Of a stretch of 64,000 nucleotides of DNA, positions 1-64,000 are shown piece by piece. Each line of letters starts with the position of its first letter. Position 1 is the stretch's first letter. The notes below the pieces were generated by a model. It did not search any database, was not told where the DNA came from, and was given only the letters and a program-made list of their open reading frames with translations. Location: assembly GCA_019359035.1 (NCBI GenBank), contig JAHHIC010000054.1:62001-126000 (forward strand), written 5' to 3'. Made by a program: the position numbers and the translations under genes. The DNA comes from Scytonematopsis contorta HA4267-MV1. GTDB taxonomy: Bacteria; Cyanobacteriota; Cyanobacteriia; Cyanobacteriales; Nostocaceae.

Positions 1-576
1 ACAACAGGGGATTTATTACCGTTTCGTTCTTTACAAGCAAGTGCTTCTGAGCCATCAAAAGGGGAGCAACCAGCGAAGCTAGAATCACCCAATCCCAACA
101 CGACAACTCCAGAAACAAAACCCCCCGCAACTACAGATTCAACTAATACTCCAGATGAACCAACCAGAGCAACAGAACCAACAGCAGACGAGATTCATCT
201 TGTTGTTCGGTTGAAAGCTAGAAGGGTTTTTGTGTATCAAGGGGATAAAGTATTGAAGAGTTTTCCTGTGGCTATAGGTAAAGCAGGATGGGAAACCCCG
301 AAAGGAAGTTTTAAAGTATTTTCAATGGAAGTAGACCCAATTTTTAAGAGCTTTAAAACTGGTGAATATATTTATCCTGGACCAACTAATCCACTTGGAC
401 CCCGATGGATTGGTATCTGGACTGATGGCAAAACTCAACTTGGTTTCCACGGAACAAATCAGCCTAAGTTAATTGGTAGAGCTGTTTCTCATGGCTGTAT
501 TCGCATGAAGAATGAAGACGTGATGAAACTTTATGAAAAAGTGAAAATTGGAACTCTTGTAAAAGTCGAACCTTAA
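1..576 (+). CDS. L,D-transpeptidase (YkuD/ErfK family), 5' end outside window
   Basis: The frame is open from base 1, so this is the 3' part of a longer gene; the TTG at 211 is only an internal codon. The visible part starts with about 65 Pro/Thr/Ser-rich residues, a typical linker, followed by a YkuD catalytic domain. The family signature is present: a first His in HGTN (visible residue 150) and SHGCIRM with the catalytic Cys at visible residue 166. Such enzymes act outside the cytoplasmic membrane and form 3-3 cross-links in peptidoglycan or attach proteins to it. A signal peptide should lie upstream of the window. The gene converges with the ABC gene at 648, with a perfect palindrome between them. 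The fold is certain; the exact substrate is not. Confidence 0.9.
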   Translation, partial: TTGDLLPFRSLQASASEPSKGEQPAKLESPNPNTTTPETKPPATTDSTNTPDEPTRATEPTADEIHLVVRLKARRVFVYQGDKVLKSFPVAIGKAGWETPKGSFKVFSMEVDPIFKSFKTGEYIYPGPTNPLGPRWIGIWTDGKTQLGFHGTNQPKLIGRAVSHGCIRMKNEDVMKLYEKVKIGTLVKVEP

Positions 577-624
577 TATAACTCAGAGACAAATTCAGGA
601 TAACCGCAACAGCACACAACCCTC

Positions 625-650
625 TAGAGACGCGATTAATCGCGTCTCTA
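625..650. repeat. 26-bp perfect palindrome, dispersed family (copy 1)
   Basis: A perfect inverted repeat (half-site TAGAGACGCGATT) lies between two convergent genes. It contains the stop codon of the minus-strand ABC gene (648-650) and is followed on the plus strand by CATTTTTT, so it may end plus-strand transcription. Identical copies lie at 4018-4043 and 43811-43836. Confidence 0.9.
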
Positions 651-2285
651 CATTTTTTGGTGCTGGTTTCTGTCGTATTCTACTTTTCCATAATCGAGTT
701 TAATCACCCGGTCTGCGAGATGGAAATAATGGTCGTCATGGCTAATGACTAAAACTGTTTTACCTTTATTTCTCAGTTTAAGTAGTAGCTGAGTGTAAAA
801 AACTTCTTTAAATACTGGGTCTTGGTCTGCGGCCCATTCATCAAATAGATAAATCGGTCGGTCTTCTAAGTAAGCTGTGAGCAAAGCTAGTCTTTTTCTT
901 TGTCCTTGGGAAAGTGAAGTTGTAGAGAGTCTACCGTTTTCGATTTTAACTTTATGTTCCAGTTGCAGTTGTTGGAGATATTCTTCTGCTTGATTATCTA
1001 GGTCACTATTTTCTAAGCCTAAAAGTTCATCAAACAAATAAAAATCAGAAAAAACCACAGAAAAATGCTGACGATACCATTCGCGATTTTGCTCTGTAAT
1101 CATCTGCTCATCTAATTTTATATCTCCTGACTTCGGGATATAAAGTCCTGTAATCAGTTTAGCAAGGGTTGATTTACCACTACCATTACCTCCAACTATA
1201 AATACTAATTCTTTTGGATAAAGTATTAAATCTACTGGTCCGAGAATAAAGTCGCTATCTTCTCTATCGGTTCGATAAGTATGGGTGACATTTTTAAATT
1301 GTAATTTTTCCCAATCAAATTTAACTGGAGGTGGTGCAGTAAATTTTTCTGCTTTTTCTGACAAAGATAAACCTAATGATTCTATTTTGGCTAAAGAAAT
1401 TCCTGCTTTACTCAATAAGGGGAGTTTACTGACGATATTGTCCATCGGCAACATTAAGTATGTAAATGTTAAAATGTAGCCAGAAAGTGTTTGGGAATTA
1501 ATACTAATAATATTCGGAAGTGCAAAAAGCACAAAACCAATTGCAAAAAAGAATATCAACCTTCCCCAGCTAGTAGTAATAGCAAAAAAAGTTAAACCGC
1601 GAGTATTATGACTTTTAAATCTAGTTGCTGTTGATTCTAGTTGTCTTTTGAGAAAATCTTCTCGTCTTTGGTAATGGAGTTTTAGCTCTTTAGTTCCTTC
1701 GGTAATTGTTCTAAAATGTTTAAATAGTGTATCTTCATCTTCTCTTGCTAAAGATAAAAAATGTTTTCCTTGTTGTAATAGCGATATACAACTTCCCAAT
1801 GCGACTACTGTTATTCCTATAACTATCAACAATACTAACCAAGAGAGCCAGGTAATATAAATTAAGCAACCTAACACCATTGCTATGTCAATGCATAAAA
1901 AAGGAATAGCGTAAACTGCATCCGCAACTGTTTTTATGTCTTCTGTCAGAGTTGCCAACAATCGAGGATTTCCTAATTGTTCTAAACGGCTTAATTCTGA
2001 ACTCAAAATTTGATTACTCAAACTCATCCTTAATTGTAGAACAGCTTTTTCTGACAAGCGAATCAGCATCACTTGGGAAATTATGCTGGTGATTAAAGCT
2101 ACCACAGCCAATCCGATGAATGCCACAGCAATATAAAAAATATACGAGTTCAAACCCCCATTAGCTGATGCTCTACTAATTAAGGCAATTAACGCAGCGC
2201 TACTACCCCCACTCAAGAACCCGGTGATGATAGCAATTGCCATCATTCTTAAAGAAGAACGCAAAATAAAATAAATTAGATTCAT
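648..2285 (-). CDS. Cyclic-peptide/siderophore-type ABC exporter (PvdE/SyrD-like), fused permease and ATPase
   Basis: 545 aa half-transporter. Residues 1 to about 310 form a six-helix exporter domain and about 325-545 a nucleotide-binding domain. Walker A is GGNGSGKS (about 365-372), the ABC signature is degenerate (LSQGQRKR), and Walker B is YLFDEWAADQDP. The Ala-Ala after the catalytic Glu and the LSQGQ signature are typical of the PvdE/SyrD group, which moves peptide siderophores or cyclic lipopeptides across the inner membrane. No peptide synthetase or siderophore gene lies nearby, so the cargo is unknown. It is divergent from hpnJ across a 238-bp spacer that should hold both promoters. 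The start is the ATG at 2285. Confidence 0.8.
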   Translation of the reverse strand: MNLIYFILRSSLRMMAIAIITGFLSGGSSAALIALISRASANGGLNSYIFYIAVAFIGLAVVALITSIISQVMLIRLSEKAVLQLRMSLSNQILSSELSRLEQLGNPRLLATLTEDIKTVADAVYAIPFLCIDIAMVLGCLIYITWLSWLVLLIVIGITVVALGSCISLLQQGKHFLSLAREDEDTLFKHFRTITEGTKELKLHYQRREDFLKRQLESTATRFKSHNTRGLTFFAITTSWGRLIFFFAIGFVLFALPNIISINSQTLSGYILTFTYLMLPMDNIVSKLPLLSKAGISLAKIESLGLSLSEKAEKFTAPPPVKFDWEKLQFKNVTHTYRTDREDSDFILGPVDLILYPKELVFIVGGNGSGKSTLAKLITGLYIPKSGDIKLDEQMITEQNREWYRQHFSVVFSDFYLFDELLGLENSDLDNQAEEYLQQLQLEHKVKIENGRLSTTSLSQGQRKRLALLTAYLEDRPIYLFDEWAADQDPVFKEVFYTQLLLKLRNKGKTVLVISHDDHYFHLADRVIKLDYGKVEYDRNQHQKM

Positions 2286-2523
2286 AGTGGAAGGAAAAGG
2301 GAGAAAAAAATTACTTTTTACGCAAATCTTAATCTACCAGGTAATTCTTAAAAATTAATTAAAAAAAATGAAAATAAAACAAAGTTGTTACAAAATCTGT
2401 TAGGTAATTAGTCATATTTAACTAAAGTTAATGCGAATTAATGCAAAATTGTTAATGCCGAATTTAATCGCTATTTAATCCTCATAACAAATATTTTACT
2501 TTTTTCTTTATTACGAGGTTTCT

Positions 2524-3987
2524 GTGAAAAAAACTTTATTTCTTAGCCCTCCCTCTTTTGACGGGTTTGACGGTGGTGCTGGTTCCCGATACCAAGCTAA
2601 GCGCGAAATTACTTCGTTTTGGTATCCCACATGGTTAGCACAACCCCCTGCTCTTGTACCTGGTAGCAAGTTGCTTGATGCTCCTCCCCACGAACAGACT
2701 GTGGATGATGTGTTGAAAATTGTTCGAGATTACGAACTGATTATCATGCACACCAGTACTCCCTCTCTTGCTAATGATGTCAAGTGTGCGGAGGCTATTA
2801 AAGCTGCGAACCCAGATGTGCAAATTGGTTTTGTAGGAGCGCACGTTGCAATATTACCAGAACAAACTCTACAGGAAAACCCGATAATTGATTTTGCTTG
2901 TCGTCATGAGTTTGACTACACTTGTCTTGAACTGGCACAGGGGAATCCTTGGGATGAAATCAAAGGTTTAAGTTATCGCGATAAGTTAGGTAATATTCGT
3001 CACAACGAAGACCGTCCTTTAATTCACGATTGGGACTCAATGCCCAGTGTTTTACCTACTTATGCTCGTGATTTAGATATTAAAAAGTATTTTATTGGTT
3101 ATCTTTTACATCCGTATATTTCCTTCTACACTGGTCGCGGTTGTCCAGCGAAGTGTACTTTTTGTTTATGGCCGCAAACAATTGGTGGGCATTTATACCG
3201 CACCAAAAGTCCAGATGCTGTGGGTCGTGAGATGGAAGAAGCCAGAGCAATCTTTGGTGACACAGTACGGGAATATATGTTTGATGATGACACTTTTACC
3301 ATCGATAAACATCGGGCGATCGCAATTAGCGAACACATGAAACGGCTGAAGCTCACCTGGAGTTGTAATGCTCGTGCGAATTTGGATTACGAGACTCTGA
3401 AAACACTACGTGATAATGGTTTGCGCTTGCTACTTGTGGGTTTTGAGTCCGGGAATCAAGAAAATCTCAACCGCATTAAAAAAGGCATTAAGCTAGAAGT
3501 GGCACGGGAGTTTATGAAAAATTGCCACAAACTGGGTATTACAGTGCATGGTACTTTTATTATTGGTTTGCCAATCGAAACCAAAGAAACCGTAGAGGAA
3601 ACGATTCGCTTTGCTTGCGAACTCAACCCCCACACAATTCAAGTATCAATAGCAGCACCCTATCCAGGAACGGAACTTTACGAACAAGCCAAAGCTAACG
3701 GTTGGTTTACAAATCAATCCCCAAATCAATCCCTAGTAGCCGAATCAGGAATTCAAACTTCCACCTTGGCTTATCCCGACCTTTCGAGTGCGGAAATTGA
3801 AGATGCAGTTGAGCGGATGTATAGACAATTTTACTTCCGCCCCAAAGCTATCATCCCAATCGTAAAGGAAATGCTGACAGACAGACAAATGTTAGTACGT
3901 CGTTTGCGAGAAGGAAGAGAATTTTTCTCTTATTTGAACGAACGTCATCAAAAAGCAGCAGAACACGCGAAACTTAAAAGTGCATAG
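2524..3987 (+). CDS. hpnJ: Hopanoid biosynthesis radical SAM protein HpnJ
   Basis: 487 aa. Residues 1 to about 150 look like a cobalamin-binding Rossmann region. They are followed by a radical SAM core whose iron-sulfur motif CxxxCxxC is at Cys207, Cys211 and Cys214 (GRGCPAKCTFC). In Burkholderia, HpnJ turns bacteriohopanetetrol glucosamine into the ring-contracted cyclitol ether, the last step of that side chain. The assignment rests on overall similarity and on the neighbours hpnK and hpnI, the other two enzymes of the branch. The start is a GTG at 2524 with the ribosome-binding site CGAGG at 2514-2518. hpnK follows after 5 bp, so the two are surely co-transcribed. Confidence 0.88.
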   Translation: MKKTLFLSPPSFDGFDGGAGSRYQAKREITSFWYPTWLAQPPALVPGSKLLDAPPHEQTVDDVLKIVRDYELIIMHTSTPSLANDVKCAEAIKAANPDVQIGFVGAHVAILPEQTLQENPIIDFACRHEFDYTCLELAQGNPWDEIKGLSYRDKLGNIRHNEDRPLIHDWDSMPSVLPTYARDLDIKKYFIGYLLHPYISFYTGRGCPAKCTFCLWPQTIGGHLYRTKSPDAVGREMEEARAIFGDTVREYMFDDDTFTIDKHRAIAISEHMKRLKLTWSCNARANLDYETLKTLRDNGLRLLLVGFESGNQENLNRIKKGIKLEVAREFMKNCHKLGITVHGTFIIGLPIETKETVEETIRFACELNPHTIQVSIAAPYPGTELYEQAKANGWFTNQSPNQSLVAESGIQTSTLAYPDLSSAEIEDAVERMYRQFYFRPKAIIPIVKEMLTDRQMLVRRLREGREFFSYLNERHQKAAEHAKLKSA

Positions 3988-3992
3988 ACATT

Positions 3993-4877
3993 GTGACAAA
4001 TAGTACTTCCAAATCCGTAGAGACGCGATTAATCGCGTCTCTACCCACAAACAACCCTCGTCGTATTATTATCAATGGTGATGACTTTGGCTTTTCCAAC
4101 GGTGTGAATCAAGCAATTATCAAGGCACACGAAGAAGGAGTATTAACTAGTACAAGCCTAATGGTGACGGGGGATGCAGTTGAACAAGCAATTGATTTAG
4201 CACGTGCTTATCCCCATTTGGGAGTTGGTTTGCATTTGGTGCTGGTATGTGGGAAGTCGGCTTTGTCCCCAAAAGAAATCCCTGATTTGGTTGATGCGAA
4301 AGGTAACTTTTCTGATAACCCGACTAAAGCAGGATTACGCTACCAATTTCATCAAGCAACACACGAGCAACTTTACCAAGAAATCCGTGCTCAGTTGGAA
4401 AAATTTCGTGCAACAGGTCTGCCGCTTTCTCATGTAGATGGACATTTGCATATGCATGTTCATCCTGTAGTTATGGGTATCTTAGTTGATTTAGCTCCGG
4501 AATTTGGTATTAGTTTTATTCGTCTTCCTGCTGAGGAATTAAGTATAAATTTAAAACTGAATAATAAGGGGTTAGTTACTAAAATAATTTGGTCTATTGT
4601 GTTTGGAAGATTGCGTCGTTATAGTGAAAAGTTGTTAAAATCCAAGGGTATTGGTTTTGCTGATAGAGTTTATGGTTTACTGCAAACTGGTGGGATGACT
4701 GAGGAGTATTTGCTTGGTTTAATACCACAAATTTCTGCTGATTTGGTGGAAATTTATTCTCACCCTGCGATGATGATTGATGGTGGGGAAGCGGAACTGG
4801 CTGCTTATTTAAGTTCGCAAGTGCGTTCTGTGATAAATGAGTATGGGTTTGAACTTTGTAATTTTAGGCAATTTTAG
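3993..4877 (+). CDS. hpnK: Hopanoid biosynthesis protein HpnK (YdjC-type N-deacetylase)
   Basis: 294 aa YdjC/HpnK-family protein. The metal-site motifs are NGDDFGFSNG (Asp30, Asp31) and HVDGHLHMH (His147, His151, His153). HpnK removes the acetyl group from N-acetylglucosaminyl-bacteriohopanetetrol made by HpnI, giving the substrate of HpnJ. The start is a GTG at 3993, 5 bp after hpnJ. Odd: codons about 9-17 (VETRLIASL) are encoded by a complete copy of the 26-bp palindrome found elsewhere in spacers, and conserved sequence begins only after it. There is no ATG, GTG or TTG between the palindrome and the conserved domain, so the repeat is probably translated. Confidence 0.87.
   Translation: MTNSTSKSVETRLIASLPTNNPRRIIINGDDFGFSNGVNQAIIKAHEEGVLTSTSLMVTGDAVEQAIDLARAYPHLGVGLHLVLVCGKSALSPKEIPDLVDAKGNFSDNPTKAGLRYQFHQATHEQLYQEIRAQLEKFRATGLPLSHVDGHLHMHVHPVVMGILVDLAPEFGISFIRLPAEELSINLKLNNKGLVTKIIWSIVFGRLRRYSEKLLKSKGIGFADRVYGLLQTGGMTEEYLLGLIPQISADLVEIYSHPAMMIDGGEAELAAYLSSQVRSVINEYGFELCNFRQF
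4018..4043. repeat. 26-bp perfect palindrome inside hpnK (copy 2)
   Basis: Identical to the spacer copies at 625-650 and 43811-43836, but here it lies within the 5' coding part of hpnK, in frame and without a stop. In mRNA it would form a 13-bp stem about 25 nt after the GTG start and might reduce translation or end some transcripts between hpnJ and hpnK. Confidence 0.9.
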
Positions 4878-4967
4878 CAGCTGTAACAATTTTATACTAT
4901 TTCCGAACCGCCAAGTAGCCAAGGTAGCCAAGGTAAGAAAAGGCACAGGGTAAGCAGAGGATGAGAG

Positions 4968-6119
4968 ATGAGGATTGTTGAGGTTCCGCTTTTGGTTCTG
5001 TGTTTTTCATCTGTTTTGTTTTATTGCTATGGAATTTATGCTGCTTGTGTTTTTAATAAGCGTTGGCAGGATAGTAATGATAATTTTCTACCAGCAATTA
5101 CTATATTAAAACCTATTTGTGGTAGTGATAGCGAGACTTATACAAATTTAGCTTCTTTTTGCCAGCAGGATTATCCTAATTATGAGATTATTTTTGGTGT
5201 TCGTGACTCGTTGGATTCTGCTGTTGATGTAATTAAGCAAATAATTAATGATTTTCCTCAATTAGATATTCAGTTGGTTGTTAATGAGTGTGTGATTGGA
5301 ACGAATTTAAAAGTTAGTAATTTGGCTAATGCTTTTGCTAAAGCAAGATATGATATTTTGTTGTTAGCGGATAGCGATATTCGTGTTGGGAGAGATTATT
5401 TGCAGCGAGTTATTCAACCGCTACAAGATGAGAATGTTGGGGTAGTCACTTGTTTATATCGTTCTTTAGCTGAAGGATGGGTGACAAACTTAGAAGCTAT
5501 CGGTACAGCTTGTGATTTTCATGCTGGAGTTTTAGTTAGTAACCAATTGGAAGGAAGAATTAAATATGCTTTTGGTTCAACTATATTGATTCGTAAAAAA
5601 GTATTGGAACATATTGGTGGATTTGAAGCAATTGCTGATTATTTAGCAGATGATTTCCAGCTAGGATATTTACCTGCACAAGCAGGTTATAAAGTTGTTC
5701 TTTCTGATTATATTGTTGAACACGTACTTTCTTGTGATACCTTAGCAAATGCTATCAAACAACAAACCCGTTGGGCACGTTGTGTGAGAGTTTCTCGTCC
5801 TTGGGGTTATTTTGGATTGATTTTTACCTATGGTGTTGTTAGCAGTTTGCTTTTATTAATTTTTAGTCATGCTTCTATATTTGCTTGGAAAATATTATGT
5901 ATTACCTGGGTGGTGAGATTGCTTATGGCTTGGGTTATTGGTGTTCAAGCTCTTAAAGATTTAGCCGCTCAAAAATATTTGTTGTTAGTACCTCTACGAG
6001 ATATTATTACTTTTGTTGTTTGGTGCTATGGATTTTTTGGTAATATAATTGATTGGCGAGGTCAACGTATGCTATTGACGAAAGAAGGTAAATTGGTGGC
6101 AATTGCAAATGAAAAATAG
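4968..6119 (+). CDS. hpnI: Hopanoid biosynthesis glycosyltransferase HpnI
   Basis: 383 aa membrane glycosyltransferase of the ceramide-glucosyltransferase-like group (GT21/GT2). It has an N-terminal membrane helix (about 5-25), a GT-A domain with LLLADSDIRV as the DxD-type motif, an acceptor motif QQTRWARC of the (Q/R)xxRW type, and three or so C-terminal helices. HpnI adds N-acetylglucosamine to bacteriohopanetetrol. With hpnJ and hpnK it completes the cyclitol-ether branch. The start is the ATG at 4968 with AGAGG just upstream (4956-4960). The 90-bp gap after hpnK holds a short AAGGTAGCC repeat but no terminator. Confidence 0.87.
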   Translation: MRIVEVPLLVLCFSSVLFYCYGIYAACVFNKRWQDSNDNFLPAITILKPICGSDSETYTNLASFCQQDYPNYEIIFGVRDSLDSAVDVIKQIINDFPQLDIQLVVNECVIGTNLKVSNLANAFAKARYDILLLADSDIRVGRDYLQRVIQPLQDENVGVVTCLYRSLAEGWVTNLEAIGTACDFHAGVLVSNQLEGRIKYAFGSTILIRKKVLEHIGGFEAIADYLADDFQLGYLPAQAGYKVVLSDYIVEHVLSCDTLANAIKQQTRWARCVRVSRPWGYFGLIFTYGVVSSLLLLIFSHASIFAWKILCITWVVRLLMAWVIGVQALKDLAAQKYLLLVPLRDIITFVVWCYGFFGNIIDWRGQRMLLTKEGKLVAIANEK

Positions 6120-6262
6120 GTTCGTAGTAGGGTTTGAAATTAAATATATAAATTAGGGATGAAGCCCAACTAAGAATGAACCACTAGCCTTATTATTAAC
6201 AGTCTCTATTTGAAGTGTTGCCATTAGGCAATAAAGTTCCGCAGAGAGTTACAGAACATGAA

Positions 6263-7405
6263 TTATTTAGTAGTTGAAATAATATGAATATCTATGTTTT
6301 TTATCAGATGCATAAGTTGATTGCTTAAAGATTTACTTAGCAGGGTTTGCCAAAAAGGACGATTAGTTTGACCAAATATTACTTGAGTGATTCTGTAGTC
6401 TTTGGCAACTTTAGCTATTTCTTCTGCTGTGTTTAAAGCTGAAATGTGTAAAAATTCTCCTTTTAATTCTTGGCACATTTGTTTACATGAAGCTAAGTAA
6501 ATTTTTTGCTCTTTACTTGGGTAGCTATCAGGTTTTTCGATAAATAAAACGTGGAATGGTGCATTCATATACTCAGCTAATCTCGCACCCCTAATAATTA
6601 CGTTTAGAGAATTTAGCTCGTCAGAAATACATATCAAAATTCTTTCTTGGATACTACAAACTTCTCGATTACATTCCCTACCAGGTTTGTTAAATTGAGA
6701 TGCTTCCTGAATCTTCTGTTGCTCTATTTTATCTGCGACTTGTCGAAGAGCTAATTTTCTTAAAGCAACTATATTACGACGTTGAAAAAAGTTTTGTACC
6801 TCTGGCTTCATTTTTGAAGATGGATAAATCTTACCTTCTGATAATCTTTCTTCTAGTATTTCTGGTGTTGCGTCCACAAACACTACGTTCTCTGCATTTG
6901 TGAACAAACAATTAGGTATAGATTCTCTGACGACAAGTCCTGTAATATCGGTTACTTCTTGACTGAGGCTTTCTAAATGTTGAATGTTTACAGTTGAGTA
7001 AACATCTATTCCTGCTGCTAAAATTGCTTCTACGTCTTGGTAGCGTCTATTGTTTTGTGACCCCAAAAGGTTCGTATGTGCGAGTTCATCAATTAAAATT
7101 AGTTGAGGTTGACGAGCAATTATCGCATCAACGTCCATTTCATAAAGAGCTAGCTTCCCTTGCTGTATTTTTTTTGGTGGAATAATTTCTAAATCTTTAG
7201 CTTTAAGTACTGTTTCTTCACGTCCGTGGGTTTCTATCCATCCAATTACTACATCGATTCCTTCTTGTTTCATCTGGTGAGCTTCTTCTAGCATCTTGTA
7301 AGTTTTTCCCGCACCAGGAGCCATACTTAAGAAAATCTTATGCTTACCGCGATGAGGACGATGGCTGTACAAATCATCAGGTGAATTCGCTAAGTAATTA
7401 TACAT
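6263..7405 (-). CDS. Stand-alone KdpD N-terminal sensor module (KdpD domain plus USP domain)
   Basis: 380 aa. Residues 20 to about 230 match the KdpD sensor ATPase domain, with Walker A APGAGKTY (29-36) and the motifs LILIDELAHTN and TVNIQHLESL. Residues about 245-378 form a universal-stress-protein-like domain. The four membrane helices, HisKA and ATPase domains of full-length KdpD (about 900 aa) are absent. Short KdpD proteins of this size are known in Anabaena, where they belong to kdp operons and affect potassium-transport regulation. Here no kdpA, kdpB or kdpC lies in the window and both neighbours are unrelated. The ORF is intact with no sign of decay, so this is a natural short form. 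The start is the ATG at 7405. Confidence 0.85.
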   Translation of the reverse strand: MYNYLANSPDDLYSHRPHRGKHKIFLSMAPGAGKTYKMLEEAHQMKQEGIDVVIGWIETHGREETVLKAKDLEIIPPKKIQQGKLALYEMDVDAIIARQPQLILIDELAHTNLLGSQNNRRYQDVEAILAAGIDVYSTVNIQHLESLSQEVTDITGLVVRESIPNCLFTNAENVVFVDATPEILEERLSEGKIYPSSKMKPEVQNFFQRRNIVALRKLALRQVADKIEQQKIQEASQFNKPGRECNREVCSIQERILICISDELNSLNVIIRGARLAEYMNAPFHVLFIEKPDSYPSKEQKIYLASCKQMCQELKGEFLHISALNTAEEIAKVAKDYRITQVIFGQTNRPFWQTLLSKSLSNQLMHLIKNIDIHIISTTK

Positions 7406-7699
7406 AAAATTGTTTTTTTACTTGTCAACCGCTAAGTATTACGGGGAATAAACAAAGATAGTTAGTAGCCAGCAATTAGGCACACACTTATAAATCTTAA
7501 TATATATTGTGAAATAATTATTAATTTTGTGCCATATTTTGCATATATATTTTTTGTTTACTGCGTTTAGGTTTTAGTGTTTAGAGTGTTTAGATTTTAG
7601 GTTTAGTCAATATGTATTGTATATATACTTGTATTTATCCAGTGATTTATTAGATTGGGAATGGAAAAATTTTAATTCCCCCATTCCCCATCTCCCCTA

Positions 7700-8629
7700 T
7701 CACCCCAGACTGGAAGCGTAAATCTGAAGAGATGACTCTAACGAGCATTGGGGAATAAAGTTCAAATGTGAGGTAATTTTAGAAATATCCGCTTGAGAGT
7801 GGGGAATATCTCCTAAGCGTCCGGGAGCAAATCCTACCTCCGATTTCCAATCCTGATAAATACCTTTCAAAGCATCCACAAGCTGAAGTAAAGAAGTTGT
7901 TTTTCCTGTACCTAAATTGCAAATTAAGGAACTACCGGGTTCCAAAGGTTTTGTTAAAGCTTTGGTTAAACCATCTGCTACATCTTTAACGTAAATAAAG
8001 TCTCGTGTTTGTGTTCCATCTCCGTAAATTGTGATAGGTAAATTCTCCTGCATTGCATTTACAAAAACAGAAATCACTCCAGAATACTGGGAATTAGGTG
8101 CTTGTCGTGGTCCAAAAACATTGAAAAAGCGTAACCCAACAAAAGAGAAACCTATTTTTTCTGCAAATAAACTACCGTACTTTTCACAGACTAATTTTTG
8201 TAACCCATAAGGTGAGATAGGTACAGTTTCTAAATCCTCAAAAATGGGTAAATGATTCTGTTGTCCATATACTGCTGCGGAACTTGCAAACACTAATCTA
8301 GGGATATTAAGTTTTTCACATAGTTGAATTACGTTAATTATGCTTGATAAATTATTATGATGAGCTTCTAGTGGTTGTAACCAAGATTCTGTGACGCTTG
8401 GTGTAGCTGCTAAATGAGCAATGCCATCAATTGTTTCCGGAAAATCATCTGGTTGACATTGCGCTATATCCTTTTGAATGAATTTTAAATGCGGATTATC
8501 TGGTAAATTGCCGAACTTTCCCGTGGAAAGATTATCCACTACTGTTACATTGTTACCAGCTGCTAATAGCGTTTCAGTTAAATGAGAGCCAATAAAGCCT
8601 GCTCCTCCGGTGACAATATAATGTTTCAT
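7700..8629 (-). CDS. NAD-dependent sugar-nucleotide epimerase/dehydratase (extended SDR)
   Basis: 309 aa, the normal length for UDP-hexose 4-epimerase relatives. The NAD motif TGGAGFIGSH is at 7-16, Ser117 lies in VFASSAAVYG, and the YxxxK pair is Tyr141/Lys145 (SPYGLQK). It would make an activated sugar for the exopolysaccharide genes upstream on the same strand; whether it uses UDP-Glc, UDP-GlcNAc or another sugar cannot be read from the sequence. It is the last gene of the locus and is separated from the next one by 165 bp. The start is the ATG at 8629. Confidence 0.85.
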   Translation of the reverse strand: MKHYIVTGGAGFIGSHLTETLLAAGNNVTVVDNLSTGKFGNLPDNPHLKFIQKDIAQCQPDDFPETIDGIAHLAATPSVTESWLQPLEAHHNNLSSIINVIQLCEKLNIPRLVFASSAAVYGQQNHLPIFEDLETVPISPYGLQKLVCEKYGSLFAEKIGFSFVGLRFFNVFGPRQAPNSQYSGVISVFVNAMQENLPITIYGDGTQTRDFIYVKDVADGLTKALTKPLEPGSSLICNLGTGKTTSLLQLVDALKGIYQDWKSEVGFAPGRLGDIPHSQADISKITSHLNFIPQCSLESSLQIYASSLG

Positions 8630-8794
8630 ATTATACTAATAACCTCAAATTACTAAACATGATTAAATATAAATTAATTTTTAATAAATGGCAAAGTTTT
8701 ATTTATTAGCATCTTAGTACATAAGTAAAGCTGCTAAGTTGCGATTTATGCTAAAGTTAATCATGTATGTATTAAGAAATACAATATACTCGAT

Positions 8795-10066
8795 TTATCG
8801 ACCAGTTAAATAAAATTTAATACCTGAGAGATAACCAAAAATTTCCGGAAACAATGTAATATATCTATTTTTATAGCCCTTAAGTAAGCCCTCAAAAATT
8901 AAGCTACTATAGTATTTTGGTAAATTCAAAAACAAACGTCGTAAATTACCATAGTGTTTATACTTCTCAAATTGAACCATTAATGCAGCAACATGCCCTC
9001 GCATATAATAGAACATTTGTTGATTGAGTTTGCTTAAATCTCGTCGATGAAAGTGATAAACGATAGCAGTTGGTTCATAGCGACAATCGTAGCCTTCAGC
9101 GAGGATACGATACCACATTTCTGAGTCACCACTACAGCCTGCTGCACCAACATCTAATCTTTCATCAAAGTTTCCTACCAATTCAAAAATATTGCGTCGA
9201 AAAGCCATATTTGCTCCCGCTCCTATATGCCAAACAGGAACACCCCATTTTTGATGTTTTTTAAAGTATTCACTATCGAATAATATAGGTTGATATCCGC
9301 GATTAAAACTAGAAAATTTTTCAAAAATATATTGAGATTCTGTGGCAATTTCTCCAGCTAAAACGAGTCCTGTAACTGCCATTGTTGTAGGGTTAGTAAA
9401 GCTATGTTGTAGTTGTCTAATCCAGTGGGGATGAATCATTACATCGTCATCAGTGTAAGCAATAATATCTCCTGTACAGTTAAGCAAACCCGTATTACGA
9501 GCAATATCTAAACCAGGACGAGGTTCGAGAATATATTTGATATTAGATACATTAGAGATTTGCTCCACAACTTGTTGGGTGAGATTATCCTTGGGAGCAT
9601 TATCAACAACAATAATTTCTTGAGGTGGTGGAGATAAATTTTGTAGTGAATCTAAACATTGAGCTAGTTGTTTTGAGCGGTCACGTGTACATATCACCAC
9701 AGAGACAGATAGGAAAGCTGTATTTTCATAATTTTTTTGGTAGTTGTTTTGGAATTGTGTTAAAGGTTGACATATGCTTTGGATAGTTTCTAAGTCAGAC
9801 AGATTTTTCAGCAAAGAATTATTTAGGGAAATTGATTTGTCTGATAAATATGCTGTGATAGTCGGAGTAATTGTAATCAGTGCTATTTTAATTACTTCTT
9901 CAGCGGATATAGGTAATTGCTGTGCAGAAATTTCTTGATGTCCAAGAGGTGTATTCCCCCACCAAAATATGAGATATAAATTTTTATTTGCTTGTGTTTT
10001 AGGGAGTGAAGGAATATCTTGTTGCAAATCGATATTTAAGATTTCCCAAGGGTAAAAGTTATTCAT
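8795..10066 (-). CDS. Family 2 glycosyltransferase with N-terminal extension
   Basis: 423 aa. Residues 1 to about 118 form an extension I do not recognise. The GT-A domain begins at about 119 (VSVVICTRDRS), has the metal/nucleotide motif TDDDV at 205-209 and a middle section with GAGANMAFRR and GDSEMWYR. The C-terminal part (about 340-423) may contact the membrane. It is expected to add one sugar to the polymer repeat unit in the cytoplasm; donor and acceptor are unknown. It lies 30 bp from the mobile-like element at 10097-10282, which separates it from the next glycosyltransferase. The start is the ATG at 10066. Confidence 0.82.
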   Translation of the reverse strand: MNNFYPWEILNIDLQQDIPSLPKTQANKNLYLIFWWGNTPLGHQEISAQQLPISAEEVIKIALITITPTITAYLSDKSISLNNSLLKNLSDLETIQSICQPLTQFQNNYQKNYENTAFLSVSVVICTRDRSKQLAQCLDSLQNLSPPPQEIIVVDNAPKDNLTQQVVEQISNVSNIKYILEPRPGLDIARNTGLLNCTGDIIAYTDDDVMIHPHWIRQLQHSFTNPTTMAVTGLVLAGEIATESQYIFEKFSSFNRGYQPILFDSEYFKKHQKWGVPVWHIGAGANMAFRRNIFELVGNFDERLDVGAAGCSGDSEMWYRILAEGYDCRYEPTAIVYHFHRRDLSKLNQQMFYYMRGHVAALMVQFEKYKHYGNLRRLFLNLPKYYSSLIFEGLLKGYKNRYITLFPEIFGYLSGIKFYLTGR

Positions 10067-10096
10067 TATAATTTTTATTTCCTAGAAATATAATTT

Positions 10097-10282
10097 GTAG
10101 GTTGGGTTGAGGAACGTTCGCGTAGCGTCCGCTTCGGATAACCCAACAAAGTCATGAAAATGTAGATTCAGTAAAGTTGGGTTTCGCAAAGTTGGGTTTT
10201 GCAAAGTTGGGTTTCGCAAAGTTGGGTTTTGCAAAGTTGGGTTTTGCAAAGTTGGGTTTCGCAAAGCCTCAACCCAACCTAC
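10097..10282. mobile_element. 186-bp MITE-like element with 16-bp terminal inverted repeats and internal 15-bp tandem array
   Basis: The ends are perfect 16-bp inverted repeats: GTAGGTTGGGTTGAGG at 10097-10112 and its complement at 10267-10282. Inside are GTCCGCTTCGGATAACCCAACA (two blocks under 20: GTCCGCTTCGG and ATAACCCAACA), shared with the element at 54278-54395, and six 15-bp units of the type AAAGTTGGGTTTCGC (10173-10262). It has no transposase and no clear target duplication. The right end reaches into the glycosyltransferase gene at 10269. Confidence 0.75.
10173..10262. repeat. Six 15-bp tandem units
   Basis: Six adjacent units alternate between AAAGTTGGGTTTCGC and AAAGTTGGGTTTTGC. 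They differ only at the C/T position and form the inside of the element at 10097-10282. The array gives a spurious minus-strand reading frame with NPTLQ/NPTLR repeats. Confidence 0.9.
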
Positions 10283-11168
10283 GAACAAAAATTTTGTTAT
10301 ATAGTTTATACAATAAAGGATTACGATGAGGAAAAATAATTGCTTGTAGTGCTTTCCAAGTCTCTGTTCTGCGAAATCCTTTTGTAGTTAAATATTGCTC
10401 TAACCAAATCAAATAATTCCAATAACTAGGACTCATTTGTGTAAGATTAAATTCTCCTGATTTTAATGCTAAATTACAACTAGAGTCTGGATGTTGGCGA
10501 TATTTATCCCAACTATCACCCTCAACAAAGATAGGATACTGCAAACAAATTTTGGCAAAAAATGCTTGGTCTTCATGCATTGTACGGAAGTTGTTTTCTA
10601 AACCACCAACTTCTTGGATGACTTTATGTCTGATTAATACTCCACAGGTAGCAGGAGTTTCGGCTTGTCCTTTGAGAAAAATATTTAGCAAGGTGGGTGG
10701 CTGAATTAAACTGTTAGCTTGAACACCCAGTGTGCGATAACGGTCGTATTCTATATCTTCTGGTTTTCCAGTCCAACTGTACCACATCTGTGTTCTACCA
10801 TAGACCATAGCCGCTTCGGGGTTTGACTGTAATACTGCGACTTGTTTTTCTAGTTTTGGTGGTAACCAAATATCATCTGCATCCAAAAAAGCAATAAATT
10901 CTCCTTTTGCATTATCAATACCTAAGTTACGAGAAGCACTCATACCTCGGTTTTCATGATTTGGATGTTGAAGATAACGAACTTTTTCAGGGTATTTTTC
11001 AGCGTAATCTTTCGCAATTTGAGTACTATTATCTGTAGAACCATCATCTACTAATAATAATTCCCAATTTTCATAAGATTGAGAAAGTACACTTTCAATC
11101 GCTGGGGTGAGAAAATTTTCACCATTATAAATAATAATAATTCCTGAGACCAAAGGCTTTTGTTGCAT
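10269..11168 (-). CDS. Family 2 glycosyltransferase (paralogue group A)
   Basis: 299 aa GT-A enzyme. It begins at once with the nucleotide-binding strand (SGIIIIYNGENFL), has LLLVDDGSTDNS at about 38-49 and FLDADD with DADD at 96-99. It is clearly paralogous to the products of 14071-15018 and 15027-15935: all three share NWELLLVDD/IDD, HxNxG, and YRQHP/YRQHT near residue 225. It probably elongates the polysaccharide repeat unit. Odd: the last four codons and the TGA stop come from the terminal inverted repeat of the element at 10097-10282, so the native C-terminus may have been changed. The start is the ATG at 11168. Confidence 0.85.
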   Translation of the reverse strand: MQQKPLVSGIIIIYNGENFLTPAIESVLSQSYENWELLLVDDGSTDNSTQIAKDYAEKYPEKVRYLQHPNHENRGMSASRNLGIDNAKGEFIAFLDADDIWLPPKLEKQVAVLQSNPEAAMVYGRTQMWYSWTGKPEDIEYDRYRTLGVQANSLIQPPTLLNIFLKGQAETPATCGVLIRHKVIQEVGGLENNFRTMHEDQAFFAKICLQYPIFVEGDSWDKYRQHPDSSCNLALKSGEFNLTQMSPSYWNYLIWLEQYLTTKGFRRTETWKALQAIIFPHRNPLLYKLYNKIFVRRLG

Positions 11169-11198
11169 TATAGTTAATTAGGATATTCTCAAGTAAAA

Positions 11199-12248
11199 TT
11201 ATTCTTTAAACCACATTGATAAATGCTTTTCAAATTGATTCCCGTCCCAGTTTTCGACTTGCACGCGAGGTAATTCAAAAGGGCTACACTTCCTTGCAAC
11301 TCTGCCAACGTTGGTGGTACAAGCACAGCTGAATTTTAGCTCTTGCAGGATTTTTACAGTATCAGGATTAAAATCACCATGAGGATAAGCAAAGCTGACT
11401 ACAGGAGAGGAAAAAATCTCTTCTAAATGAGCTTTATTTTTCTGAATTTCTTCTTTTTGAGAAGCATAATTAATCGTTGATAAAAATGGATGATTAACCG
11501 TATGTCCACCAATTTCAATTAATTCAGATGGCTGAAATTTATCCATTTCTTCTAGTGTTAAAAAGCGATGAGTCTCACGGATTTCAGGTTGTAAACTACC
11601 CCAAGTTAAAATTTCATCAATAATTTCTTGACGCTGGTTTGTTGGTAAAGGATAAAGTAATTTATATAGCGAATAGTACAGACGATGACGTAAACTAGGT
11701 AAATTTTCTTGCCAAACCAGTAAATTACGGTGTTGTTGATATTCAGACTGGGTGTATGTCGCTGCATTACCCAAATCCCAAGAGAAATCCTCACCGTTTA
11801 TTTTTAGTTGTAAAACGGATGGTAAGGTTCCTGGTTGTAACAATAATCTATCTAGCTCATCCCACCATAATTCCTGTTTCAGGTTCATATACCCTGTGGT
11901 AAAAAACACTGTAGCAGGAATATTATATTTCTCTAATAAAGGCTTAGCGTTGTAAAGATTATCTGCATAACCATCATCAAAGGTAACAACTACAGAACGA
12001 GAAGGATGTTTCCCATTCTCTAACATTTGTTGTAATTGCCTTAGACTAACCACACAACCTAACTTTTGTAGTACTTGCAAATGTTCGGCAAAATGCTGTG
12101 GACTGACACATAATCCCCAAGGGTCAGAACCGATTTCTGCAACCCGATGATACATGAGTATAAGAGTACCAGGTGCAACTAATCCTTGAACACGTTTGCC
12201 TACTTTTCGGCTGAGTTTCCTTAACTGCCACATTCCTGGTATCTTCAT
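11199..12248 (-). CDS. Polysaccharide deacetylase (NodB homology domain)
   Basis: 349 aa. A NodB-type carbohydrate esterase 4 domain is visible: the LMYHRV strand (31-36), the catalytic and metal-binding TFDDGYADN (89-97), and the metal-binding GGHTVNHP further on, with SFAYPHGDF as the later motif. It removes acetyl groups from amino sugars of a polysaccharide or lipid-linked intermediate. I chose the ATG at 12248 rather than the longer frame from 12281. It overlaps the methyltransferase stop as ATGA and has GGAGG at 12255-12259. It has no clear signal peptide, so it may act on the cytoplasmic side. Confidence 0.87.
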   Translation of the reverse strand: MKIPGMWQLRKLSRKVGKRVQGLVAPGTLILMYHRVAEIGSDPWGLCVSPQHFAEHLQVLQKLGCVVSLRQLQQMLENGKHPSRSVVVTFDDGYADNLYNAKPLLEKYNIPATVFFTTGYMNLKQELWWDELDRLLLQPGTLPSVLQLKINGEDFSWDLGNAATYTQSEYQQHRNLLVWQENLPSLRHRLYYSLYKLLYPLPTNQRQEIIDEILTWGSLQPEIRETHRFLTLEEMDKFQPSELIEIGGHTVNHPFLSTINYASQKEEIQKNKAHLEEIFSSPVVSFAYPHGDFNPDTVKILQELKFSCACTTNVGRVARKCSPFELPRVQVENWDGNQFEKHLSMWFKE

Positions 12249-13003
12249 ACTGTAACCTCCGGTTTGACTGCACGTACACAAATCAACATTTCATACTGTG
12301 CATCACGGTAATCTAACTCTTGTGGCTGTAATTCTTCTGTGGTTATACCTTGCAAAAATGCTGTTGCTGCCAATACGTTCCCATGAGTGTTAACTTCGAC
12401 ATTACTATCAGGAAAAAACTCACAAAATAAACGTCGTATAGAAAGGTTAGTAAACGACCAACACCAATAATCAGCCCATTCGTCATCACTAATTTGACTA
12501 ATACCAGGAACAGTTAGCAGCACTACTCCACCAGGTTTAAGAATCCGGTGAATTGTTGCTAATGCTGCACGAATATCATAGATAATATGTAACGTTTGTG
12601 TCAGTACTAAACAATCAAAAGCATTTGATGGTATATTATCAGCGTTGGTTAAGTCACCAATAATGGTTGCTTGTGGGTTTTCAGAGTGGACGTGGAGGAC
12701 ATCGCTAACTTTTACTGCAATTCCACCAAACTGTTTTGTATAAGAATTATCACCAATTTCTAGCACTCTGCCTTGAATATCACTTGCGTATTGAGCAAGA
12801 AATTTCTCTACATAGTATCTATCTACGGGTGTTCCTCGGTCATAACCAAACTTTCGATTAATAGGAGTAACTCGACGTAAATCACCAAAATTGACTTTTC
12901 CTTGTGGTGGGTTGTATTTTTCACCGAGTACCAGAGTTCCCAAACTAGAGTGGATGGGTGTGGGAAGAATTTTTTTTGCTATTGATTTTAGTACTGATTT
13001 CAT
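12245..13003 (-). CDS. SAM-dependent class I methyltransferase
   Basis: 252 aa. Residues about 70-190 form a Rossmann methyltransferase domain: motif I is RVLEIGDNSYT, a later acidic and hydrophobic strand is FDCLVLTQTLHII, and the post-motif is ILKPGGVVLLTVPG. This is a typical methyltransferase type 11 pattern. The N-terminal GYDRGTPVDRYYVEKFL is shared by methyltransferases of capsule and O-antigen loci. It probably methylates a sugar hydroxyl or an end residue of the polymer. The stop overlaps the start of the deacetylase gene by 4 bp, so the two are translationally coupled. The start is the ATG at 13003. Confidence 0.85.
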   Translation of the reverse strand: MKSVLKSIAKKILPTPIHSSLGTLVLGEKYNPPQGKVNFGDLRRVTPINRKFGYDRGTPVDRYYVEKFLAQYASDIQGRVLEIGDNSYTKQFGGIAVKVSDVLHVHSENPQATIIGDLTNADNIPSNAFDCLVLTQTLHIIYDIRAALATIHRILKPGGVVLLTVPGISQISDDEWADYWCWSFTNLSIRRLFCEFFPDSNVEVNTHGNVLAATAFLQGITTEELQPQELDYRDAQYEMLICVRAVKPEVTV

Positions 13004-13034
13004 GTTTTTTGTACTCCTAATTGTATGAATTCTG

Positions 13035-14042
13035 TTATTTCTGTAGATGAAAAATCATTGCTTTGATTTCACTCCATCCTCGTTGGAGGATAGCTTGTTT
13101 CTTTTTTTCTTTGCCAATCATAACTCTGTATACAGCATTGCAAAGAAATAGTATCTGTATTTTTTGCAATAATTGTTGATTCAAATATATATCATGAGAT
13201 TTTAAGATAAGCTCTAAAAATTCTTTGCCATAATCTGAATAAATACCACAAAAATCATAAGCTGGGTCACCGATAGCAATACCTCCAAAATCTATAATGC
13301 CTGATAGTTTATTATCTAAGCTATTAAATATTATATGGTCATATGATATATCTCCATGAATTAATGATGGTGTATATGCCCAATTATTGGGTTCATTTAT
13401 AAATTCCCTAAACAACCTATTTAATAAATTTTGTTCATCAAAAGGAAGTTCGGTCTTTACATATTTTGTGAAGATATCATAAAAATATTGATAATATTTT
13501 TCAGTGAAATCCCATGTTATAATACCTATCTCTTCTGCTTTTTCTACAGGAAATGAATTGAGAGCAAAAAGAAAATTGCCAATCTCTTCAGCTATGCCTT
13601 CCTTAGTTTTAGATGGCAATTTTTGAAGAAGTTCATTACTCAATTGTACTCCTTTAATTTCTTTATAACCTACAAAAAATCTTTTATCAAGACCTCTAAG
13701 TTTATAGATTTTACTACTGATTGAATTATGAAATACTTTCAGGATTTTAGCTTTAGAGTAATTAGCGTAATTCTGAGAATATATTTGTTGCTGATTACCA
13801 ATAAATTCAAAATTAGGGATTAGTGTATTAACGTAATTTTTTAACCTATCCAGTAATATAAATTCTTTTTTGACGGTTCTCTCCGCTTCTAAGTGCTTAG
13901 GAAACCTAAAAATATATTCATTATTTACTCGGAAAACAAAATTATTATCACCTCCTTTTAATTCAGTAATATCATGAGCTTTAAATTCAGTGAAGCTTGT
14001 ATTTATGATATTCTTAACCTGACTCACTGTGTAATTTTTCAT
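13035..14042 (-). CDS. APH/choline-kinase-like phosphotransferase
   Basis: 335 aa protein-kinase-like fold of the aminoglycoside phosphotransferase/homoserine kinase type. The N lobe contains GGDNNFVFRV. The catalytic loop is LIHGDISYDHI and the metal-binding motif GIIDFGGIAIGDPAYDF. In antibiotic resistance such enzymes phosphorylate aminoglycosides, but members inside polysaccharide loci more likely phosphorylate a sugar or an alcohol substituent. Its place between the methyltransferase and glycosyltransferases supports the second idea, which is inference. It is very AT-rich (many Lys, Asn, Ile), more than its neighbours, which may point to separate acquisition. The start is the ATG at 14042. 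Confidence 0.8.
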   Translation of the reverse strand: MKNYTVSQVKNIINTSFTEFKAHDITELKGGDNNFVFRVNNEYIFRFPKHLEAERTVKKEFILLDRLKNYVNTLIPNFEFIGNQQQIYSQNYANYSKAKILKVFHNSISSKIYKLRGLDKRFFVGYKEIKGVQLSNELLQKLPSKTKEGIAEEIGNFLFALNSFPVEKAEEIGIITWDFTEKYYQYFYDIFTKYVKTELPFDEQNLLNRLFREFINEPNNWAYTPSLIHGDISYDHIIFNSLDNKLSGIIDFGGIAIGDPAYDFCGIYSDYGKEFLELILKSHDIYLNQQLLQKIQILFLCNAVYRVMIGKEKKKQAILQRGWSEIKAMIFHLQK

Positions 14043-14070
14043 AGTTTATTTTAGCTGATGTTGTTCATTA

Positions 14071-15018
14071 TTACGAATTGTTAACAATATATTTATTGAA
14101 GTAATTTTTCGGATTAATCTTATTCTTCATAAAAATAGTAAATCTCAGGATAAAGTAGAATAATGAGTGACGATAAGGTATAAGTGACTTGTGTAATGCT
14201 TGTGATAATTGCTTATCATTTACTTTTTTTTCAGATACATACTTTTCTAACCAATTGAGAAACATCTGCTGAGACACATTCGGTTTTGTTGGATGGTATT
14301 CTCCACTATTGATAGCGAGATGAGAGCTTGAATTTGTATGTTGACGATATTTATCATGACATCCACTTTCAACGAACACAGGTGAGTTCAAACAAATTTT
14401 AAAAATTAAAATTTGGTCTTCATACATATGTTGAATGCTTTCGTCAAAGTTACCCAAAGACTTAACAACATAACTACGCAGTAATAAACCACAAGTGCAA
14501 GGTACAACACCGCTATCTTGTAAATATTTCGTGACAAGGGTTACTGGAGGATGTAAAGTATCTGATACAATTCCTAAATTAGCTAAGAAATCTTGTGGTT
14601 TATCTTCCTGAGGATTTCCCTTCCAACTGTACCAATATTCAGTTGCTCCATATACCATTGCAGCTTGAGAATGCACTTCGAGAATAGCCACTTGTGTCTC
14701 TAACTTTTTTGGTAAAAAAATATCATCAGCATCAAGTAAAGCTATATATTTACCTCTAACGTTGGCAATTCCTAAATTACGAGAAGAACTTTTTCCTAGG
14801 TTTTGATGATTAGGATGTTGTAAATAATAGATTTTGCCGGGATGCAGTTCAGCATATTTTTTTGCAATAGCTGTACTTCCGTCTGTTGAACCATCATCAA
14901 TTAGTAATAATTCCCAATTATCATAAGTTTGAGCAATAACACTTTCTATTGCTTCCACAAAAAATTCTTCTGCATTCCAGAAGGGAGTAATTATCGAGAC
15001 TAAGGGATTGTTATTCAT
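14071..15018 (-). CDS. Family 2 glycosyltransferase (paralogue group A)
   Basis: 315 aa from the ATG at 15018. A longer frame from 15066 exists, but it would overlap the upstream gene by 40 bp and the family homology begins at MNNNPLVSII. LLLIDDGSTDGS lies at about 37-48 and DADD at 96-99. The C-terminal quarter is basic and hydrophobic. It is a close relative of the products of 10269-11168 and 15027-15935, probably by local duplication. The expected role is sugar addition to the lipid-linked repeat unit. Confidence 0.83.
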   Translation of the reverse strand: MNNNPLVSIITPFWNAEEFFVEAIESVIAQTYDNWELLLIDDGSTDGSTAIAKKYAELHPGKIYYLQHPNHQNLGKSSSRNLGIANVRGKYIALLDADDIFLPKKLETQVAILEVHSQAAMVYGATEYWYSWKGNPQEDKPQDFLANLGIVSDTLHPPVTLVTKYLQDSGVVPCTCGLLLRSYVVKSLGNFDESIQHMYEDQILIFKICLNSPVFVESGCHDKYRQHTNSSSHLAINSGEYHPTKPNVSQQMFLNWLEKYVSEKKVNDKQLSQALHKSLIPYRHSLFYFILRFTIFMKNKINPKNYFNKYIVNNS

Positions 15019-15026
15019 TTGATTGA

Positions 15027-15935
15027 TTACTGATAAAGACTTTTGAATTTTCTTTGTACGCTCCACTTTATAGAGCGAAGATTATTTAAAAGAGTGAATG
15101 CAGCTGGGTAGCGAGCGTAAAGTAGCTGTTGACGCAAAGCTTTCCATACAATAGTGTTGGTATTCTTCTGAGACTGTAAATATTTTTGTATCCAAGTTAA
15201 TAGAGGCAAACGTCCTGTATGATAGTCAATTGTTTGGGCTACCGCACAACAGCTTTTTGGATGCTGACGATACTTAGCCCAGTAGTTATCAGCGACATAT
15301 ATAGATGTTGCTAAATATACTTTTGTATAAAAAACTTGGTCTTCATACATTCCTCGAAAACTTTCTTCAAATCCACCTAGCTGCTGTAATAAGTCTTTAC
15401 TAATCATAAAATTACAAGTCGTTGGACTTTGTACTTTATTGGTCATTAGTAGGGGGAATAACTGTGGAGAATATATTACATTATTAGGCTTCACTCCTAA
15501 ATCTTCAAAATAATCTTTTTGAGCATCTTGCAAATTTTCTGCCCAGCTATACCAAATAAGTGTCCGTCCGTAAACCATTCCTACTTCCGGGCAAGATTCC
15601 AAGATACTCACTTGTTGTTGGAGTTTGTTAGGTAACCATATGTCATCAGCATCTAAAAAGGCAACATATTTACCTTTTGCATTACAAATACCTAAATTGC
15701 GTGTAGCACTCATACCGCGATTTTGATGTCCTTCATGCTCCAAGTAGCGGATTTTTTCAGGATATTGCGCTACAAATTGCTTTGCTATCTCAGTACTACC
15801 ATCTGTAGAAGCATCATCTACCAATAAGAGTTCCCAATTTTCATAGGTTTGTGTTAAAACACTTTCTATCGCTTCTACAAGAAAGTCTTTACCATTAAAA
15901 AAGATAATTATACTTGATACTAAGGGTTGATTCAT
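15027..15935 (-). CDS. Family 2 glycosyltransferase (paralogue group A)
   Basis: 302 aa GT-A enzyme. SSIIIFFNGKDF opens the domain, LLLVDDASTDGS follows and DADD lies at 95-98; YRQHPKS occurs near residue 235. It is very similar to the two other group A enzymes and lies directly upstream of one of them with a 9-bp gap, which points to tandem duplication followed by a change in acceptor or linkage. The start is the ATG at 15935. Confidence 0.85.
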   Translation of the reverse strand: MNQPLVSSIIIFFNGKDFLVEAIESVLTQTYENWELLLVDDASTDGSTEIAKQFVAQYPEKIRYLEHEGHQNRGMSATRNLGICNAKGKYVAFLDADDIWLPNKLQQQVSILESCPEVGMVYGRTLIWYSWAENLQDAQKDYFEDLGVKPNNVIYSPQLFPLLMTNKVQSPTTCNFMISKDLLQQLGGFEESFRGMYEDQVFYTKVYLATSIYVADNYWAKYRQHPKSCCAVAQTIDYHTGRLPLLTWIQKYLQSQKNTNTIVWKALRQQLLYARYPAAFTLLNNLRSIKWSVQRKFKSLYQ

Positions 15936-16013
15936 TGTAATGTCATGTGGAAAATTAACTAACCCAAAACAGAGCTAATAAAATCGATAAAGCCAATCAG
16001 ATAAAGGAAATAT

Positions 16014-17804
16014 CTAAACGGTAGAAAATTGCAGTTTATGCAGTTTAGCAAACAATCCATTAAGTTGTAATAGCTCTTTCAAATTACCTTGCTCTACAAT
16101 ATTTCCTTGGTCAACTACAATAATTTGGTCAGCTTTCTCAATAGTTGACAAGCGATGAGCAATGACAATTAAAGTACGATTATGGCTGAAATTATTAATT
16201 GCCTCTTGAATTAAATGCTCGGAGAAAGTATCGAGGGCATTTGTTGCTTCATCTAAAATCAGTATTTCTGGATTACGAATAATCGCCCGAGCTAGGGCAA
16301 TACGCTGTCTTTGTCCACCAGAAAGGGTTGCTCCCCTATCACCAACAATAGTATCATATCCGTCTGGGAGTTGAGTGATAAATTCATGAGCGTTCGCACA
16401 CTTTGCAGCAGCTATAACTTCTTCTTCTGTAGCATCGAAACGTCCATAAAGAATATTGTCGCGTATAGTTGTACTGAAAACGTAAATATCTTGATTAACT
16501 ATAGCTATACTATTACGCCATGAATTAATATTGAGTTGTGTTAAAGGATAATTATCTACATAAATCTCTCCTTTAGTCACATCATATAAACGCATTAGAA
16601 GATTAATTAAAGATGATTTACCTCCACCAGAAGGTCCAACTATTGCCGTAGTTTTACCTACAGGAATCTGAAAACTAACATCTTGTAATGCATATTTATT
16701 TGCTGTCTGATATTGAAGACAAACTTTATCAAAGGAAATATTTTTTTCAACATTATTTAGCTGTAATTCTCCAGATTTTACATATGGCTTATCTTGGTTT
16801 GCCAATAAATACATCACATCATCTACAGAACCAATTAAACAAGAAAGGTTAGTACGTAATGCGTCTAAATTTTTTATTGTTGGTTGAAGACGATAGAGAA
16901 TAAAAATGAAGGTTAATAAGCTTGGTAGACTGCTTGGAGATTGATTTTGCAAAGATAAGATTAAAATACCCACTAAAACAGCCACAGCTAAAATTTCAGA
17001 AACTGTTGGTGTCATAGTTTTGATTAAATATACCTTCATAATTGTATTATTTAATTTATCAAGTATTTTTTCAAACTCTTTTTGCTCATATTCTTCTCGT
17101 CCAAAAGAACGAATCATTTTCATTGCATACAATCCTTCAGTCATCTTTCGAGAAAGCTCTTTATTATTTTTGACTAAACTTTTTCCTAGAGATTCTGCTG
17201 ACTTAGATAAATACCGAACAATTAAAGAAATAAATATTAATGCAATCGTTACACCACAGGTTAGTTTCCAAGATATTAGGAGTAAAAATGTTAAGAACAC
17301 AAAGATAGTACAAATATTAACAGCTATATTACATAAGACTTGTAAAGCGTCACTTGTATACCAACTATCATTTGTAAGTGTACTTAATAGTTTACCGGAT
17401 GGCTGGGATTCTATAAAACTATAACCAACTGTAAATAATTGCTTAAATATTCCAGATATTAAGCGATGAGATACTTGTAAATAAAGCCAACTTGATACAA
17501 TAGTGTTACTGTAAAGTAATAAATTCTTTAACAGAATAGTAGCGAAAATACATAAGGGGATAGCAACAGACAAATTTTCTCTAGGCAAATTATTGAATAA
17601 CCCACTCAAAATTTTTAATAACCAATTATCAGTAGGAATTGGAGTATTACTCCCATCAAAGGTTTGTAAAAACGGAATAAATAAACTGATACCTAGCCCC
17701 TCAGAGAAGGAAGACAAAATTCCTAAGATAATAATTATAGGAAATGCCCAAGGATAAAATTTAACTACGGGTAGTAGTTTTTTAAATACTTTCCACTCAT
17801 TCAT
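16014..17804 (-). CDS. MsbA/HepA-like ABC exporter (fused permease and ATPase)
   Basis: 596 aa. Residues about 1-320 hold six membrane helices and about 355-596 the nucleotide-binding domain, with Walker A GPSGGGKS, signature LSGGQRQRIALARA, Walker B ILILDEATNALD and the H-loop VIAHRLST. Exporters of this type flip lipid-linked glycans or glycolipids. In heterocyst-forming cyanobacteria the HepA protein of this family is needed to lay down the heterocyst envelope polysaccharide, and this gene could be a relative of it, but I cannot prove orthology here. A strong ribosome-binding site (TCTCCT on the plus strand, 17813-17818) supports the ATG at 17804. Confidence 0.85.
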   Translation of the reverse strand: MNEWKVFKKLLPVVKFYPWAFPIIIILGILSSFSEGLGISLFIPFLQTFDGSNTPIPTDNWLLKILSGLFNNLPRENLSVAIPLCIFATILLKNLLLYSNTIVSSWLYLQVSHRLISGIFKQLFTVGYSFIESQPSGKLLSTLTNDSWYTSDALQVLCNIAVNICTIFVFLTFLLLISWKLTCGVTIALIFISLIVRYLSKSAESLGKSLVKNNKELSRKMTEGLYAMKMIRSFGREEYEQKEFEKILDKLNNTIMKVYLIKTMTPTVSEILAVAVLVGILILSLQNQSPSSLPSLLTFIFILYRLQPTIKNLDALRTNLSCLIGSVDDVMYLLANQDKPYVKSGELQLNNVEKNISFDKVCLQYQTANKYALQDVSFQIPVGKTTAIVGPSGGGKSSLINLLMRLYDVTKGEIYVDNYPLTQLNINSWRNSIAIVNQDIYVFSTTIRDNILYGRFDATEEEVIAAAKCANAHEFITQLPDGYDTIVGDRGATLSGGQRQRIALARAIIRNPEILILDEATNALDTFSEHLIQEAINNFSHNRTLIVIAHRLSTIEKADQIIVVDQGNIVEQGNLKELLQLNGLFAKLHKLQFSTV

Positions 17805-17843
17805 CTTTTGTATCTCCTATATTCCTTGGATAATGATTACTTT

Positions 17844-18836
17844 TTAGTACACATTTGAAATTGTTTTTATTAATTTTTGTTCTGTATGAGATTTTGCTAT
17901 TATTTGCCATACACACAAAAACAGTAATTTATACAAATACAATCCTATCAAACGTTTGGGGTTTAATTTGATAGCTTTAATTATCCAAATTATTGTTTGC
18001 CAATAATCGTGACAACTATAACTTTTATGTAACAAGTAAATATAAAAATTACTTGCAGATAAATTATAGATATACTGAGAAATTTCTGGATGTCTCTTTC
18101 GAGAATCTGCCATCATCAGCTCATAGCCGTTTGCCATTACCATATAACTACGAGACATACTACCTGCTACCTGACGATACCCAACTAAAAATTCTGGGAC
18201 AACTCGATATTGGTAACATTCAGCAATTCGTAAATAAATATCCCAGTCTTCGCAACCCTGACCGTTCTTTGCTCTAAATTCAGAGTTATAGCCACCAATT
18301 TTATCGAAACATTCACGACGAATTAAAGGTACGCTTGCATTACCGATAAAATTACTATCTACCAAAGCTGGGTAAACACTTCCTTCAACACTTTGAATCG
18401 TTAAATAAAAAGACGAATCGCACTTATCCAGAATTACATCATTTTCATCAATTTCTACTGACCAACAATAAACTAATCCAGCAAATTCATCTGCTGACTC
18501 TAGACATTTTACCTGTTTTTCTAATTTTTGCGGATACCAAATATCATCAGCGTCAATTGGAGCAATATATTCTCCTTTAGATTTGGCTATCCCTAAATTA
18601 CGTGCTACAGCAACACCTGAATTCAACTGCTGTAATAAAATAACGCGCTCATCTTGCTGTCTAAATCTGGTAACAATTTCGGCTGTTCTATCTTGTGAAC
18701 CATCATCAATTACTAGAACCTCAATATTTTCATAAGTTTGAGAAAGAACAGAAGTGAGAGTTCTTTCAATAAAAAGTTCTGCATTATACGCAGGAATAAT
18801 TACTGATACTAGTGGAAAGAAATTGTTGCTCATCAT
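17844..18836 (-). CDS. Family 2 glycosyltransferase
   Basis: About 330 aa. The reading frame extends to a TTG at 18842, but ATG codons at 18836 and 18833 are better starts. VSVIIPAYNAE opens the GT-A domain, VIDDGSQDR and DADD (95-98) follow, then a section with GCEDWDIYLRIA and YRQVAGSMS. The C-terminal part is hydrophobic (about 280-315) and may attach to the membrane. It belongs to the exopolysaccharide locus; the sugar is unknown. Confidence 0.85.
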   Translation of the reverse strand: MMSNNFFPLVSVIIPAYNAELFIERTLTSVLSQTYENIEVLVIDDGSQDRTAEIVTRFRQQDERVILLQQLNSGVAVARNLGIAKSKGEYIAPIDADDIWYPQKLEKQVKCLESADEFAGLVYCWSVEIDENDVILDKCDSSFYLTIQSVEGSVYPALVDSNFIGNASVPLIRRECFDKIGGYNSEFRAKNGQGCEDWDIYLRIAECYQYRVVPEFLVGYRQVAGSMSRSYMVMANGYELMMADSRKRHPEISQYIYNLSASNFYIYLLHKSYSCHDYWQTIIWIIKAIKLNPKRLIGLYLYKLLFLCVWQIIAKSHTEQKLIKTISNVY

Positions 18837-18920
18837 CTTCAAAATAAGAAGTTTAATTTTTAATTTTTACCTGCTCAAAACTGAGATTTAATAGTAATTA
18901 TTACAACCTATTAAATAGTA

Positions 18921-19907
18921 TTAAACTAAAGTATTGCTAATACGAAAAAAAATAGACAATAAATGCCGTAAACTGCGAGTATATTGGTGTAATTTATTAT
19001 ATATACCCGCTCCCAAATGGCAAGAAACGAGAATCGCAAAACTTAAGCGAATACAGTTTATTGAATAGCGTAGAGTTGGGTAATGTAAAATTGCTTGATT
19101 CAAAAGATATATTGCTTCCTTGTAGTTACCATCCTGCACAGCTAACCAAGATTGATAGCGATACAAATTTCCATAAGCTCTATTCCTTAAATAGAAAGAA
19201 TCCAAGGGTACACCCCTAAAGTTTTTTTCTATAACTTGAGCATGAATGTTTATCATTTCTAGTCGATTCTTTGAAGCGTTATTTTCATGCTGTCTATATA
19301 AAAGTAAAAATTCTTTGACTACAGTAATTTCATAAACATAAGCAATTCTAACCCACATATCAAAATCAGCAGCTATCGCAACACTTGGGTCAAATAGTCC
19401 GACTTTATCAAAACAACAAGCACGAACCATTGCAGAACTACCACTACCCACTACGTCTTCTACAATAATTTGCTCCCAAATATTACCTTTACTTGTATGA
19501 GCTACAGTAAATTTTGTTCGTTCTCCATTAGAGTTAATAAACTCTGTCCACGTATAGACTAACCCAACTGATGGATTTTCATTTAAACACAAAACTTGTT
19601 TTTCTAACTTAGTTTCTTTCCATAAATCATCTGCATCCAAGAAAGCTATATATTCACCCCGTGCTTGTAAAATACCTGTATTCCGAGCATTTGCCATACC
19701 TTGATTTTCTTGTGAAATTAGTCTAAAACGTGGGTCGTTGACTTCAGAAAACCATTCGATGATATTATCTGAACTGCCATCATTAATAACTATTAACTCA
19801 AAGTCAGTGAAAGTTTGCTTTAAAACACTATCAATTGTTTCTGGCAAATAACGCATTGCATTATATGCTGGAATTACAACAGAAACTTTTGGCAAAACAT
19901 CTAACAT
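18921..19907 (-). CDS. Family 2 glycosyltransferase (paralogue group B)
   Basis: 328 aa from the ATG at 19907; the reading frame reaches a TTG at 19928, but homology starts at LPKVSVVIPAYN. DADD is at 91-94. It shares an unusual stretch with the product of 21389-22357: INDGSSDNI(I/V)EWFS, followed by DPR and LISQ. The two are sister paralogues separated only by the flippase gene. The C-terminal third contains a helical region with NRAYGNLYRYQSWLA, also matched in the sister protein. Confidence 0.85.
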   Translation of the reverse strand: MLDVLPKVSVVIPAYNAMRYLPETIDSVLKQTFTDFELIVINDGSSDNIIEWFSEVNDPRFRLISQENQGMANARNTGILQARGEYIAFLDADDLWKETKLEKQVLCLNENPSVGLVYTWTEFINSNGERTKFTVAHTSKGNIWEQIIVEDVVGSGSSAMVRACCFDKVGLFDPSVAIAADFDMWVRIAYVYEITVVKEFLLLYRQHENNASKNRLEMINIHAQVIEKNFRGVPLDSFYLRNRAYGNLYRYQSWLAVQDGNYKEAIYLLNQAILHYPTLRYSINCIRLSFAILVSCHLGAGIYNKLHQYTRSLRHLLSIFFRISNTLV

Positions 19908-20057
19908 ATATTTAACTTTAATCTTCAAACACTAACGCTTTATCTATTGAATTAAATTTGATAATATTTCTTACGATTCAATCCAATCTGGCATACTTTT
20001 TTTAATTTGTCTAGTTTATCTAGCTCAACTTAATTAAGTTTTGCTACTTAATTAAAA

Positions 20058-21317
20058 CTACTTAAGTAGATTGCTTTTAAAAACATATCGAGTTGCCCAT
20101 ATAGTAAAAATAGGGATAGCAACTACTTGAGTAACAAGGACAGAAACAGCAACCCAATAAATTCCTCCCTTAACCACTGTTATCAAAGATATTCCAAAAA
20201 ACAACGTAAAAATTAAATTCCATGCAAGGTCAATATGAGCTTTATTAATAGCTTGCAATAATTGAGTAGTTGCATTAGATAAAGCAATAGGTACAGCACA
20301 AAAACAGATTAATATTAAAAGTGGAACTCCAGTTGCCCATTTTTGTCCAAAGATAACCGGAACATAAAAATGAGCTAAACTTGTTTGCAAAATTACTAGC
20401 GGGACTACTATAACAGCTATATTTTTCAAGCTACCTAAAAATCTTTTCTTTAACAACTTTAAATCAGTTCTAGCTTCACAGAAATGCGGATACCAAGCAG
20501 AACTCAAACCAGATAACACGCTTTGACTAATACCTAATCCAGCATTAAAAGCAAAAAAGTATATTCCTAGTGCCTCAGTACCGAGAAATCTTGCCACTAG
20601 TAAATAATCTATATTCATTCTGAGCTTTTGTAATAACTCAACTCCTAATGTCTTAGTCCCAAACTTTGTAATTTCTCGCCATTGGTCTAAGCTAAAATTT
20701 ATATTTGGTCGCCAAGGATGTTTGATGTAAGTAATAACAATCCATACAGGATATGTTATCACCATAGACCAAACTACAGCCCATACTCCCATTCCGGATA
20801 TGGCAAATATCACAACCATAATGTTGCATAGTATTGCGTGCATAGCATTACCTAATGCTTTTACTTCTAATCGATTTTCTCTTTCAATTAATGCTGATTG
20901 CACTAAAAAAATTGGAAACATTAAATAGATTAGTCCTAAAGTTCGGATAGGCAAAATTAATCCAGAATCTCCATAAAATTTAGATATAGGATATGCACAA
21001 AGGAATTGAATAACAAATAAAGAACAAAATAAAATCCAATTCAACCAATAAGATGTATTGCAGATAGTTTTTAAATCTTGCTCAGTTGCTTGGATTATTT
21101 TTGCTCCAATTCCTGTTTTTAAACTAAAAGTGTTGGCAAATTCAAAGATGGTATAAATAGCAGATACCATACCGTAATCATGCGGTGTAAAGATGCGAGC
21201 AAGAGTCACTGTTGTTGCCAGACGAAAAACACGCTGTACTAGTTCTGCTAAACCCAGCCAACCAATATTGCGGATAAATTTTTCGGATGCAAGTCTTTTT
21301 ATTTGCTGTTTTAGCAT
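20058..21317 (-). CDS. Wzx-type oligosaccharide flippase (MATE/MVF superfamily)
   Basis: 419 aa, almost entirely hydrophobic with about 12 membrane helices. The opening NIGWLGLAELVQRVFRLATTV and TPHDYGMVSAIYTIFEF match polysaccharide_synt (RfbX/Wzx) proteins, where ARI/LxPxDYG is common. It would flip undecaprenyl-linked repeat units across the inner membrane for Wzy polymerisation. Together with the Wzy-like and Wzz-like proteins it gives a Wzx/Wzy route, so the ABC exporter at 16014 may serve a different glycan or glycolipid. The start is the ATG at 21317. Confidence 0.87.
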   Translation of the reverse strand: MLKQQIKRLASEKFIRNIGWLGLAELVQRVFRLATTVTLARIFTPHDYGMVSAIYTIFEFANTFSLKTGIGAKIIQATEQDLKTICNTSYWLNWILFCSLFVIQFLCAYPISKFYGDSGLILPIRTLGLIYLMFPIFLVQSALIERENRLEVKALGNAMHAILCNIMVVIFAISGMGVWAVVWSMVITYPVWIVITYIKHPWRPNINFSLDQWREITKFGTKTLGVELLQKLRMNIDYLLVARFLGTEALGIYFFAFNAGLGISQSVLSGLSSAWYPHFCEARTDLKLLKKRFLGSLKNIAVIVVPLVILQTSLAHFYVPVIFGQKWATGVPLLILICFCAVPIALSNATTQLLQAINKAHIDLAWNLIFTLFFGISLITVVKGGIYWVAVSVLVTQVVAIPIFTIWATRYVFKSNLLK

Positions 21318-21388
21318 TATATTTGATGTTTTACTTGTAAAAAGTGTTTATGGAACCTCACGCAAAGCCGCAAAGGTTAAAATTACAG

Positions 21389-22357
21389 TTATTTGATGTT
21401 GTATACAAGATTGGAGAAGTATCTTCGTATGGAGTAAGCAAATTCTAAAAATTTACCATAGCTATTTACTCCAAGATATCGAGTTATGAATATTGCCAAA
21501 CTTAAGCGCATATATTCTCGTGTAAAACGCAGTTTGGGATTGTGTTGCAATGCTGCAGAGTGAAATATACTTGCTTGCTTTAAGTCTTGTGTTTCGCTTT
21601 GTAATGCTTTCCAAGCTAAGCAAATATTTGCATTGCCGTAACTATTATTTTTCAAGTAAAGTAAATCTGTTGGTAGTGTGTTAAAAGTTTTTTCGATTAC
21701 AGTATGGAACGATTGTTCCATAACTTGGTAATTTTTCGACATACTTGTGGGAATTTGTCGATAATTCGCTAGTGGTTCTTGGATAACTGCAAATTGATAA
21801 TCTTTAGCAATCCTAATCCAAATATCCCAATCTTCTAGCGAACGTAAGTTTTCGTCGAATCCAGAAACACTTTCAAAACAGCAACGACGAGCTATTACTG
21901 AAAGACAAGCAATTACATTTTGTTCAATTACTTCTCGTAAAATACTTCCTTGAGCATATGATTTCAAAATTCTTCCTGTAGATTTACCTTGCTCATCAAT
22001 TAGTTTTATCCAAGTATGAACTACAGCTATTGATGAATTTTGGTTTAAATAATTAACTTGTTTTTCTAATTTTGTTTTTTCCCATGTGTCATCGCTATCT
22101 AATAGTGCGATATATTCACCCTGAGAATTAGTAATACCTGTGTTGCGTGCAGATGATAGCCCTTTATTTGTTTGTGATATTAGTTTTACTCGTGGGTCTT
22201 CGATTTGAGAAAACCACTCTACAATATTATCTGAGCTTCCATCATTAATGATTAATACTTCAAAGTCTTGGAAGGTTTGTTGTAAAATACTCTCTAATGT
22301 TTCTGGGAGATATTTCATTGAATTATATGCTGGTACTATGACAGAAACTTTTGGCAT
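21389..22357 (-). CDS. Family 2 glycosyltransferase (paralogue group B)
   Basis: 322 aa. MPKVSVIVPAYNSM opens the domain, INDGSSDNIVEWFS follows, and the metal motif is DSDD at 87-90 instead of DADD. SLEDWDIWIRIAKDY and YRQIPTSMS follow. It is the sister of the product of 18921-19907. An AAGGAG ribosome-binding site lies 8 nt before the ATG at 22357, one of the strongest in the locus, which suggests independent translation after the break at the inverted repeats just upstream. Confidence 0.86.
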   Translation of the reverse strand: MPKVSVIVPAYNSMKYLPETLESILQQTFQDFEVLIINDGSSDNIVEWFSQIEDPRVKLISQTNKGLSSARNTGITNSQGEYIALLDSDDTWEKTKLEKQVNYLNQNSSIAVVHTWIKLIDEQGKSTGRILKSYAQGSILREVIEQNVIACLSVIARRCCFESVSGFDENLRSLEDWDIWIRIAKDYQFAVIQEPLANYRQIPTSMSKNYQVMEQSFHTVIEKTFNTLPTDLLYLKNNSYGNANICLAWKALQSETQDLKQASIFHSAALQHNPKLRFTREYMRLSLAIFITRYLGVNSYGKFLEFAYSIRRYFSNLVYNIK

Positions 22358-22470
22358 ACTTTTTCTCCTTTTTTTGATTAATTTTATTTTCCCTAGATTT
22401 TACGAATTGTCATTAGTTAGAGGTCATCCGTTGATAACCCATCAGTAAATCATTATTAAATCATCAGTAT

Positions 22471-22522
22471 CCAGGGAATAAATTCCCTGTCTAATAGCTC
22501 AAGTCCTCTGGAAGAGGACTGG
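22471..22522. repeat. About 52-bp inverted repeat, left copy
   Basis: Two palindromes joined by a spacer: CAGGGAATAAATTCCCTG and AGTCCTCTGGAAGAGGACT. The inverted counterpart is at 23107-23158, so the pair brackets the acetyltransferase gene. A third copy is at 34770-34819. Confidence 0.85.
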
Positions 22523-22530
22523 GGAATTGG

Positions 22531-23058
22531 TTACACAGTAGCACCATTTTTTATGCGAATTATTTTGGCTGGGTTCCCTGCGACTATTGATTCTGCAGGG
22601 ACATTTTTTACTACTATTGAACCTGCCCCAATTACTGCATCATCTCCAACCGTAATATCACCTATAATCACTACACTTGTACCTATTTCCACATTATTTC
22701 CAATTTTTGGTGAGTTGCTATATGAACCATCTGATAACTTTTTATTACCAATTGTTGTAGAATGTCTCAAAACACAATTTGCACCAATAATTGTTTGATT
22801 ATTGATAACTATGGCGTGAGGGTGATGGAGTTGTAAATTACTTCCAATTTGAACACTAACAGGAATTTCAACTCCAAAAATATACTCAACAACAATTTGA
22901 TAAAAGAAGCGGTACAAAGTAGATATTATCTTCAAAATTTTGGGAACTCTATCCAAGACTTGGGCAGTACGAAACATCAGTAAAATCAGCCGAGACTTAA
23001 AACTAGTACCTTTGTTGACTTGCCAATCTTGTAAAATATATTTAATAAAATCTTGCAT
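22531..23058 (-). CDS. Serine O-acetyltransferase-like hexapeptide acyltransferase
   Basis: 175 aa. Residues about 1-70 are helical, and about 75-165 form a left-handed beta-helix with hexapeptide repeats (VQIGSNLQLHH, VINNQTIIGANC, IGNNVEIGTSVVI, GDITVGDDAVIGAG). The fold and the PHAIVINN region resemble serine acetyltransferases, but in this locus it more likely acetylates a sugar of the polymer. The ATG at 23058 has GGGAGG 10 nt upstream. The longer frame to 23106 only reads into the flanking repeat. The gene sits between two inverted copies of a 52-bp repeat, as if it were a cassette. Confidence 0.82.
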   Translation of the reverse strand: MQDFIKYILQDWQVNKGTSFKSRLILLMFRTAQVLDRVPKILKIISTLYRFFYQIVVEYIFGVEIPVSVQIGSNLQLHHPHAIVINNQTIIGANCVLRHSTTIGNKKLSDGSYSNSPKIGNNVEIGTSVVIIGDITVGDDAVIGAGSIVVKNVPAESIVAGNPAKIIRIKNGATV

Positions 23059-23106
23059 TGTTGTTGTACCTCCCAAATAGAATAAATTATTTATCAACCC
23101 ACTCAC

Positions 23107-23158
23107 CCAGTCCTCTTTAGAGGACTTAAGCTTTTAGACAGGGAATTTATTCCCTGGC
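23107..23158. repeat. About 52-bp inverted repeat, right copy
   Basis: Inverted counterpart of 22471-22522. It contains the palindromes AGTCCTCTTTAGAGGACT and CAGGGAATTTATTCCCTG. The differences between the copies lie in the loops and spacer, while the stems are kept, which suggests selection for structure or recent spread. Confidence 0.85.
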
Positions 23159-23343
23159 TTTTATTTCCTAGCTTTTATTTCCTAACTTTTATTCCCTGGC
23201 TTTTATTCCCTGGCTTTTATTCCCTGGCTTTTATTTCCTAGCTTTTATTTCCTAGCTTTTATTCCCTAGCTTTTATTTCCTAGCTTTTATTTCCTAGCTT
23301 TTATTCCCTGGCTTTTATTCCCTGGCTTTTATTTCCTAGCTTC
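23156..23343. repeat. 14-bp tandem array (about 13 units)
   Basis: Units of the type GGCTTTTATTCCCT, with a variant TTTCCTA in place of TTCCCTG, run directly on from the 52-bp repeat. The period is 14, twice the 7-bp period of the other spacer arrays. The array ends about 10 bp before the stop codon of the Wzy-like gene. The related array at 34690-34778 lies beside the third repeat copy. Confidence 0.9.
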
Positions 23344-23353
23344 TAATCTCTGA

Positions 23354-24799
23354 CTACTCTTGGTTATTCGTAAAAATAGGAATATTTTTATGTGTTGAAT
23401 AATGATTCCAATCCCACCCAGCAATTGCCAAAAATGTCCACCAATAGAAAAACATAGTGGTATGGCTCCAAATATTTTCAGTAATCATCCCCACAGTTAT
23501 TGCTAAAATTATCCCCAATAAACTGATACATAGATTTCGTTGCAATGGGTGAGATGAATTTTTAAATAGCAACACAAGACGTGTTACCTGAGCAATAAAA
23601 AATGTGATGTAAGTTGTGAAACCAACAATTCCTCCTTCCACCAAAGCACGGACGTAATCATTGTGAGGTAAAAGTCCATTGGTGCTAATTTTCATACTGA
23701 CACCCAAACCATAGCCAAGTAGAGGAAACTGTTCGCATTGCTTTAATAAATAAGTCCATTGAGAAAGACGCCAATTAAAGCTGTTGTTATCTGTTTGAGA
23801 AAGCAAAATTGCTCTATCTACGGGGAGATATGGATTTATCAGTGGTGTATTTGCAACAGAGCTAAGACGTTCCTGTCCAAATGGCGTACTAGCAAATAGA
23901 CCTATTACTAATGCGAATAGAACGATTCCACCTATTAAGTTAACTAAGCTTAATCTGGGAACAATTAGCACGGTGACAAAAACCGCGAGCATCATTAAGC
24001 TAAATAGAGCTTTGCTACCAACATAGAAAAAAGCAAGTAAACTCAACATTATTAACCAACGCCACGGTCTTGTTGACTTAATTAATTGCCAACAAACTAT
24101 GGCAATAAATAACAAAATGAAAGTAGCGAAAGTATTCGGATGTCCCAAAGTTCCATTAATACGCGAACCAGTATCAAATCCATTACCTGGTATTGGGAGA
24201 AAATAACTAGGTAATACCCCAGGTAAAACTATTTGCAGGGTTCCCACCACTAAAGGTGCAACTGTTGCCAGCAGTAATTGAGATATGATTTTTTCTGGAT
24301 GTATTCTGTCTTTTAACTGCATCACCAGTAAATAAACCATCAACCAAGAAAATAATCGTACCCATTCACGAGCGCTATCTGCCAAAGCTGAACCATTTAA
24401 ACCCAGACCACCAAAAGGTAAAAGTATTACCCACAAACCTTGTAAAATTACCCAAGCTGCAAAAAACCACCAAAAGCGATCGCATTTTATCGAGCGACCC
24501 TGTAACACCGCCACAATCAGATAAAGTATAGTTAAAGCATCAACTGTAATGGCATAAACAGCAGGTAGTTGCAGGGAAGAAAAAGGGTCTAAGGAACTAC
24601 GCACAATCAGTAATCCCATCACCGCTTGTTCAAAGCAAGTAAAAAAGTAGATTAGTCCCACCACTGCTACAATTGGGATAGCCAATAGCAAAGGGTTAGT
24701 AGCAACCAGAAAACCCGATGTAACCCCAAAAACAATACACCCCAAGCCAATCCAAGGTATTCGACGTATCAGAGAACCAGCATGATGGAGTATTGGCAT
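23354..24799 (-). CDS. O-antigen ligase/polymerase family protein (Wzy-like)
   Basis: 481 aa with about 11-12 membrane helices and a large periplasmic loop in the second half. The loop holds NSFNWRLSQW and GYGLGVS, and LLPHNDYVRALVEGGIVG carries the conserved His-Asn region of the Wzy_C/RfaL family. It polymerises or ligates lipid-linked repeat units on the periplasmic side. It lies 2 bp after the Wzz-like gene, so the two are one operon. The start is the ATG at 24799. Confidence 0.87.
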   Translation of the reverse strand: MPILHHAGSLIRRIPWIGLGCIVFGVTSGFLVATNPLLLAIPIVAVVGLIYFFTCFEQAVMGLLIVRSSLDPFSSLQLPAVYAITVDALTILYLIVAVLQGRSIKCDRFWWFFAAWVILQGLWVILLPFGGLGLNGSALADSAREWVRLFSWLMVYLLVMQLKDRIHPEKIISQLLLATVAPLVVGTLQIVLPGVLPSYFLPIPGNGFDTGSRINGTLGHPNTFATFILLFIAIVCWQLIKSTRPWRWLIMLSLLAFFYVGSKALFSLMMLAVFVTVLIVPRLSLVNLIGGIVLFALVIGLFASTPFGQERLSSVANTPLINPYLPVDRAILLSQTDNNSFNWRLSQWTYLLKQCEQFPLLGYGLGVSMKISTNGLLPHNDYVRALVEGGIVGFTTYITFFIAQVTRLVLLFKNSSHPLQRNLCISLLGIILAITVGMITENIWSHTTMFFYWWTFLAIAGWDWNHYSTHKNIPIFTNNQE

Positions 24800-24801
24800 T
24801 A

Positions 24802-26208
24802 TTACCTAATCCCCCAATTTTGAGATGTGGTAATTTCGACACCATACTTGTCTTTCCTAGTATTACTAGCTACCTCCAACAGCAATATTACGCCAATCCC
24901 TAAAATGCTTCCAAACACACCCCCTAAAATAAATACAACTGTAGGCTTAGGCTCAAGAGGAGATGTAGGTTGTTTTGCTGTTTCCATAATGCGGATATTA
25001 CCTACCAACTGAACTTCTGCAATCCGTGCTTCTTCTAGTTTTGTCTGTAATAACTGCAATGATGCTGTTGCTTGTTCCCGTTTGCGGGTCATTGTAGTTA
25101 ATGGCTGCTGACGTATTGGTAATTGTGCTAATCGGGTTTGTAGTTGCTTGCGTTGAGCTTGTAAAACTTTTAATTTGTTTTCCAGAGCTTCACGTTCAAC
25201 TTCATTATTAATCAACTGAGTAGTAAAATTTTGACTAATTTCATCTGTTGCTGCATTCCCAGTAATGGAAGAACTGCTTGCAGAACTGGGAGATACACGA
25301 GCCAACTGCTGATTATACAATTCACTCATTGCATCACGCTGAGCAATTAAATCTTGCAGAATTGGATGACTTTCAGTAAAACGTAAACGAGTCTCACCTA
25401 TTTTGGTGTCTAAGGAAACAAGTTGAGCGCGTATCTTTTTGAGTTCCTCATCTTGTCCCTTACGTACTGAAGTATACCCAGTACTAATACTCTGAGTCTG
25501 AGTAATTCTCCTCAGTGAATTTGCTTGTGTTGTAGTTGCAGCAAGCTGGGTAGATACTACTCTCTCTTCTTCTTCAATTCTGGAAATACTTGCTACTATA
25601 TTTTGGGTTTGGTCGTTTAAAGAAACAATCCCACTTTCTCTTCTGTAATTATTTTCAGCAGCTTCCGCTTCCTCAACTCTAAGTTTTGCTTTAGGAACCT
25701 CAACTTCTAAAAATTTTCTTACATTCGCAGCTTCTCTACGCACACCTTGAACACTTTCTTCAACAACTGATTCTGCGACTGCATTGAGTACAGCAGCAGC
25801 CAATACAGGGTCTTTACTTTTATAGCTGAGTTTGAAAATGCTTGTTGCTGGGAGAAGACTAACATTCAAACCTTCGGCGATTTCATCGGCTGTTAGTTTA
25901 ACTTTAGCACTACTAGCAAGTTTGGCGACAGTACGGTTGAGAGTCGGTTCTGCTTTCACTAGTTCGGCTTGATTTGCCAATGGACTAGAACCTGTTGGTG
26001 TACTCCCAGGTACTTGTGCCAAGTCACGGCCCAATTCTGAGACACTGACACTTTTTTCATCAAGTATCAATTGTAATGATGTTTGGTAAACAGGTGGAGT
26101 AACAGATAAATAGACTGCCGAACCAGCGATGACAGACCCGAAAGTAGCAAGTCCAAACTTATAGTATTTTCTGAAAGCCGATGATAAGGATAAAGTAGTT
26201 TTAGCCAT
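24802..26208 (-). CDS. Wzz/GNVR chain-length or polysaccharide export regulator
   Basis: 468 aa. A membrane helix at about 15-35 (FGLATFGSVIAGSAVYLSV) precedes a periplasmic Wzz domain, then a long coiled coil (about 165-400) and a second helix (about 425-447) with the Pro-rich TSPLEPKPT just before it, as in Wzz/GNVR proteins. It sets the chain length in Wzy-dependent synthesis. There is no C-terminal tyrosine kinase domain after helix 2 (the protein ends 20 residues later), so a separate kinase would be needed if there is Wzc-type control. The start is the ATG at 26208. Confidence 0.87.
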   Translation of the reverse strand: MAKTTLSLSSAFRKYYKFGLATFGSVIAGSAVYLSVTPPVYQTSLQLILDEKSVSVSELGRDLAQVPGSTPTGSSPLANQAELVKAEPTLNRTVAKLASSAKVKLTADEIAEGLNVSLLPATSIFKLSYKSKDPVLAAAVLNAVAESVVEESVQGVRREAANVRKFLEVEVPKAKLRVEEAEAAENNYRRESGIVSLNDQTQNIVASISRIEEEERVVSTQLAATTTQANSLRRITQTQSISTGYTSVRKGQDEELKKIRAQLVSLDTKIGETRLRFTESHPILQDLIAQRDAMSELYNQQLARVSPSSASSSSITGNAATDEISQNFTTQLINNEVEREALENKLKVLQAQRKQLQTRLAQLPIRQQPLTTMTRKREQATASLQLLQTKLEEARIAEVQLVGNIRIMETAKQPTSPLEPKPTVVFILGGVFGSILGIGVILLLEVASNTRKDKYGVEITTSQNWGIR

Positions 26209-26266
26209 TGTAAGTAACTTGCGCTCGCAACCGTAAACTGCGTCAAAGAATTGTGGATTTGGAATT

Positions 26267-27502
26267 TTATATTTTAGATTCCAAATTTTGAATTAGTTGA
26301 TTATCCTGAATAATTACGTCTTGTGTTACCGATTGATAAAGACTTATTTCTGGTGGACTCAAGACATTAACATGATTTGAATTTAACACATTAGCGTAAA
26401 GTTGCAAATTGTCAGAAGTAATTTGCTGCCAATTGTAATTTAATTGAGTGTATTCTTTCGCTTTTTTAGCCATAATAGCCATTTCAAAAGGGTGACTAAT
26501 TGCCCAATCTAAACAATCAATACAGGAGTCCAAATTGCCTGCTTTAAACATAACACCTCTCTCTTTACCCAATAACTGTTGATGAGGTGAAATATCACTA
26601 GCTACAACTGGAATACTTTCTTGCATTGCTTCCATCATAGCTAAAGGTAATCCTTCCAAATCAGAAGGAAGAGCAAATAATCCTGCACCTCGAACTATCT
26701 CCCAAAGTTTTTTACCCTGTAGTTCACCAGCCAATATAACATCAGGATTTTTAGAAATCTTATCTAACAAGCTAATAGCATAAGACTTCGCTTCACTAAC
26801 ACCACCGACTAAAACCAATTTCCATCCTATAGCATTGAGACGAGAAAAAGCATCAATAAGTAAATCTGGACGCTTTTCTGGAACCTGTCTACCCAAAAAC
26901 AAAATATATCGTTTTGGTATTAATCCCAAAGATGAAACGTAAGAGAAATTAGCATCAGATTCTAAATATTTTGCAGGAGCTGTAGGAATATAGGCTGTTT
27001 GTTTGTTGTACTTTTTCAGAAAGTAAGATTGTAAATCTTGAGAAACAACAATTATTCCATCGGCAAAGCGAACTGCCATTTTTTCACCCGTATAAATTAA
27101 ACGGCTGGAAAAATTTCCCCACTTGGCACGTTGCCAATCTAAACCATGACAGGTGACAACAATCTTTCCCTTAGAAATAAATTTCGATAATCCACTAAAC
27201 AATGCAGGTCCTAAAGCATGAAAATGGATAATATCATATTGCACTCCACTAGATGCTATAGCACCCAAAGCTGAGCTAATAAATGCGTCTATACCTTTGT
27301 AATCCAAAGCTGGAAAAGGAAGGATTCGTACACCTTGAAAGTCATAGCTTTTAAACCAAGCGCTCTCAGTATAAGAACATCGAGCAAAAATATCTACTGA
27401 ATGACCTTGCGCTACCATACGAGGGTAAACTTCCGCACAGTAATGCTCAATACCTCCTTGTTTAGGGGGTAATCCTTTAGAACCAATAACAGCTATTTTC
27501 AT
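26267..27502 (-). CDS. Family 4 glycosyltransferase
   Basis: 411 aa GT-B enzyme. The N-terminal domain has KIAVIGSKGLPPKQGGIEHY, a glycine-rich loop often seen in GT4 enzymes of exopolysaccharide loci. The C-terminal domain has the EX7E signature in LEGLPLAMMEAM. A GTG at 27517 is possible, but I prefer the ATG at 27502 because homology begins there. The C-terminal 50 residues are not conserved. It probably transfers a retaining-type sugar early in repeat-unit assembly. Confidence 0.84.
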   Translation of the reverse strand: MKIAVIGSKGLPPKQGGIEHYCAEVYPRMVAQGHSVDIFARCSYTESAWFKSYDFQGVRILPFPALDYKGIDAFISSALGAIASSGVQYDIIHFHALGPALFSGLSKFISKGKIVVTCHGLDWQRAKWGNFSSRLIYTGEKMAVRFADGIIVVSQDLQSYFLKKYNKQTAYIPTAPAKYLESDANFSYVSSLGLIPKRYILFLGRQVPEKRPDLLIDAFSRLNAIGWKLVLVGGVSEAKSYAISLLDKISKNPDVILAGELQGKKLWEIVRGAGLFALPSDLEGLPLAMMEAMQESIPVVASDISPHQQLLGKERGVMFKAGNLDSCIDCLDWAISHPFEMAIMAKKAKEYTQLNYNWQQITSDNLQLYANVLNSNHVNVLSPPEISLYQSVTQDVIIQDNQLIQNLESKI

Positions 27503-27519
27503 TAGTTTAACTTTCACCC

Positions 27520-28761
27520 TTAATTAAGTTGAAGCAATTGAGAACAGCGCTTTTGGTAGCGTTCCCACATATCACTGTAGGCTTCCCTGATAACATTACT
27601 AGCTGCATAAGGCTGTGCAGCACGTACACAAGACTCTATTGGATAATCATCTGAGTGCAACAGTACTTTACGTAGAGCATCTGCTATTGACTCAGGTGTA
27701 CGTTCTTCACAGACAATTCCACTGTCTGTGGTCAAAAATTTAGGAGTTTCACCTGTTCGAGTCGTCACGATTGGTGTTCCAGAAGCCAGAGCTTCTAAAA
27801 CAACCAAAGGTAGACCTTCATAAACACTACTAAGGACAAAAACATTAGATACACGATGTAGCTCTGCAAGCTCTGCTTGATTTACAGAACCAAGCATTGT
27901 CACTTGTTTTGATAAACCTAATTGGGTAACTTCAGCTTTTACTTCATCTCCCAACTCTCCATTCCCTGCAATCAGTAAATGAACATCTGATTGATTCAAA
28001 GCAGCTAAAGAACGTACAAGTAAAATAGGGTCTTTTTGGGGATGCAGACGACCAGCAAAGAGAATAAAAGCTGTATTTTCGTTCAAACCAAGCTTGATAG
28101 CTAGTTCACGTCTTTTAGCTTTTCTTTCTGAAAATTCTAATGGGTAGAAAATTTCGTTATCAAAAGAATTTTTGACATAAGAAATACGGTTAGCAAGACT
28201 TGGATAATGCTGTTTATATAACTCAGCAGAATCCGTGTTACAAGAGAGGATTTGCTGAAACTGACGAACTAATAAGCTTTCTATGGCAAAATATGCACCT
28301 GGAAATCGACGCCAAAGAATCGCTTTTTTATCACCCGTAGCTTTGATTTGGGTGTGAATATCGTTATGTATGAACAGAGTTTTTTCAGAGCGCCAAGGTA
28401 TTGCAGCTAGAGATGGTTCTAGCCGATGAAAATGCATAAAGTCAGAATTTAACTTTCGACCTAAAAGAGCAGCCGAATACTTAATCGTTGTGGGTATCCG
28501 ACCTCTAACATCATCATTTTCCAACGTGAACAAAGGTAAAAAACGAATTTCCCTGCCAGAAAACTCAGCTTCTTGCCATTTTAAATTTGTCTGCTGGTAA
28601 CTGCTCCCAGTTCCAACTAGCCTTACTTCAAACTCGCTTGGAGAGTACTTGATAAAACTTTTTATCAAAGTTTGTATACCCCCAATACTAGTCTGCCAAG
28701 GATTGAACTGGTAAAAAATTGTTAAAATAGGTTTGCGCGTGACTATACTTAGAGAAGTCAT
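27520..28761 (-). CDS. Family 4 glycosyltransferase
   Basis: 413 aa GT-B enzyme with the N-terminal motif FNPWQTSIGGIQTLI, then LFAGRLHPQKDP in the hinge region and YEGLPLVVLEALASG as the EX7E motif. It is the first gene of the minus-strand exopolysaccharide locus, so the operon promoter should lie in 28762-29204. The next gene starts almost at its stop codon. No initiating phosphoglycosyltransferase (WbaP or WecA type) is seen in the window, so that step must be encoded elsewhere. The start is the ATG at 28761. Confidence 0.85.
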   Translation of the reverse strand: MTSLSIVTRKPILTIFYQFNPWQTSIGGIQTLIKSFIKYSPSEFEVRLVGTGSSYQQTNLKWQEAEFSGREIRFLPLFTLENDDVRGRIPTTIKYSAALLGRKLNSDFMHFHRLEPSLAAIPWRSEKTLFIHNDIHTQIKATGDKKAILWRRFPGAYFAIESLLVRQFQQILSCNTDSAELYKQHYPSLANRISYVKNSFDNEIFYPLEFSERKAKRRELAIKLGLNENTAFILFAGRLHPQKDPILLVRSLAALNQSDVHLLIAGNGELGDEVKAEVTQLGLSKQVTMLGSVNQAELAELHRVSNVFVLSSVYEGLPLVVLEALASGTPIVTTRTGETPKFLTTDSGIVCEERTPESIADALRKVLLHSDDYPIESCVRAAQPYAASNVIREAYSDMWERYQKRCSQLLQLN

Positions 28762-29204
28762 TTTTGTAACAGAAAATCTCCAGATTCGTTAATATGAGTA
28801 ACCATGAGTCTAAAAAATTAAATAGACTTGAAAAGCTTTACTATTTAACAGTAGCTAGTTCCAGGGCAGGTAAAAAATGAAGCAGTGAGACATCACAATT
28901 GACATCATTCTAAAGAAATTCTGGATATCTTGCCATCAGTGAAAACTCTTGATAATTTAGCAAAATGATTTATTTTTCCTCAATAAACTGTTTGAAATTG
29001 AAATTAACTCTCATAAAATCGTACAGTTCCGTTCAATAGCACATTTCATATTCTTTCAATCCCTAAAAATCAATTAAACTTGCTTTCAGTTACAAGATAG
29101 CGTAGACCTCTAAATCTTTAATATAGGGCAATTCCAGGCTTTACTAGTTTTAAACACATACCAGTAAAAACACTAGATTTACATTAAACTTTAAATACCA
29201 TATT
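28762..29204. other. 443-bp spacer upstream of the exopolysaccharide locus
   Basis: AT-rich, with no reading frame of note. It lies between the 3' end of the histidine kinase gene and the first gene of the exopolysaccharide locus, both on the minus strand. It should contain the promoter of the locus, but I cannot point to convincing -35/-10 boxes or a regulator site. Confidence 0.5.
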
Positions 29205-32200
29205 TTAAACATTTTCTTGAAAAGTTGCCTTAACAATTTTATCGAAGCGGAAATTATAGGTTAGTTCCTGCAACACAGATAATAAACTTGTATGCTCCTG
29301 AGGAATTTCTTCAAGCAACAGAAAAATCTTTTCGTCACTACAACAACAGGCAGCCTTATATAGCTTTTGTAACCATTCATCTGGCATAACTGCGAGGTCA
29401 TCCTTAGTTAATTTGACATTAGACAAAGAGGAACTCGCTATAGCAGAGGTCGGTTCAGAGTAGATATAGCTAACACCTAAATGTTGAGTCAGTTTATCGT
29501 AAATATCTTCTGGACGGAATGGCTTGCTGATAAAATCATCACACCCAGACGACAGCATAATTGAACGTTCATTGTCTAAAGCGCTGGCTGTCAAAGCTAC
29601 TATTATAGTCGCTTGTCCTTTGGTTGTAGCTTTTATTTCTTGCGTGGCTTCATAACCATTCATTATTGGCATCTGCATATCCATAAAAATTAAGTGTGGT
29701 TCCCAACTTTGCCATAACTTCACACCATCTTTACCATTTTCTGCTTCCCGTACTTCAAAACCAACGCTTGTCAAAACCCTGAAGAGAAATTGACGATGCT
29801 CCCAAGCATCATCTACGATTAACAATCGATATAATGGTTGATTAAAAATTAGACCCTTGACTCGTTTTTGAGAAGCCTGAGTTTGTATATGTATCTTATC
29901 TGCTAATTTATACTGAATATCAAAAGCAAATATACTTCCTTTTTCCACAATACTACTTACTGTAATATCTCCCCCCATTAATTGTACAAACTTTTGGCTA
30001 ATAGGTAACCCTAAACCTGTACCTTCTTGAGAAGCTCTACCACTTTCTGTTTGTACAAACGGATTAAATAAATTGTCGATTTCCTCTGAAGCAATACCCG
30101 TTCCAGTGTCTTTAACTTCAAAGTTTAGAGAAGAATCCTTGCTCCCCCTTGTTACTTGTAGTTTTACACCACCTTTCCGAGTAAACTTAATGGCATTTCC
30201 TATCAAATTTAGTAAGACTTGGCGTAGCTTACTTTCATCAGTAATAATGTATTTAGGTATATCCGGTGCAAGTTCAAAAGTTAAAGTGATTTGTTTTGCC
30301 GTAGCTTTAAGCCATAACATTTGCTCTAAATTATTGAGCAGGTGGTATAAGTCAAAACTATTTTGGTGGAGTTTAACTCTACCGGCTTCAATTTTTGACA
30401 TTTCCAGCACATCATTGATTAATGCCAACAAATGCTGACCACTTTTATTAATAATGTCTAGATATTGACGATGTTGCGCTAAGCAAGAATTGTCGCTATG
30501 CATCAGTTGAGTAAAACCCAAAATGCTGTTTAACGGAGTGCGTAACTCGTGGCTCATCCGTGCAATAAATTCACTTTTAGCTCGATTAGCTGCTTCTGCG
30601 GCTTCTTTGGCTTCTTCTAGTTCAGCTTTTTGTTGTTTACTTTCGCTAATATCACGCATGATAGTAGAAAAATATTCTACGCGACCATCAGTTGATTTGT
30701 GGGCAATAATCATTTGCGAAACAGCCATTTCCCTACCATCACCACGCAATAGTGCTGTTTCACCTATCCAAGTACCTTGACTAATAGCCGTAGGAAACCC
30801 CTGCTCTTCAATTATCTTTAATGCCCATTTAGGGTGGTAGTGAGATATTGGAACACGGGTAATATCTGCTCCTAAAGGAAGTCCGATAATTTTTTTAGCC
30901 TGAGCATTACTCCATAGGGGATTTCCTTCTGCATTAATCATACTTATGTGGTCGGTGCTGGCTTCTAAAATAGCCACTAAGCGCAATCGTTCTTTTTCTA
31001 CTTGCTTACGCTGTGTAATATCTTGTACCGCACCCACTAGTTTAATTACCTTTCCTTGTTCGTCAAAAATAGGTTCACCCCTACTTTCTAAGTATCTAAT
31101 CAAACCATCTGGACGCATAATCCTAAACTCTACTTCATAAGAAATTCCTTTTGATATTGCTTGTTGTGTAATTTGTTCTATACGGGAACGGTCTTTAGGA
31201 TGAATTAATTGCAGAAATGTTGCCTTTGTGGGTTCAAACTCAATAGAACCAAAACCATAAATTCTAAACATTTCCTTCGACCAAGTAAGGTTTTGGCTTC
31301 TATAGTCAATTTCCCAGCTACCCATATTAGCAAGTCTTTCGGCTGTAGATAATAGTGCTGAGGTTCGCTGTTGTTTTTCTTCTGCTTTTTTGCGTTGAGT
31401 AATATCGGTGCTAACACCCGTAACAATCCAACAATCAGCTTCTTCGTCTCGTCGTGATATATAAGTGGCACAAATCCAACGAATAGTTCCGTCTTTGTGA
31501 TTAAACCTGTATTTTACTTTAGTCGGACGTTCTGCAAAAATGTCTTCAAATAAAGACATCTTTAAATTTTCTGCGTCTTCTGGGATAACTTGCGGTATCC
31601 AAAAATTTTTATTTGCTAAAATTTCTTGTTCTGTATAACCAAAAATTGCTTCGCTACCTTTAGACTGGTATTCATACACCCAACTAAAATCACTAAACAC
31701 TCGCAAACAAACAATAGAAACATCTACACTGTTGAGAATATCATCAAGCTTTGCCTGCGAGAGTCTAAGTGAAAATTCTACTTGTTTGCACTCAGTAAAA
31801 TCACGTACTAATTCTTTATTGTTTTTTTCTAAATCTTTAACGTTCGGCAAGTCCAGTATTCTGGGAATCCTCAAAAATAGCAGTATACCTCCCCACAGAA
31901 AAACAAAAGCAGTTATCGCTCGTGTCACTTCCCCTAGCCAAAAATTTTCATAACGTAGAGTCCATATTTCCAATATTTGCTTGCTACCTGCGACGGCAAA
32001 TAATACTGCAAACAACCATAATATATGATTAAATGGCTTCCATCCCCGCTTGTAGATAAAATACACAATCATCATAACGATGGAATAGTCAGCCAGTCCT
32101 ATAATTACTTCGGATACAATCCCAAGGTATCCTAAACGGATATTCCCGAAATAATTATCAATATCCACGGTAAATGCCTCTGGAGTCAGAAGCCTGTCCC

Positions 32201-32213
32201 AGTTTTTATACAT
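29205..32213 (-). CDS. Hybrid sensor histidine kinase (membrane sensor, PAS repeats, HisKA, HATPase, receiver)
   Basis: 1002 aa. Three or so membrane helices lie at about 30-120, then three PAS/PAC units (about 150-275, 285-405, 410-530). HisKA follows with the phospho-acceptor His555 in MSHELRTPLNS, then HATPase with GNAIKFT, DTGTGIAS and GTGLGLPIS, and a receiver domain (about 795-915) with Asp845 in FMDMQMPIMNG and Lys in ISKPFRP. A short tail of about 80 residues might be a degenerate output or Hpt-like end; I see no clear HxxKG motif. The signal is unknown. It could control the exopolysaccharide locus downstream, on the same strand, but that is only position-based. The start is the ATG at 32213. 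Confidence 0.9.
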   Translation of the reverse strand: MYKNWDRLLTPEAFTVDIDNYFGNIRLGYLGIVSEVIIGLADYSIVMMIVYFIYKRGWKPFNHILWLFAVLFAVAGSKQILEIWTLRYENFWLGEVTRAITAFVFLWGGILLFLRIPRILDLPNVKDLEKNNKELVRDFTECKQVEFSLRLSQAKLDDILNSVDVSIVCLRVFSDFSWVYEYQSKGSEAIFGYTEQEILANKNFWIPQVIPEDAENLKMSLFEDIFAERPTKVKYRFNHKDGTIRWICATYISRRDEEADCWIVTGVSTDITQRKKAEEKQQRTSALLSTAERLANMGSWEIDYRSQNLTWSKEMFRIYGFGSIEFEPTKATFLQLIHPKDRSRIEQITQQAISKGISYEVEFRIMRPDGLIRYLESRGEPIFDEQGKVIKLVGAVQDITQRKQVEKERLRLVAILEASTDHISMINAEGNPLWSNAQAKKIIGLPLGADITRVPISHYHPKWALKIIEEQGFPTAISQGTWIGETALLRGDGREMAVSQMIIAHKSTDGRVEYFSTIMRDISESKQQKAELEEAKEAAEAANRAKSEFIARMSHELRTPLNSILGFTQLMHSDNSCLAQHRQYLDIINKSGQHLLALINDVLEMSKIEAGRVKLHQNSFDLYHLLNNLEQMLWLKATAKQITLTFELAPDIPKYIITDESKLRQVLLNLIGNAIKFTRKGGVKLQVTRGSKDSSLNFEVKDTGTGIASEEIDNLFNPFVQTESGRASQEGTGLGLPISQKFVQLMGGDITVSSIVEKGSIFAFDIQYKLADKIHIQTQASQKRVKGLIFNQPLYRLLIVDDAWEHRQFLFRVLTSVGFEVREAENGKDGVKLWQSWEPHLIFMDMQMPIMNGYEATQEIKATTKGQATIIVALTASALDNERSIMLSSGCDDFISKPFRPEDIYDKLTQHLGVSYIYSEPTSAIASSSLSNVKLTKDDLAVMPDEWLQKLYKAACCCSDEKIFLLLEEIPQEHTSLLSVLQELTYNFRFDKIVKATFQENV

Positions 32214-32521
32214 TTTACTATACAGTATATTTAATGAAATTTTACTTGTATTATTAAACTTAAGTGTGATGTATATAACTATTAGCTTTATATTTCCCTG
32301 ATTTCAGGTGAGTTGCATCAGTAAATTAATGATTTACATAGTCGTAAAATATACTTTTAGCTATTTATGACACTAATTTTATGTATACCAGAATACTCTT
32401 TGCTCGTAAGTTTCCCTCACTATTTCAGGATGTTGTTGGCCAATAAAGCTTGAGACCTATCACTACCTGCAACAGATGCACCAACATGTTTCTCCTACTC
32501 ACAGGCGAAACCCCACCTCCA
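32214..32521. other. Spacer upstream of the histidine kinase gene
   Basis: AT-rich sequence that should contain the kinase promoter on the minus strand. No specific boxes or genes are recognised. The nested inverted-repeat element begins at its end. Confidence 0.4.
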
Positions 32522-32733
32522 GCCCCCCTCCCCGTTGCGGGGCTACGGTGTACACACAAGTCGGAATTAACCTGTCATTGCGAGGAGGAACGACGAAGCA
32601 ATCTCCTTCCCCCATAACCCACAACGAATAATACATATGAATATCTCGTGGGATTCAGAGTTTTTGGGGTTGCTTCGTCGTTCCTCCTCGCAATGACAGA
32701 TGTGTGTACACGGTAGCCGCAGCGGGGAGGGGG
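32522..32733. mobile_element. 212-bp nested inverted-repeat element
   Basis: The outer arms (32522-32558 and 32701-32733) pair imperfectly and contain CCCCTCCCCG...GGGGCTACGGTGTACACACA. The inner arms are a perfect 30-bp inverted repeat at 32572-32601 and 32670-32699 (core GCGAGGAGGAACGACGAAGC). Only about 68 bp lie between the inner arms. It has no coding capacity. The right arm ends 4 bp before the stop codon of the gene at 32737. GTGTACACACAAGTC from its left arm recurs, reversed, at 37553-37567. Confidence 0.7.
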
Positions 32734-32736
32734 TTT

Positions 32737-33363
32737 TTAAGTTTTACGTTGCAACCCACGCAATAGTAATATTCCTAAGGTTCCCAATCCTAAAATTGCT
32801 GGAATTGCAATTAAAGGAGCATTCATCTGTTGTTCGTCGGTGTTTGTTTTACTGTTGTCTTTATTATTATTATCTTTATTGTCTTTTGACTGAGCTAATT
32901 GTTGGGGTGGTTTCGTAGCAGCAGTCGCAACAGTGACATCATATTTCATTTGAAACGCTTGGAAACTAGCTTCTGTTTTTGGCTTGCAACTTAACTCTAG
33001 TTGATAAATTCCAGTATTGGGAAATACAATATCAGCACCAGGAATATTCTCATATTTTTCCACGTTAATAGCTTTAACCGGGGGTTGTAGTATTGGAAAG
33101 TCCCCTTGCTTACGAGGTTGTGAGTAAACAGCCATTTGGCAATTAGCTTGTTGCAAAGGTACAAGTGTTCCTCCTTTACGGGTCAATGCAACCCAAGCTC
33201 TAGAAGTTTCCCCAGCTTTTGGATTATGATTTGGTTCAACATGCCAAGTACCAGCAACATCCCCAGATATTTCAACTTTGTGAGCTGAGACTGAGGTTGA
33301 AAATAAACATAAAAACATTAACCAAGAAACAGAAAAAATAGTTATTTCTCCTGATTTACCCAT
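32737..33363 (-). CDS. Periplasmic protein with C-terminal membrane anchor, partner of the UreH-like gene
   Basis: 208 aa from the ATG at 33363, which has AGGGAG a few bases upstream; a longer frame to 33393 would overlap the upstream gene. It has a signal peptide (1-27, ending SVSA), then a beta-rich domain with WHVEPNHNPKAGE and two Cys residues (NCQMAVYS, LSCKPK) that could form a disulfide. A low-complexity Asn/Asp/Lys linker and a C-terminal helix with a basic end (GILLLRGLQRK) follow. The upstream gene ends only 10 bp away, so the two are an operon. It may present or receive a metal or redox partner on the outer side of the membrane. I recognise no named family. Confidence 0.65.
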   Translation of the reverse strand: MGKSGEITIFSVSWLMFLCLFSTSVSAHKVEISGDVAGTWHVEPNHNPKAGETSRAWVALTRKGGTLVPLQQANCQMAVYSQPRKQGDFPILQPPVKAINVEKYENIPGADIVFPNTGIYQLELSCKPKTEASFQAFQMKYDVTVATAATKPPQQLAQSKDNKDNNNKDNSKTNTDEQQMNAPLIAIPAILGLGTLGILLLRGLQRKT

Positions 33364-33373
33364 CCTTCTCCCT

Positions 33374-34600
33374 TCATTTATTTGGTGGTACATAAAATTT
33401 CTCTAAAGATAAAAGTGACCAAAACCAACCTCTTCTAATCAATAACGTCAAAACTGCTATGAAACTCAATAAAACTGTTAGTAATTGATTTTTCCAAGTC
33501 CAGTCCCAAGCTCCTAAATAGCTAGAACCAATTGCAATAGCATGAATTACGCAAAGAATTAAAGCAGGTACGCTAAAAAGGTGAATTTTTCGCCAGCTTT
33601 GACCTAATTTTTTTTGTAACTTATCAAAACTGGTCAAAGCTGCTGGAGTCATTAATAATAGCCCTAGAGTTCCTGATACTACTCCTAACTGGTGTCTGGG
33701 CAACATAAATGATACAGAATTAATATTCCAATTCAAGGTCATAGATAACATATGACCTGTATGGGCAATGGCTAGTACAAAACCTCCAACTCCTAAAGCA
33801 CGACGATACTTCAACAATGGTGACCACAAACGACTTATAGGACGAGCAACTAAAGCTAAAATCAAAAGTATAAGTGCTGCATGTCCTGTATAGTCTACCA
33901 TTTCCCCTGTTCGCAACAGCGTCAGAATACCAATTGTTAGAGTCACCCAACCACCCATACGAAATAATTGGCTACGTCTATCAGCACTGATTTTTGATGC
34001 GAATACCCCAACAGCTAACATTGTCGGTAATGTACCGATTCCAAAAGCCAACATTGTTGCTGCTCCCGTCCATATATTACTAGTTTGGGCTGCTTTAATT
34101 TGTGCTGCGTAAAGAAAACCACAGGGAATTAAACCCCACACACCTCCTAGTAATGCGGGTGTCCACCAGCGAGATATCATCGATAGTTTCATCATCGCTG
34201 AACTTAGGGAGTTATGCAGGCTACCTTTTGCTAGTGGGTTAAGTAGTGGGATGCGAGGTAAAAATTCTGGTTTAATTTGTACCAACCCAAACCAAATCAA
34301 CATTATTCCTGTAATAATTGCTATCCATTGCCGCAATCCACTACTTATTCCGGCTAGTTGTCCAGAAGCAACTAATACCGAACTCAAAGAACCAAGAGCA
34401 GCCCCAACCATAGCGTAACTGAACATTCTCCCTAGGTTGAGTAAGCAGTGAAAGTAAAAACTGTTGGCTGTTGACGGTTGACTGTTGACGGTTGATTGTG
34501 TTGAGAGGGAAAACGCCACAGCTAGGGGCCCGCACATTCCTGCACAATGCCCAAAACTGCCCAAAAATCCCAAGGACATTATTAGAAATAGGTCTAGCAT
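33374..34600 (-). CDS. UreH/SafE-like membrane protein fused to a ferric-reductase-like haem domain
   Basis: 408 aa. The N-terminal half (1 to about 235) is a six-helix LysE/CcdA-type domain of the UreH_2 (COG2836) group, with GHCAGMCGP at 17-25 and WGLIPCGFLYAAQ later, the Cys and Gly-Pro positions typical of these metal or thiol carriers. The C-terminal half (about 255-395) has helices with paired His residues (AHTGHML, MLPRHQLG, KIHLFS, CVIHAIA), like the haem-binding four-helix core of ferric reductases. The whole protein could move electrons or a metal such as copper across the membrane. The start is the ATG at 34600. Confidence 0.75.
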   Translation of the reverse strand: MLDLFLIMSLGFLGSFGHCAGMCGPLAVAFSLSTQSTVNSQPSTANSFYFHCLLNLGRMFSYAMVGAALGSLSSVLVASGQLAGISSGLRQWIAIITGIMLIWFGLVQIKPEFLPRIPLLNPLAKGSLHNSLSSAMMKLSMISRWWTPALLGGVWGLIPCGFLYAAQIKAAQTSNIWTGAATMLAFGIGTLPTMLAVGVFASKISADRRSQLFRMGGWVTLTIGILTLLRTGEMVDYTGHAALILLILALVARPISRLWSPLLKYRRALGVGGFVLAIAHTGHMLSMTLNWNINSVSFMLPRHQLGVVSGTLGLLLMTPAALTSFDKLQKKLGQSWRKIHLFSVPALILCVIHAIAIGSSYLGAWDWTWKNQLLTVLLSFIAVLTLLIRRGWFWSLLSLEKFYVPPNK

Positions 34601-34689
34601 GTCGGTTTTTACCCCTTAGCAAATAAAATTTTTTGTATGGATAAATATCCCTGATGATGGCTGAAAATTTCTTTTTTCAAATGATATGC

Positions 34690-34819
34690 AATAAGCCAGG
34701 GAATCAGCCAGGAATAAAGCCAGGGAATCAGCCAGGGAATAAAGCCAGGGAATCAGCCAGCGAATTAGCCAGCGAATAAATTCCCTGTCTAAAAGCTAAA
34801 GTCCTCTTTTAGAGGACTA
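34690..34819. repeat. Third copy of the 52-bp repeat with tandem array
   Basis: AGCCAGGGAAT units of about 12-14 bp run to a final unit with GCGAATAAATTCCCTG, then CTAAAAGCTAAAG and the palindrome AGTCCTCTTTTAGAGGACT. The order is the same as at 23107-23343 read from the other strand. It shows that the repeat and its array travel or expand together. Confidence 0.8.
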
Positions 34820-34952
34820 ATAATAAGTTTTCTGGAGCTTAATAATTATTTTATAAACACCCTCTTAAATTATTAAGGCGTATATTATTCTGCTTTAATT
34901 GACTCAAATAATCAACAGACGACCTGTCAAATTTCAAATTTATATTTTATTT

Positions 34953-35022
34953 TCCATTCCCCACTCCCCACTCCCCACTCCCCACTCCCCATTCCCCACT
35001 CCCCACTCCCCACTCCCCACCC
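34953..35022. repeat. Heptamer array (STRR), unit CCCCACT
   Basis: About ten 7-bp units of CCCCACT with a few CCCCATT variants, ending about 80 bp before the ATG of the gene at 35102. It belongs to the short tandemly repeated repetitive class known from heterocystous cyanobacteria. The same heptamer occurs at 43981-44000 and 53866-53890. Confidence 0.85.
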
Positions 35023-35101
35023 CCACAAATCCAAACTGAACAAGTTGACGTATATAAGGGTGGGAATCATCAATCAAATTGATTGTTGGAGGATATTGTT
35101 T

Positions 35102-37192
35102 ATGTCATCGTTGGCAGCGCGTTTAAATGCAGAGCGAAACCGTAAATTTGTTGGACGTGTTGGAGAATTAGAAATTTTTCAACGTGCGATTACATCAGGT
35201 GAATTACCATTCAATATTTTATACATTTATGGACCTGGAGGTGTTGGTAAAACTGCCTTACTTAACCAGTTTCGGCGTCTTTGTTGCGAGTTAAAAATAC
35301 AATGTCTTTACTTAGAAGCACGTAATTTAGAATCCGCACCACAGTCTTTTTTGCGCTCCTTAAGTTCCATAATGGGTTTGTCTGAATATGATTGCCCCAT
35401 ATCTGTGTTAGCAAAAAGACAAGAACGTCAGGTCATTTTTATTGATACATATGAAAACATTACTCCGCTAGACGAATGGTTACGGGAAGAGTTTTTACCC
35501 CAATTATCGCTTGATACTCTAATTGTAATTGCTGAACGAAATTCTCCTAGCGCTGCTTGGCGTAGTGACCCTGGTTGGCAAACTTTGATACACACTTTAT
35601 CTCTCCGTAATCTTAGTCCTGAAGAAAGTTTAATTTATTTGACTGGACGACATATTCCCACAGCACAGCATCAAGCTATTCTCAATTTTACACATGGGTT
35701 TCCTCTAGCTTTATCTTTAATTGCTGATGTGTTTGCTCAGGGACAAGAAATTTCTCTTAATAGCGACCACGCACCCAATATTGTCAAAACTTTGTTAGAA
35801 AGGTTTATTAGCGAAGTCCCTACCTCAGCACATCGTTTAGCGTTACAAGCTTGTGCTGTTGTGCGTGTTACAACTGAAGCATTACTTACACAAATGCTTT
35901 GTTTACCTGATACTCATCAAATACACGATATATTCGAGTGGTTGCGGGGATTATCTTTCGTGGAAACTAGTCATTTCGGTTTATTTCCCCACGATTTAGC
36001 AAGAGAAGTTTTAATTGCTGATTTACGCTGGCGCAATCCAGATTTATACGTAGATTTACATCATCGCTCTCGTAATTATTATACCGTACGTTTGGGACAA
36101 AGCCAAGGAGAAGAAAAGCATCGTGTTTTGTTTGATTATATGTTTTTGCATCGGGATAATGCTGATATTAGAATGCGTTTTACTTGGCAAGAACATAGCA
36201 GTTTATTAACCGACTCTTTGCAACCCGGTGATAAAGAGGCTATTTTGGCGATGGTTAGGCATTTTGAAGGGGAAGAATCAGCAAAAATAGCTGCACATTG
36301 GTTACAAAAACAACCGCAAAATGTAGTGGTATTTCGAGATTCCCAAGCTTTACCTGCGGGATTCACAATTATGGTGGCATTACAGGAAGCAAGTTCTGAA
36401 GATATTCAGGTAGATGCTGTTGTTGATGATTGTTGGCGATATTTACAAAATCACGCACCATTACGACTGCAAGAAGGTGCAACAGTTTTTCGTTTTTGGA
36501 TGGCACGAGATACATATCAATTGACTTCCCCCACCCAAAGCTTGATTTTTGTCAATTTTGTTCAATATTTCCAGAAAACGCCTGCGTTGGCATATACTTT
36601 CTTAGTTTGTGCTGAGCCGGATGCTTGGGCATCAATGCTAACTTATTTTGACATGACGAGATTATCGGAAGTTGATTTCACAGTCGAAGCAAGGAAATAT
36701 GGGGTTTACGGACACGATTGGCGAATTGTTTCACCCGAAGCATGGCGAGAACTTTTAGCTCGTCGAGAAATTGCTGCTTCTGAAACCGCAACTTCAAATA
36801 CTCCAACCAGCCAACCATTGCTGGTTTTAAGTCAACCTGATTTTATCGAAGCTGTCCAGGATGCTTTGCGGAACTTCACCCGCTCTGATGTTTTACAGAA
36901 AAATTCACTATTGCGATCGCACTTGGTTGATGCCCAAGTAACGGGCAACGATAGTACTAAGGAACGTGTGACAACTCTACAAAATTTCATCAAACAAGCG
37001 GCAGAGTCATTGCAAACATCTCCACGGGATGAAAAGTTGTATCGAGCTTTACATCGTACCTATTTGAATCCGGCTCTGACCCAGGAACAAGCTGCGGAGT
37101 TGCTGGATTTGCCTTTTAGTACATATCGTCGCCATTTGAAAGCGGGGATGGTGAGGGTCGCGGAGATTCTTTGGCAACGGGAAATTAATTAA
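35102..37192 (+). CDS. Putative P-loop NTPase with C-terminal helix-turn-helix (STAND-like)
   Basis: 696 aa from the ATG at 35102, which has GGAGG at 35088-35092. FVGRVGELEIFQRAI comes before Walker A GPGGVGKT (44-51), and a Walker-B-like QVIFIDTYENI lies near 115, so this is an ORC/STAND-type ATPase core. The middle (about 250-560) is a long region I cannot assign. The last 40 residues (TQEQAAELLDLPFSTYRRHL) look like a sigma-70 region 4 or similar DNA-binding helix-turn-helix. The layout resembles signal-integrating regulators that need ATP, such as MalT, but without TPR repeats that I can see. A role in transcription control is inference. Confidence 0.7.
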   Translation: MSSLAARLNAERNRKFVGRVGELEIFQRAITSGELPFNILYIYGPGGVGKTALLNQFRRLCCELKIQCLYLEARNLESAPQSFLRSLSSIMGLSEYDCPISVLAKRQERQVIFIDTYENITPLDEWLREEFLPQLSLDTLIVIAERNSPSAAWRSDPGWQTLIHTLSLRNLSPEESLIYLTGRHIPTAQHQAILNFTHGFPLALSLIADVFAQGQEISLNSDHAPNIVKTLLERFISEVPTSAHRLALQACAVVRVTTEALLTQMLCLPDTHQIHDIFEWLRGLSFVETSHFGLFPHDLAREVLIADLRWRNPDLYVDLHHRSRNYYTVRLGQSQGEEKHRVLFDYMFLHRDNADIRMRFTWQEHSSLLTDSLQPGDKEAILAMVRHFEGEESAKIAAHWLQKQPQNVVVFRDSQALPAGFTIMVALQEASSEDIQVDAVVDDCWRYLQNHAPLRLQEGATVFRFWMARDTYQLTSPTQSLIFVNFVQYFQKTPALAYTFLVCAEPDAWASMLTYFDMTRLSEVDFTVEARKYGVYGHDWRIVSPEAWRELLARREIAASETATSNTPTSQPLLVLSQPDFIEAVQDALRNFTRSDVLQKNSLLRSHLVDAQVTGNDSTKERVTTLQNFIKQAAESLQTSPRDEKLYRALHRTYLNPALTQEQAAELLDLPFSTYRRHLKAGMVRVAEILWQREIN

Positions 37193-37592
37193 CAAACTGA
37201 AATATAAAACCCTTCTCCAAACCTCTCCCCCTAGACTTACCGTGTATACATAAGCTCATAAATGCCCCTGAACGGTCATTTCGGGCTAAAAGCTAAAACC
37301 CGTTTTTAACGGGTTTGAATATGCTCTTAAAATTACAGTTTTAACATGTTTTTAAGGGTTTGAATTTGTGTTTTAACTAATAGACATCTCCAGAAATTAA
37401 TTGTGCGTTGTTTGAAACCCTTGTAGAGAAAATAAATTTACGGTTCTACATTATTGGACGGAGAGGTCTAATGTTTCAACCCGTTTTTAACGGGTTTCAG
37501 CTTTTAGCCCGAAATGACCGTTCAGGGACATTTCTTTAGGATTATTCTAAGACTTGTGTGTACACTCCATTAAACATATCCCCATAAAATAT
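37193..37592. other. Convergent spacer filled by an inverted-repeat element
   Basis: It lies between the ends of two convergent genes. Nearly all of it is taken by the 262-bp element at 37266-37527 and its degenerate outer ends (GTGTATACATAAG near 37242; GTGTACACACAAG reversed near 37553). Confidence 0.6.
37266..37527. mobile_element. 262-bp element with 29-bp perfect terminal inverted repeats
   Basis: The arms 37266-37294 and 37499-37527 are perfect inverted copies (start CCCTGAACGGTCATTTCGGG). Pairing goes on for about 5 bp outward with one mismatch. Just inside each arm is a small hairpin AACCCGTTTTTAACGGGTT. The centre is AT-rich and has no reading frame. It looks like a MITE, or a large bidirectional transcription end between the convergent genes. 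I see no clear target duplication. Confidence 0.7.
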
Positions 37593-38225
37593 CTAACTAT
37601 TTTTGACATCACCACCAGCACCAATCGCATTTTGTCTCGTAATCGCATAAGGCCAGCTAATATCTTTGGGTGGGTATAAAAAATTGTTGTAAGCAAGCTT
37701 CATTTGTTTCGCGGCTTTAGCAAACGGCACGCATCCAGTACCAGTACCCAAGCCAGGACAAGCAACAATATTTATTTTCTTTTCTTCCCTTTGATTGTGC
37801 CGCCAAACAGAAAGTAACATCGCCCACATTGCTAGGTAAGGATTATCCGTTGTTGCAATTTCCATCGGTACTCGCATCGTTGGAGCATGAGCTAAAAAAG
37901 GATGCTGAGGATTACCTGTACTGATAATAAATGATGTTCCCACAGGTTGCTCACCACGGAAATTATTAATAATATATTCCTGCACCGAACTCATCAATTC
38001 CAAACCAAAATACTTAATAATCGCTAAATCAACTCCCCCATCCATTAACCCAAAAGAATTTCCCGCACTAACCATACAGTCGTATTCCGTTAGTTCTTCA
38101 AAATAACCATTGACCACCGATACTGATTTAACTTCATAAAATTCTTGCTTCCAAGCATCGCAAAGTTTTTCATCAGGAGCAACCAAAATTAGTTTGATAT
38201 CACTAGAATTCACTTTGTACCACAC
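37593..38225 (-). CDS. Macrodomain protein
   Basis: 210 aa, a single macrodomain of the type that binds ADP-ribose and related nucleotides: VSAGNSFGLMDGGVDLAI (the N/G-rich loop 1) and ACPGLGTGTGCV (the phosphate-binding loop 2). Related proteins hydrolyse ADP-ribosyl or O-acetyl-ADP-ribose groups, and some occur in phage or defence loci. No ADP-ribosyltransferase gene lies nearby. The frame starts with a GTG at 38225; a second GTG at 38213 has a better-spaced AAGG and may be the true start. Confidence 0.82.
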   Translation of the reverse strand: MWYKVNSSDIKLILVAPDEKLCDAWKQEFYEVKSVSVVNGYFEELTEYDCMVSAGNSFGLMDGGVDLAIIKYFGLELMSSVQEYIINNFRGEQPVGTSFIISTGNPQHPFLAHAPTMRVPMEIATTDNPYLAMWAMLLSVWRHNQREEKKINIVACPGLGTGTGCVPFAKAAKQMKLAYNNFLYPPKDISWPYAITRQNAIGAGGDVKNS

Positions 38226-38709
38226 CTTCTAGTTTCAGGAACCCACAATAACTTTCCATATTATATTTTATATACAAAAAATCGTAGCCCCCTCCCCGTT
38301 GCGGGGAGGGGGTTGGGGGTAGGCTGTTGACTTTGATGTTTTCTAGACCAATCACGCTCATGCATAAATTGTGCTAATCATTAAGGCTTATAGTCCTGTA
38401 ATAAACTGGGTCTTAGTATTTTATTTACGACGTAAAACTGCATGAATCCAAGCTTTGGGATGGTTCATACAGTTTTATGTTAAAAACAAAAGCTTAAATC
38501 TCTATCTATATAAGGACTATAAGCGTTTTTTGCGTTTCTTGATTTATGTATGAGCATGAATGGTCGGAAAAATCACAAAGTCAACAGCCTAGGTTGGGGG
38601 TGGGGTTTGCTATGTTGAGTGAAGTACACAGGAAAGAATAAAACTTTTGTGGGGTGGGCATCCCGAACCGCCCAGTATATTTAACCCAAACGGTAATTGC
38701 TATAGGTAC
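38226..38709. other. Spacer with a repeat-in-repeat insertion
   Basis: It holds a GC-rich repeat (38284-38319) that is interrupted by the 272-bp element at 38320-38591 and resumes after it. The rest (38602-38709) has no gene that I can support. Confidence 0.6.
38320..38591. mobile_element. 272-bp MITE with 9-bp target-site duplication
   Basis: The terminal inverted repeats TAGGCTGTTGACTTT (38320-38334) and AAAGTCAACAGCCTA (38577-38591) are perfect over 15 bp, and pairing continues imperfectly for about 35 bp more. Inside lies a second inverted pair (GTAAAACTGCATGAA with TTCATACAGTTTTA). A 9-bp direct repeat GGTTGGGGG flanks the element (38311-38319 and 38592-38600). Outside it, the flanks join into one GC-rich repeat of the CCCCTCCCCGTTGCGGGGAG type, so the element was inserted there. 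It has no coding capacity, so a transposase must act in trans. Confidence 0.85.
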
Positions 38710-39567
38710 TCAACTCCAAAATGTTAGAGGCTTGTCCTCACCACGATATCCAATAAACATAGACATAGAAGCTCGTAAATCTTTCTCGGAAGGACAAACA
38801 GCATGGATTCGTCCAGAATCAAATAGAATCAAATCTCCTGCTTCTGGCTTAATTACTAATGTTGCAGGAGGAAGACTTGCTCTATCGATAATCCCCTCAT
38901 ACTTGTATTCTGGATTCCGAATTGCTTGTTGTTCCGTAGAAGATGGTTTCAAATTCCAAATTTCTAACTCCCCACCTACTTTCGGTACTTGTAGATAAAT
39001 ATTTGAGGACAGCTGAGTTATAACTTGTTCATAAGAACCATTTGGAGCAAGACCAGAATCTTGGATATCCTGTGAAAGAATATCTTGATGTGGAGGAAGC
39101 TCAGAAGCATCTTCAAATACACGTCCAATACCAGCCAGCATTCTACGTCCGTGAATATTTTCTATATTTGCACCAGCTAACCAAATATCACCTAAATCCA
39201 ATCTCAACATGTCAATGGGAGATAGAAAAGGAAAACAAACTTCACGTAATTTCTTTATATAAGCTGAAGCTTGTTCATAGTATATTTCCAATAACTCTAT
39301 ATTGCCATTAGTCTCAAAAAAAGTCATTCCACTCCTTTTCACACCAACATCAGGTGCTCTTAGATAGCGTTCTAGAGTTTTTTGTTTAAGTAGCTCTTGA
39401 GTAATTACTTCAGCTTCTTTTTCTGGATAATAATTAGGAATACATAATGCTAAAAATTTCCCATGTATTAAATCAATTAAATCTGCTAATACAAGACTTC
39501 CAGAAATTTTCACAAGCACGTTTTGACTTTCTGTATTACAATCTTTATTGTGTGAATTAGAGCGCAT
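38710..39567 (-). CDS. 2-oxoglutarate/Fe(II) oxygenase
   Basis: 285 aa from the ATG at 39567; the frame runs up to a TTG at 39633 without homology. The iron triad is visible as HxD in LPPHQDILSQ and a distal His in FDSGRIHAVCPS, with the 2-oxoglutarate-binding Arg shortly after (LRASMSMFIGYR). The spacing fits prolyl-4-hydroxylase-like enzymes. The substrate is unknown: a protein, a peptide or a small molecule. It lies on the same strand as the peroxidase gene upstream of it only after a gap, so co-transcription is not shown. Confidence 0.82.
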   Translation of the reverse strand: MRSNSHNKDCNTESQNVLVKISGSLVLADLIDLIHGKFLALCIPNYYPEKEAEVITQELLKQKTLERYLRAPDVGVKRSGMTFFETNGNIELLEIYYEQASAYIKKLREVCFPFLSPIDMLRLDLGDIWLAGANIENIHGRRMLAGIGRVFEDASELPPHQDILSQDIQDSGLAPNGSYEQVITQLSSNIYLQVPKVGGELEIWNLKPSSTEQQAIRNPEYKYEGIIDRASLPPATLVIKPEAGDLILFDSGRIHAVCPSEKDLRASMSMFIGYRGEDKPLTFWS

Positions 39568-39731
39568 TTTAGTTTTCTTGTAATTGGTAAACGGAATTAT
39601 ACTATTTTCCGTAGTTGCACCCAGCCTTATCAATTTATAGGTGAATAGTGCAATCTGAAATTAAAAAAATGACTTTGAAACCCACGAAGGTGGGTTTTCC
39701 TTGTGTAGCCGCGATTTCTAATCGCCAGGTA

Positions 39732-42110
39732 TTATATATTTCTTGCTCCGAAATTCACTTGCATAACAATATCGTTGAAATCTCTATCACTACCCTGGAT
39801 ACCAGTACCAGTTAAGTCTTCAAAAGCGAATTTTAATCCACTGCTAGAAACATTTCCTAATTGCAGAATATGCTGAGAGCCATCACTATTGGCTCCCTCG
39901 AATGCGAAAAATGCTTGAGCTTTTCCAGCTTGAAAATCTTGTTTAGTTCCATTCTGAACAATGTAAGGAGCCAAAAAAGCACCACCTGGTAAATTCACAT
40001 TTTGATTTATGCTTGTGAAGTTTGTATTGACCCTGAACTCAGCGACACTTCTGGAAATCGCAGCTTTTGCGTAATCTATTCCTTGACTAGGAGTCAAACT
40101 TCTACCAGTTAGGGGGTCAATAACTGTTCCTTGGTTATCGCTAACAACATAAAATCCTACCGAGTTGTTAAAAGCTGCTTCTCTGGTTAAAGTTACCGTA
40201 GCTTCCCCAGAAAAACCAGTCAAATTAATGACACCATTAACAACAGGATTACTTTCAGATGCAATTAATAATGCATTGTTAGGAACATTGGTAACTTCTG
40301 TATTCAGCTTAATAATATCAGCCAAAGTCGTTTGTTTGATTTCCGCTATTTCCTCTGAAGCAAAAAAGCCTCCACTATTAGTTGGTCTTTCAAACCAAAA
40401 GCGGTCTGAATCTCTTAGTCTTGCAAATTGTTCTGCGACAATTTTTTGAATTGTGATTCCAGCACCTGATGGAGCTATAGGGTCTTCACTGAATAACCCT
40501 ACTAACAAATCAATATCTTCAACAGTGCGATAAAGAGTTTGTAGATTAGAAGCCAATTCAGGGTTAGATGTAATTTGGCTAAAGCTGGTAACTCTGTCAA
40601 GACCAAGACTAGCTCTGACTTGGTTATAATCAGCCACCCCACGGTCGCGTCCTCGTTGTATGTTAGCAGAGTATAAATCAAAACCAACACCTGCTGGAGG
40701 AAATAAGGCATTACGCAAGTCAAAAACTACATTGGTGTCAACCTTTTCTGCAACAAGCTGGGTGTCACCTCGTAAAATGCTATCAACATCACTACCTGAA
40801 TTGATATGAGGTGCGCCAAATGCAGTTAGTAATGGAAAGCTAGTCACTTTACCATTTGCATCTATTGTCTGAATCTCTCTATTTGTTTGAGTATGACCAA
40901 AACGAAAACCAGCAGCATTAAATTCATTAGATACTTCAGGTGTCTTGTTTGGGTCGTATCCTTGATAAGCACCGATAGCATTACCTATTTGTAGAGGCAG
41001 CCATTCGTACATTGTAATCTGCTGATACTGAGCAATGTTGATCTGACGTGCGCGTTGAAAAATTTGTTCATCTGTCCAAGAACTGTGAAATCTAGCTAGT
41101 TCTCTCGCAAGACGATTGTGATTCCGCATCCAAAGGGTTTGCTGAACTGCCAAATTATCATTTTCGCTAACTCGGTCATCACCAGCAAAAAAACCTACAC
41201 CTTGGAAAAATCCCCCTTTGGTTTGCTTGTTAGTATCAGCAGGTAACAAGTCATCATTTAAAGCTCCATTGCCATCGTTCGTGACTTTTAGCATACCTCC
41301 AGTAAAAGCACGAACCCCATCGGCAAATGCTTTTTCCGAACCATAGACAGATGAAAGGTCTAACCAGTGAGTCGCCTCATTGGGAGTTTTTCCAGGCACC
41401 GCAGAACCATCGCTAAGAGGAACTCCTGTACCTAACTCAAACGCGCTTCTAGGAAATTCAAACTGTAAACCACCGTCTTTTTGTCGCGAAATTGTTGGAG
41501 TTGCTGGAATGTTTACAGGAAAATTTGGGTCATTAGTGGGAATATCAATCGGGAAATTTAGCGAACCTACCCGATTTGTATTTTGTTCATCCCGTGGTTC
41601 AGCAGCATAATTATTATCGTGGTTAACGAACTGCCCAAAGCTCCAATTCAAGGCATTTAAACCATTTGTATTAAGGAGAGACTCTCCCTGATTTAATTTA
41701 GAAATTGTGTTACTGATAACTCTCGCGCTAGGACGGTCTGAAGGGTTCAATAATACAAATGGCGCGGAAGGCTGATTGGTGAGACGATTTGTATTATCAA
41801 TAACATTAAATCCCAGCCCAACTAATCGGTCTTTTTCTGCTTGTGTAAAAATCGGAATTGCTTGTCGAGTGACTGCCGTTCCATTTACATTAAAAAATGG
41901 GTTACCCTCGGCATCAAAAGCTACCCCCGCAGGTGATTGAATGCCGTCTTCATATTCTTTAAAAGAAATATTAATAAATGCTGTCTCTGCAGACCCTAAA
42001 GAGGTTTTATTTAGGTTGTTATCAGTTCCATCAATAAGACGGATAGAAATTCTATTTTCTCCCAGCACTAATATACCGTCGGCAAACGGGTCTCTAGCAA
42101 TTATTGACAT
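39732..42110 (-). CDS. Animal-type haem peroxidase with C-terminal DUF4114 domain
   Basis: 792 aa. An_peroxidase domain about 120-600: the distal His is in FGQFVNHDNN, the motifs WLDLSSVYGS and LWMRNHNRLAREL follow, the proximal His is in FRFGHTQTNRE, and NIQRGRDRG closes the haem pocket. The last 110 residues (FFAFEGANSDGSQ, then DRDFNDIVMQVNFG) match DUF4114, a domain common in secreted cyanobacterial proteins. There is no N-terminal signal peptide, so a type I route is possible. Bacterial peroxicin-type enzymes oxidise halides or phenols with hydrogen peroxide and may serve defence or matrix cross-linking. The start is the ATG at 42110. Confidence 0.88.
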   Translation of the reverse strand: MSIIARDPFADGILVLGENRISIRLIDGTDNNLNKTSLGSAETAFINISFKEYEDGIQSPAGVAFDAEGNPFFNVNGTAVTRQAIPIFTQAEKDRLVGLGFNVIDNTNRLTNQPSAPFVLLNPSDRPSARVISNTISKLNQGESLLNTNGLNALNWSFGQFVNHDNNYAAEPRDEQNTNRVGSLNFPIDIPTNDPNFPVNIPATPTISRQKDGGLQFEFPRSAFELGTGVPLSDGSAVPGKTPNEATHWLDLSSVYGSEKAFADGVRAFTGGMLKVTNDGNGALNDDLLPADTNKQTKGGFFQGVGFFAGDDRVSENDNLAVQQTLWMRNHNRLARELARFHSSWTDEQIFQRARQINIAQYQQITMYEWLPLQIGNAIGAYQGYDPNKTPEVSNEFNAAGFRFGHTQTNREIQTIDANGKVTSFPLLTAFGAPHINSGSDVDSILRGDTQLVAEKVDTNVVFDLRNALFPPAGVGFDLYSANIQRGRDRGVADYNQVRASLGLDRVTSFSQITSNPELASNLQTLYRTVEDIDLLVGLFSEDPIAPSGAGITIQKIVAEQFARLRDSDRFWFERPTNSGGFFASEEIAEIKQTTLADIIKLNTEVTNVPNNALLIASESNPVVNGVINLTGFSGEATVTLTREAAFNNSVGFYVVSDNQGTVIDPLTGRSLTPSQGIDYAKAAISRSVAEFRVNTNFTSINQNVNLPGGAFLAPYIVQNGTKQDFQAGKAQAFFAFEGANSDGSQHILQLGNVSSSGLKFAFEDLTGTGIQGSDRDFNDIVMQVNFGARNI

Positions 42111-42328
42111 TTCTGTATGCAGTATAAGACTTTACTTACGTATTTTAACTGGTGTTTGCATGTATTACAGTATTCAGTACAACTAATGATATGCAATTTT
42201 GTTATCTGGTGAAAAGCTTTGATATTTGCTGTTTTTCATTTGCGAAAGCACAAAAAAATATGAGATATTTGTATCCGCTGATAAACTAGCTTTATATATG
42301 TATTATCATGTAAAAATTAGTTATCCTT

Positions 42329-43558
42329 ATGAAAAAAAAACACCTTAACTTAGCCTTAAAATTAACTTTATCGTTTCTTGCTCTGCTATTAAGTGGAATT
42401 GGAATTTTCTTAAGTTCTTGGATTGTAATTCCAGCTTCCAATATGCAGGTACTCATTCTTGCAGTAGGAACACCAGAGATATCTCCTTGGTTATTAATTC
42501 TAAACATAATAGCTTTTTCCTCAGTCTTTTACTTTGTCCCTCAGCGTCAACTAAAGCGTATCGCTTGTATTGGAAGTTTTATAGGATTTTTAATTTGCGC
42601 TTGGGTAATAATAAATATCCCACCAACCCACGCCAAAATGACGGTAGCGATGGAACAGGGATTAGGTGTAGATTATTTAAAAAAAATACCCCAAAGTGCC
42701 AAAGCAAAAATGCGTTCAAGCTCATTTATTTTAGCTGACGCATTCACAGGTATCCATCTTGAAAAAACACGTCATCAATCAGATATCCGCTTTGCAACAC
42801 CATCCGGAATACCTTTAACAATGGAAGTGTATCAGCCACTACAACCGCCACAATTAGGAAAATATCCAACCCTGGTAGTAATTTATGGTGGAGCATGGCG
42901 AACAGGTGACCCAAAAGACAATCTCCAATTTAATCAATACATGGCATCGCGTGGATATACAGTTTTTGCTATTGACTACCGTCACGCACCTCAACACCGT
43001 TTCCCCGCACAGTTAGAAGATGTAAAAACAGCTCTTAATTTTATTAAAACTCACGCAGATGAATACGAAGCAGACCCAAATAATATGGTCTTGTTAGGAC
43101 GTTCAGCAGGGGCACATTTAGCAATGCTAGCAGCTTATCAACCAGATGCACCCCCCATTCGCGCTGTTGTTAGTTACTACGGTCCAGTTAACCTCACTAA
43201 TGGGTATAATTTTCCACCAAATCCCGACCCAATTAATTCTCGTGCAGTGTTAAAAGCATTTCTCGGTGGTTCCCCACAAGAATTAGCAGAATTATATAAA
43301 ACAGCTTCCCCTATAAATTATGTAAGAAATAATTTGCCACCAACATTACTAATTTACGGTGGTCGGGACAATTTAGTACAAGCAAAATATGGACGAAATA
43401 TGTATCAAAGCTTGTATAAATCTGGCAATACAACAGTTTTCTTAGAAATACCTTGGGCAGAACATGCTTTTGACGCAGTATTTAATGGAGTAAGTAATCA
43501 GTTAGCACTATATAATACCGAACGATTTTTAGCTTGGTCATTGTTTCAAAACGAATAG
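42329..43558 (+). CDS. Membrane-anchored alpha/beta hydrolase (HSL/BD-FAE type esterase)
   Basis: 409 aa. The N-terminus has about three hydrophobic helices (residues about 8-100). The alpha/beta hydrolase domain begins at about 150, with an oxyanion loop VVIYGGAWRTGD, nucleophile Ser in LLGRSAGAHLAM, Asp in LIYGGRDNLVQ and His in WAEHAFDAVF. This is the hormone-sensitive-lipase/carboxylesterase arrangement. The catalytic part probably faces the periplasm. The gene is divergent from the peroxidase gene across about 220 bp. The start is the ATG at 42329. The substrate cannot be read from the sequence. Confidence 0.83.
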   Translation: MKKKHLNLALKLTLSFLALLLSGIGIFLSSWIVIPASNMQVLILAVGTPEISPWLLILNIIAFSSVFYFVPQRQLKRIACIGSFIGFLICAWVIINIPPTHAKMTVAMEQGLGVDYLKKIPQSAKAKMRSSSFILADAFTGIHLEKTRHQSDIRFATPSGIPLTMEVYQPLQPPQLGKYPTLVVIYGGAWRTGDPKDNLQFNQYMASRGYTVFAIDYRHAPQHRFPAQLEDVKTALNFIKTHADEYEADPNNMVLLGRSAGAHLAMLAAYQPDAPPIRAVVSYYGPVNLTNGYNFPPNPDPINSRAVLKAFLGGSPQELAELYKTASPINYVRNNLPPTLLIYGGRDNLVQAKYGRNMYQSLYKSGNTTVFLEIPWAEHAFDAVFNGVSNQLALYNTERFLAWSLFQNE

Positions 43559-43562
43559 AAAT

Positions 43563-43590
43563 GTAGAGACGTTACATGTAACGTCTCTAC
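43563..43590. repeat. 28-bp perfect palindrome (variant family)
   Basis: Half-site GTAGAGACGTTACA, directly after the esterase stop codon. It shares the GAGAC arms with the 26-bp palindromes but has a different centre. A 22-bp version lies at 62646-62667, also just after a stop codon. It may act as a terminator stem. Confidence 0.85.
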
Positions 43591-43810
43591 GCGTAACTCC
43601 TCAATATCACCCCAGAGGGTGACAAGAAACTTTAGGATTATGTATTGTCACTTGTGTATTCATATATAGACACGATTAGTCGGGTCTCTACAGTAGGAAC
43701 GTACATCTCAACTTAGTGACGGATTTGGCGAGGGTTATGGTTCCGAGAAATCCAACCGTATCCTCCGCCTTTTTATATAAAATGATTTTTTTATACATGT
43801 ATTGCATCAG

Positions 43811-43836
43811 TAGAGACGCGATTAATCGCGTCTCTA
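43811..43836. repeat. 26-bp perfect palindrome (copy 3)
   Basis: Identical to 625-650 and 4018-4043. It stands in non-coding sequence about 170 bp before the gene at 44009, directly before a heptamer array. Confidence 0.9.
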
Positions 43837-43846
43837 CATATTATTG

Positions 43847-44000
43847 CTAATTCCCAATTCCCAATTCCCCATTCCCCATTCCCAATTCCCCATTCCCCAT
43901 TCCCAATTCCCAATTCCCCATTCCCCATTCCCAATTCCCCATTCCCAATTCCCCATTCCCCATTCCCAATTCCCAATTCCCCACTCCCCACTCCCCATTC
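43847..44000. repeat. Heptamer array (STRR), units CCCAATT/CCCCATT/CCCCACT
   Basis: About 22 units of 7 bp (TTCCCAA, TTCCCCA and CTCCCCA forms) fill the sequence up to 9 bp before the ATG at 44009. It is translated only in spurious frames (FPIPHSQ repeats on plus, GNGEWGI repeats on minus). Confidence 0.9.
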
Positions 44001-44008
44001 CGACTACA

Positions 44009-44716
44009 ATGTATACGCAACTCGCGTTTGGAGAGGAGTATCCAATTGTGCAGCCGGATTTGATAGGCTTAGAAATTACTAGGGGAGAACTGAAGCGTTT
44101 GGTTGGGCTTGACCCAGATGATGTCTTTCGTCCCTCGATTATGCGAGACAAAAATAAGCGACTAGGTTTTTTAATGAACGAATTGATGGTCGCTTTAGCT
44201 TTAACCCCAATAGTTGTTGGGCCAATTTACCTATTTGTGGTACGACCACTTGTTGGTTCTGGTAGTTTAATTTTAGGAATTATTTTACTCCTACTTGGAC
44301 CCATCACAGTTGTTGTTGGACGCTCGATTTGGCGAAAAATGGTGTTTTCCAAAAGCGTTTCCACACTCTTAGATGAAGTTGATAAATATCATAACCTTAT
44401 CAAAGCAATTTATATAAACGACCAACTCGCATTATCTGGTAATACTCAAAGTAACTTAAATGACCGAGAAAAAATTATTGCTGCACTACAGCTGATTCGG
44501 GAAGATTTAGTCCGTGCTTTGAAAACGGAACGTATTTTGCGCGATAATAAGCAGTTACTTGCTGATAACCACGAGTTACTTGCTAACAATTTAGCCAACC
44601 TGGAAGCATTGCAACTAAGCGATAAGGCAAGTGATTATGCACAACTTTTAAATCAATCTTTCCAGATTGCTCTGGATGTGCAAGCCGAAATTAAAAAACT
44701 ACAGTCGCACAATTAA
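44009..44716 (+). CDS. Two-helix membrane protein with C-terminal coiled coil, function unknown
   Basis: 235 aa from the ATG at 44009; the frame extends upstream only through the heptamer array. Two membrane helices lie at about 60-79 and 85-106. From about 115 onward the protein is helical, with heptad-like stretches ([22 protein letters not shown] written in parts: [22 protein letters not shown]), so a coiled coil is likely. The helices could form a hairpin with both ends in the cytoplasm. The next gene, a sugar-acid kinase, starts 20 bp after the stop. I do not recognise a named family. Confidence 0.65.
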
Positions 44717-44736
44717 GTCAAAATTAAGTCACAAGT

Positions 44737-46065
44737 ATGAGCGCAAAACCGAAGATAATTGTCCTGGATGACGACCCCACAGGTTCTCAAACTGTCCACA
44801 GTTGCTTACTTTTGATGCGGTGGGATGTAGATACTTTAAGACAAGGTTTACAGGATAGTTCACCTATATTCTTTGTGCTTACTAACACTCGGTCTTTAAC
44901 TCCAGAGTCGGCAGCATCAGTTACTAAAGAAGTTTGTGTTAATCTCAAAGCCGCTATTAAAGCAGAAGGAATAAAAGATTTTCTTATTGTTAGCCGTTCC
45001 GACTCGACTTTGCGGGGACATTATCCTATTGAAACAGATGTTATCGCAGAACAATTAGGCCCCTTCGACGCTCATTTTCTCGTGCCTGCTTTTTTTGAAG
45101 GAGGACGTATCACTCGTGACAGTATACATTACCTAATTGTTAACGGTGTACCCACACCTGTTGATAAAACTGAGTTTGCTCGTGATTCTGTGTTTGCCTA
45201 TCAGAATAGTTACTTACCTAAATATGTAGAAGAAAAAACTCAGGGAAGAATACCAGCCAAATCCGTCGAACGATTTTTACTACCTGACATCCGCAATGGA
45301 ACTTTAGAACGCTTAATCAAACTTAATAATAATCAGTGTGGTGTGGTTGATGGAGAAACCCAGGCTGATTTAAATGCCTTTGCTAGAGATATTAAAGATG
45401 CCGCAAGTCAGGGTAAGCGTTTTTTGTTCCGCTCTGCTGCCAGTATTTTAACCGCATTGGCTGCTTTACCGGAACAATCTATCCCCGCCGAAAATATGGC
45501 AGAGTATGTTAGAAAAGGTAAACCTGGCGCAGTTATTGTGGGTTCGCATGTCAAAAAGACTACTCAGCAGTTAGAAAAATTATTAGAACAAGACGGCACA
45601 ACTGGGGTAGAAGTAAATGTATCACAGTTACTAGGAGATACAAATGATGCATCTGCTAAACTGAAGCAGGAAGTAATTGGAAGAGTCCGCTCAGTACATG
45701 ATGGCGGTAAAACTCCAGTAGTTTATACTAGTCGTCAAGAATTGACTTTTGAGGATATTGAAACTAGGTTAGATTTTGGCTTCAAAGTTTCCCAATTATT
45801 AATGGATGTTGTCCAGGGTTTACCGAATGATATAGGATTTTTAATCAGCAAGGGTGGCATTACTTCCAATGACGTTTTGAGTACTGGTCTGGATTTAACC
45901 TCGGCACGTTTACTCGGTCAAATTTTAGCCGGTTGCTCGATGGTAATTACCCCAAGCGAGCATCCTCTGTTTCCAAATTTACCAGTGGTGCTTTTCCCAG
46001 GTAATGTAGGTGACGAATTTGCCTTGGCTACAGTCTATCAAAGACTTAATAAAAAAAGTCCGTAG
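44737..46065 (+). CDS. Four-carbon acid sugar kinase family protein (OtnK/DUF1537)
   Basis: 442 aa, the normal length of the family. The N-terminal substrate domain opens with IIVLDDDPTGSQT (about 7-19) and contains SRSDSTLRGHYP, a hallmark of the group. The C-terminal nucleotide domain has ISKGGITSNDV and LFPGNVGDE. Members phosphorylate C4 sugar acids such as threonate, erythronate or related compounds with ATP. No partner aldolase or epimerase gene lies nearby, so the pathway here is unknown. It follows the two-helix membrane protein with a 20-bp gap. The start is the ATG at 44737. Confidence 0.87.
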   Translation: MSAKPKIIVLDDDPTGSQTVHSCLLLMRWDVDTLRQGLQDSSPIFFVLTNTRSLTPESAASVTKEVCVNLKAAIKAEGIKDFLIVSRSDSTLRGHYPIETDVIAEQLGPFDAHFLVPAFFEGGRITRDSIHYLIVNGVPTPVDKTEFARDSVFAYQNSYLPKYVEEKTQGRIPAKSVERFLLPDIRNGTLERLIKLNNNQCGVVDGETQADLNAFARDIKDAASQGKRFLFRSAASILTALAALPEQSIPAENMAEYVRKGKPGAVIVGSHVKKTTQQLEKLLEQDGTTGVEVNVSQLLGDTNDASAKLKQEVIGRVRSVHDGGKTPVVYTSRQELTFEDIETRLDFGFKVSQLLMDVVQGLPNDIGFLISKGGITSNDVLSTGLDLTSARLLGQILAGCSMVITPSEHPLFPNLPVVLFPGNVGDEFALATVYQRLNKKSP

Positions 46066-46106
46066 TTTATATTGTTCATTTTTGAATATTTTTTTGGGTG
46101 GTGTTG

Positions 46107-47921
46107 ATGAATCCTGATTCTACTATCCGTGATTTCGAGCCGAATTCTACGTCAAAAAAAGATGTAGAGTCAAATTCTGCAATTCCTGACGCCACACAAT
46201 CAAATAATACCGTTTCTCAGGAGTCAAATTATATTCCCCCACTTTATAATGACGAAGATGATTTTCTGCTTAAGTTTTTACGCTCAAACTCTGTAGCTGA
46301 TAATACCGAGCAAGAACAGCAAGAACTTCTACCAGAAAATATTACAGCAGAAGAAAATTATGTAGAGTCATCAGATTCTTCTCCCCATGAAACTGAAGCT
46401 GTTTCACAGGTTAATTTCCCCACTGTCGAAAAAGAAGGAACTTTAGCGGACAATTCTGTAGTCAATAGCACCCAATCTTACTCTTTTGCTTCTGAGGAAT
46501 TTTTACAGGAAAGTCCTGTGATTAGTGATTTACAGCAAAATTCTCCTATCGTTACAGATGAGGTGACTTTACAGAAAGATGCCGTTACTGATACTATACA
46601 AACTGACTTTTTTGTGACGGAGGAAATTTCACAGAAAACTTTTGTACCCGATGATACAAATTTAACTTCTCGTAACCTGAAAGATGAGGTAATTTCACAG
46701 GAAAATAAAGCGGCTTATGAGACTCCGGTTGATTATAAACCTGAGGCTAAAATCATTTCACAGCCAAACACTGTAAGTGATGACGGAATTTTTGATTCAC
46801 CTTTACCTGAGTCCGAGGTAAATTTTGTTCTTCAGTATTTACATCCGCATCCTGTGCAAAAAAATACATCATCAGACGTAGAGTTAATTTCTCCTGTGGT
46901 TGATGTTAAGGAAATTAAGGAAAATTTAATTACTGAGAAGTCCACGACTGGAAATTTAAATACTGATAACTCAGCTATTGAAAATTCCGCGACTGAAACT
47001 TTAATTACTAATAACTCAGCTATTGAAAACTCGACAACTGAAACTTTAGCTACTGACAACTCGACTATTGAGGACTCAATAACTGAGGACTCAACAACTG
47101 AGAATTCGACAACTGAGAATTCGGAAACTAAAGAAGAAATAAAATTCAATCCTTTGTTGGATATCGACTCAGAGTTTCCCGAACTTCCAAACACGCTTAA
47201 CAAAAATATCCAAGTCCAACTCAGAAGCGAAGGCGAAAGGCTGTTATTAATTTTACCAACCGAAGCCCAAGCTCCCAGTTCTGAATATAGTTGGAGTGAT
47301 ATTTGGCAACAACTTCAACTACGTCTAAAAGGGAGCGACCGTCTGAGGGTTGAAGGTATAAATGTACATTTGGTAGCTCAGGACAGGCTGTTAGATGCAA
47401 GGCAGCTACAAGCACTAGCTGAAAGTTTAAACTCCGTTCAATTACAGTTAAAATCAGTTTCCAGCAGTCGTCGTCAAACAGCAATTGCTGCAGTCACATC
47501 AGGTTATTCTGTCGAACAAGTACAACTTACACCCACCCTAACAACTGAGCCAAAGATTGCGGGAACACCTCTAGCAGACTCGCTTTATTTACAGATGACA
47601 ATTCGTTCTGGGGTAGAAATTCGTCACCCTGGTACAGTAATTATTTTGGGAGATGTAAATCCAGGTGGTATTGTAATTGCAGAAGGAGATATTTTAGTCT
47701 GGGGTCGTTTACGGGGCGTTGCTCATGCTGGTGTCGGAGGTAACCGTGAATGTTTAATTATGGCTTTGCAAATGGAACCTACCCAATTGCGAATCGCAGA
47801 CGCTGTTGCCAGAGCACCAGAGAAAAACCCGACGCAATTTCACGCTGAAGTAGCTTATGTTACGGATGATGGAATTCGTATCGGTAGAGCATCTGATTTT
47901 TCCAGAACCCAACCAAAATAA
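46107..47921 (+). CDS. minC: Septum-site determining protein MinC with very long disordered N-terminus
   Basis: 604 aa from the ATG at 46107; a GTG at 46098 is also possible. The conserved MinC part begins only at about residue 365 (NIQVQLRSEGERLLLILP) and ends with the beta-helix domain (GVEIRHPGTVIILGDVNPGG, GDILVWGRLRG, AHAG). MinC blocks FtsZ ring formation away from mid-cell, working with MinD and MinE. The first 360 residues are acidic, Ser/Thr/Glu/Asn-rich and without fold, and about 272-344 are short repeats of the NSTTEN/NSAIEN kind. The usual MinC length is about 230-400 aa, so this is exceptional. minD follows after 227 bp. Confidence 0.87.
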   Translation: MNPDSTIRDFEPNSTSKKDVESNSAIPDATQSNNTVSQESNYIPPLYNDEDDFLLKFLRSNSVADNTEQEQQELLPENITAEENYVESSDSSPHETEAVSQVNFPTVEKEGTLADNSVVNSTQSYSFASEEFLQESPVISDLQQNSPIVTDEVTLQKDAVTDTIQTDFFVTEEISQKTFVPDDTNLTSRNLKDEVISQENKAAYETPVDYKPEAKIISQPNTVSDDGIFDSPLPESEVNFVLQYLHPHPVQKNTSSDVELISPVVDVKEIKENLITEKSTTGNLNTDNSAIENSATETLITNNSAIENSTTETLATDNSTIEDSITEDSTTENSTTENSETKEEIKFNPLLDIDSEFPELPNTLNKNIQVQLRSEGERLLLILPTEAQAPSSEYSWSDIWQQLQLRLKGSDRLRVEGINVHLVAQDRLLDARQLQALAESLNSVQLQLKSVSSSRRQTAIAAVTSGYSVEQVQLTPTLTTEPKIAGTPLADSLYLQMTIRSGVEIRHPGTVIILGDVNPGGIVIAEGDILVWGRLRGVAHAGVGGNRECLIMALQMEPTQLRIADAVARAPEKNPTQFHAEVAYVTDDGIRIGRASDFSRTQPK

Positions 47922-48148
47922 TTCAAGAAGCAAGAAGGAACAAGGAACAAGGACGTAAGGATATACTCTCAAAAACTTTATTTCTGAGTTTCGAGTTTAG
48001 TAATATAAAATATTTTTATCGAGGCGTGCATCTCGATATATAAAATGTCCTTGCTTCGACCTCAAATTTTGAAAACTAATTTTCCTTCTTTCTTCTTCCC
48101 TCTTTCTTCTTCCTTCATTTTAAATTCCGAATCGAGCGCCGTCAGATC

Positions 48149-48958
48149 ATGACTCGAATTATTGTAATCACCTCCGGTAAAGGAGGGGTGGGAAAGACAA
48201 CAGTCACAGCCAACCTTGGTATGGCATTAGCCAAAGCGGGACGTCAAGTTGCTTTGGTTGATGCCGATTTTGGCTTAAGAAATTTAGATTTGTTGCTGGG
48301 ACTAGAAAATCGTATTGTTTATACTGCGATTGAAGTTCTAGCCAGAGAGTGTCGTTTAGAACAAGCCTTGGTGAAAGATAAGCGACAACCAAACCTAGTG
48401 CTTTTACCTGCAGCCCAAAACCGCACGAAAGAAGCAGTAAGTCCTGAACAAATGCAGCTACTGGTAAACGCCTTAGCACAAAAATATGAGTACATCTTAA
48501 TTGATTGCCCTGCGGGAATTGAAAATGGTTTTAAAAATGCCACCGCTCCCGCTAAAGAAGCTTTAATTGTCACCACACCTGAAATTGCCGCAGTTCGCGA
48601 CGCTGACAGAGTTGTCGGTTTACTGGAAGCCCAAGGTGTCAAGCGGATTAATTTAATTGTTAACCGCATCCGACCCGCAATGGTACGGGCTAATGATATG
48701 ATGTCTGTACATGATGTACAGGAACTTTTAGCAGTTCCTCTGATTGGTGTAGTCCCTGACGACGAGCGAGTTATTGTTTCAACCAATCGTGGCGAACCTC
48801 TAGTATTATCAGAGAATAATCAATCTTTAGCTGCCACAGCCATTGAAAATATCACCCGCAGACTGCAAGGAGAAACGGTCGAATTTCTCGACCTCGACTC
48901 ACCCAACGATAGCATCTTTTCCCGCCTTCGTCGGCTGTTGTGGACAAAGATAGTTTAA
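48149..48958 (+). CDS. minD: Septum-site determining protein MinD
   Basis: 269 aa, full length. It has the deviant Walker A KGGVGKTT (11-18), [18 protein letters not shown] in parts ([16 protein letters not shown]), [11 protein letters not shown] and a C-terminal amphipathic helix (FSRLRRLLW) for membrane binding. It is the ATPase that brings MinC to the membrane and that MinE displaces. The ATG at 48149 is the only sensible start. minE begins 32 bp after the stop. Confidence 0.97.
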
Positions 48959-48990
48959 TCTTTTACTGTGTTTTGTACACTTTAGTTGGA

Positions 48991-49284
48991 ATGATTCTCG
49001 AATTCCTAGAACGAATTTTCCGTAACCCAGACAACAGTCGCAGTGAAGTTAAACGTCGTCTGCAACTGGTGATAGCCCATGACCGTGCTGATTTAAGTCC
49101 TCAAATGATAGAAAAAATGCGAGAAGAAATTCTCGAAATCGTCTGTCGTTATGTGGAAGTCGAGAAAGAAGGCTTGGAGTTTTCCCTAGAAAGCAACCAA
49201 CGTACTACAGCCTTAATCGCAAATTTACCTATTCGTCGAGTTAAAGAAATAACAGAAGAAGTACCGGAAGTGGTTGATGGTTGA
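48991..49284 (+). CDS. minE: Cell division topological specificity factor MinE
   Basis: 97 aa from the ATG at 48991 ([10 protein letters not shown]), which matches known cyanobacterial MinE starts. A GTG at 48940 would overlap minD and adds a sequence with no counterpart. It has the N-terminal membrane-targeting helix, the MinD-binding stretch ([17 protein letters not shown]) and the topological specificity domain ([16 protein letters not shown]). It stimulates MinD ATPase activity and so restricts MinCD to the poles. Confidence 0.96.
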
Positions 49285-49488
49285 CTGTTGACTGGTGACT
49301 GTTGACGGGTGACTCCTAACTGGTGATTGTTAACCAATGGTTAAATAAGCTAGGTCGTTAGAAACTTACACCCCACAAACAAATATTTCATACTCCTCTT
49401 TATAATTAACTCAACTCAAAGTTTTTATCATATTACAGATACTTCACCTATTTTTAGGTAAACAAACCACACTTGAGTCTTTTATTTC

Positions 49489-49515
49489 CCCCCCTTCCCT
49501 ACAAGGGAAGGGGGG
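49489..49515. terminator. Strong GC hairpin (possible bidirectional terminator)
   Basis: A perfect 12-bp stem CCCCCCTTCCCT/AGGGAAGGGGGG with a 3-nt loop between convergent genes. There is no U-run on the plus side, so it may be a repeat rather than a true terminator. Confidence 0.5.
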
Positions 49516-49547
49516 TAGGGGGGTTAGGTCTGTGTGGTCTAATAGCA

Positions 49548-49585
49548 AAAACCCACTACAACTTTTTAAGTCCATAGCGGGTTTT
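49548..49585 (-). terminator. Rho-independent terminator of the secreted-protein gene
   Basis: On the minus strand the stem AAAACCCGCTA pairs with TAGTGGGTTTT (one G-U pair), about 26 nt after the stop codon at 49612. The U-rich side belongs to the stem and is followed by TGCTATT. Confidence 0.7.
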
Positions 49586-49611
49586 TATTATATTCAATTA
49601 ATACAATTAAA

Positions 49612-50949
49612 TTAACGAACTGCTACCTGAGGGTCACCCCAGACGTTAGTTAATTTTTGACCATAAGTCATTGGTTGGTCAATTTCTGAATTTGTGGTTA
49701 CTGTTTTACCATCGCTGGAAACTTGCATCAATGGCCAATCTTCGTCACCTAGTTTACCAGCACGGAACAGCACCTGGTCTGGTTGAGTTTTACTCCATCC
49801 TAGTAATATCGCAGTATCGTGCTCATAGGCTTCTTGAGCGGGTGCAATACTATTGGTGTTATTTTTTTGTCTGTCCCAAATTACTGCTTGGTCGCTTGCA
49901 TCTGCGCTGCTAAATACCCCTTCAAACTTACGAGCTAAAAAGCGATCACCTTTTTGAGACCAGCTAACTGGAACTAAAACGCCAATTTCTCCTGGTGTAC
50001 CAGTTTGTGTTGACGCGAGTTTTGCTTTCAACAGAGGGTCACGAATTGAAGAAGTTGAAGTTAGTACCCGTAGAGTCTTAGTTTGTCTATCTTCAATAAA
50101 TAAAGCGCTGGTCACTCGACTGTTGTGCATCTCTGGCTTTACTTCCAAAGTTACCCGACTGTAAACAGCATAACGCCCATCAGGAGAACTAACAGGTACG
50201 CTACGGTAATAACGTACACCAGAGCGTCCCTTAGAACCAATTGACTCTTGAGTCGCGTTTATCCATTTCCAAGGAATACTATGGGGACTACCTAAAGGGT
50301 CATCCTGTATTTGCCCTTCTTCGAGAGGTTGGGAATTAGGTGCTTCGTTGCTGCTAGGATGAACATTTCTCAAACTAGGTGAAGTCTTGGCCGCCTTTAA
50401 TGACTTGTCTCCGGCAATGGCTATAGTCACAGTAGCACCGTCTGCTTGCGCCAATGATTGAATTTTTCCAGATTTTAGCCGCTTAATTAAATTTAGTTGG
50501 CTCGCAGTCAAACTATGTGACATAGAGCTTGAAACAGAATGTTCTTGCTCTTCTCGTACGGGAGCAAGTTCAACTGCTGATAAGGAGTCATTAGCTGGAG
50601 CTTTAGATAAAGACTCATCCGCTTCTGCTGAAGATTCTATTTGATAAATTTTTAATACTTCAGGCTGACTAGGAGCAACAGCCATTTTTTGGGGTGTAGG
50701 GTCAAATCCTCCAGGTAAGTAGTAGTCACCTGGAGTCGCTTGTAATTCCTGAGATAGCTCAGGGTTAGAAGCTACCTCTGGTACAGACTTAAGCTCTTCT
50801 GTAGTTGAAGCAACTTGAGCTAACTCTGCTTGTTTTGCTGAGGTGTGACCTGACCCAGCCACTAGGGGTGAAATCAAAATTACAAGGACAACGTACTTAA
50901 AGAATGGTTGCACGCGATACCATCCTGACAGCAAAAGCGGTTTCAGCAT
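49612..50949 (-). CDS. Secreted or lipid-anchored protein of unknown function (cyanobacterial)
   Basis: 445 aa from the ATG at 50949; the frame reaches a TTG at 51006. A membrane helix or signal sequence lies at about 15-35 (FKYVVLVILISPLVAGSG). A Pro/Ser/Glu-rich region follows. The second half (about 225-445) has beta-propeller-like phrases (VSSPDGRYAVYSRV, FIEDRQTKTLRVL, DRQKNNTNSIAP, WSKTQPDQVLFRAG) that recall TolB-type propellers. It is probably periplasmic. No close named family is recognised. The large spacer 50950-52338 lies upstream. Confidence 0.6.
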   Translation of the reverse strand: MLKPLLLSGWYRVQPFFKYVVLVILISPLVAGSGHTSAKQAELAQVASTTEELKSVPEVASNPELSQELQATPGDYYLPGGFDPTPQKMAVAPSQPEVLKIYQIESSAEADESLSKAPANDSLSAVELAPVREEQEHSVSSSMSHSLTASQLNLIKRLKSGKIQSLAQADGATVTIAIAGDKSLKAAKTSPSLRNVHPSSNEAPNSQPLEEGQIQDDPLGSPHSIPWKWINATQESIGSKGRSGVRYYRSVPVSSPDGRYAVYSRVTLEVKPEMHNSRVTSALFIEDRQTKTLRVLTSTSSIRDPLLKAKLASTQTGTPGEIGVLVPVSWSQKGDRFLARKFEGVFSSADASDQAVIWDRQKNNTNSIAPAQEAYEHDTAILLGWSKTQPDQVLFRAGKLGDEDWPLMQVSSDGKTVTTNSEIDQPMTYGQKLTNVWGDPQVAVR

Positions 50950-51884
50950 TTTAATAGACTCTCTAGAGGGGCGGGTGCTGTGTGATAAACAATGCCTAGA
51001 AGGCAATTCGGCGGGCTAACAATACATGTATAACAGGGAACTAACACTTTTATCGAAATAAATTATATTTTTTTTTTCTTTTTTAAACTCCAGCTAAAAT
51101 GTTTACAATCTATTCACATACTTCAACCTTTCGATGCAAGAATCGACATATTTATCTATGAAGATTCACTTAAAGGTTTATAGATAATATATACTTAAGC
51201 AACAATCGTAAAACTACTATATTCGGGTGATACAATACTTTCGGTACGTAAAAATATCAATCACATCATAGATACAAGTTTTACGTAGTAATGCAGCTAT
51301 GGAGGAGTATCAGAACCTGTGTAAGCTGCGGCAGAAAACACCTGCTGTAACTCTACAATAATACGTACATCCGTATAAGCACCACTTACCTGGGATAGAT
51401 TTGTTTCACTTAAGGGCTTTACCATATTTGTAGGCTCAGACTCCTATTGTAAGCGCCGAGTCTTTGAAACGCAAACCCCTGTCAGTACAAATGTTAACCT
51501 CTATTTTGAGTAGAGAGTTGCCAAGAGTATTACAATCCATGACCTATTACCATTTATTAGCTAAATAAGCTAAAAGGGCAGTACACCATTAACAAATTAC
51601 TAAGCGACAACACAGTATATATCAATCGTAGAAAAAAAACCACTTACATCTAGCCGTTTAAAATAATCAAAGTAATTGGAAAATTACATAGCCAATTACA
51701 CCGCTGAAAATGAAGCAAGGAACACTAGTAAAGATGGCTGACAATCTGCATTGTGGCATTTTTGTACTATGGGTTTACTATGGAGCAGATGCAGTTAATA
51801 TCAGCTTACTTTACAATACCTTCGCCATTTTACGAGAAATAAAGCTTTCACCCTCCACCGTTGATTAGGCGTTTCCGTTTTTTT

Positions 51885-52006
51885 AGCTTTGTTGAAAGCT
51901 GTATTAACATCGTCCAGATTTTTCGGGAAGGGGTTTTATTTAAATTCCTGTGGCATCAAGGGTTTCAGCTTTTGCCGTCGGCTGAAAATAAAACCCTTAT
52001 TTTTTC
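51885..52006 (+). ncRNA. Candidate structured small RNA with terminator-like 3' end
   Basis: Three stems in series: AGCTTT/AAAGCT (51885-51900), an outer stem AAGGGGTTTTATTT/AAATAAAACCCTT (51928-51941 with 51986-51998, one bulged G), and an inner stem TTTCAGC/GCTGAAA (51963-51987) inside it. A run of six Ts follows (ATTTTTTC). This is the shape of a short RNA with a Rho-independent end, or of a terminator of a longer transcript from the left. No known RNA family is recognised. Confidence 0.35.
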
Positions 52007-52140
52007 ACGAGTCGTGGGATTTTGCCCGGTTTCTGTGATACTCCATTTTGGCGAAGGTATTGACTTTAAAAACAAAATAATTATAACTCCATAAAGTACA
52101 ATTTTGTTCAACAAAATCCCAACAATTTTATAAAGGTTTA

Positions 52141-52330
52141 CTGATGACTGATGACTGGTGACTGGTGACTGGTGACTGTTGACTGTTGACTGTTGACTGT
52201 CATTAGGCTCCGGAACGATGACGCAATCTCCTTATTATTTATTATGTAGTGAGCGATAATGCTGCTCAGTCAACCGTCAACCGTCAACAGTCAACCCTCA
52301 ACCGTCAACAGTCAACCCTCAACCGTCAAC
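52141..52330. repeat. Heptamer arrays (STRR), units GACTGGT/GACTGTT and TCAACCG/TCAACAG
   Basis: A first array (52145-52200) has GACTGGT then GACTGTT units. After a 60-bp gap a second array (52262-52330) has the complement-type units TCAACCG, TCAACAG and TCAACCC. They are inverted relative to each other, so RNA from here could fold back. The second array ends 8 bp before the fmt start. Confidence 0.85.
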
Positions 52331-52338
52331 ACATTTTT

Positions 52339-53343
52339 ATGAAAATAGTTTTTTTTGGTACTCCAGAGTTCGCTGTACCCACTCTGGAAAAGTTGCTCAA
52401 TCATTCAAATTTTGAAGTCGTGGCTGTTGTTACCCAACCAGATAAACGTAGGGAACGTGGAAATCAGCTAATCCCTTCTCCTGTAAAAGCCCTTGCGACA
52501 TCTCGTAATTTACCTGTGTGGCAACCTCAACGAGTGAAAAAAGACCCTGAAACTTTAACTTTACTTAAGGAATCTGGAGCAGAAGTGTTTGTGGTTGTCG
52601 CTTATGGACAAATTCTTTCCCAAGAAATTTTGGATATGCCAACATTGGGTTGTGTAAACGTTCATGGTTCGATTTTGCCACAGTATCGAGGTGCGGCTCC
52701 TATCCAGTGGTGTATTTATAACGGAGAGAAGGAAACAGGAATTACAACAATGCAAATGGATGCGGGAATGGATACTGGGGACATGCTGTTGAAGGCAACC
52801 ACACCTATTAATTTACTCGACAACACCTTAACTTTGGCACAAAGACTTTCAGATATAGGTAGTGATTTGCTTCTAGAAACACTATTGCAAATGGAAAGGA
52901 ACTCAGTTCAGCCAATAAAACAAGATAATTCTCAAGCGACTTACGCACCATTAATTAAAAAGGAGGATTACTTACTAGATTGGTCAAAAAGTGCCATACA
53001 AATACATAACCAAATCCGGGGTTTTTACCCTAACTGTAGTGTCACTTTCCGAAATCAACCAGTAAAAATCACCGCAACCGCTCCCCTTGGTTCTGCTTAC
53101 TGGGCTGATTTACCACCAGAATTACAAAAACTACAACATAAATTATCTGATTTGTCAATAAAGTCAGCCAATCCAGGAGAAATAGTAAGTATTGCCAAGG
53201 GTGTGGGAGCTGTAGTCCAGACCGGTTCTGGCTTACTGCTTATTCGAGAAGTTCAATTACCTGGCAAACGTCCTCAGTCAGGATGGGATTTTGTTAACGG
53301 TTCACGTCTAACCCTGGGGGAAATTTTTGAGAACGGTAAATAA
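52339..53343 (+). CDS. fmt: Methionyl-tRNA formyltransferase
   Basis: 334 aa from the ATG at 52339 ([17 protein letters not shown]); the frame extends upstream to a GTG at 52249 only through the heptamer array. The formyltransferase domain has [19 protein letters not shown] with the catalytic His, and [10 protein letters not shown] with the Asp. The C-terminal domain (about 210-325) is the OB-fold that binds tRNA. It formylates initiator Met-tRNA with 10-formyl-tetrahydrofolate. No clear ribosome-binding site precedes the start because the heptamers occupy the leader; translation may be affected. Confidence 0.96.
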
Positions 53344-53351
53344 AAAGATTA

Positions 53352-53384
53352 ATTGCGAATTGCGAATTGCGAATTGCGAATTGC
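53352..53384. repeat. Heptamer array (STRR), unit ATTGCGA
   Basis: Four to five units of ATTGCGA between the convergent ends of fmt and the DUF6464 gene. Confidence 0.85.
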
Positions 53385-53391
53385 TAACTCC

Positions 53392-53757
53392 CTACTCCCC
53401 ACTCCCTAATTTTTCATAAAAGCGACAAGACTGACAGAGACCTTCTGGGTTAACTGCACAGCGAATGATTTCTGAATGAGCATTGTAGCGGCAGGTGGCA
53501 TCTCCGATGACCCAATGTCCGTTTACTAAAGTTCTCTCGCTGGGTCTTTGAGCTGATTGTACGTATAAGGAAATCTTATGTAAACGATAGCGTCCGGCTT
53601 TTAATTGATAACGATGACGTCGTTCTAATACTGCGTAAGTTTTTCCTTTAAAATCAAGATAATTACCCGGTTGTGGCGTCCAGTCAAGTTTCACGCTACC
53701 GAGAGATTGTTGGGGATGGGTCAAAATCACCTCAGTGGGTAAAGAATCTGGTTCCAT
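53392..53757 (-). CDS. DUF6464 family protein (cyanobacterial)
   Basis: 121 aa. It has a beta-rich body (TPQPGNYLDFKGKTYAVLERRHRYQLKAG in pieces: PGNYLDFKGKTY, LERRHRYQLKAGRY), VNGHWVIGDATCRYNA, then two further Cys in CAVNPEGLCQSC, giving a CxnCxxC pattern that could bind a metal. The family is found only in cyanobacteria as far as I know and has no known function. The start is the ATG at 53757. It converges with fmt. Confidence 0.75.
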   Translation of the reverse strand: MEPDSLPTEVILTHPQQSLGSVKLDWTPQPGNYLDFKGKTYAVLERRHRYQLKAGRYRLHKISLYVQSAQRPSERTLVNGHWVIGDATCRYNAHSEIIRCAVNPEGLCQSCRFYEKLGSGE

Positions 53758-53865
53758 AGGCTTTTGTCAGTGGGTTTAGATTATTACAATAAATTATCCC
53801 AAAATCTCCCCATATTTATAGTGGAGATGAAATCTAGGAGCAGCAGGATGTGGTTTTATATCAAG

Positions 53866-53899
53866 ACCCCCACTCCCCACTCCCCACTCCCAATTCCCC
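53866..53899. repeat. Short heptamer array (STRR), unit CCCCACT
   Basis: About four units of CCCCACT ending in CCCAATT, in the 268-bp spacer upstream of psaC, about 130 bp before its start codon. It could lie within or next to the psaC promoter region. Confidence 0.75.
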
Positions 53900-54004
53900 A
53901 AGTTATTAAATTGTTTGAAGTTATGTAGCTTAATGATTACGATGTCTCAGCCTCTGCGGTAAACTAGCCGTTGATTAGATTCTTTTCTTTTGACGAGAAG
54001 ATAA

Positions 54005-54271
<267 letters not shown>

Positions 54272-54277
54272 CAAAAC

Positions 54278-54395
54278 GTAGGTTGGGTTGAGGGACCTAT
54301 GCCGAAGTGGCACGCTCATAGAACAAGGAGTGTCCGCTTCGGATAACCCAACATCATATGCAAATTGTTGGGTCTCGTTCCTCAAGCCAACCTAC
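54278..54395. mobile_element. 118-bp MITE-like element, same family as 10097-10282
   Basis: It starts with GTAGGTTGGGTTGAGG (54278-54293), identical to the left end at 10097, and ends with a one-mismatch complement (54380-54395). Inside it shares GTCCGCTTCGGATAACCCA with the other copy but lacks the 15-bp tandem units. The common core plus ends shows that the two form one family. Confidence 0.75.
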
Positions 54396-54570
54396 AACCT
54401 ACAGTTTATTTTGAAAAATAAAAAATAAATAAAATTAAGTAGGTAGGCAGGAATAAAGTCCGCTATGTAAACAAATGTAAAATTGACGAGTGGTGCTCAC
54501 AATAAGCCTTGGCGCTGAAGCGCAACTACAAACCTAAAGTAATTTTTTTCCACCGACTTACTTATTTTTG

Positions 54571-54608
54571 GAAAAAGGGGGCAATTATCAATAACAGCTC
54601 CTTTTTTC
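54571..54608 (+). terminator. Terminator-like hairpin upstream of glmS
   Basis: GAAAAAGGGGGC pairs with GCTCCTTTTTTC (12 bp, G-U pairs included), with a 14-nt loop and a U-rich 3' arm. It could end psaC transcripts, or act as an attenuator in a long glmS leader. It lies about 70 bp before the glmS start. Confidence 0.65.
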
Positions 54609-54676
54609 TTTACCAAATTGGGGAGGATATGCTAACTAAGTACTAGTTGAATCCTCAGCACGGAGTAGTGTGAACC

Positions 54677-56578
54677 ATGTGCGGAATCGTTGGTTATGTT
54701 GGTACCCAAGCAGCTACAGAAATTTTGCTGGCTGGGCTGGAAAAACTCGAATATCGTGGTTACGATTCTGCTGGAATCGCCGCTATTTGGGAAGGTGAGG
54801 TTGATTGCGTTAGAGCAAAAGGTAAACTTTATAACTTACGCTCAAAGTTAGAGTCAGTACAAACTCCATCCCAAATAGGTATTGGTCACACTCGCTGGGC
54901 AACACATGGTAAGCCTGAAGAGCATAATGCCCATCCTCATATGGATACAGCTATGCGGGTGGCGGTGGTACAAAATGGTATTATTGAGAACTATAGAGAT
55001 TTACGTGACGAATTGAAAGCGCAGGGTGTTGTTTTTCGTTCTGAAACTGACACTGAGGTAATTCCTCATTTAATCGCTCAATTTATCAAAGAAGAAATAG
55101 CCCTGGGAAATGGGGATTCGGAGTTAGTTTTTTTTGATGCGATACGCAAAGCGGTAAATCATCTTGAAGGTGCTTTTGCTATAGCGGTGATTTCTGCTGA
55201 TTACCCCGATGAGTTGGTTGTGGTTCGTCAACAAGCTCCGTTGGTGATTGGTTTTGGTCAAGGGGAATTCTTCTGTGCTTCTGATACTCCTGCGATAATT
55301 TCCCACACTCGTGCGGTGTTACCTTTGGATAATGGGGAGATGGCTCGTCTTACCCCTCTGGGTGTGGAAATTTATGACTTTACTGGACGTAGATTAAAAA
55401 AACAGCCCCGAATGTTGAATTTGAATCCCACGATGGTGGAAAAACAGGGATTCAAACACTTTATGCTCAAGGAGATTTACGAGCAACCTGGGGTAGTTAG
55501 GGCTTCTTTGGATGCTTATTTTAATCCTGATTGGAAGGCTGACGATACTCAAGGGACGCCAATTAATCTCGGTATAAATCCGGAATTGTATGGTGATTTA
55601 GAACAAATTCAAATCGTCGCTTGCGGTACAAGTTGGCATGCTTCCTTGGTGGGTAAATACTTATTGGAACAATTGGTGGGGATTCCTACACAGGTTCAAT
55701 ACGCTTCGGAATTTCGCTATGCACCAGCACCGATGACATCAAATACTTTGCTTATTGGTGTTACTCAGTCTGGTGAAACTGCGGATACGTTAGCTGCTTT
55801 GGCAATGGAAAAAGAGCGTCGTCAAGGTAAGGAAGCAAAATATCAAGCGCGGTTGTTGGGGATTACTAATCGTCCCGAAAGTAGTTTGGGACATTTAGTA
55901 CCGAACATAATTAATACTTTGGCAGGAATCGAAATTGGGGTCGCAGCAACTAAAACTTTTACTGCTCAGTTGATGGCTTTTTATGCTTTAGCGCTGGATT
56001 TAGCTTACCTGAAAAAAACTATTGCGCCTATTGAGCTTGAAAAAATTATTGCTGGGTTGCGACAAATTCCTAAAGATATTGAAGAAACTTTAGAAAGTCA
56101 GGAAAAGTTGACAGAACATCTGGCTCACGATTTTGCTGATACTCAAGATTTTATCTTCTTGGGACGGGGTATTAATTTCCCTATTGCTTTGGAAGGAGCA
56201 TTGAAATTAAAAGAAATTAGCTATATTCATGCGGAAGGTTACCCTGCTGGGGAAATGAAACATGGACCGATTGCGTTGCTAGATGCGAAAGTCCCCGTAG
56301 TAGCAATTGCTATGCCTGGAAACGTTTATGAAAAGGTTATTTCTAATGCTCAGGAAGCTAAAGCAAGAGATTCCCGGTTGATTGGGGTAACTCCTGTGAA
56401 AGATGGTGAAGCTGGAGAAGTGTTTAATGATTTAATTCCGGTGATGGAAGTATCAGAACTACTTTCTCCTTTGTTGACTGTGGTGCCGATGCAGTTGTTA
56501 GCTTACCATATTGCGGCACGACGCGGGTTAGATGTTGACCAACCAAGAAATTTGGCTAAGTCGGTGACGGTGGAATAA
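54677..56578 (+). CDS. glmS: Glutamine-fructose-6-phosphate aminotransferase (isomerizing)
   Basis: 633 aa. Met1 is followed by the catalytic Cys2 (MCGIVGYVG), with the glutaminase motifs HTRWATHG and NGIIENY. Two SIS domains follow (about 305-440 and 480-620) with CGTSWHASL, TQSGETADT, and near the C-terminus LAKSVTVE. It makes glucosamine-6-phosphate from fructose-6-phosphate and glutamine, the first step to UDP-GlcNAc for cell wall and polysaccharide. CGGAG (54661-54665) precedes the ATG. Confidence 0.97.
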   Translation: MCGIVGYVGTQAATEILLAGLEKLEYRGYDSAGIAAIWEGEVDCVRAKGKLYNLRSKLESVQTPSQIGIGHTRWATHGKPEEHNAHPHMDTAMRVAVVQNGIIENYRDLRDELKAQGVVFRSETDTEVIPHLIAQFIKEEIALGNGDSELVFFDAIRKAVNHLEGAFAIAVISADYPDELVVVRQQAPLVIGFGQGEFFCASDTPAIISHTRAVLPLDNGEMARLTPLGVEIYDFTGRRLKKQPRMLNLNPTMVEKQGFKHFMLKEIYEQPGVVRASLDAYFNPDWKADDTQGTPINLGINPELYGDLEQIQIVACGTSWHASLVGKYLLEQLVGIPTQVQYASEFRYAPAPMTSNTLLIGVTQSGETADTLAALAMEKERRQGKEAKYQARLLGITNRPESSLGHLVPNIINTLAGIEIGVAATKTFTAQLMAFYALALDLAYLKKTIAPIELEKIIAGLRQIPKDIEETLESQEKLTEHLAHDFADTQDFIFLGRGINFPIALEGALKLKEISYIHAEGYPAGEMKHGPIALLDAKVPVVAIAMPGNVYEKVISNAQEAKARDSRLIGVTPVKDGEAGEVFNDLIPVMEVSELLSPLLTVVPMQLLAYHIAARRGLDVDQPRNLAKSVTVE

Positions 56579-56651
56579 GGGATTTTCTGGAAATAAATTG
56601 TCTTTTGGAAGAACAAAAAGTTAGAAATTAAATCAAAAAGTAGAAAAATAA

Positions 56652-56694
56652 CTCTTGGGCTAGGATATTACAATATTCCTCAAGAGATTTTTTT
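56652..56694 (+). terminator. Terminator of glmS
   Basis: CTCTTG pairs with CAAGAG, with further pairing inside (AGGATATT/AATATTCCT), followed by ATTTTTTT. It is a complete intrinsic terminator about 75 nt after the glmS stop. Its T-run touches the ATG of the small ORF at 56695. Confidence 0.75.
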
Positions 56695-56898
56695 ATGCCA
56701 ACGGGTAGACAAGAGTGGGTGCAAACTAAATTTGTGCAAATTCTGATGATGCATTTAGAGCCATCTAAAGTTATGAAGTTTTGGGTTGCTTGTAAACTAG
56801 GTCAAGGTGATTACATCAAATTGAAAGACCAAACGTTTGAGAATGAAACGGTTGCTAGTCTTTATGAAAAAATAAAAGGGTTTCAAGATTCTAAATAA
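56695..56898 (+). CDS. Small protein of 67 residues, function unknown
   Basis: The reading frame starts at once after the glmS terminator T-run, so a ribosome-binding site is missing for this ATG. A second ATG at 56746 would give about 50 residues. It is rich in Lys, Gln and Val, with one Cys (FWVACKLGQGD) and no membrane helix. I do not recognise it. It may be a real small protein with its own promoter, or chance. Confidence 0.4.
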   Translation: MPTGRQEWVQTKFVQILMMHLEPSKVMKFWVACKLGQGDYIKLKDQTFENETVASLYEKIKGFQDSK

Positions 56899-56930
56899 GT
56901 ACTATTTGCTTTGGCAAAAAATTATTTCCA

Positions 56931-57329
56931 TTAGACAAACAAGCTTTCATCCACTTTAAATACTTCAGCAAGTGCTTTTGCTTGATGTTGGCTTATGCTT
57001 ATTTTGCCATTGATTATGTCCAAGACAAGTTCCAATGAACCAAGTACTCCAACTAATCCTTCTGGCTGCATATCACGTGCTTCCATCAAATGTATTAGCA
57101 TTGAATGCGGCGTACCTTTGGGTATTGGGTAATGAGTTTCTTCAAATTTCTCGATTAGCGCCACTAATAATTCTAAGAACGTATCTTCTTCTGGAGTCCG
57201 ATTGGGACGATGTTCTAAATCTTGAGCTACGGCGATAGCTTGCTCATTTTCTGATTCTGTGGTGATTGCTTTCGGCTGATACTTAGCTAATAATTGACCA
57301 TAAAATTCAGCATTAAAAGTACGGGTCAT
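56931..57329 (-). CDS. higA: HigA-type antitoxin
   Basis: 132 aa. The N-terminal part is helical and acidic (about 25-65). The C-terminal part (about 95-130) carries a helix-turn-helix-like section (GVLGSLELVLDIINGKISIS, then HQAKALAEVFKVD). This matches the HigA antitoxin group that represses its own operon and neutralises HigB. It overlaps higB by 17 bp, with the toxin gene first as is usual for higBA. Confidence 0.85.
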   Translation of the reverse strand: MTRTFNAEFYGQLLAKYQPKAITTESENEQAIAVAQDLEHRPNRTPEEDTFLELLVALIEKFEETHYPIPKGTPHSMLIHLMEARDMQPEGLVGVLGSLELVLDIINGKISISQHQAKALAEVFKVDESLFV

Positions 57330-57612
57330 TTTTCCACTTGTCCTTATCGTATTCAGCGTGAGTTAGTACATATTTGATATAAATTCTTTGGTTGGGATAG
57401 ACGATATCAACAATTAGGCGGTAGTGGTTCCCTTTTATATTAAATACAGTAAAATTGCTAACAGCTTCTGCTTTTGGGTAAACCGCCTGGACATCAACAA
57501 TATTTTTCCATTCAGCTTTGGTTGCGACCCTGTACCAATCATAAAGCGCTTCCCTTGCATCTGCGTGTGCTTCGCAAAACTCCCGAAGGATTTTGCGGCT
57601 AATAACGTGCAT
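57313..57612 (-). CDS. higB: HigB-type toxin (mRNA interferase)
   Basis: 99 aa RelE-superfamily protein. MHVISRKILREFCEAH, DWYRVATKAEWKN and NIKGNHYRLIVDI are typical of HigB, which cuts mRNA at the ribosome. NIKGNHYRLI and the basic residues in the C-terminal strand (YIKYVLTHAEYDK) form the active face. It overlaps the antitoxin gene by 17 bp. The start is the ATG at 57612. The operon promoter should lie in 57613-57725. Confidence 0.88.
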   Translation of the reverse strand: MHVISRKILREFCEAHADAREALYDWYRVATKAEWKNIVDVQAVYPKAEAVSNFTVFNIKGNHYRLIVDIVYPNQRIYIKYVLTHAEYDKDKWKNDPYF

Positions 57613-57725
57613 CGTAGGTGTTCATCTTTTCTAAATATAATAGCTAAAAAACTTTTCTCTTACGAGATACTCTTGTGGGGTGGCACGTCCCGCGCCTTGT
57701 GATTGTACTTTATCTCAATTTTTGT

Positions 57726-58364
57726 TCAAGTCCCTTCAAAACTTCGCAAATCTTCTGGCAAATGGTATCTATCTCCCAAAACCTCCAATAATAGTCCACG
57801 CGCATCAAACTTAATTACACTCACCGAAGCCGCTAATACATTAATACGGTTACGGTAGCTTCCTAAATCGATACCCAGCAAGCTGCACAAAATAATTCTA
57901 ATAGTAGCTTTGTGGGAAACAACCAAAACATTGCCTGTAGAATATTTTTGCTGAATTTCCGTGATAACTGGCATTGCTCGGTTCGCAATTTGTACAGATG
58001 TCTCCCCCCCAGTGGGTGGATTCCAAGCTGGTTCGGTTAACCAACGAAGGTAATCATCGGAATAATTTTTCTTGACAAAATCAACCGTTTCCCCTTCCCA
58101 TTTTCCGTAAGCAATTTCCTTTAGACCTTCCCGCAATTGCATTTCCATCCCCAACTTGTCGCATAAGGGTTTGGCTGTGGCAATAGTACGTTTCTTGGGA
58201 CTAGCGTACACAGCATTCCAAGGTAGCGAATGATAATTTTCTGCAAAACCCTTAGCCATTAACTCCCCTTCGGGTGTTAGGTCTGGGTCTAAATCACCGC
58301 AATAACCACCTGTACGACTGTATACGGTTTCACCATGTCGGAGCAAATATACTTTCAGACTCAT
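57726..58364 (-). CDS. Histidine phosphatase family protein (phosphoglycerate mutase-like)
   Basis: 212 aa. LLRHGETVYS contains the catalytic RHG (Arg9-His10-Gly11), with the second His in VVSHKATIRI. YASPKKRTIATAKPL and EIAYGKWEGET are family landmarks. Members include phosphoglycerate mutases, cobalamin phosphatases and other phosphomonoesterases, and the sequence does not decide between them. The start is the ATG at 58364. It is divergent from the lanthipeptide export genes. Confidence 0.87.
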   Translation of the reverse strand: MSLKVYLLRHGETVYSRTGGYCGDLDPDLTPEGELMAKGFAENYHSLPWNAVYASPKKRTIATAKPLCDKLGMEMQLREGLKEIAYGKWEGETVDFVKKNYSDDYLRWLTEPAWNPPTGGETSVQIANRAMPVITEIQQKYSTGNVLVVSHKATIRIILCSLLGIDLGSYRNRINVLAASVSVIKFDARGLLLEVLGDRYHLPEDLRSFEGT

Positions 58365-58687
58365 GTTTTTGCTTGTGGGTGATTGGTTTTGTTGCCGAAA
58401 TGCGCCATATGAGCATGGTTATCTTATATCAAATCCGCTTTGCTTGAATTAAATTTTGTTAAGATTTTGCTTGTCGCAGGTGTATTAAGATTCGTAACCT
58501 GCTTCTCTATAACTTTTTCTCTAAACTATTATGTCATTGTTACTGAGTCTTATATAGTACATACAACATTTATTGTTTCATCTGTAAAGCTATGTGAATT
58601 TAGCTGAAAAATGCGGGAATAATATAGTCATCTCTAATAAAGAGGCTTTTCTTTTCTTGTAAGTGACTTTACATAGGTATACTTTTG
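58365..58687. other. Divergent spacer upstream of the lanthipeptide export genes
   Basis: 323 bp, AT-rich, without repeats or genes. It should contain the promoters of the phosphatase gene and of the HlyD gene; no clear boxes were identified. Confidence 0.5.
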
Positions 58688-60292
58688 ATGAGTAACGAAA
58701 AACTATTTCGCCAAGAGTCTCTAGAGCGGCTATCTTCTCCCGAAAGGCTAGACCAGTTAATGCAAGTAGTTAACCCTAGAGACTGGATACCCCTAACTGC
58801 TTTTGGAGTATTTGTATTTGCAGCTTTAATTTGGAGTATTTTTGGACGAATCCCAATGACGGAGAATACTCAAGGGGTGTTGATTCGTCCGCGAAAAGTG
58901 GTGCAATTTCAGTCAGCTATCGCTGGACAGTTAGAATCTTTAAATGTACGTCAAGGTCAGTGTGTCAAGAAAGGTGAAGTCCTGGCTACAGTTAACCCCT
59001 CTGAAATGAGACAACAACTAGAGCAGCAGCGTAGTAAAAGAGTGCTGTTGATAGCGCAAGCTCAGGATAGTGTTGGACTACAACGTCAACGTATGGGCTT
59101 AGAAAAAAATACTTTAGTTTCGGAGCGTGCTAGTATACAGCAGCGTTTGCAAGCATCACAGCAACTTACACCAGTGATTCAAGAGCAAGATTTACAAGCG
59201 ATTGCTCAACAACGTCAAAGTTTAGTAGAGCGCTTAAGAGCAGCACAAGCATTAACACCAATTTTGCGTAGTAAATCATCTACTGCAATTGCTCAACAAA
59301 GGATTAGTGTAGAACAGCGTTTACGTGACTCGGAAGCTTCTGTACCCATACAAAAAGAAAGATTGGAGAGACGAAAACAGTTGTTTGCAGAAGGAGCAAT
59401 TCCCAGAGAAGGAATCTTAGAAGTTGAACAGCAATATCGTCAAGCTTTACAGCAAGTTTCTGAACTTCGAGCACAATTAAAACAAATTGATGTCCAAGAA
59501 ACTGAAGCACAGCAGCAATATTTAACAAATTTAAATAATATTAGTGAAGTTCAAGCCCAATTAAGAGAGACAACAGTCAGAGAAACACAAGCAAAGCAAA
59601 AATATTTAGAAAATCTTAATGCCATTTCACAGTTACAAACCCAGTTACAAGATATAAATACAAAAGCAACAAGATTACAACAAGAAAATTTAGAAACATC
59701 AAACAGTAAATTAAACGAAATAAAAGAAGTTGAGCGTAATATTGCACAACTAGAGCAAAGATTAAACGAAAATAGTAAAATTGTGAGTACTAATGATGGG
59801 TGTATTTTGGAAGTTACAGCTAATGCTGGGCAAATAGTAAACCCCGGTAGTAGTATTGGCACAATAAACATAGCTGGAGATAGTTCTAAAATGATGGCTA
59901 TCAGCTATTTTTCTGTGGGTAACGGTAAGAAAATTAAACCAGGTATGCAAATTCAAGTTACTCCTGATATGGTAAAACGTGAAAGATTTGGGGGCATAGT
60001 TGGTAAAGTCGTTTCTGTATCATCCTTCCCCGTTACTTCTCAAGGTGCAGCATTGGTATTAGGGAATCAAGAATTAGCCAGCAAGTTAATTTCTAATGAA
60101 CCAAAAATTGAAGTAGTTGCTGAATTAGAAATAGATGAATCTACACCTAGCGGTTATCGTTGGTCTTCTTCTAAAGGACCCAAATTACAAGTGTCTGCTG
60201 GAACAACCACCTCATCTAGAGTACAAGTGGAAAAACAAGTACCAATTACTCTTGTTTTACCAATTTTGAAAGAGTGGACTGGTTTTAATTAA
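58688..60292 (+). CDS. NHLP-type secretion adaptor (HlyD family)
   Basis: 534 aa from the ATG at 58688; a TTG at 58685 precedes it. A short cytoplasmic region with RLDQLMQVVNPRDW comes before one membrane helix (about 40-58). The beta-barrel and lipoyl part follow (VQFQSAIAGQLESLNVRQGQ in parts), then a long coiled coil from about 100 to 370 with repeats of the ALRAQLKQI/QAQLRE type, and a C-terminal beta-barrel (GDSSKMMAISYFSVGNGKKIKPG in parts). It bridges the periplasm as partner of the ABC exporter next to it. The N-terminal RL...QVVxPRDW region is typical of the NHLP bacteriocin group. Confidence 0.88.
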   Translation: MSNEKLFRQESLERLSSPERLDQLMQVVNPRDWIPLTAFGVFVFAALIWSIFGRIPMTENTQGVLIRPRKVVQFQSAIAGQLESLNVRQGQCVKKGEVLATVNPSEMRQQLEQQRSKRVLLIAQAQDSVGLQRQRMGLEKNTLVSERASIQQRLQASQQLTPVIQEQDLQAIAQQRQSLVERLRAAQALTPILRSKSSTAIAQQRISVEQRLRDSEASVPIQKERLERRKQLFAEGAIPREGILEVEQQYRQALQQVSELRAQLKQIDVQETEAQQQYLTNLNNISEVQAQLRETTVRETQAKQKYLENLNAISQLQTQLQDINTKATRLQQENLETSNSKLNEIKEVERNIAQLEQRLNENSKIVSTNDGCILEVTANAGQIVNPGSSIGTINIAGDSSKMMAISYFSVGNGKKIKPGMQIQVTPDMVKRERFGGIVGKVVSVSSFPVTSQGAALVLGNQELASKLISNEPKIEVVAELEIDESTPSGYRWSSSKGPKLQVSAGTTTSSRVQVEKQVPITLVLPILKEWTGFN

Positions 60293-60343
60293 TTGGTAAT
60301 TGGTAATTGGTAATTGGTAATTGGTAATTGGTAATTGGTAATT
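60293..60343. repeat. Heptamer array (STRR), unit AATTGGT
   Basis: Seven units of AATTGGT between the adaptor stop codon and the exporter gene. The upstream extension of the exporter reading frame starts in this array. Confidence 0.9.
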
Positions 60344-60384
60344 ACTGTGTTCAGAATTTTATTCACAATTTAAAACAATTAAAA

Positions 60385-62640
60385 ATGACCAGCAGCAGCA
60401 TAGACACTAAACTTAAAGCTGAACCGAAAGCTAAACCTAAAGTCTACAAGAGAGCTAAAACTCCTACACTTCTACAAATGGAAGCTGTAGAATGTGGTGC
60501 AGCAGCATTAGGAATTATTTTGGGTTATAATGGACGCATTGTCCCACTAGCTGAATTACGGCGAGAATGTGGCGTATCTCGTGATGGCAGTAAAGCTTCT
60601 AATGTTCTCAAAGCTGCTAGACGTTATGGGTTAGAGGCTAAAGGTTATAAGCGTGAGCTTGCTAGTCTTAAAGAGATGCAGCCTCCCTATATAGTTTTCT
60701 GGAATTTTAATCATTTTCTTGTAGTCGAATCTATTGGTCAGGAAAGAGTTTTTTTAAATGACCCTGCTACCGGACCACGTACTGTATCTGTTCAAGAATT
60801 TGATGAAGCTTATACTGGTGTGGTATTAGTTTTTGAAAAAGGAGCAGAGTTTAAAAAAGGTGGACGTAAAGCTAATCTATTTTTGTCTCTTTTAGAAAGA
60901 TTACAAAGTTCGTCTGCTGCGCTCTTGTACTGTATTACAGCTGGATTTCTGTTAGTTCTACCTGGTTTAACTGTACCAGTGTTTAATCAAGTTTTTATTG
61001 ATAATATCATTGTTGAAAATAGATTTGATTGGACGCGCCCATTGCTTATAGCTATGGGATTGACATTATTTTTACAAGCCGGTTTAAATTTTTTACAAAA
61101 ACGTTATCTGCGACAATTGAAAATTAAATTGTCTGTGGGGATGACTAGTAAGTTTCTCTGGCATATTTTGAACTTACCAGCAGGATTTTATGCTCAAAGA
61201 TTTGCTGGGGAAATTAGTAGCCGTGTCAGTATTAATGATAAAGTTGCTGAGATATTGTCTGGTAAATTAGCTACTACTGCGATTGATACAGTAATGCTTA
61301 TTTTTTATGCTATTGTCATGTTTACTTATGACTGGGTACTGACTACAATTGGTATATTTTTTGCAATTGTCAACGTCGTCACTTTACAATTAATATCTAG
61401 ACAACGTGTAGATTCTAATATGCGCTTAGCTCAAGATATGGGTAAAGTTGCTGGGACAGAAATTGCTGGGTTACAGAGCATGGAAACTCTGAAAGCAGGA
61501 GCATTAGAATCTGATTTTTTTGCTCGTTGGGCTGGTTATTATGCTAAAGGTATTAATTCGCTACAAGAACTGTCAGTTACCAACCAGACTGTAGGCGTTT
61601 TACCGTCATTATTAAACTCTCTGACTAATATGTTAGTTTTAATAGTCGGTGGATTGCGCGTTATGGACGGAAACATCAGTATTGGGATGTTAGTCGCTTT
61701 TCAGAGTTTGATGAGTAGTTTTCAAAGTCCTGTGGATTCTCTGGTTAAGTTTGCTGGAGAAATTCAAGAACTTGAAGGAGATATTAACAGAATTGATGAC
61801 GTTTTGAATAACCCTATTGACCCCGAATTAGATAGGATACAAAAAGGTGAAGTTAAACAACACGCATCGCCAATTACTACTTATCGCTTAAAAGGTCACG
61901 TAGAATTAAAAAATGTTACTTTTGGCTATAGTCGTGTAGAAGCTCCTTTGGTTGAAAACTTTAGCATGACCTTGAGACCAGGAGAAAGAGTGGCATTTGT
62001 TGGTGGTAGTGGTTCTGGTAAATCTACTATCGCTAAAGTGATTACTGGTTTGTATCAACCTTGGGAAGGAGAAATATTATTTGACGGTATACCCCGTTCA
62101 CAAATTCCTCGTTCTGTTATCACAAACTCTTTGGCTGTAATAGAACAAGAAATTTTACTTTTCAGTGGCTCTGTGCGAGACAATTTAACTTTGTGGGATG
62201 ACACAATACCTGATGGACAGTTAGTCAAGGCTTGTATGGATGCAGCGATTCACGAAATAGTGATGGCATTACCTGGTGGATATAATGGGGAACTGATGGA
62301 AGGAGCGGGAAATTTAAGTGGGGGACAGCGCCAACGTTTAGAGATTGCTCGTGCTTTAGTGAATAATCCTTCAATCTTAGTGATGGATGAAGCAACCAGC
62401 GCTCTCGATACAGAATCGGAGTCAATGATTGACCAAAATCTTCGTAGACGTGGATGTTCTTGTATTATTGTCGCTCACCGCTTAAGCACTATTCGCGATT
62501 GCGATGAGATTATCGTTATGGAAAGAGGTAAAGTTGTCCAACGCGGTACTCATGAACAATTATGGGCTATGGGTGGATATTATGCAAACTTAATTAAATC
62601 GGAAGAATCTAAAAAACAAGAAGCTTTAGCCTCCATTTAA
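60385..62640 (+). CDS. NHLP-type bacteriocin ABC exporter with C39 leader peptidase
   Basis: 751 aa from the ATG at 60385; a frame from 60328 reads through the repeat. Residues about 25-150 are a C39 protease: catalytic Cys37 in LQMEAVECGAAAL, His in NFNHFLVVE and Asp in LNDPATGP. Next come the membrane domain (about 175-460) and the ATPase domain with Walker A GGSGSGKST, LSGGQRQRLEIARA, Walker B LVMDEATSALD and VAHRLST. It cuts the precursor after Gly-Gly and exports the product. The precursor gene downstream has a fitting Gly-Gly site, and the HlyD adaptor is directly upstream. Confidence 0.92.
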   Translation: MTSSSIDTKLKAEPKAKPKVYKRAKTPTLLQMEAVECGAAALGIILGYNGRIVPLAELRRECGVSRDGSKASNVLKAARRYGLEAKGYKRELASLKEMQPPYIVFWNFNHFLVVESIGQERVFLNDPATGPRTVSVQEFDEAYTGVVLVFEKGAEFKKGGRKANLFLSLLERLQSSSAALLYCITAGFLLVLPGLTVPVFNQVFIDNIIVENRFDWTRPLLIAMGLTLFLQAGLNFLQKRYLRQLKIKLSVGMTSKFLWHILNLPAGFYAQRFAGEISSRVSINDKVAEILSGKLATTAIDTVMLIFYAIVMFTYDWVLTTIGIFFAIVNVVTLQLISRQRVDSNMRLAQDMGKVAGTEIAGLQSMETLKAGALESDFFARWAGYYAKGINSLQELSVTNQTVGVLPSLLNSLTNMLVLIVGGLRVMDGNISIGMLVAFQSLMSSFQSPVDSLVKFAGEIQELEGDINRIDDVLNNPIDPELDRIQKGEVKQHASPITTYRLKGHVELKNVTFGYSRVEAPLVENFSMTLRPGERVAFVGGSGSGKSTIAKVITGLYQPWEGEILFDGIPRSQIPRSVITNSLAVIEQEILLFSGSVRDNLTLWDDTIPDGQLVKACMDAAIHEIVMALPGGYNGELMEGAGNLSGGQRQRLEIARALVNNPSILVMDEATSALDTESESMIDQNLRRRGCSCIIVAHRLSTIRDCDEIIVMERGKVVQRGTHEQLWAMGGYYANLIKSEESKKQEALASI

Positions 62641-62645
62641 ATGTA

Positions 62646-62667
62646 GAGACGTTACATGTAACGTCTC
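62646..62667. repeat. 22-bp perfect palindrome (GAGACGTTACA family)
   Basis: Six bases after the exporter stop codon. Same family as 43563-43590, whose arms are 3 bp longer. It may terminate the export operon. Confidence 0.85.
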
Positions 62668-62700
62668 ATTCATAAACATGACATGTAACCCTTAATGTCA

Positions 62701-62796
62701 AGACGCGATTAATCCATAATGTAGAGACGCGATTAATCCATAATGTAGAGACGCGATTAATCCATAATGTAGAGACGCTATTAATCGCGTCTCTAC
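62701..62796. repeat. Tandem expansion of a palindrome half (3 x 24 bp plus complete hairpin)
   Basis: Three identical 24-bp units (AGACGCGATTAATC plus CATAATGTAG, at 62701, 62725 and 62749) are followed by AGACGCTATTAATCGCGTCTCTAC, which completes a near copy of the 26-bp palindrome with one mismatch. Repeat growth has taken place from one arm. Confidence 0.88.
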
Positions 62797-62934
62797 CAGG
62801 GTTGCAAAATAAACAATACTATTTTGATTATCGCCTTATTACTAAATAAGGTGCTATTTATAGTAACAGTTATAACTTAGATTATGCAATATTTTTCGCA
62901 CTTTATTTACAAAAAATCAAATTTTATTCTTATC

Positions 62935-62964
62935 TTGACGTTTGATAATTACCTTGATTACACT
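62935..62964 (+). promoter_or_regulatory. Possible promoter of the precursor gene
   Basis: TTGACG (62935-62940) and TACACT (62959-62964) with an 18-bp spacer, about 100 bp before the ATG at 63066. The match to the sigma-70 consensus is fair (5/6 and 4/6). Confidence 0.4.
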
Positions 62965-63065
62965 GTGGAGGTCGGTAGCAAAAGATGCAATTGTAAAAGA
63001 TATATTAACAATTGCTATTTCTCTTTACCGCTTCAAACTCTCATATCAATCAAATCGTAAATAAC

Positions 63066-63422
63066 ATGAGCGAACAATCTATTTCCCGCGACGAAATCCA
63101 ATCTAAGATTCTTATCAAAGCGTTAGAAAATTCTGAATTCAGACAACAATTGTTGAGCAATCCAACTGCAGCAAAAGAAGCTGTTGAACAAGAGATTGGT
63201 CAAAAGCTTCCAGATGCTTTCAATGTTAAAGTACTCCAAGAAACAGAAGATACAGTTTACTTGGTTATGCCTTGTATTCCTGATGCTTCAGGTGAGTTGT
63301 CTGATTCAGAACTAGAAGCTGTAGCTGGTGGAAGCAGAAAGAGAAACTGTGTAACTGGTGCTACTATCCGCGTAGACTGTGCATTTGGTTCAGTTTGTGT
63401 TCTCACAAACAGAGGTTTATAA
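63066..63422 (+). CDS. Lanthipeptide precursor with NHLP (nitrile-hydratase-like) leader
   Basis: 118 aa from the ATG at 63066; the frame runs up to a TTG at 63012. Residues 1-89 form the leader: helical ISRDEIQSKILIKAL, ENSEFRQQLLSNPTAAKE, GQKLPDAFNVKV, ETEDTVYLVMP, then SDSELEAVAGG, the classical C39 cut site. The predicted core is residues 90-118 with Cys95, Cys105 and Cys111, Thr97, Thr100 and Thr114, and Ser90 and Ser109: enough for up to three thioether rings. The NHLP leader is known from class II lanthipeptides and related peptides. A LanM-type gene follows. Ring pattern and activity are unknown. Confidence 0.9.
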   Translation: MSEQSISRDEIQSKILIKALENSEFRQQLLSNPTAAKEAVEQEIGQKLPDAFNVKVLQETEDTVYLVMPCIPDASGELSDSELEAVAGGSRKRNCVTGATIRVDCAFGSVCVLTNRGL

Positions 63423-63494
63423 TCAAAATCTTACCTACCTAAATATGATATTTCAGGTTATTTAAAATCTAAAACTTATCATATTAGCCCTTTC

Positions 63495-63522
63495 AAGAGG
63501 GACGGAAAAATCCGTCCTTCTT
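63495..63522 (+). terminator. Hairpin between precursor and synthetase genes (attenuator-like)
   Basis: AAGAGGGACGGA pairs with TCCGTCCTTCTT (12 bp, one G-U) around a 4-nt A loop, 70 bp after the precursor stop. It has only a weak T-rich tail. Such partial terminators are common after lantibiotic structural genes and keep the synthetase level low. Confidence 0.65.
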
Positions 63523-63592
63523 TGATTGTTTGAGCAACTCAAGAATATTACCCAACTTTTCATCAGCAAATCAGCAACAAAGTTTAACTTGT

Positions 63593-64000
63593 ATGCGAGT
63601 AAAGCAAGAATACCTAAATAAGATAATCGATAAATCTAGTACAGTTAGTGAACGTTTACAGAGTGAATTTTTACCAGAAAATACACCAGAGAATGAGCGT
63701 TTAATTGATTCTAGAATGGAAGCATGGTGCAAAACTGTTGCTGGTGGTAATAAGGATTTATTGGAAAAACGTTTTGCATGGGATAAATTAGATTTAAATT
63801 TAGTACGTAATGTATTAGGTTCCGGAAGTATAAGTGATATAGAATCTTTACCAGACTGGGCAGAAATTTTAAAGGATGTTCTGGAAGCAACTCCAAATGA
63901 ATACACTACAGAAAATGACCGTTGTTTAGACTTACAAGAACCATTACCTTTTGAAGAATTATTTTTACCTTTTATTAAAGTTGCTCGCGAGAAGTTACAA
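63593..64000 (+). CDS. LanM-type lanthipeptide synthetase, N-terminal part (runs off the window)
   Basis: Only the first 136 codons are present and the frame is open to base 64000. The sequence (RMEAWCKTVAGGN, LEKRFAWDKLDLNLV, LPDWAEILKDVLEA, LPFEELFLPFIKVAREKL) matches the start of the DUF4135 dehydratase domain of class II synthetases, where the W...K/C...G and F-P-F-x-x-x-A pattern is conserved. The full enzyme is usually about 1000 aa with a zinc cyclase at the end; that end is not visible. The ATG at 63593 has no clear ribosome-binding site; a TTG in frame at 63530 is an alternative. Confidence 0.82.
   Translation, partial: MRVKQEYLNKIIDKSSTVSERLQSEFLPENTPENERLIDSRMEAWCKTVAGGNKDLLEKRFAWDKLDLNLVRNVLGSGSISDIESLPDWAEILKDVLEATPNEYTTENDRCLDLQEPLPFEELFLPFIKVAREKLQ

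Follow-up and report, generated by a model that had tools for sequence, protein, structure and literature searches.

Genes and features at the locus

The window, that is, the whole 64,000-nucleotide stretch that was analyzed, spans positions 62001 to 126000 of contig C54 in a genome totaling 10.66 Mb. The contig was followed past the end of the window in a second stretch (L007, C54:119000-138999; window position = L007 position + 56999), which is identical to the window over their overlap at window positions 57000-64000. A sequence-only reading of the window had placed four genes in one direction at its end, and all four were found there on the + strand (Table 1). The HlyD protein, the C39 exporter, the NHLP precursor, and the LanM synthetase each score above their curated TIGR cut-off, and such curated-family matches, obtained separately for four adjacent genes, rule out chance. 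Likewise, TIGR and Pfam matches support the earlier description of the locus as class II lanthipeptide biosynthesis with an NHLP leader and its own C39 exporter.

Table 1. Features of the lanthipeptide locus in the window and in the continuation of the contig (L007)
Feature	Position	Strand	Basis
HlyD-type membrane-fusion protein, NHLM export, 534 aa	58688..60292	+	TIGR03794 NHLM_micro_HlyD 361.9 bits, cut-off 156.2, E 4.5e-108
Heptamer TAATTGG x 7.7, HlyD/exporter spacer	60290..60343		Tandem Repeats Finder, 100% matches
C39 peptidase/permease/ATPase exporter (ABC1), 751 aa	60385..62640	+	TIGR03796 1159.6 bits, cut-off 853.3
24-bp unit x 4.2, exporter/precursor spacer	62686..62786		Tandem Repeats Finder
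Precursor, 118 aa	63066-63422	+	Translation
NHLP leader, residues 1-89, end ...LEAVAGG	63066..63332	+	TIGR03793, PF02979
Core peptide, 29 residues	63333..63419	+	Translation
C-A-F-G-S, predicted Cys16-Ser20 lanthionine	63378..63392	+	Clade motif; Cys-x3-Ser/Thr enrichment; MppE precedent
LanM start	63593..64000, on to L007:9854 (= 66853)	+	1086 aa in full
GNAT, 302 aa	L007:10100-11008, outside window	-	Between LanM and ABC2
TerB-type gene	L007:11132-12274, outside window	-
ABC2, second NHLM ATPase	L007:12293-15061, outside window	+	TIGR03797 973 bits, cut-off 709
DUF7005	L007:15478-16665, outside window	-
Nif11-type precursor	L007:16957-17304, outside window	-	PF07862 over cut-off; TIGR03798 31.0 bits, just below cut-off 32.3

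The exporter contains the Pfam domains Peptidase_C39 (PF03412, E 4e-33), PF00664, and PF00005 and has full-length relatives with solved structures (4ry2 and 8vp3, "ABC-type bacteriocin transporter"). It is predicted to cleave after the Gly-Gly site and then to export the peptide. HlyD (TIGR03794), ABC1 (TIGR03796), and ABC2 (TIGR03797), which constitute the NHLM export system, are all present above cut-off in this one locus, with ABC2 starting 2.4 kb past LanM, beyond two genes on the opposite strand. The suggestion that tailoring genes might lie past base 64000 was borne out in terms of gene content: a tandem GNAT gene, a gene of the TerB type, and a second ATPase of the NHLM system follow LanM. 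Neither the GNAT gene as such nor the core motif of the LanM clade (C-x-[FLM]-[GF]-S) had figured in the sequence-only reading. An assignment of DUF7005 to an enzyme of known fold was rejected, as comparison with solved sequences gave a chance match only (E 0.48); its structural model was weak (pLDDT 73), and Foldseek returned no match at an E value of <0.001. No known RNA family reached its gathering score within the window.

LanM and its clade

LanM (TIGR03897, 977.6 bits; cut-off 304) comprises a DUF4135 dehydratase domain (PF13575, E 6.6e-125) and a LANC_like cyclase domain (PF05147, E 1e-64), one of six LANC_like matches in the genome. The presence of a LanC-like cyclase past base 64000 had been proposed as a test of the earlier reading, and the domain lies there on the same contig. 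The ATG at 63593 is the more likely start codon than the TTG at 63530, because it aligns with the first Met of the relatives L043 and L044. The cyclase zinc ligands and the catalytic His are retained. The zinc site is Cys-Cys-Cys (WCHG and LCCGN), the arrangement that sets the ProcM clade apart, whereas LicM2, the best solved match, has CHG where CCG is found here. In an alignment of 55 LanM sequences, Cys occupies the three zinc positions in 49, 51, and 50 sequences, respectively (two rows end short there). Three Cys ligands are described as the mark of the ProcM clade, members of which reportedly form rings in either direction (PMC13060382; PMC10027976). PMC10027976 describes Nif11-type leaders as associated only with CCG LanM enzymes, and in its own data set NHLP leaders occur with CHG LanM enzymes. 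At this locus an NHLP leader is paired with a CCG LanM, and the same pairing is found in the relatives L043, L044, L063, and L066.

The best relatives of LanM among 217 genomes of the family are 51 to 56% identical, and the closest LanM enzymes among named records are from Nostoc, Calothrix, and Mastigocoleus, which suggests that the genome is that of a heterocystous cyanobacterium. LanM belongs to a clade of eight loci with a local support of 1.0 (tree including L063 and L125). A C-x-[FLM]-[GF]-S core is encoded at all seven clade loci for which a precursor was found: CAFGS here, CTFFS in Nostoc sp. FACHB-152, CTFGS in Mastigocoleus testarum, CHFGS at L093, CMFGS both in N. punctiforme NIES-2108 and at a C58 locus of the same genome as studied here, and CILGS and CMMGS in Calothrix NIES-3974. 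The eighth locus (L125), on a 9-kb Phormidesmis contig in which no precursor was found, stands outside this count. Apart from Nif11-type precursors, a single NHLP precursor lies in the locus, and the genome holds three matches to it (on C54, C58, and C67).

Precursor and core peptide

The leader matches TIGR03793 (leader_NHLP; 80.4 bits, cut-off 50.9, E 6.6e-23) and PF02979 (NHase_alpha; 34.8 bits, cut-off 27.2, E 1.4e-8). The core, SRKRNCVTGATIRVDCAFGSVCVLTNRGL, had been read as residues 90 to 118 with three Cys, three Thr, and two Ser, which matches the translation: Cys6, Cys16, Cys22, Thr8, Thr11, Thr25, Ser1, and Ser20, together with a sole Lys at position 3. The linear core has a predicted pI of 9.8. 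Its sequence is similar to that of the Nostoc sp. FACHB-152 core, GLTLRVDCTFFSLCITTSKCL, but its N-terminal SRKRN occurs in no other clade core.

A match to the precursor was found in 50 of 388 genomes sampled from the order. The best match outside the genome itself is only 46% identical (residues 2 to 115); thus, none of those genomes encodes the same core. Six exact core strings, including CAFGSVC, occurred in none of 5.39 million papers (supplements excluded), which is weak evidence of absence. In viral contigs, 34 stretches fitted the LanM pattern and none was a relative. Searches of plasmid records gave 3 matches for the precursor (all <40% identical), 10 for the GNAT (best, 37%), and 196 for LanM (best among the matches listed, 46%), and no product name was gained from any of them. 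The earlier proposal that the product may be new therefore stands only insofar as the best outside precursor is 46% identical and CAFGSVC was not found in the literature. The core looks new as far as the present searches extend, while the type of pathway is already known from NHLP, transporter, and LanM genes in Nostoc (2010) and from NHLP, LanM, GNAT, and transporter genes in phaeornamide biosynthesis. The product may be membrane active or act in signaling.

Direction of ring closure

Spacing between Cys and Ser/Thr was examined at 36 LanM loci, 30 of them with a found precursor, by comparing 14 spacing-and-direction classes with shuffled cores. The set excluded refetched copies (L058 to L062 and L101) as well as LanM matches of <1040 bits except L039, and the L093 core, found later, is not among the 53 distinct Cys-bearing cores. 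Ser or Thr four residues after Cys was the sole standout among the 14 classes: it occurs in 38 of the 53 cores (14.6 expected; 0/5000 shuffles) and, with one core per locus, in 21 of 30 (8.8 expected; 0/5000 shuffles), although the shuffles leave kinship among the loci in place. The mirror arrangement, Ser/Thr-x3-Cys, was depleted (6/53, with 14.6 expected). MppM has been described to link Cys79 and Ser83 of the MppE core ACWRWSG with the same spacing and in the same direction (PMC11791876). Together with the clade motif, this enrichment and the MppE precedent make it reasonably likely that Cys16 forms a ring with Ser20, the Cys being the N-terminal partner. For Cys6 and Cys22, no partner occurs at the favored spacing, and none is predicted.

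Alternatively, Cys16 could react in the usual direction with the upstream Thr8 or Thr11, both of which are available, and C-x3-S would be conserved for other reasons, for example, enzyme docking or target binding. Most LanM enzymes are indeed described as forming rings in which the Dha/Dhb residue is N-terminal to Cys (PMC13060382). However, the clade cores FFRLPCTFGSITFKF and INFKIPCHFGSATITNGLRIH contain no Ser or Thr ahead of the motif Cys, which closes the usual direction in these two, and WTLPCMFGSRTIHI has Thr2 alone in this position. This argument is not universal, as ATVGISCMFGS and longer clade cores do carry upstream Ser/Thr. The depletion of Ser/Thr-x3-Cys and the reported ability of the C-C-C LanM clade to close rings both ways (PMC13060382) also speak against the usual direction, and we regard a Cys16 ring to Thr8 or Thr11 as unlikely.

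GNAT and possible lipidation

The structural model of the GNAT (pLDDT 91.5) fits tandem GNATs along its length, including 5kf1 (Z 17.7, rmsd 5.1, 265 residues) and VipF (Z 15.9, rmsd 3.9, 263 residues). GNAT homologues scoring >285 bits occur at 14 places in the 217 family genomes. At 13 of these a LanM or NHLM transporter gene is present in the fetched stretch, and at the 14th a LanM lies 8.9 kb away, so that in all 14 cases a LanM or NHLM export gene lies no more than 10 kb away. At scores of <240 bits, only 1 of 24 fetched loci has a LanM or NHLM transporter; several of these contigs are short, and the 24 exclude six unfetched places and a broken copy in L172. By genomic context (14/14) and tandem GNAT fold, the cluster thus contains a GNAT of a RiPP-associated kind, as selidamide clusters do. 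The selidamide GNATs include NpuN, PhaN, and KspN. PMC13060382 treats NpuN, the GNAT of nostolysamide biosynthesis, as a tandem GNAT, compares it with VipF, and reports its GNAT group alongside NHLP or Nif11 precursors.

A Lys within the first four core residues is encoded by 12 of 14 GNAT-linked precursors (11/13 if two identical L174 precursors, both counted on the GNAT side, are taken once) versus 9 of 53 cores without a GNAT link (P = 3e-6, post hoc). Counted by locus, the numbers are 9/10 and 8/27 (P = 0.0015, post hoc). These P values overstate the association, because the test was conceived after the cores had been viewed, L174 was counted doubly, and the loci are kin by descent. The test covered neither L167 (leader end AGA; core Lys2) nor L049 and L086 (copies of L177 and L178), nor L168, L173, and L176, where no precursor was found. 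Two GNAT-linked loci encode cores starting KRRECPSDTRFTFC... and KGRSCPSDTRFTFC... with Lys1, the residue described as acylated in nostolysamide (PMC13060382). In the core studied here, Lys3 is the sole candidate for acylation.

For the other seven clade loci, the fetched stretches (some cut by contig ends) yielded no GNAT, and the L093 clade core has Lys4 even though no GNAT is present in its stretch. Together with its location on the opposite strand, this absence means that the GNAT may not act on the core. LanM enzymes from GNAT-carrying loci are spread over four positions in the LanM tree (computed without L063), which indicates that the GNAT has been combined with different LanM enzymes. 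In L170 and L171, which come from two genera, Nif11-type precursors that exceed the cut-off accompany a GNAT-TerB-ABC2 block, and the stretch contains no LanM. All five GNAT-linked precursors that were scanned are Nif11-type, and those of L177 and L178 are NHLP-like only by comparison with the precursor here (L049 copy). We consider the chances even that the core is acylated at Lys3 to give a selidamide-like product, since the nearest LanM loci lack the GNAT, which may serve another peptide.

Interpretation of the cluster

By its gene content, the locus is a complete cluster for a class II lanthipeptide, of the canonical NHLP/NHLM kind, and the pathway very probably functions in making a lanthipeptide. 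In the overall scheme that we consider probable, LanM would bind the leader, dehydrate up to five Ser/Thr residues, and join Cys thiols to them, closing as many as three thioether rings, among them Cys16-Ser20. The GNAT would use acyl-CoA to acylate Lys3, and the C39 exporter would cleave after Gly-Gly, with the peptide being secreted through HlyD. More tentatively, the product could belong to a so far unnamed cyanobacterial lanthipeptide family from one LanM clade (Nostoc, Calothrix, Mastigocoleus, and this genome), defined by a five-residue Cys-x-[FLM]-[GF]-Ser ring closed from the N-terminal Cys; the SRKRN arm and the Lys-lipidating GNAT would have been gained here, giving a cationic lipo-lanthipeptide.

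It is a serious possibility, if short of an even one, that the lanthipeptide is plain and non-lipidated and that GNAT, TerB, ABC2, and DUF7005 form a second RiPP pathway for the downstream Nif11-type precursor, with the exporter being shared. This explanation is consistent with the L170 and L171 blocks, whose stretches contain no LanM, with the failure to find a GNAT in the stretches fetched for the rest of the clade (seven loci), and with the strand opposition between GNAT and LanM. However, Lys is absent from the first 17 residues of the downstream Nif11-type core, as opposed to the early Lys of most GNAT-linked precursors, and this GNAT also accompanies LanM enzymes from three other positions in the tree. 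Furthermore, it is the lanthipeptide core that carries the N-terminal SRKRN missing from its clade relatives. The cluster might also be decayed or silent, with intact genes that are not expressed or yield no product. Expression cannot be proved by sequence and two spacers hold tandem repeats, but all five proteins for lanthipeptide formation and export have their full length and exceed curated cut-offs, and the cyclase keeps its zinc ligands and catalytic His; silence or decay appears quite improbable.

If the main interpretation holds, this small intact cluster offers a test of whether Cys-x3-Ser spacing alone sets ring direction with a C-C-C LanM and of the rule by which the acylated Lys is chosen in GNAT-bearing lanthipeptides. 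It would also yield a new candidate among lipidated cyclic peptides. What is generally understood about NHLP lanthipeptides is not altered.

Comparison with known systems

Loci combining NHLP, NHLM transporter, and LanM genes were described in Nostoc sp. PCC 7120 and N. punctiforme by Haft et al. in 2010 (PMC2887384). As described there, both share with the present locus an NHLP leader ending in Gly-Gly and an adjoining LanM, and in PCC 7120 ABC transporter genes also adjoin, as they do here. The core sequence differs, and at this locus LanM and ABC2 are separated by a tandem GNAT gene and a gene of the TerB type. Phaeornamide, a selidamide from an alphaproteobacterium, is likewise described with an NHLP precursor, LanM, GNAT, and three transporter genes, but its cluster has an arginase and a hydroxylase and its product an acylated hydroxy-ornithine (PMC9505594). 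Neither an arginase nor a hydroxylase was among the nine proteins scanned at this locus.

The nostolysamide (npu) cluster, as described in PMC13060382, has in common with this one a C-C-C LanM, a Gly-Gly leader, a C39 exporter, a tandem GNAT, and a Lys near the core N terminus; the likeness of the GNAT to NpuN is by description and fold only. In contrast, the npu leader is Nif11-type rather than NHLP, NpuA is acylated at Lys1 whereas only Lys3 is available here, and the core has four Cys instead of three (PMC13060382). L174 and L175, whose cores are nostolysamide-like by eye, have LanM enzymes in a different part of the tree. MppE/MppM of Moorena producens provides the Cys-x3-Ser lanthionine with Cys N-terminal to Ser that is predicted here, but it is described with a Nif11 leader, a 7-residue core, a halogenase, a prenyltransferase, and transporters without a peptidase domain (PMC11791876).

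The locus of Nostoc sp. FACHB-152 (L063/L105) differs in having two precursors that share one core, a leader ending in AAG, no GNAT in the stretch, and a core without the N-terminal SRKRN. It resembles the present locus in the following respects: its LanM is 54 to 55% identical, the leader is NHLP, the cores share RVDC-x-F-x-S-x-C, and HlyD-, ABC1-, and ABC2-like genes are found, by eye, in one run.

Genes downstream of the lanthipeptide locus

The DUF7005 protein encoded beyond the window is possibly a new RiPP-associated metalloenzyme, because its family carries an HECTH motif that was invariant in all 10 aligned proteins, mostly lies near NHLM exporter or LanM genes, and goes unmentioned by name in the papers searched. 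An NHLM exporter or LanM gene lay within 15 kb of at least 48 of the 68 DUF7005 copies in 217 family genomes. The protein is perhaps a leader protease. Further downstream, the core of a second Gly-Gly precursor, of the Nif11 type, reads IAANTIASLSNILPIISKLPSINTYTSHSLVF and contains no Cys.

Features of the continuation past the window end (L007) and of related loci
Feature	Location	Strand or orientation	Evidence
TerB-type protein	L007:11132-12293	divergent from ABC2	PF05099, two stretches
DUF7005 protein, beyond window	L007:15478-16665	-	family match (PF22541)
Nif11-type precursor, second with Gly-Gly	L007:16957-17304	-	PF07862 over cut-off; TIGR03798 just under
LanM with lost zinc ligands (contig C58, same genome; likewise in L057 and L102)	L038:3310-6603
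Aldo/keto-reductase family (C58 locus)	L103:3012-4028		PF00248 over cut-off
Aldo/keto-reductase family (Mastigocoleus)	L066:9738-10745		PF00248 over cut-off
Run of 13 short precursors	L076:2781-6333

Variation among related loci

Loss of LanM zinc ligands was paired with Cys-less cores at all three loci where a precursor was found, compared with Cys-bearing cores at 32/32 loci with an intact C-C-C LanM. However, one LanM of the study clade (L093) has C-C-Y, yet its core contains Cys. The zinc-ligand-deficient proteins may be dehydratase-only enzymes. Immediately 3' of LanM in both the C58 locus and Mastigocoleus lies an aldo/keto-reductase-family gene, whose product is a possible reductase of dehydro residues.

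Most precursors in the run of 13 share a nearly unchanged core, VCLGWSFAKVCVAWSFARNANKSV. A NANxxV-like tail, resembling a follower sequence, is present at the C-terminus of many related cores.

More distant GNATs (L181, L183 and L184) have small Gly-Gly proteins nearby with Lys within core residues 1 to 3 (for example, KGSSNSNRSREESNPRRSGAGAFVMGIRG), and LanM was not found within these stretches. They possibly represent another acylated RiPP family.

Less than 20 bp separates the TerB-type gene from ABC2, and a divergent TerB homologue likewise adjoins ABC2 beside the Nif11-type precursors of L170 and L171.
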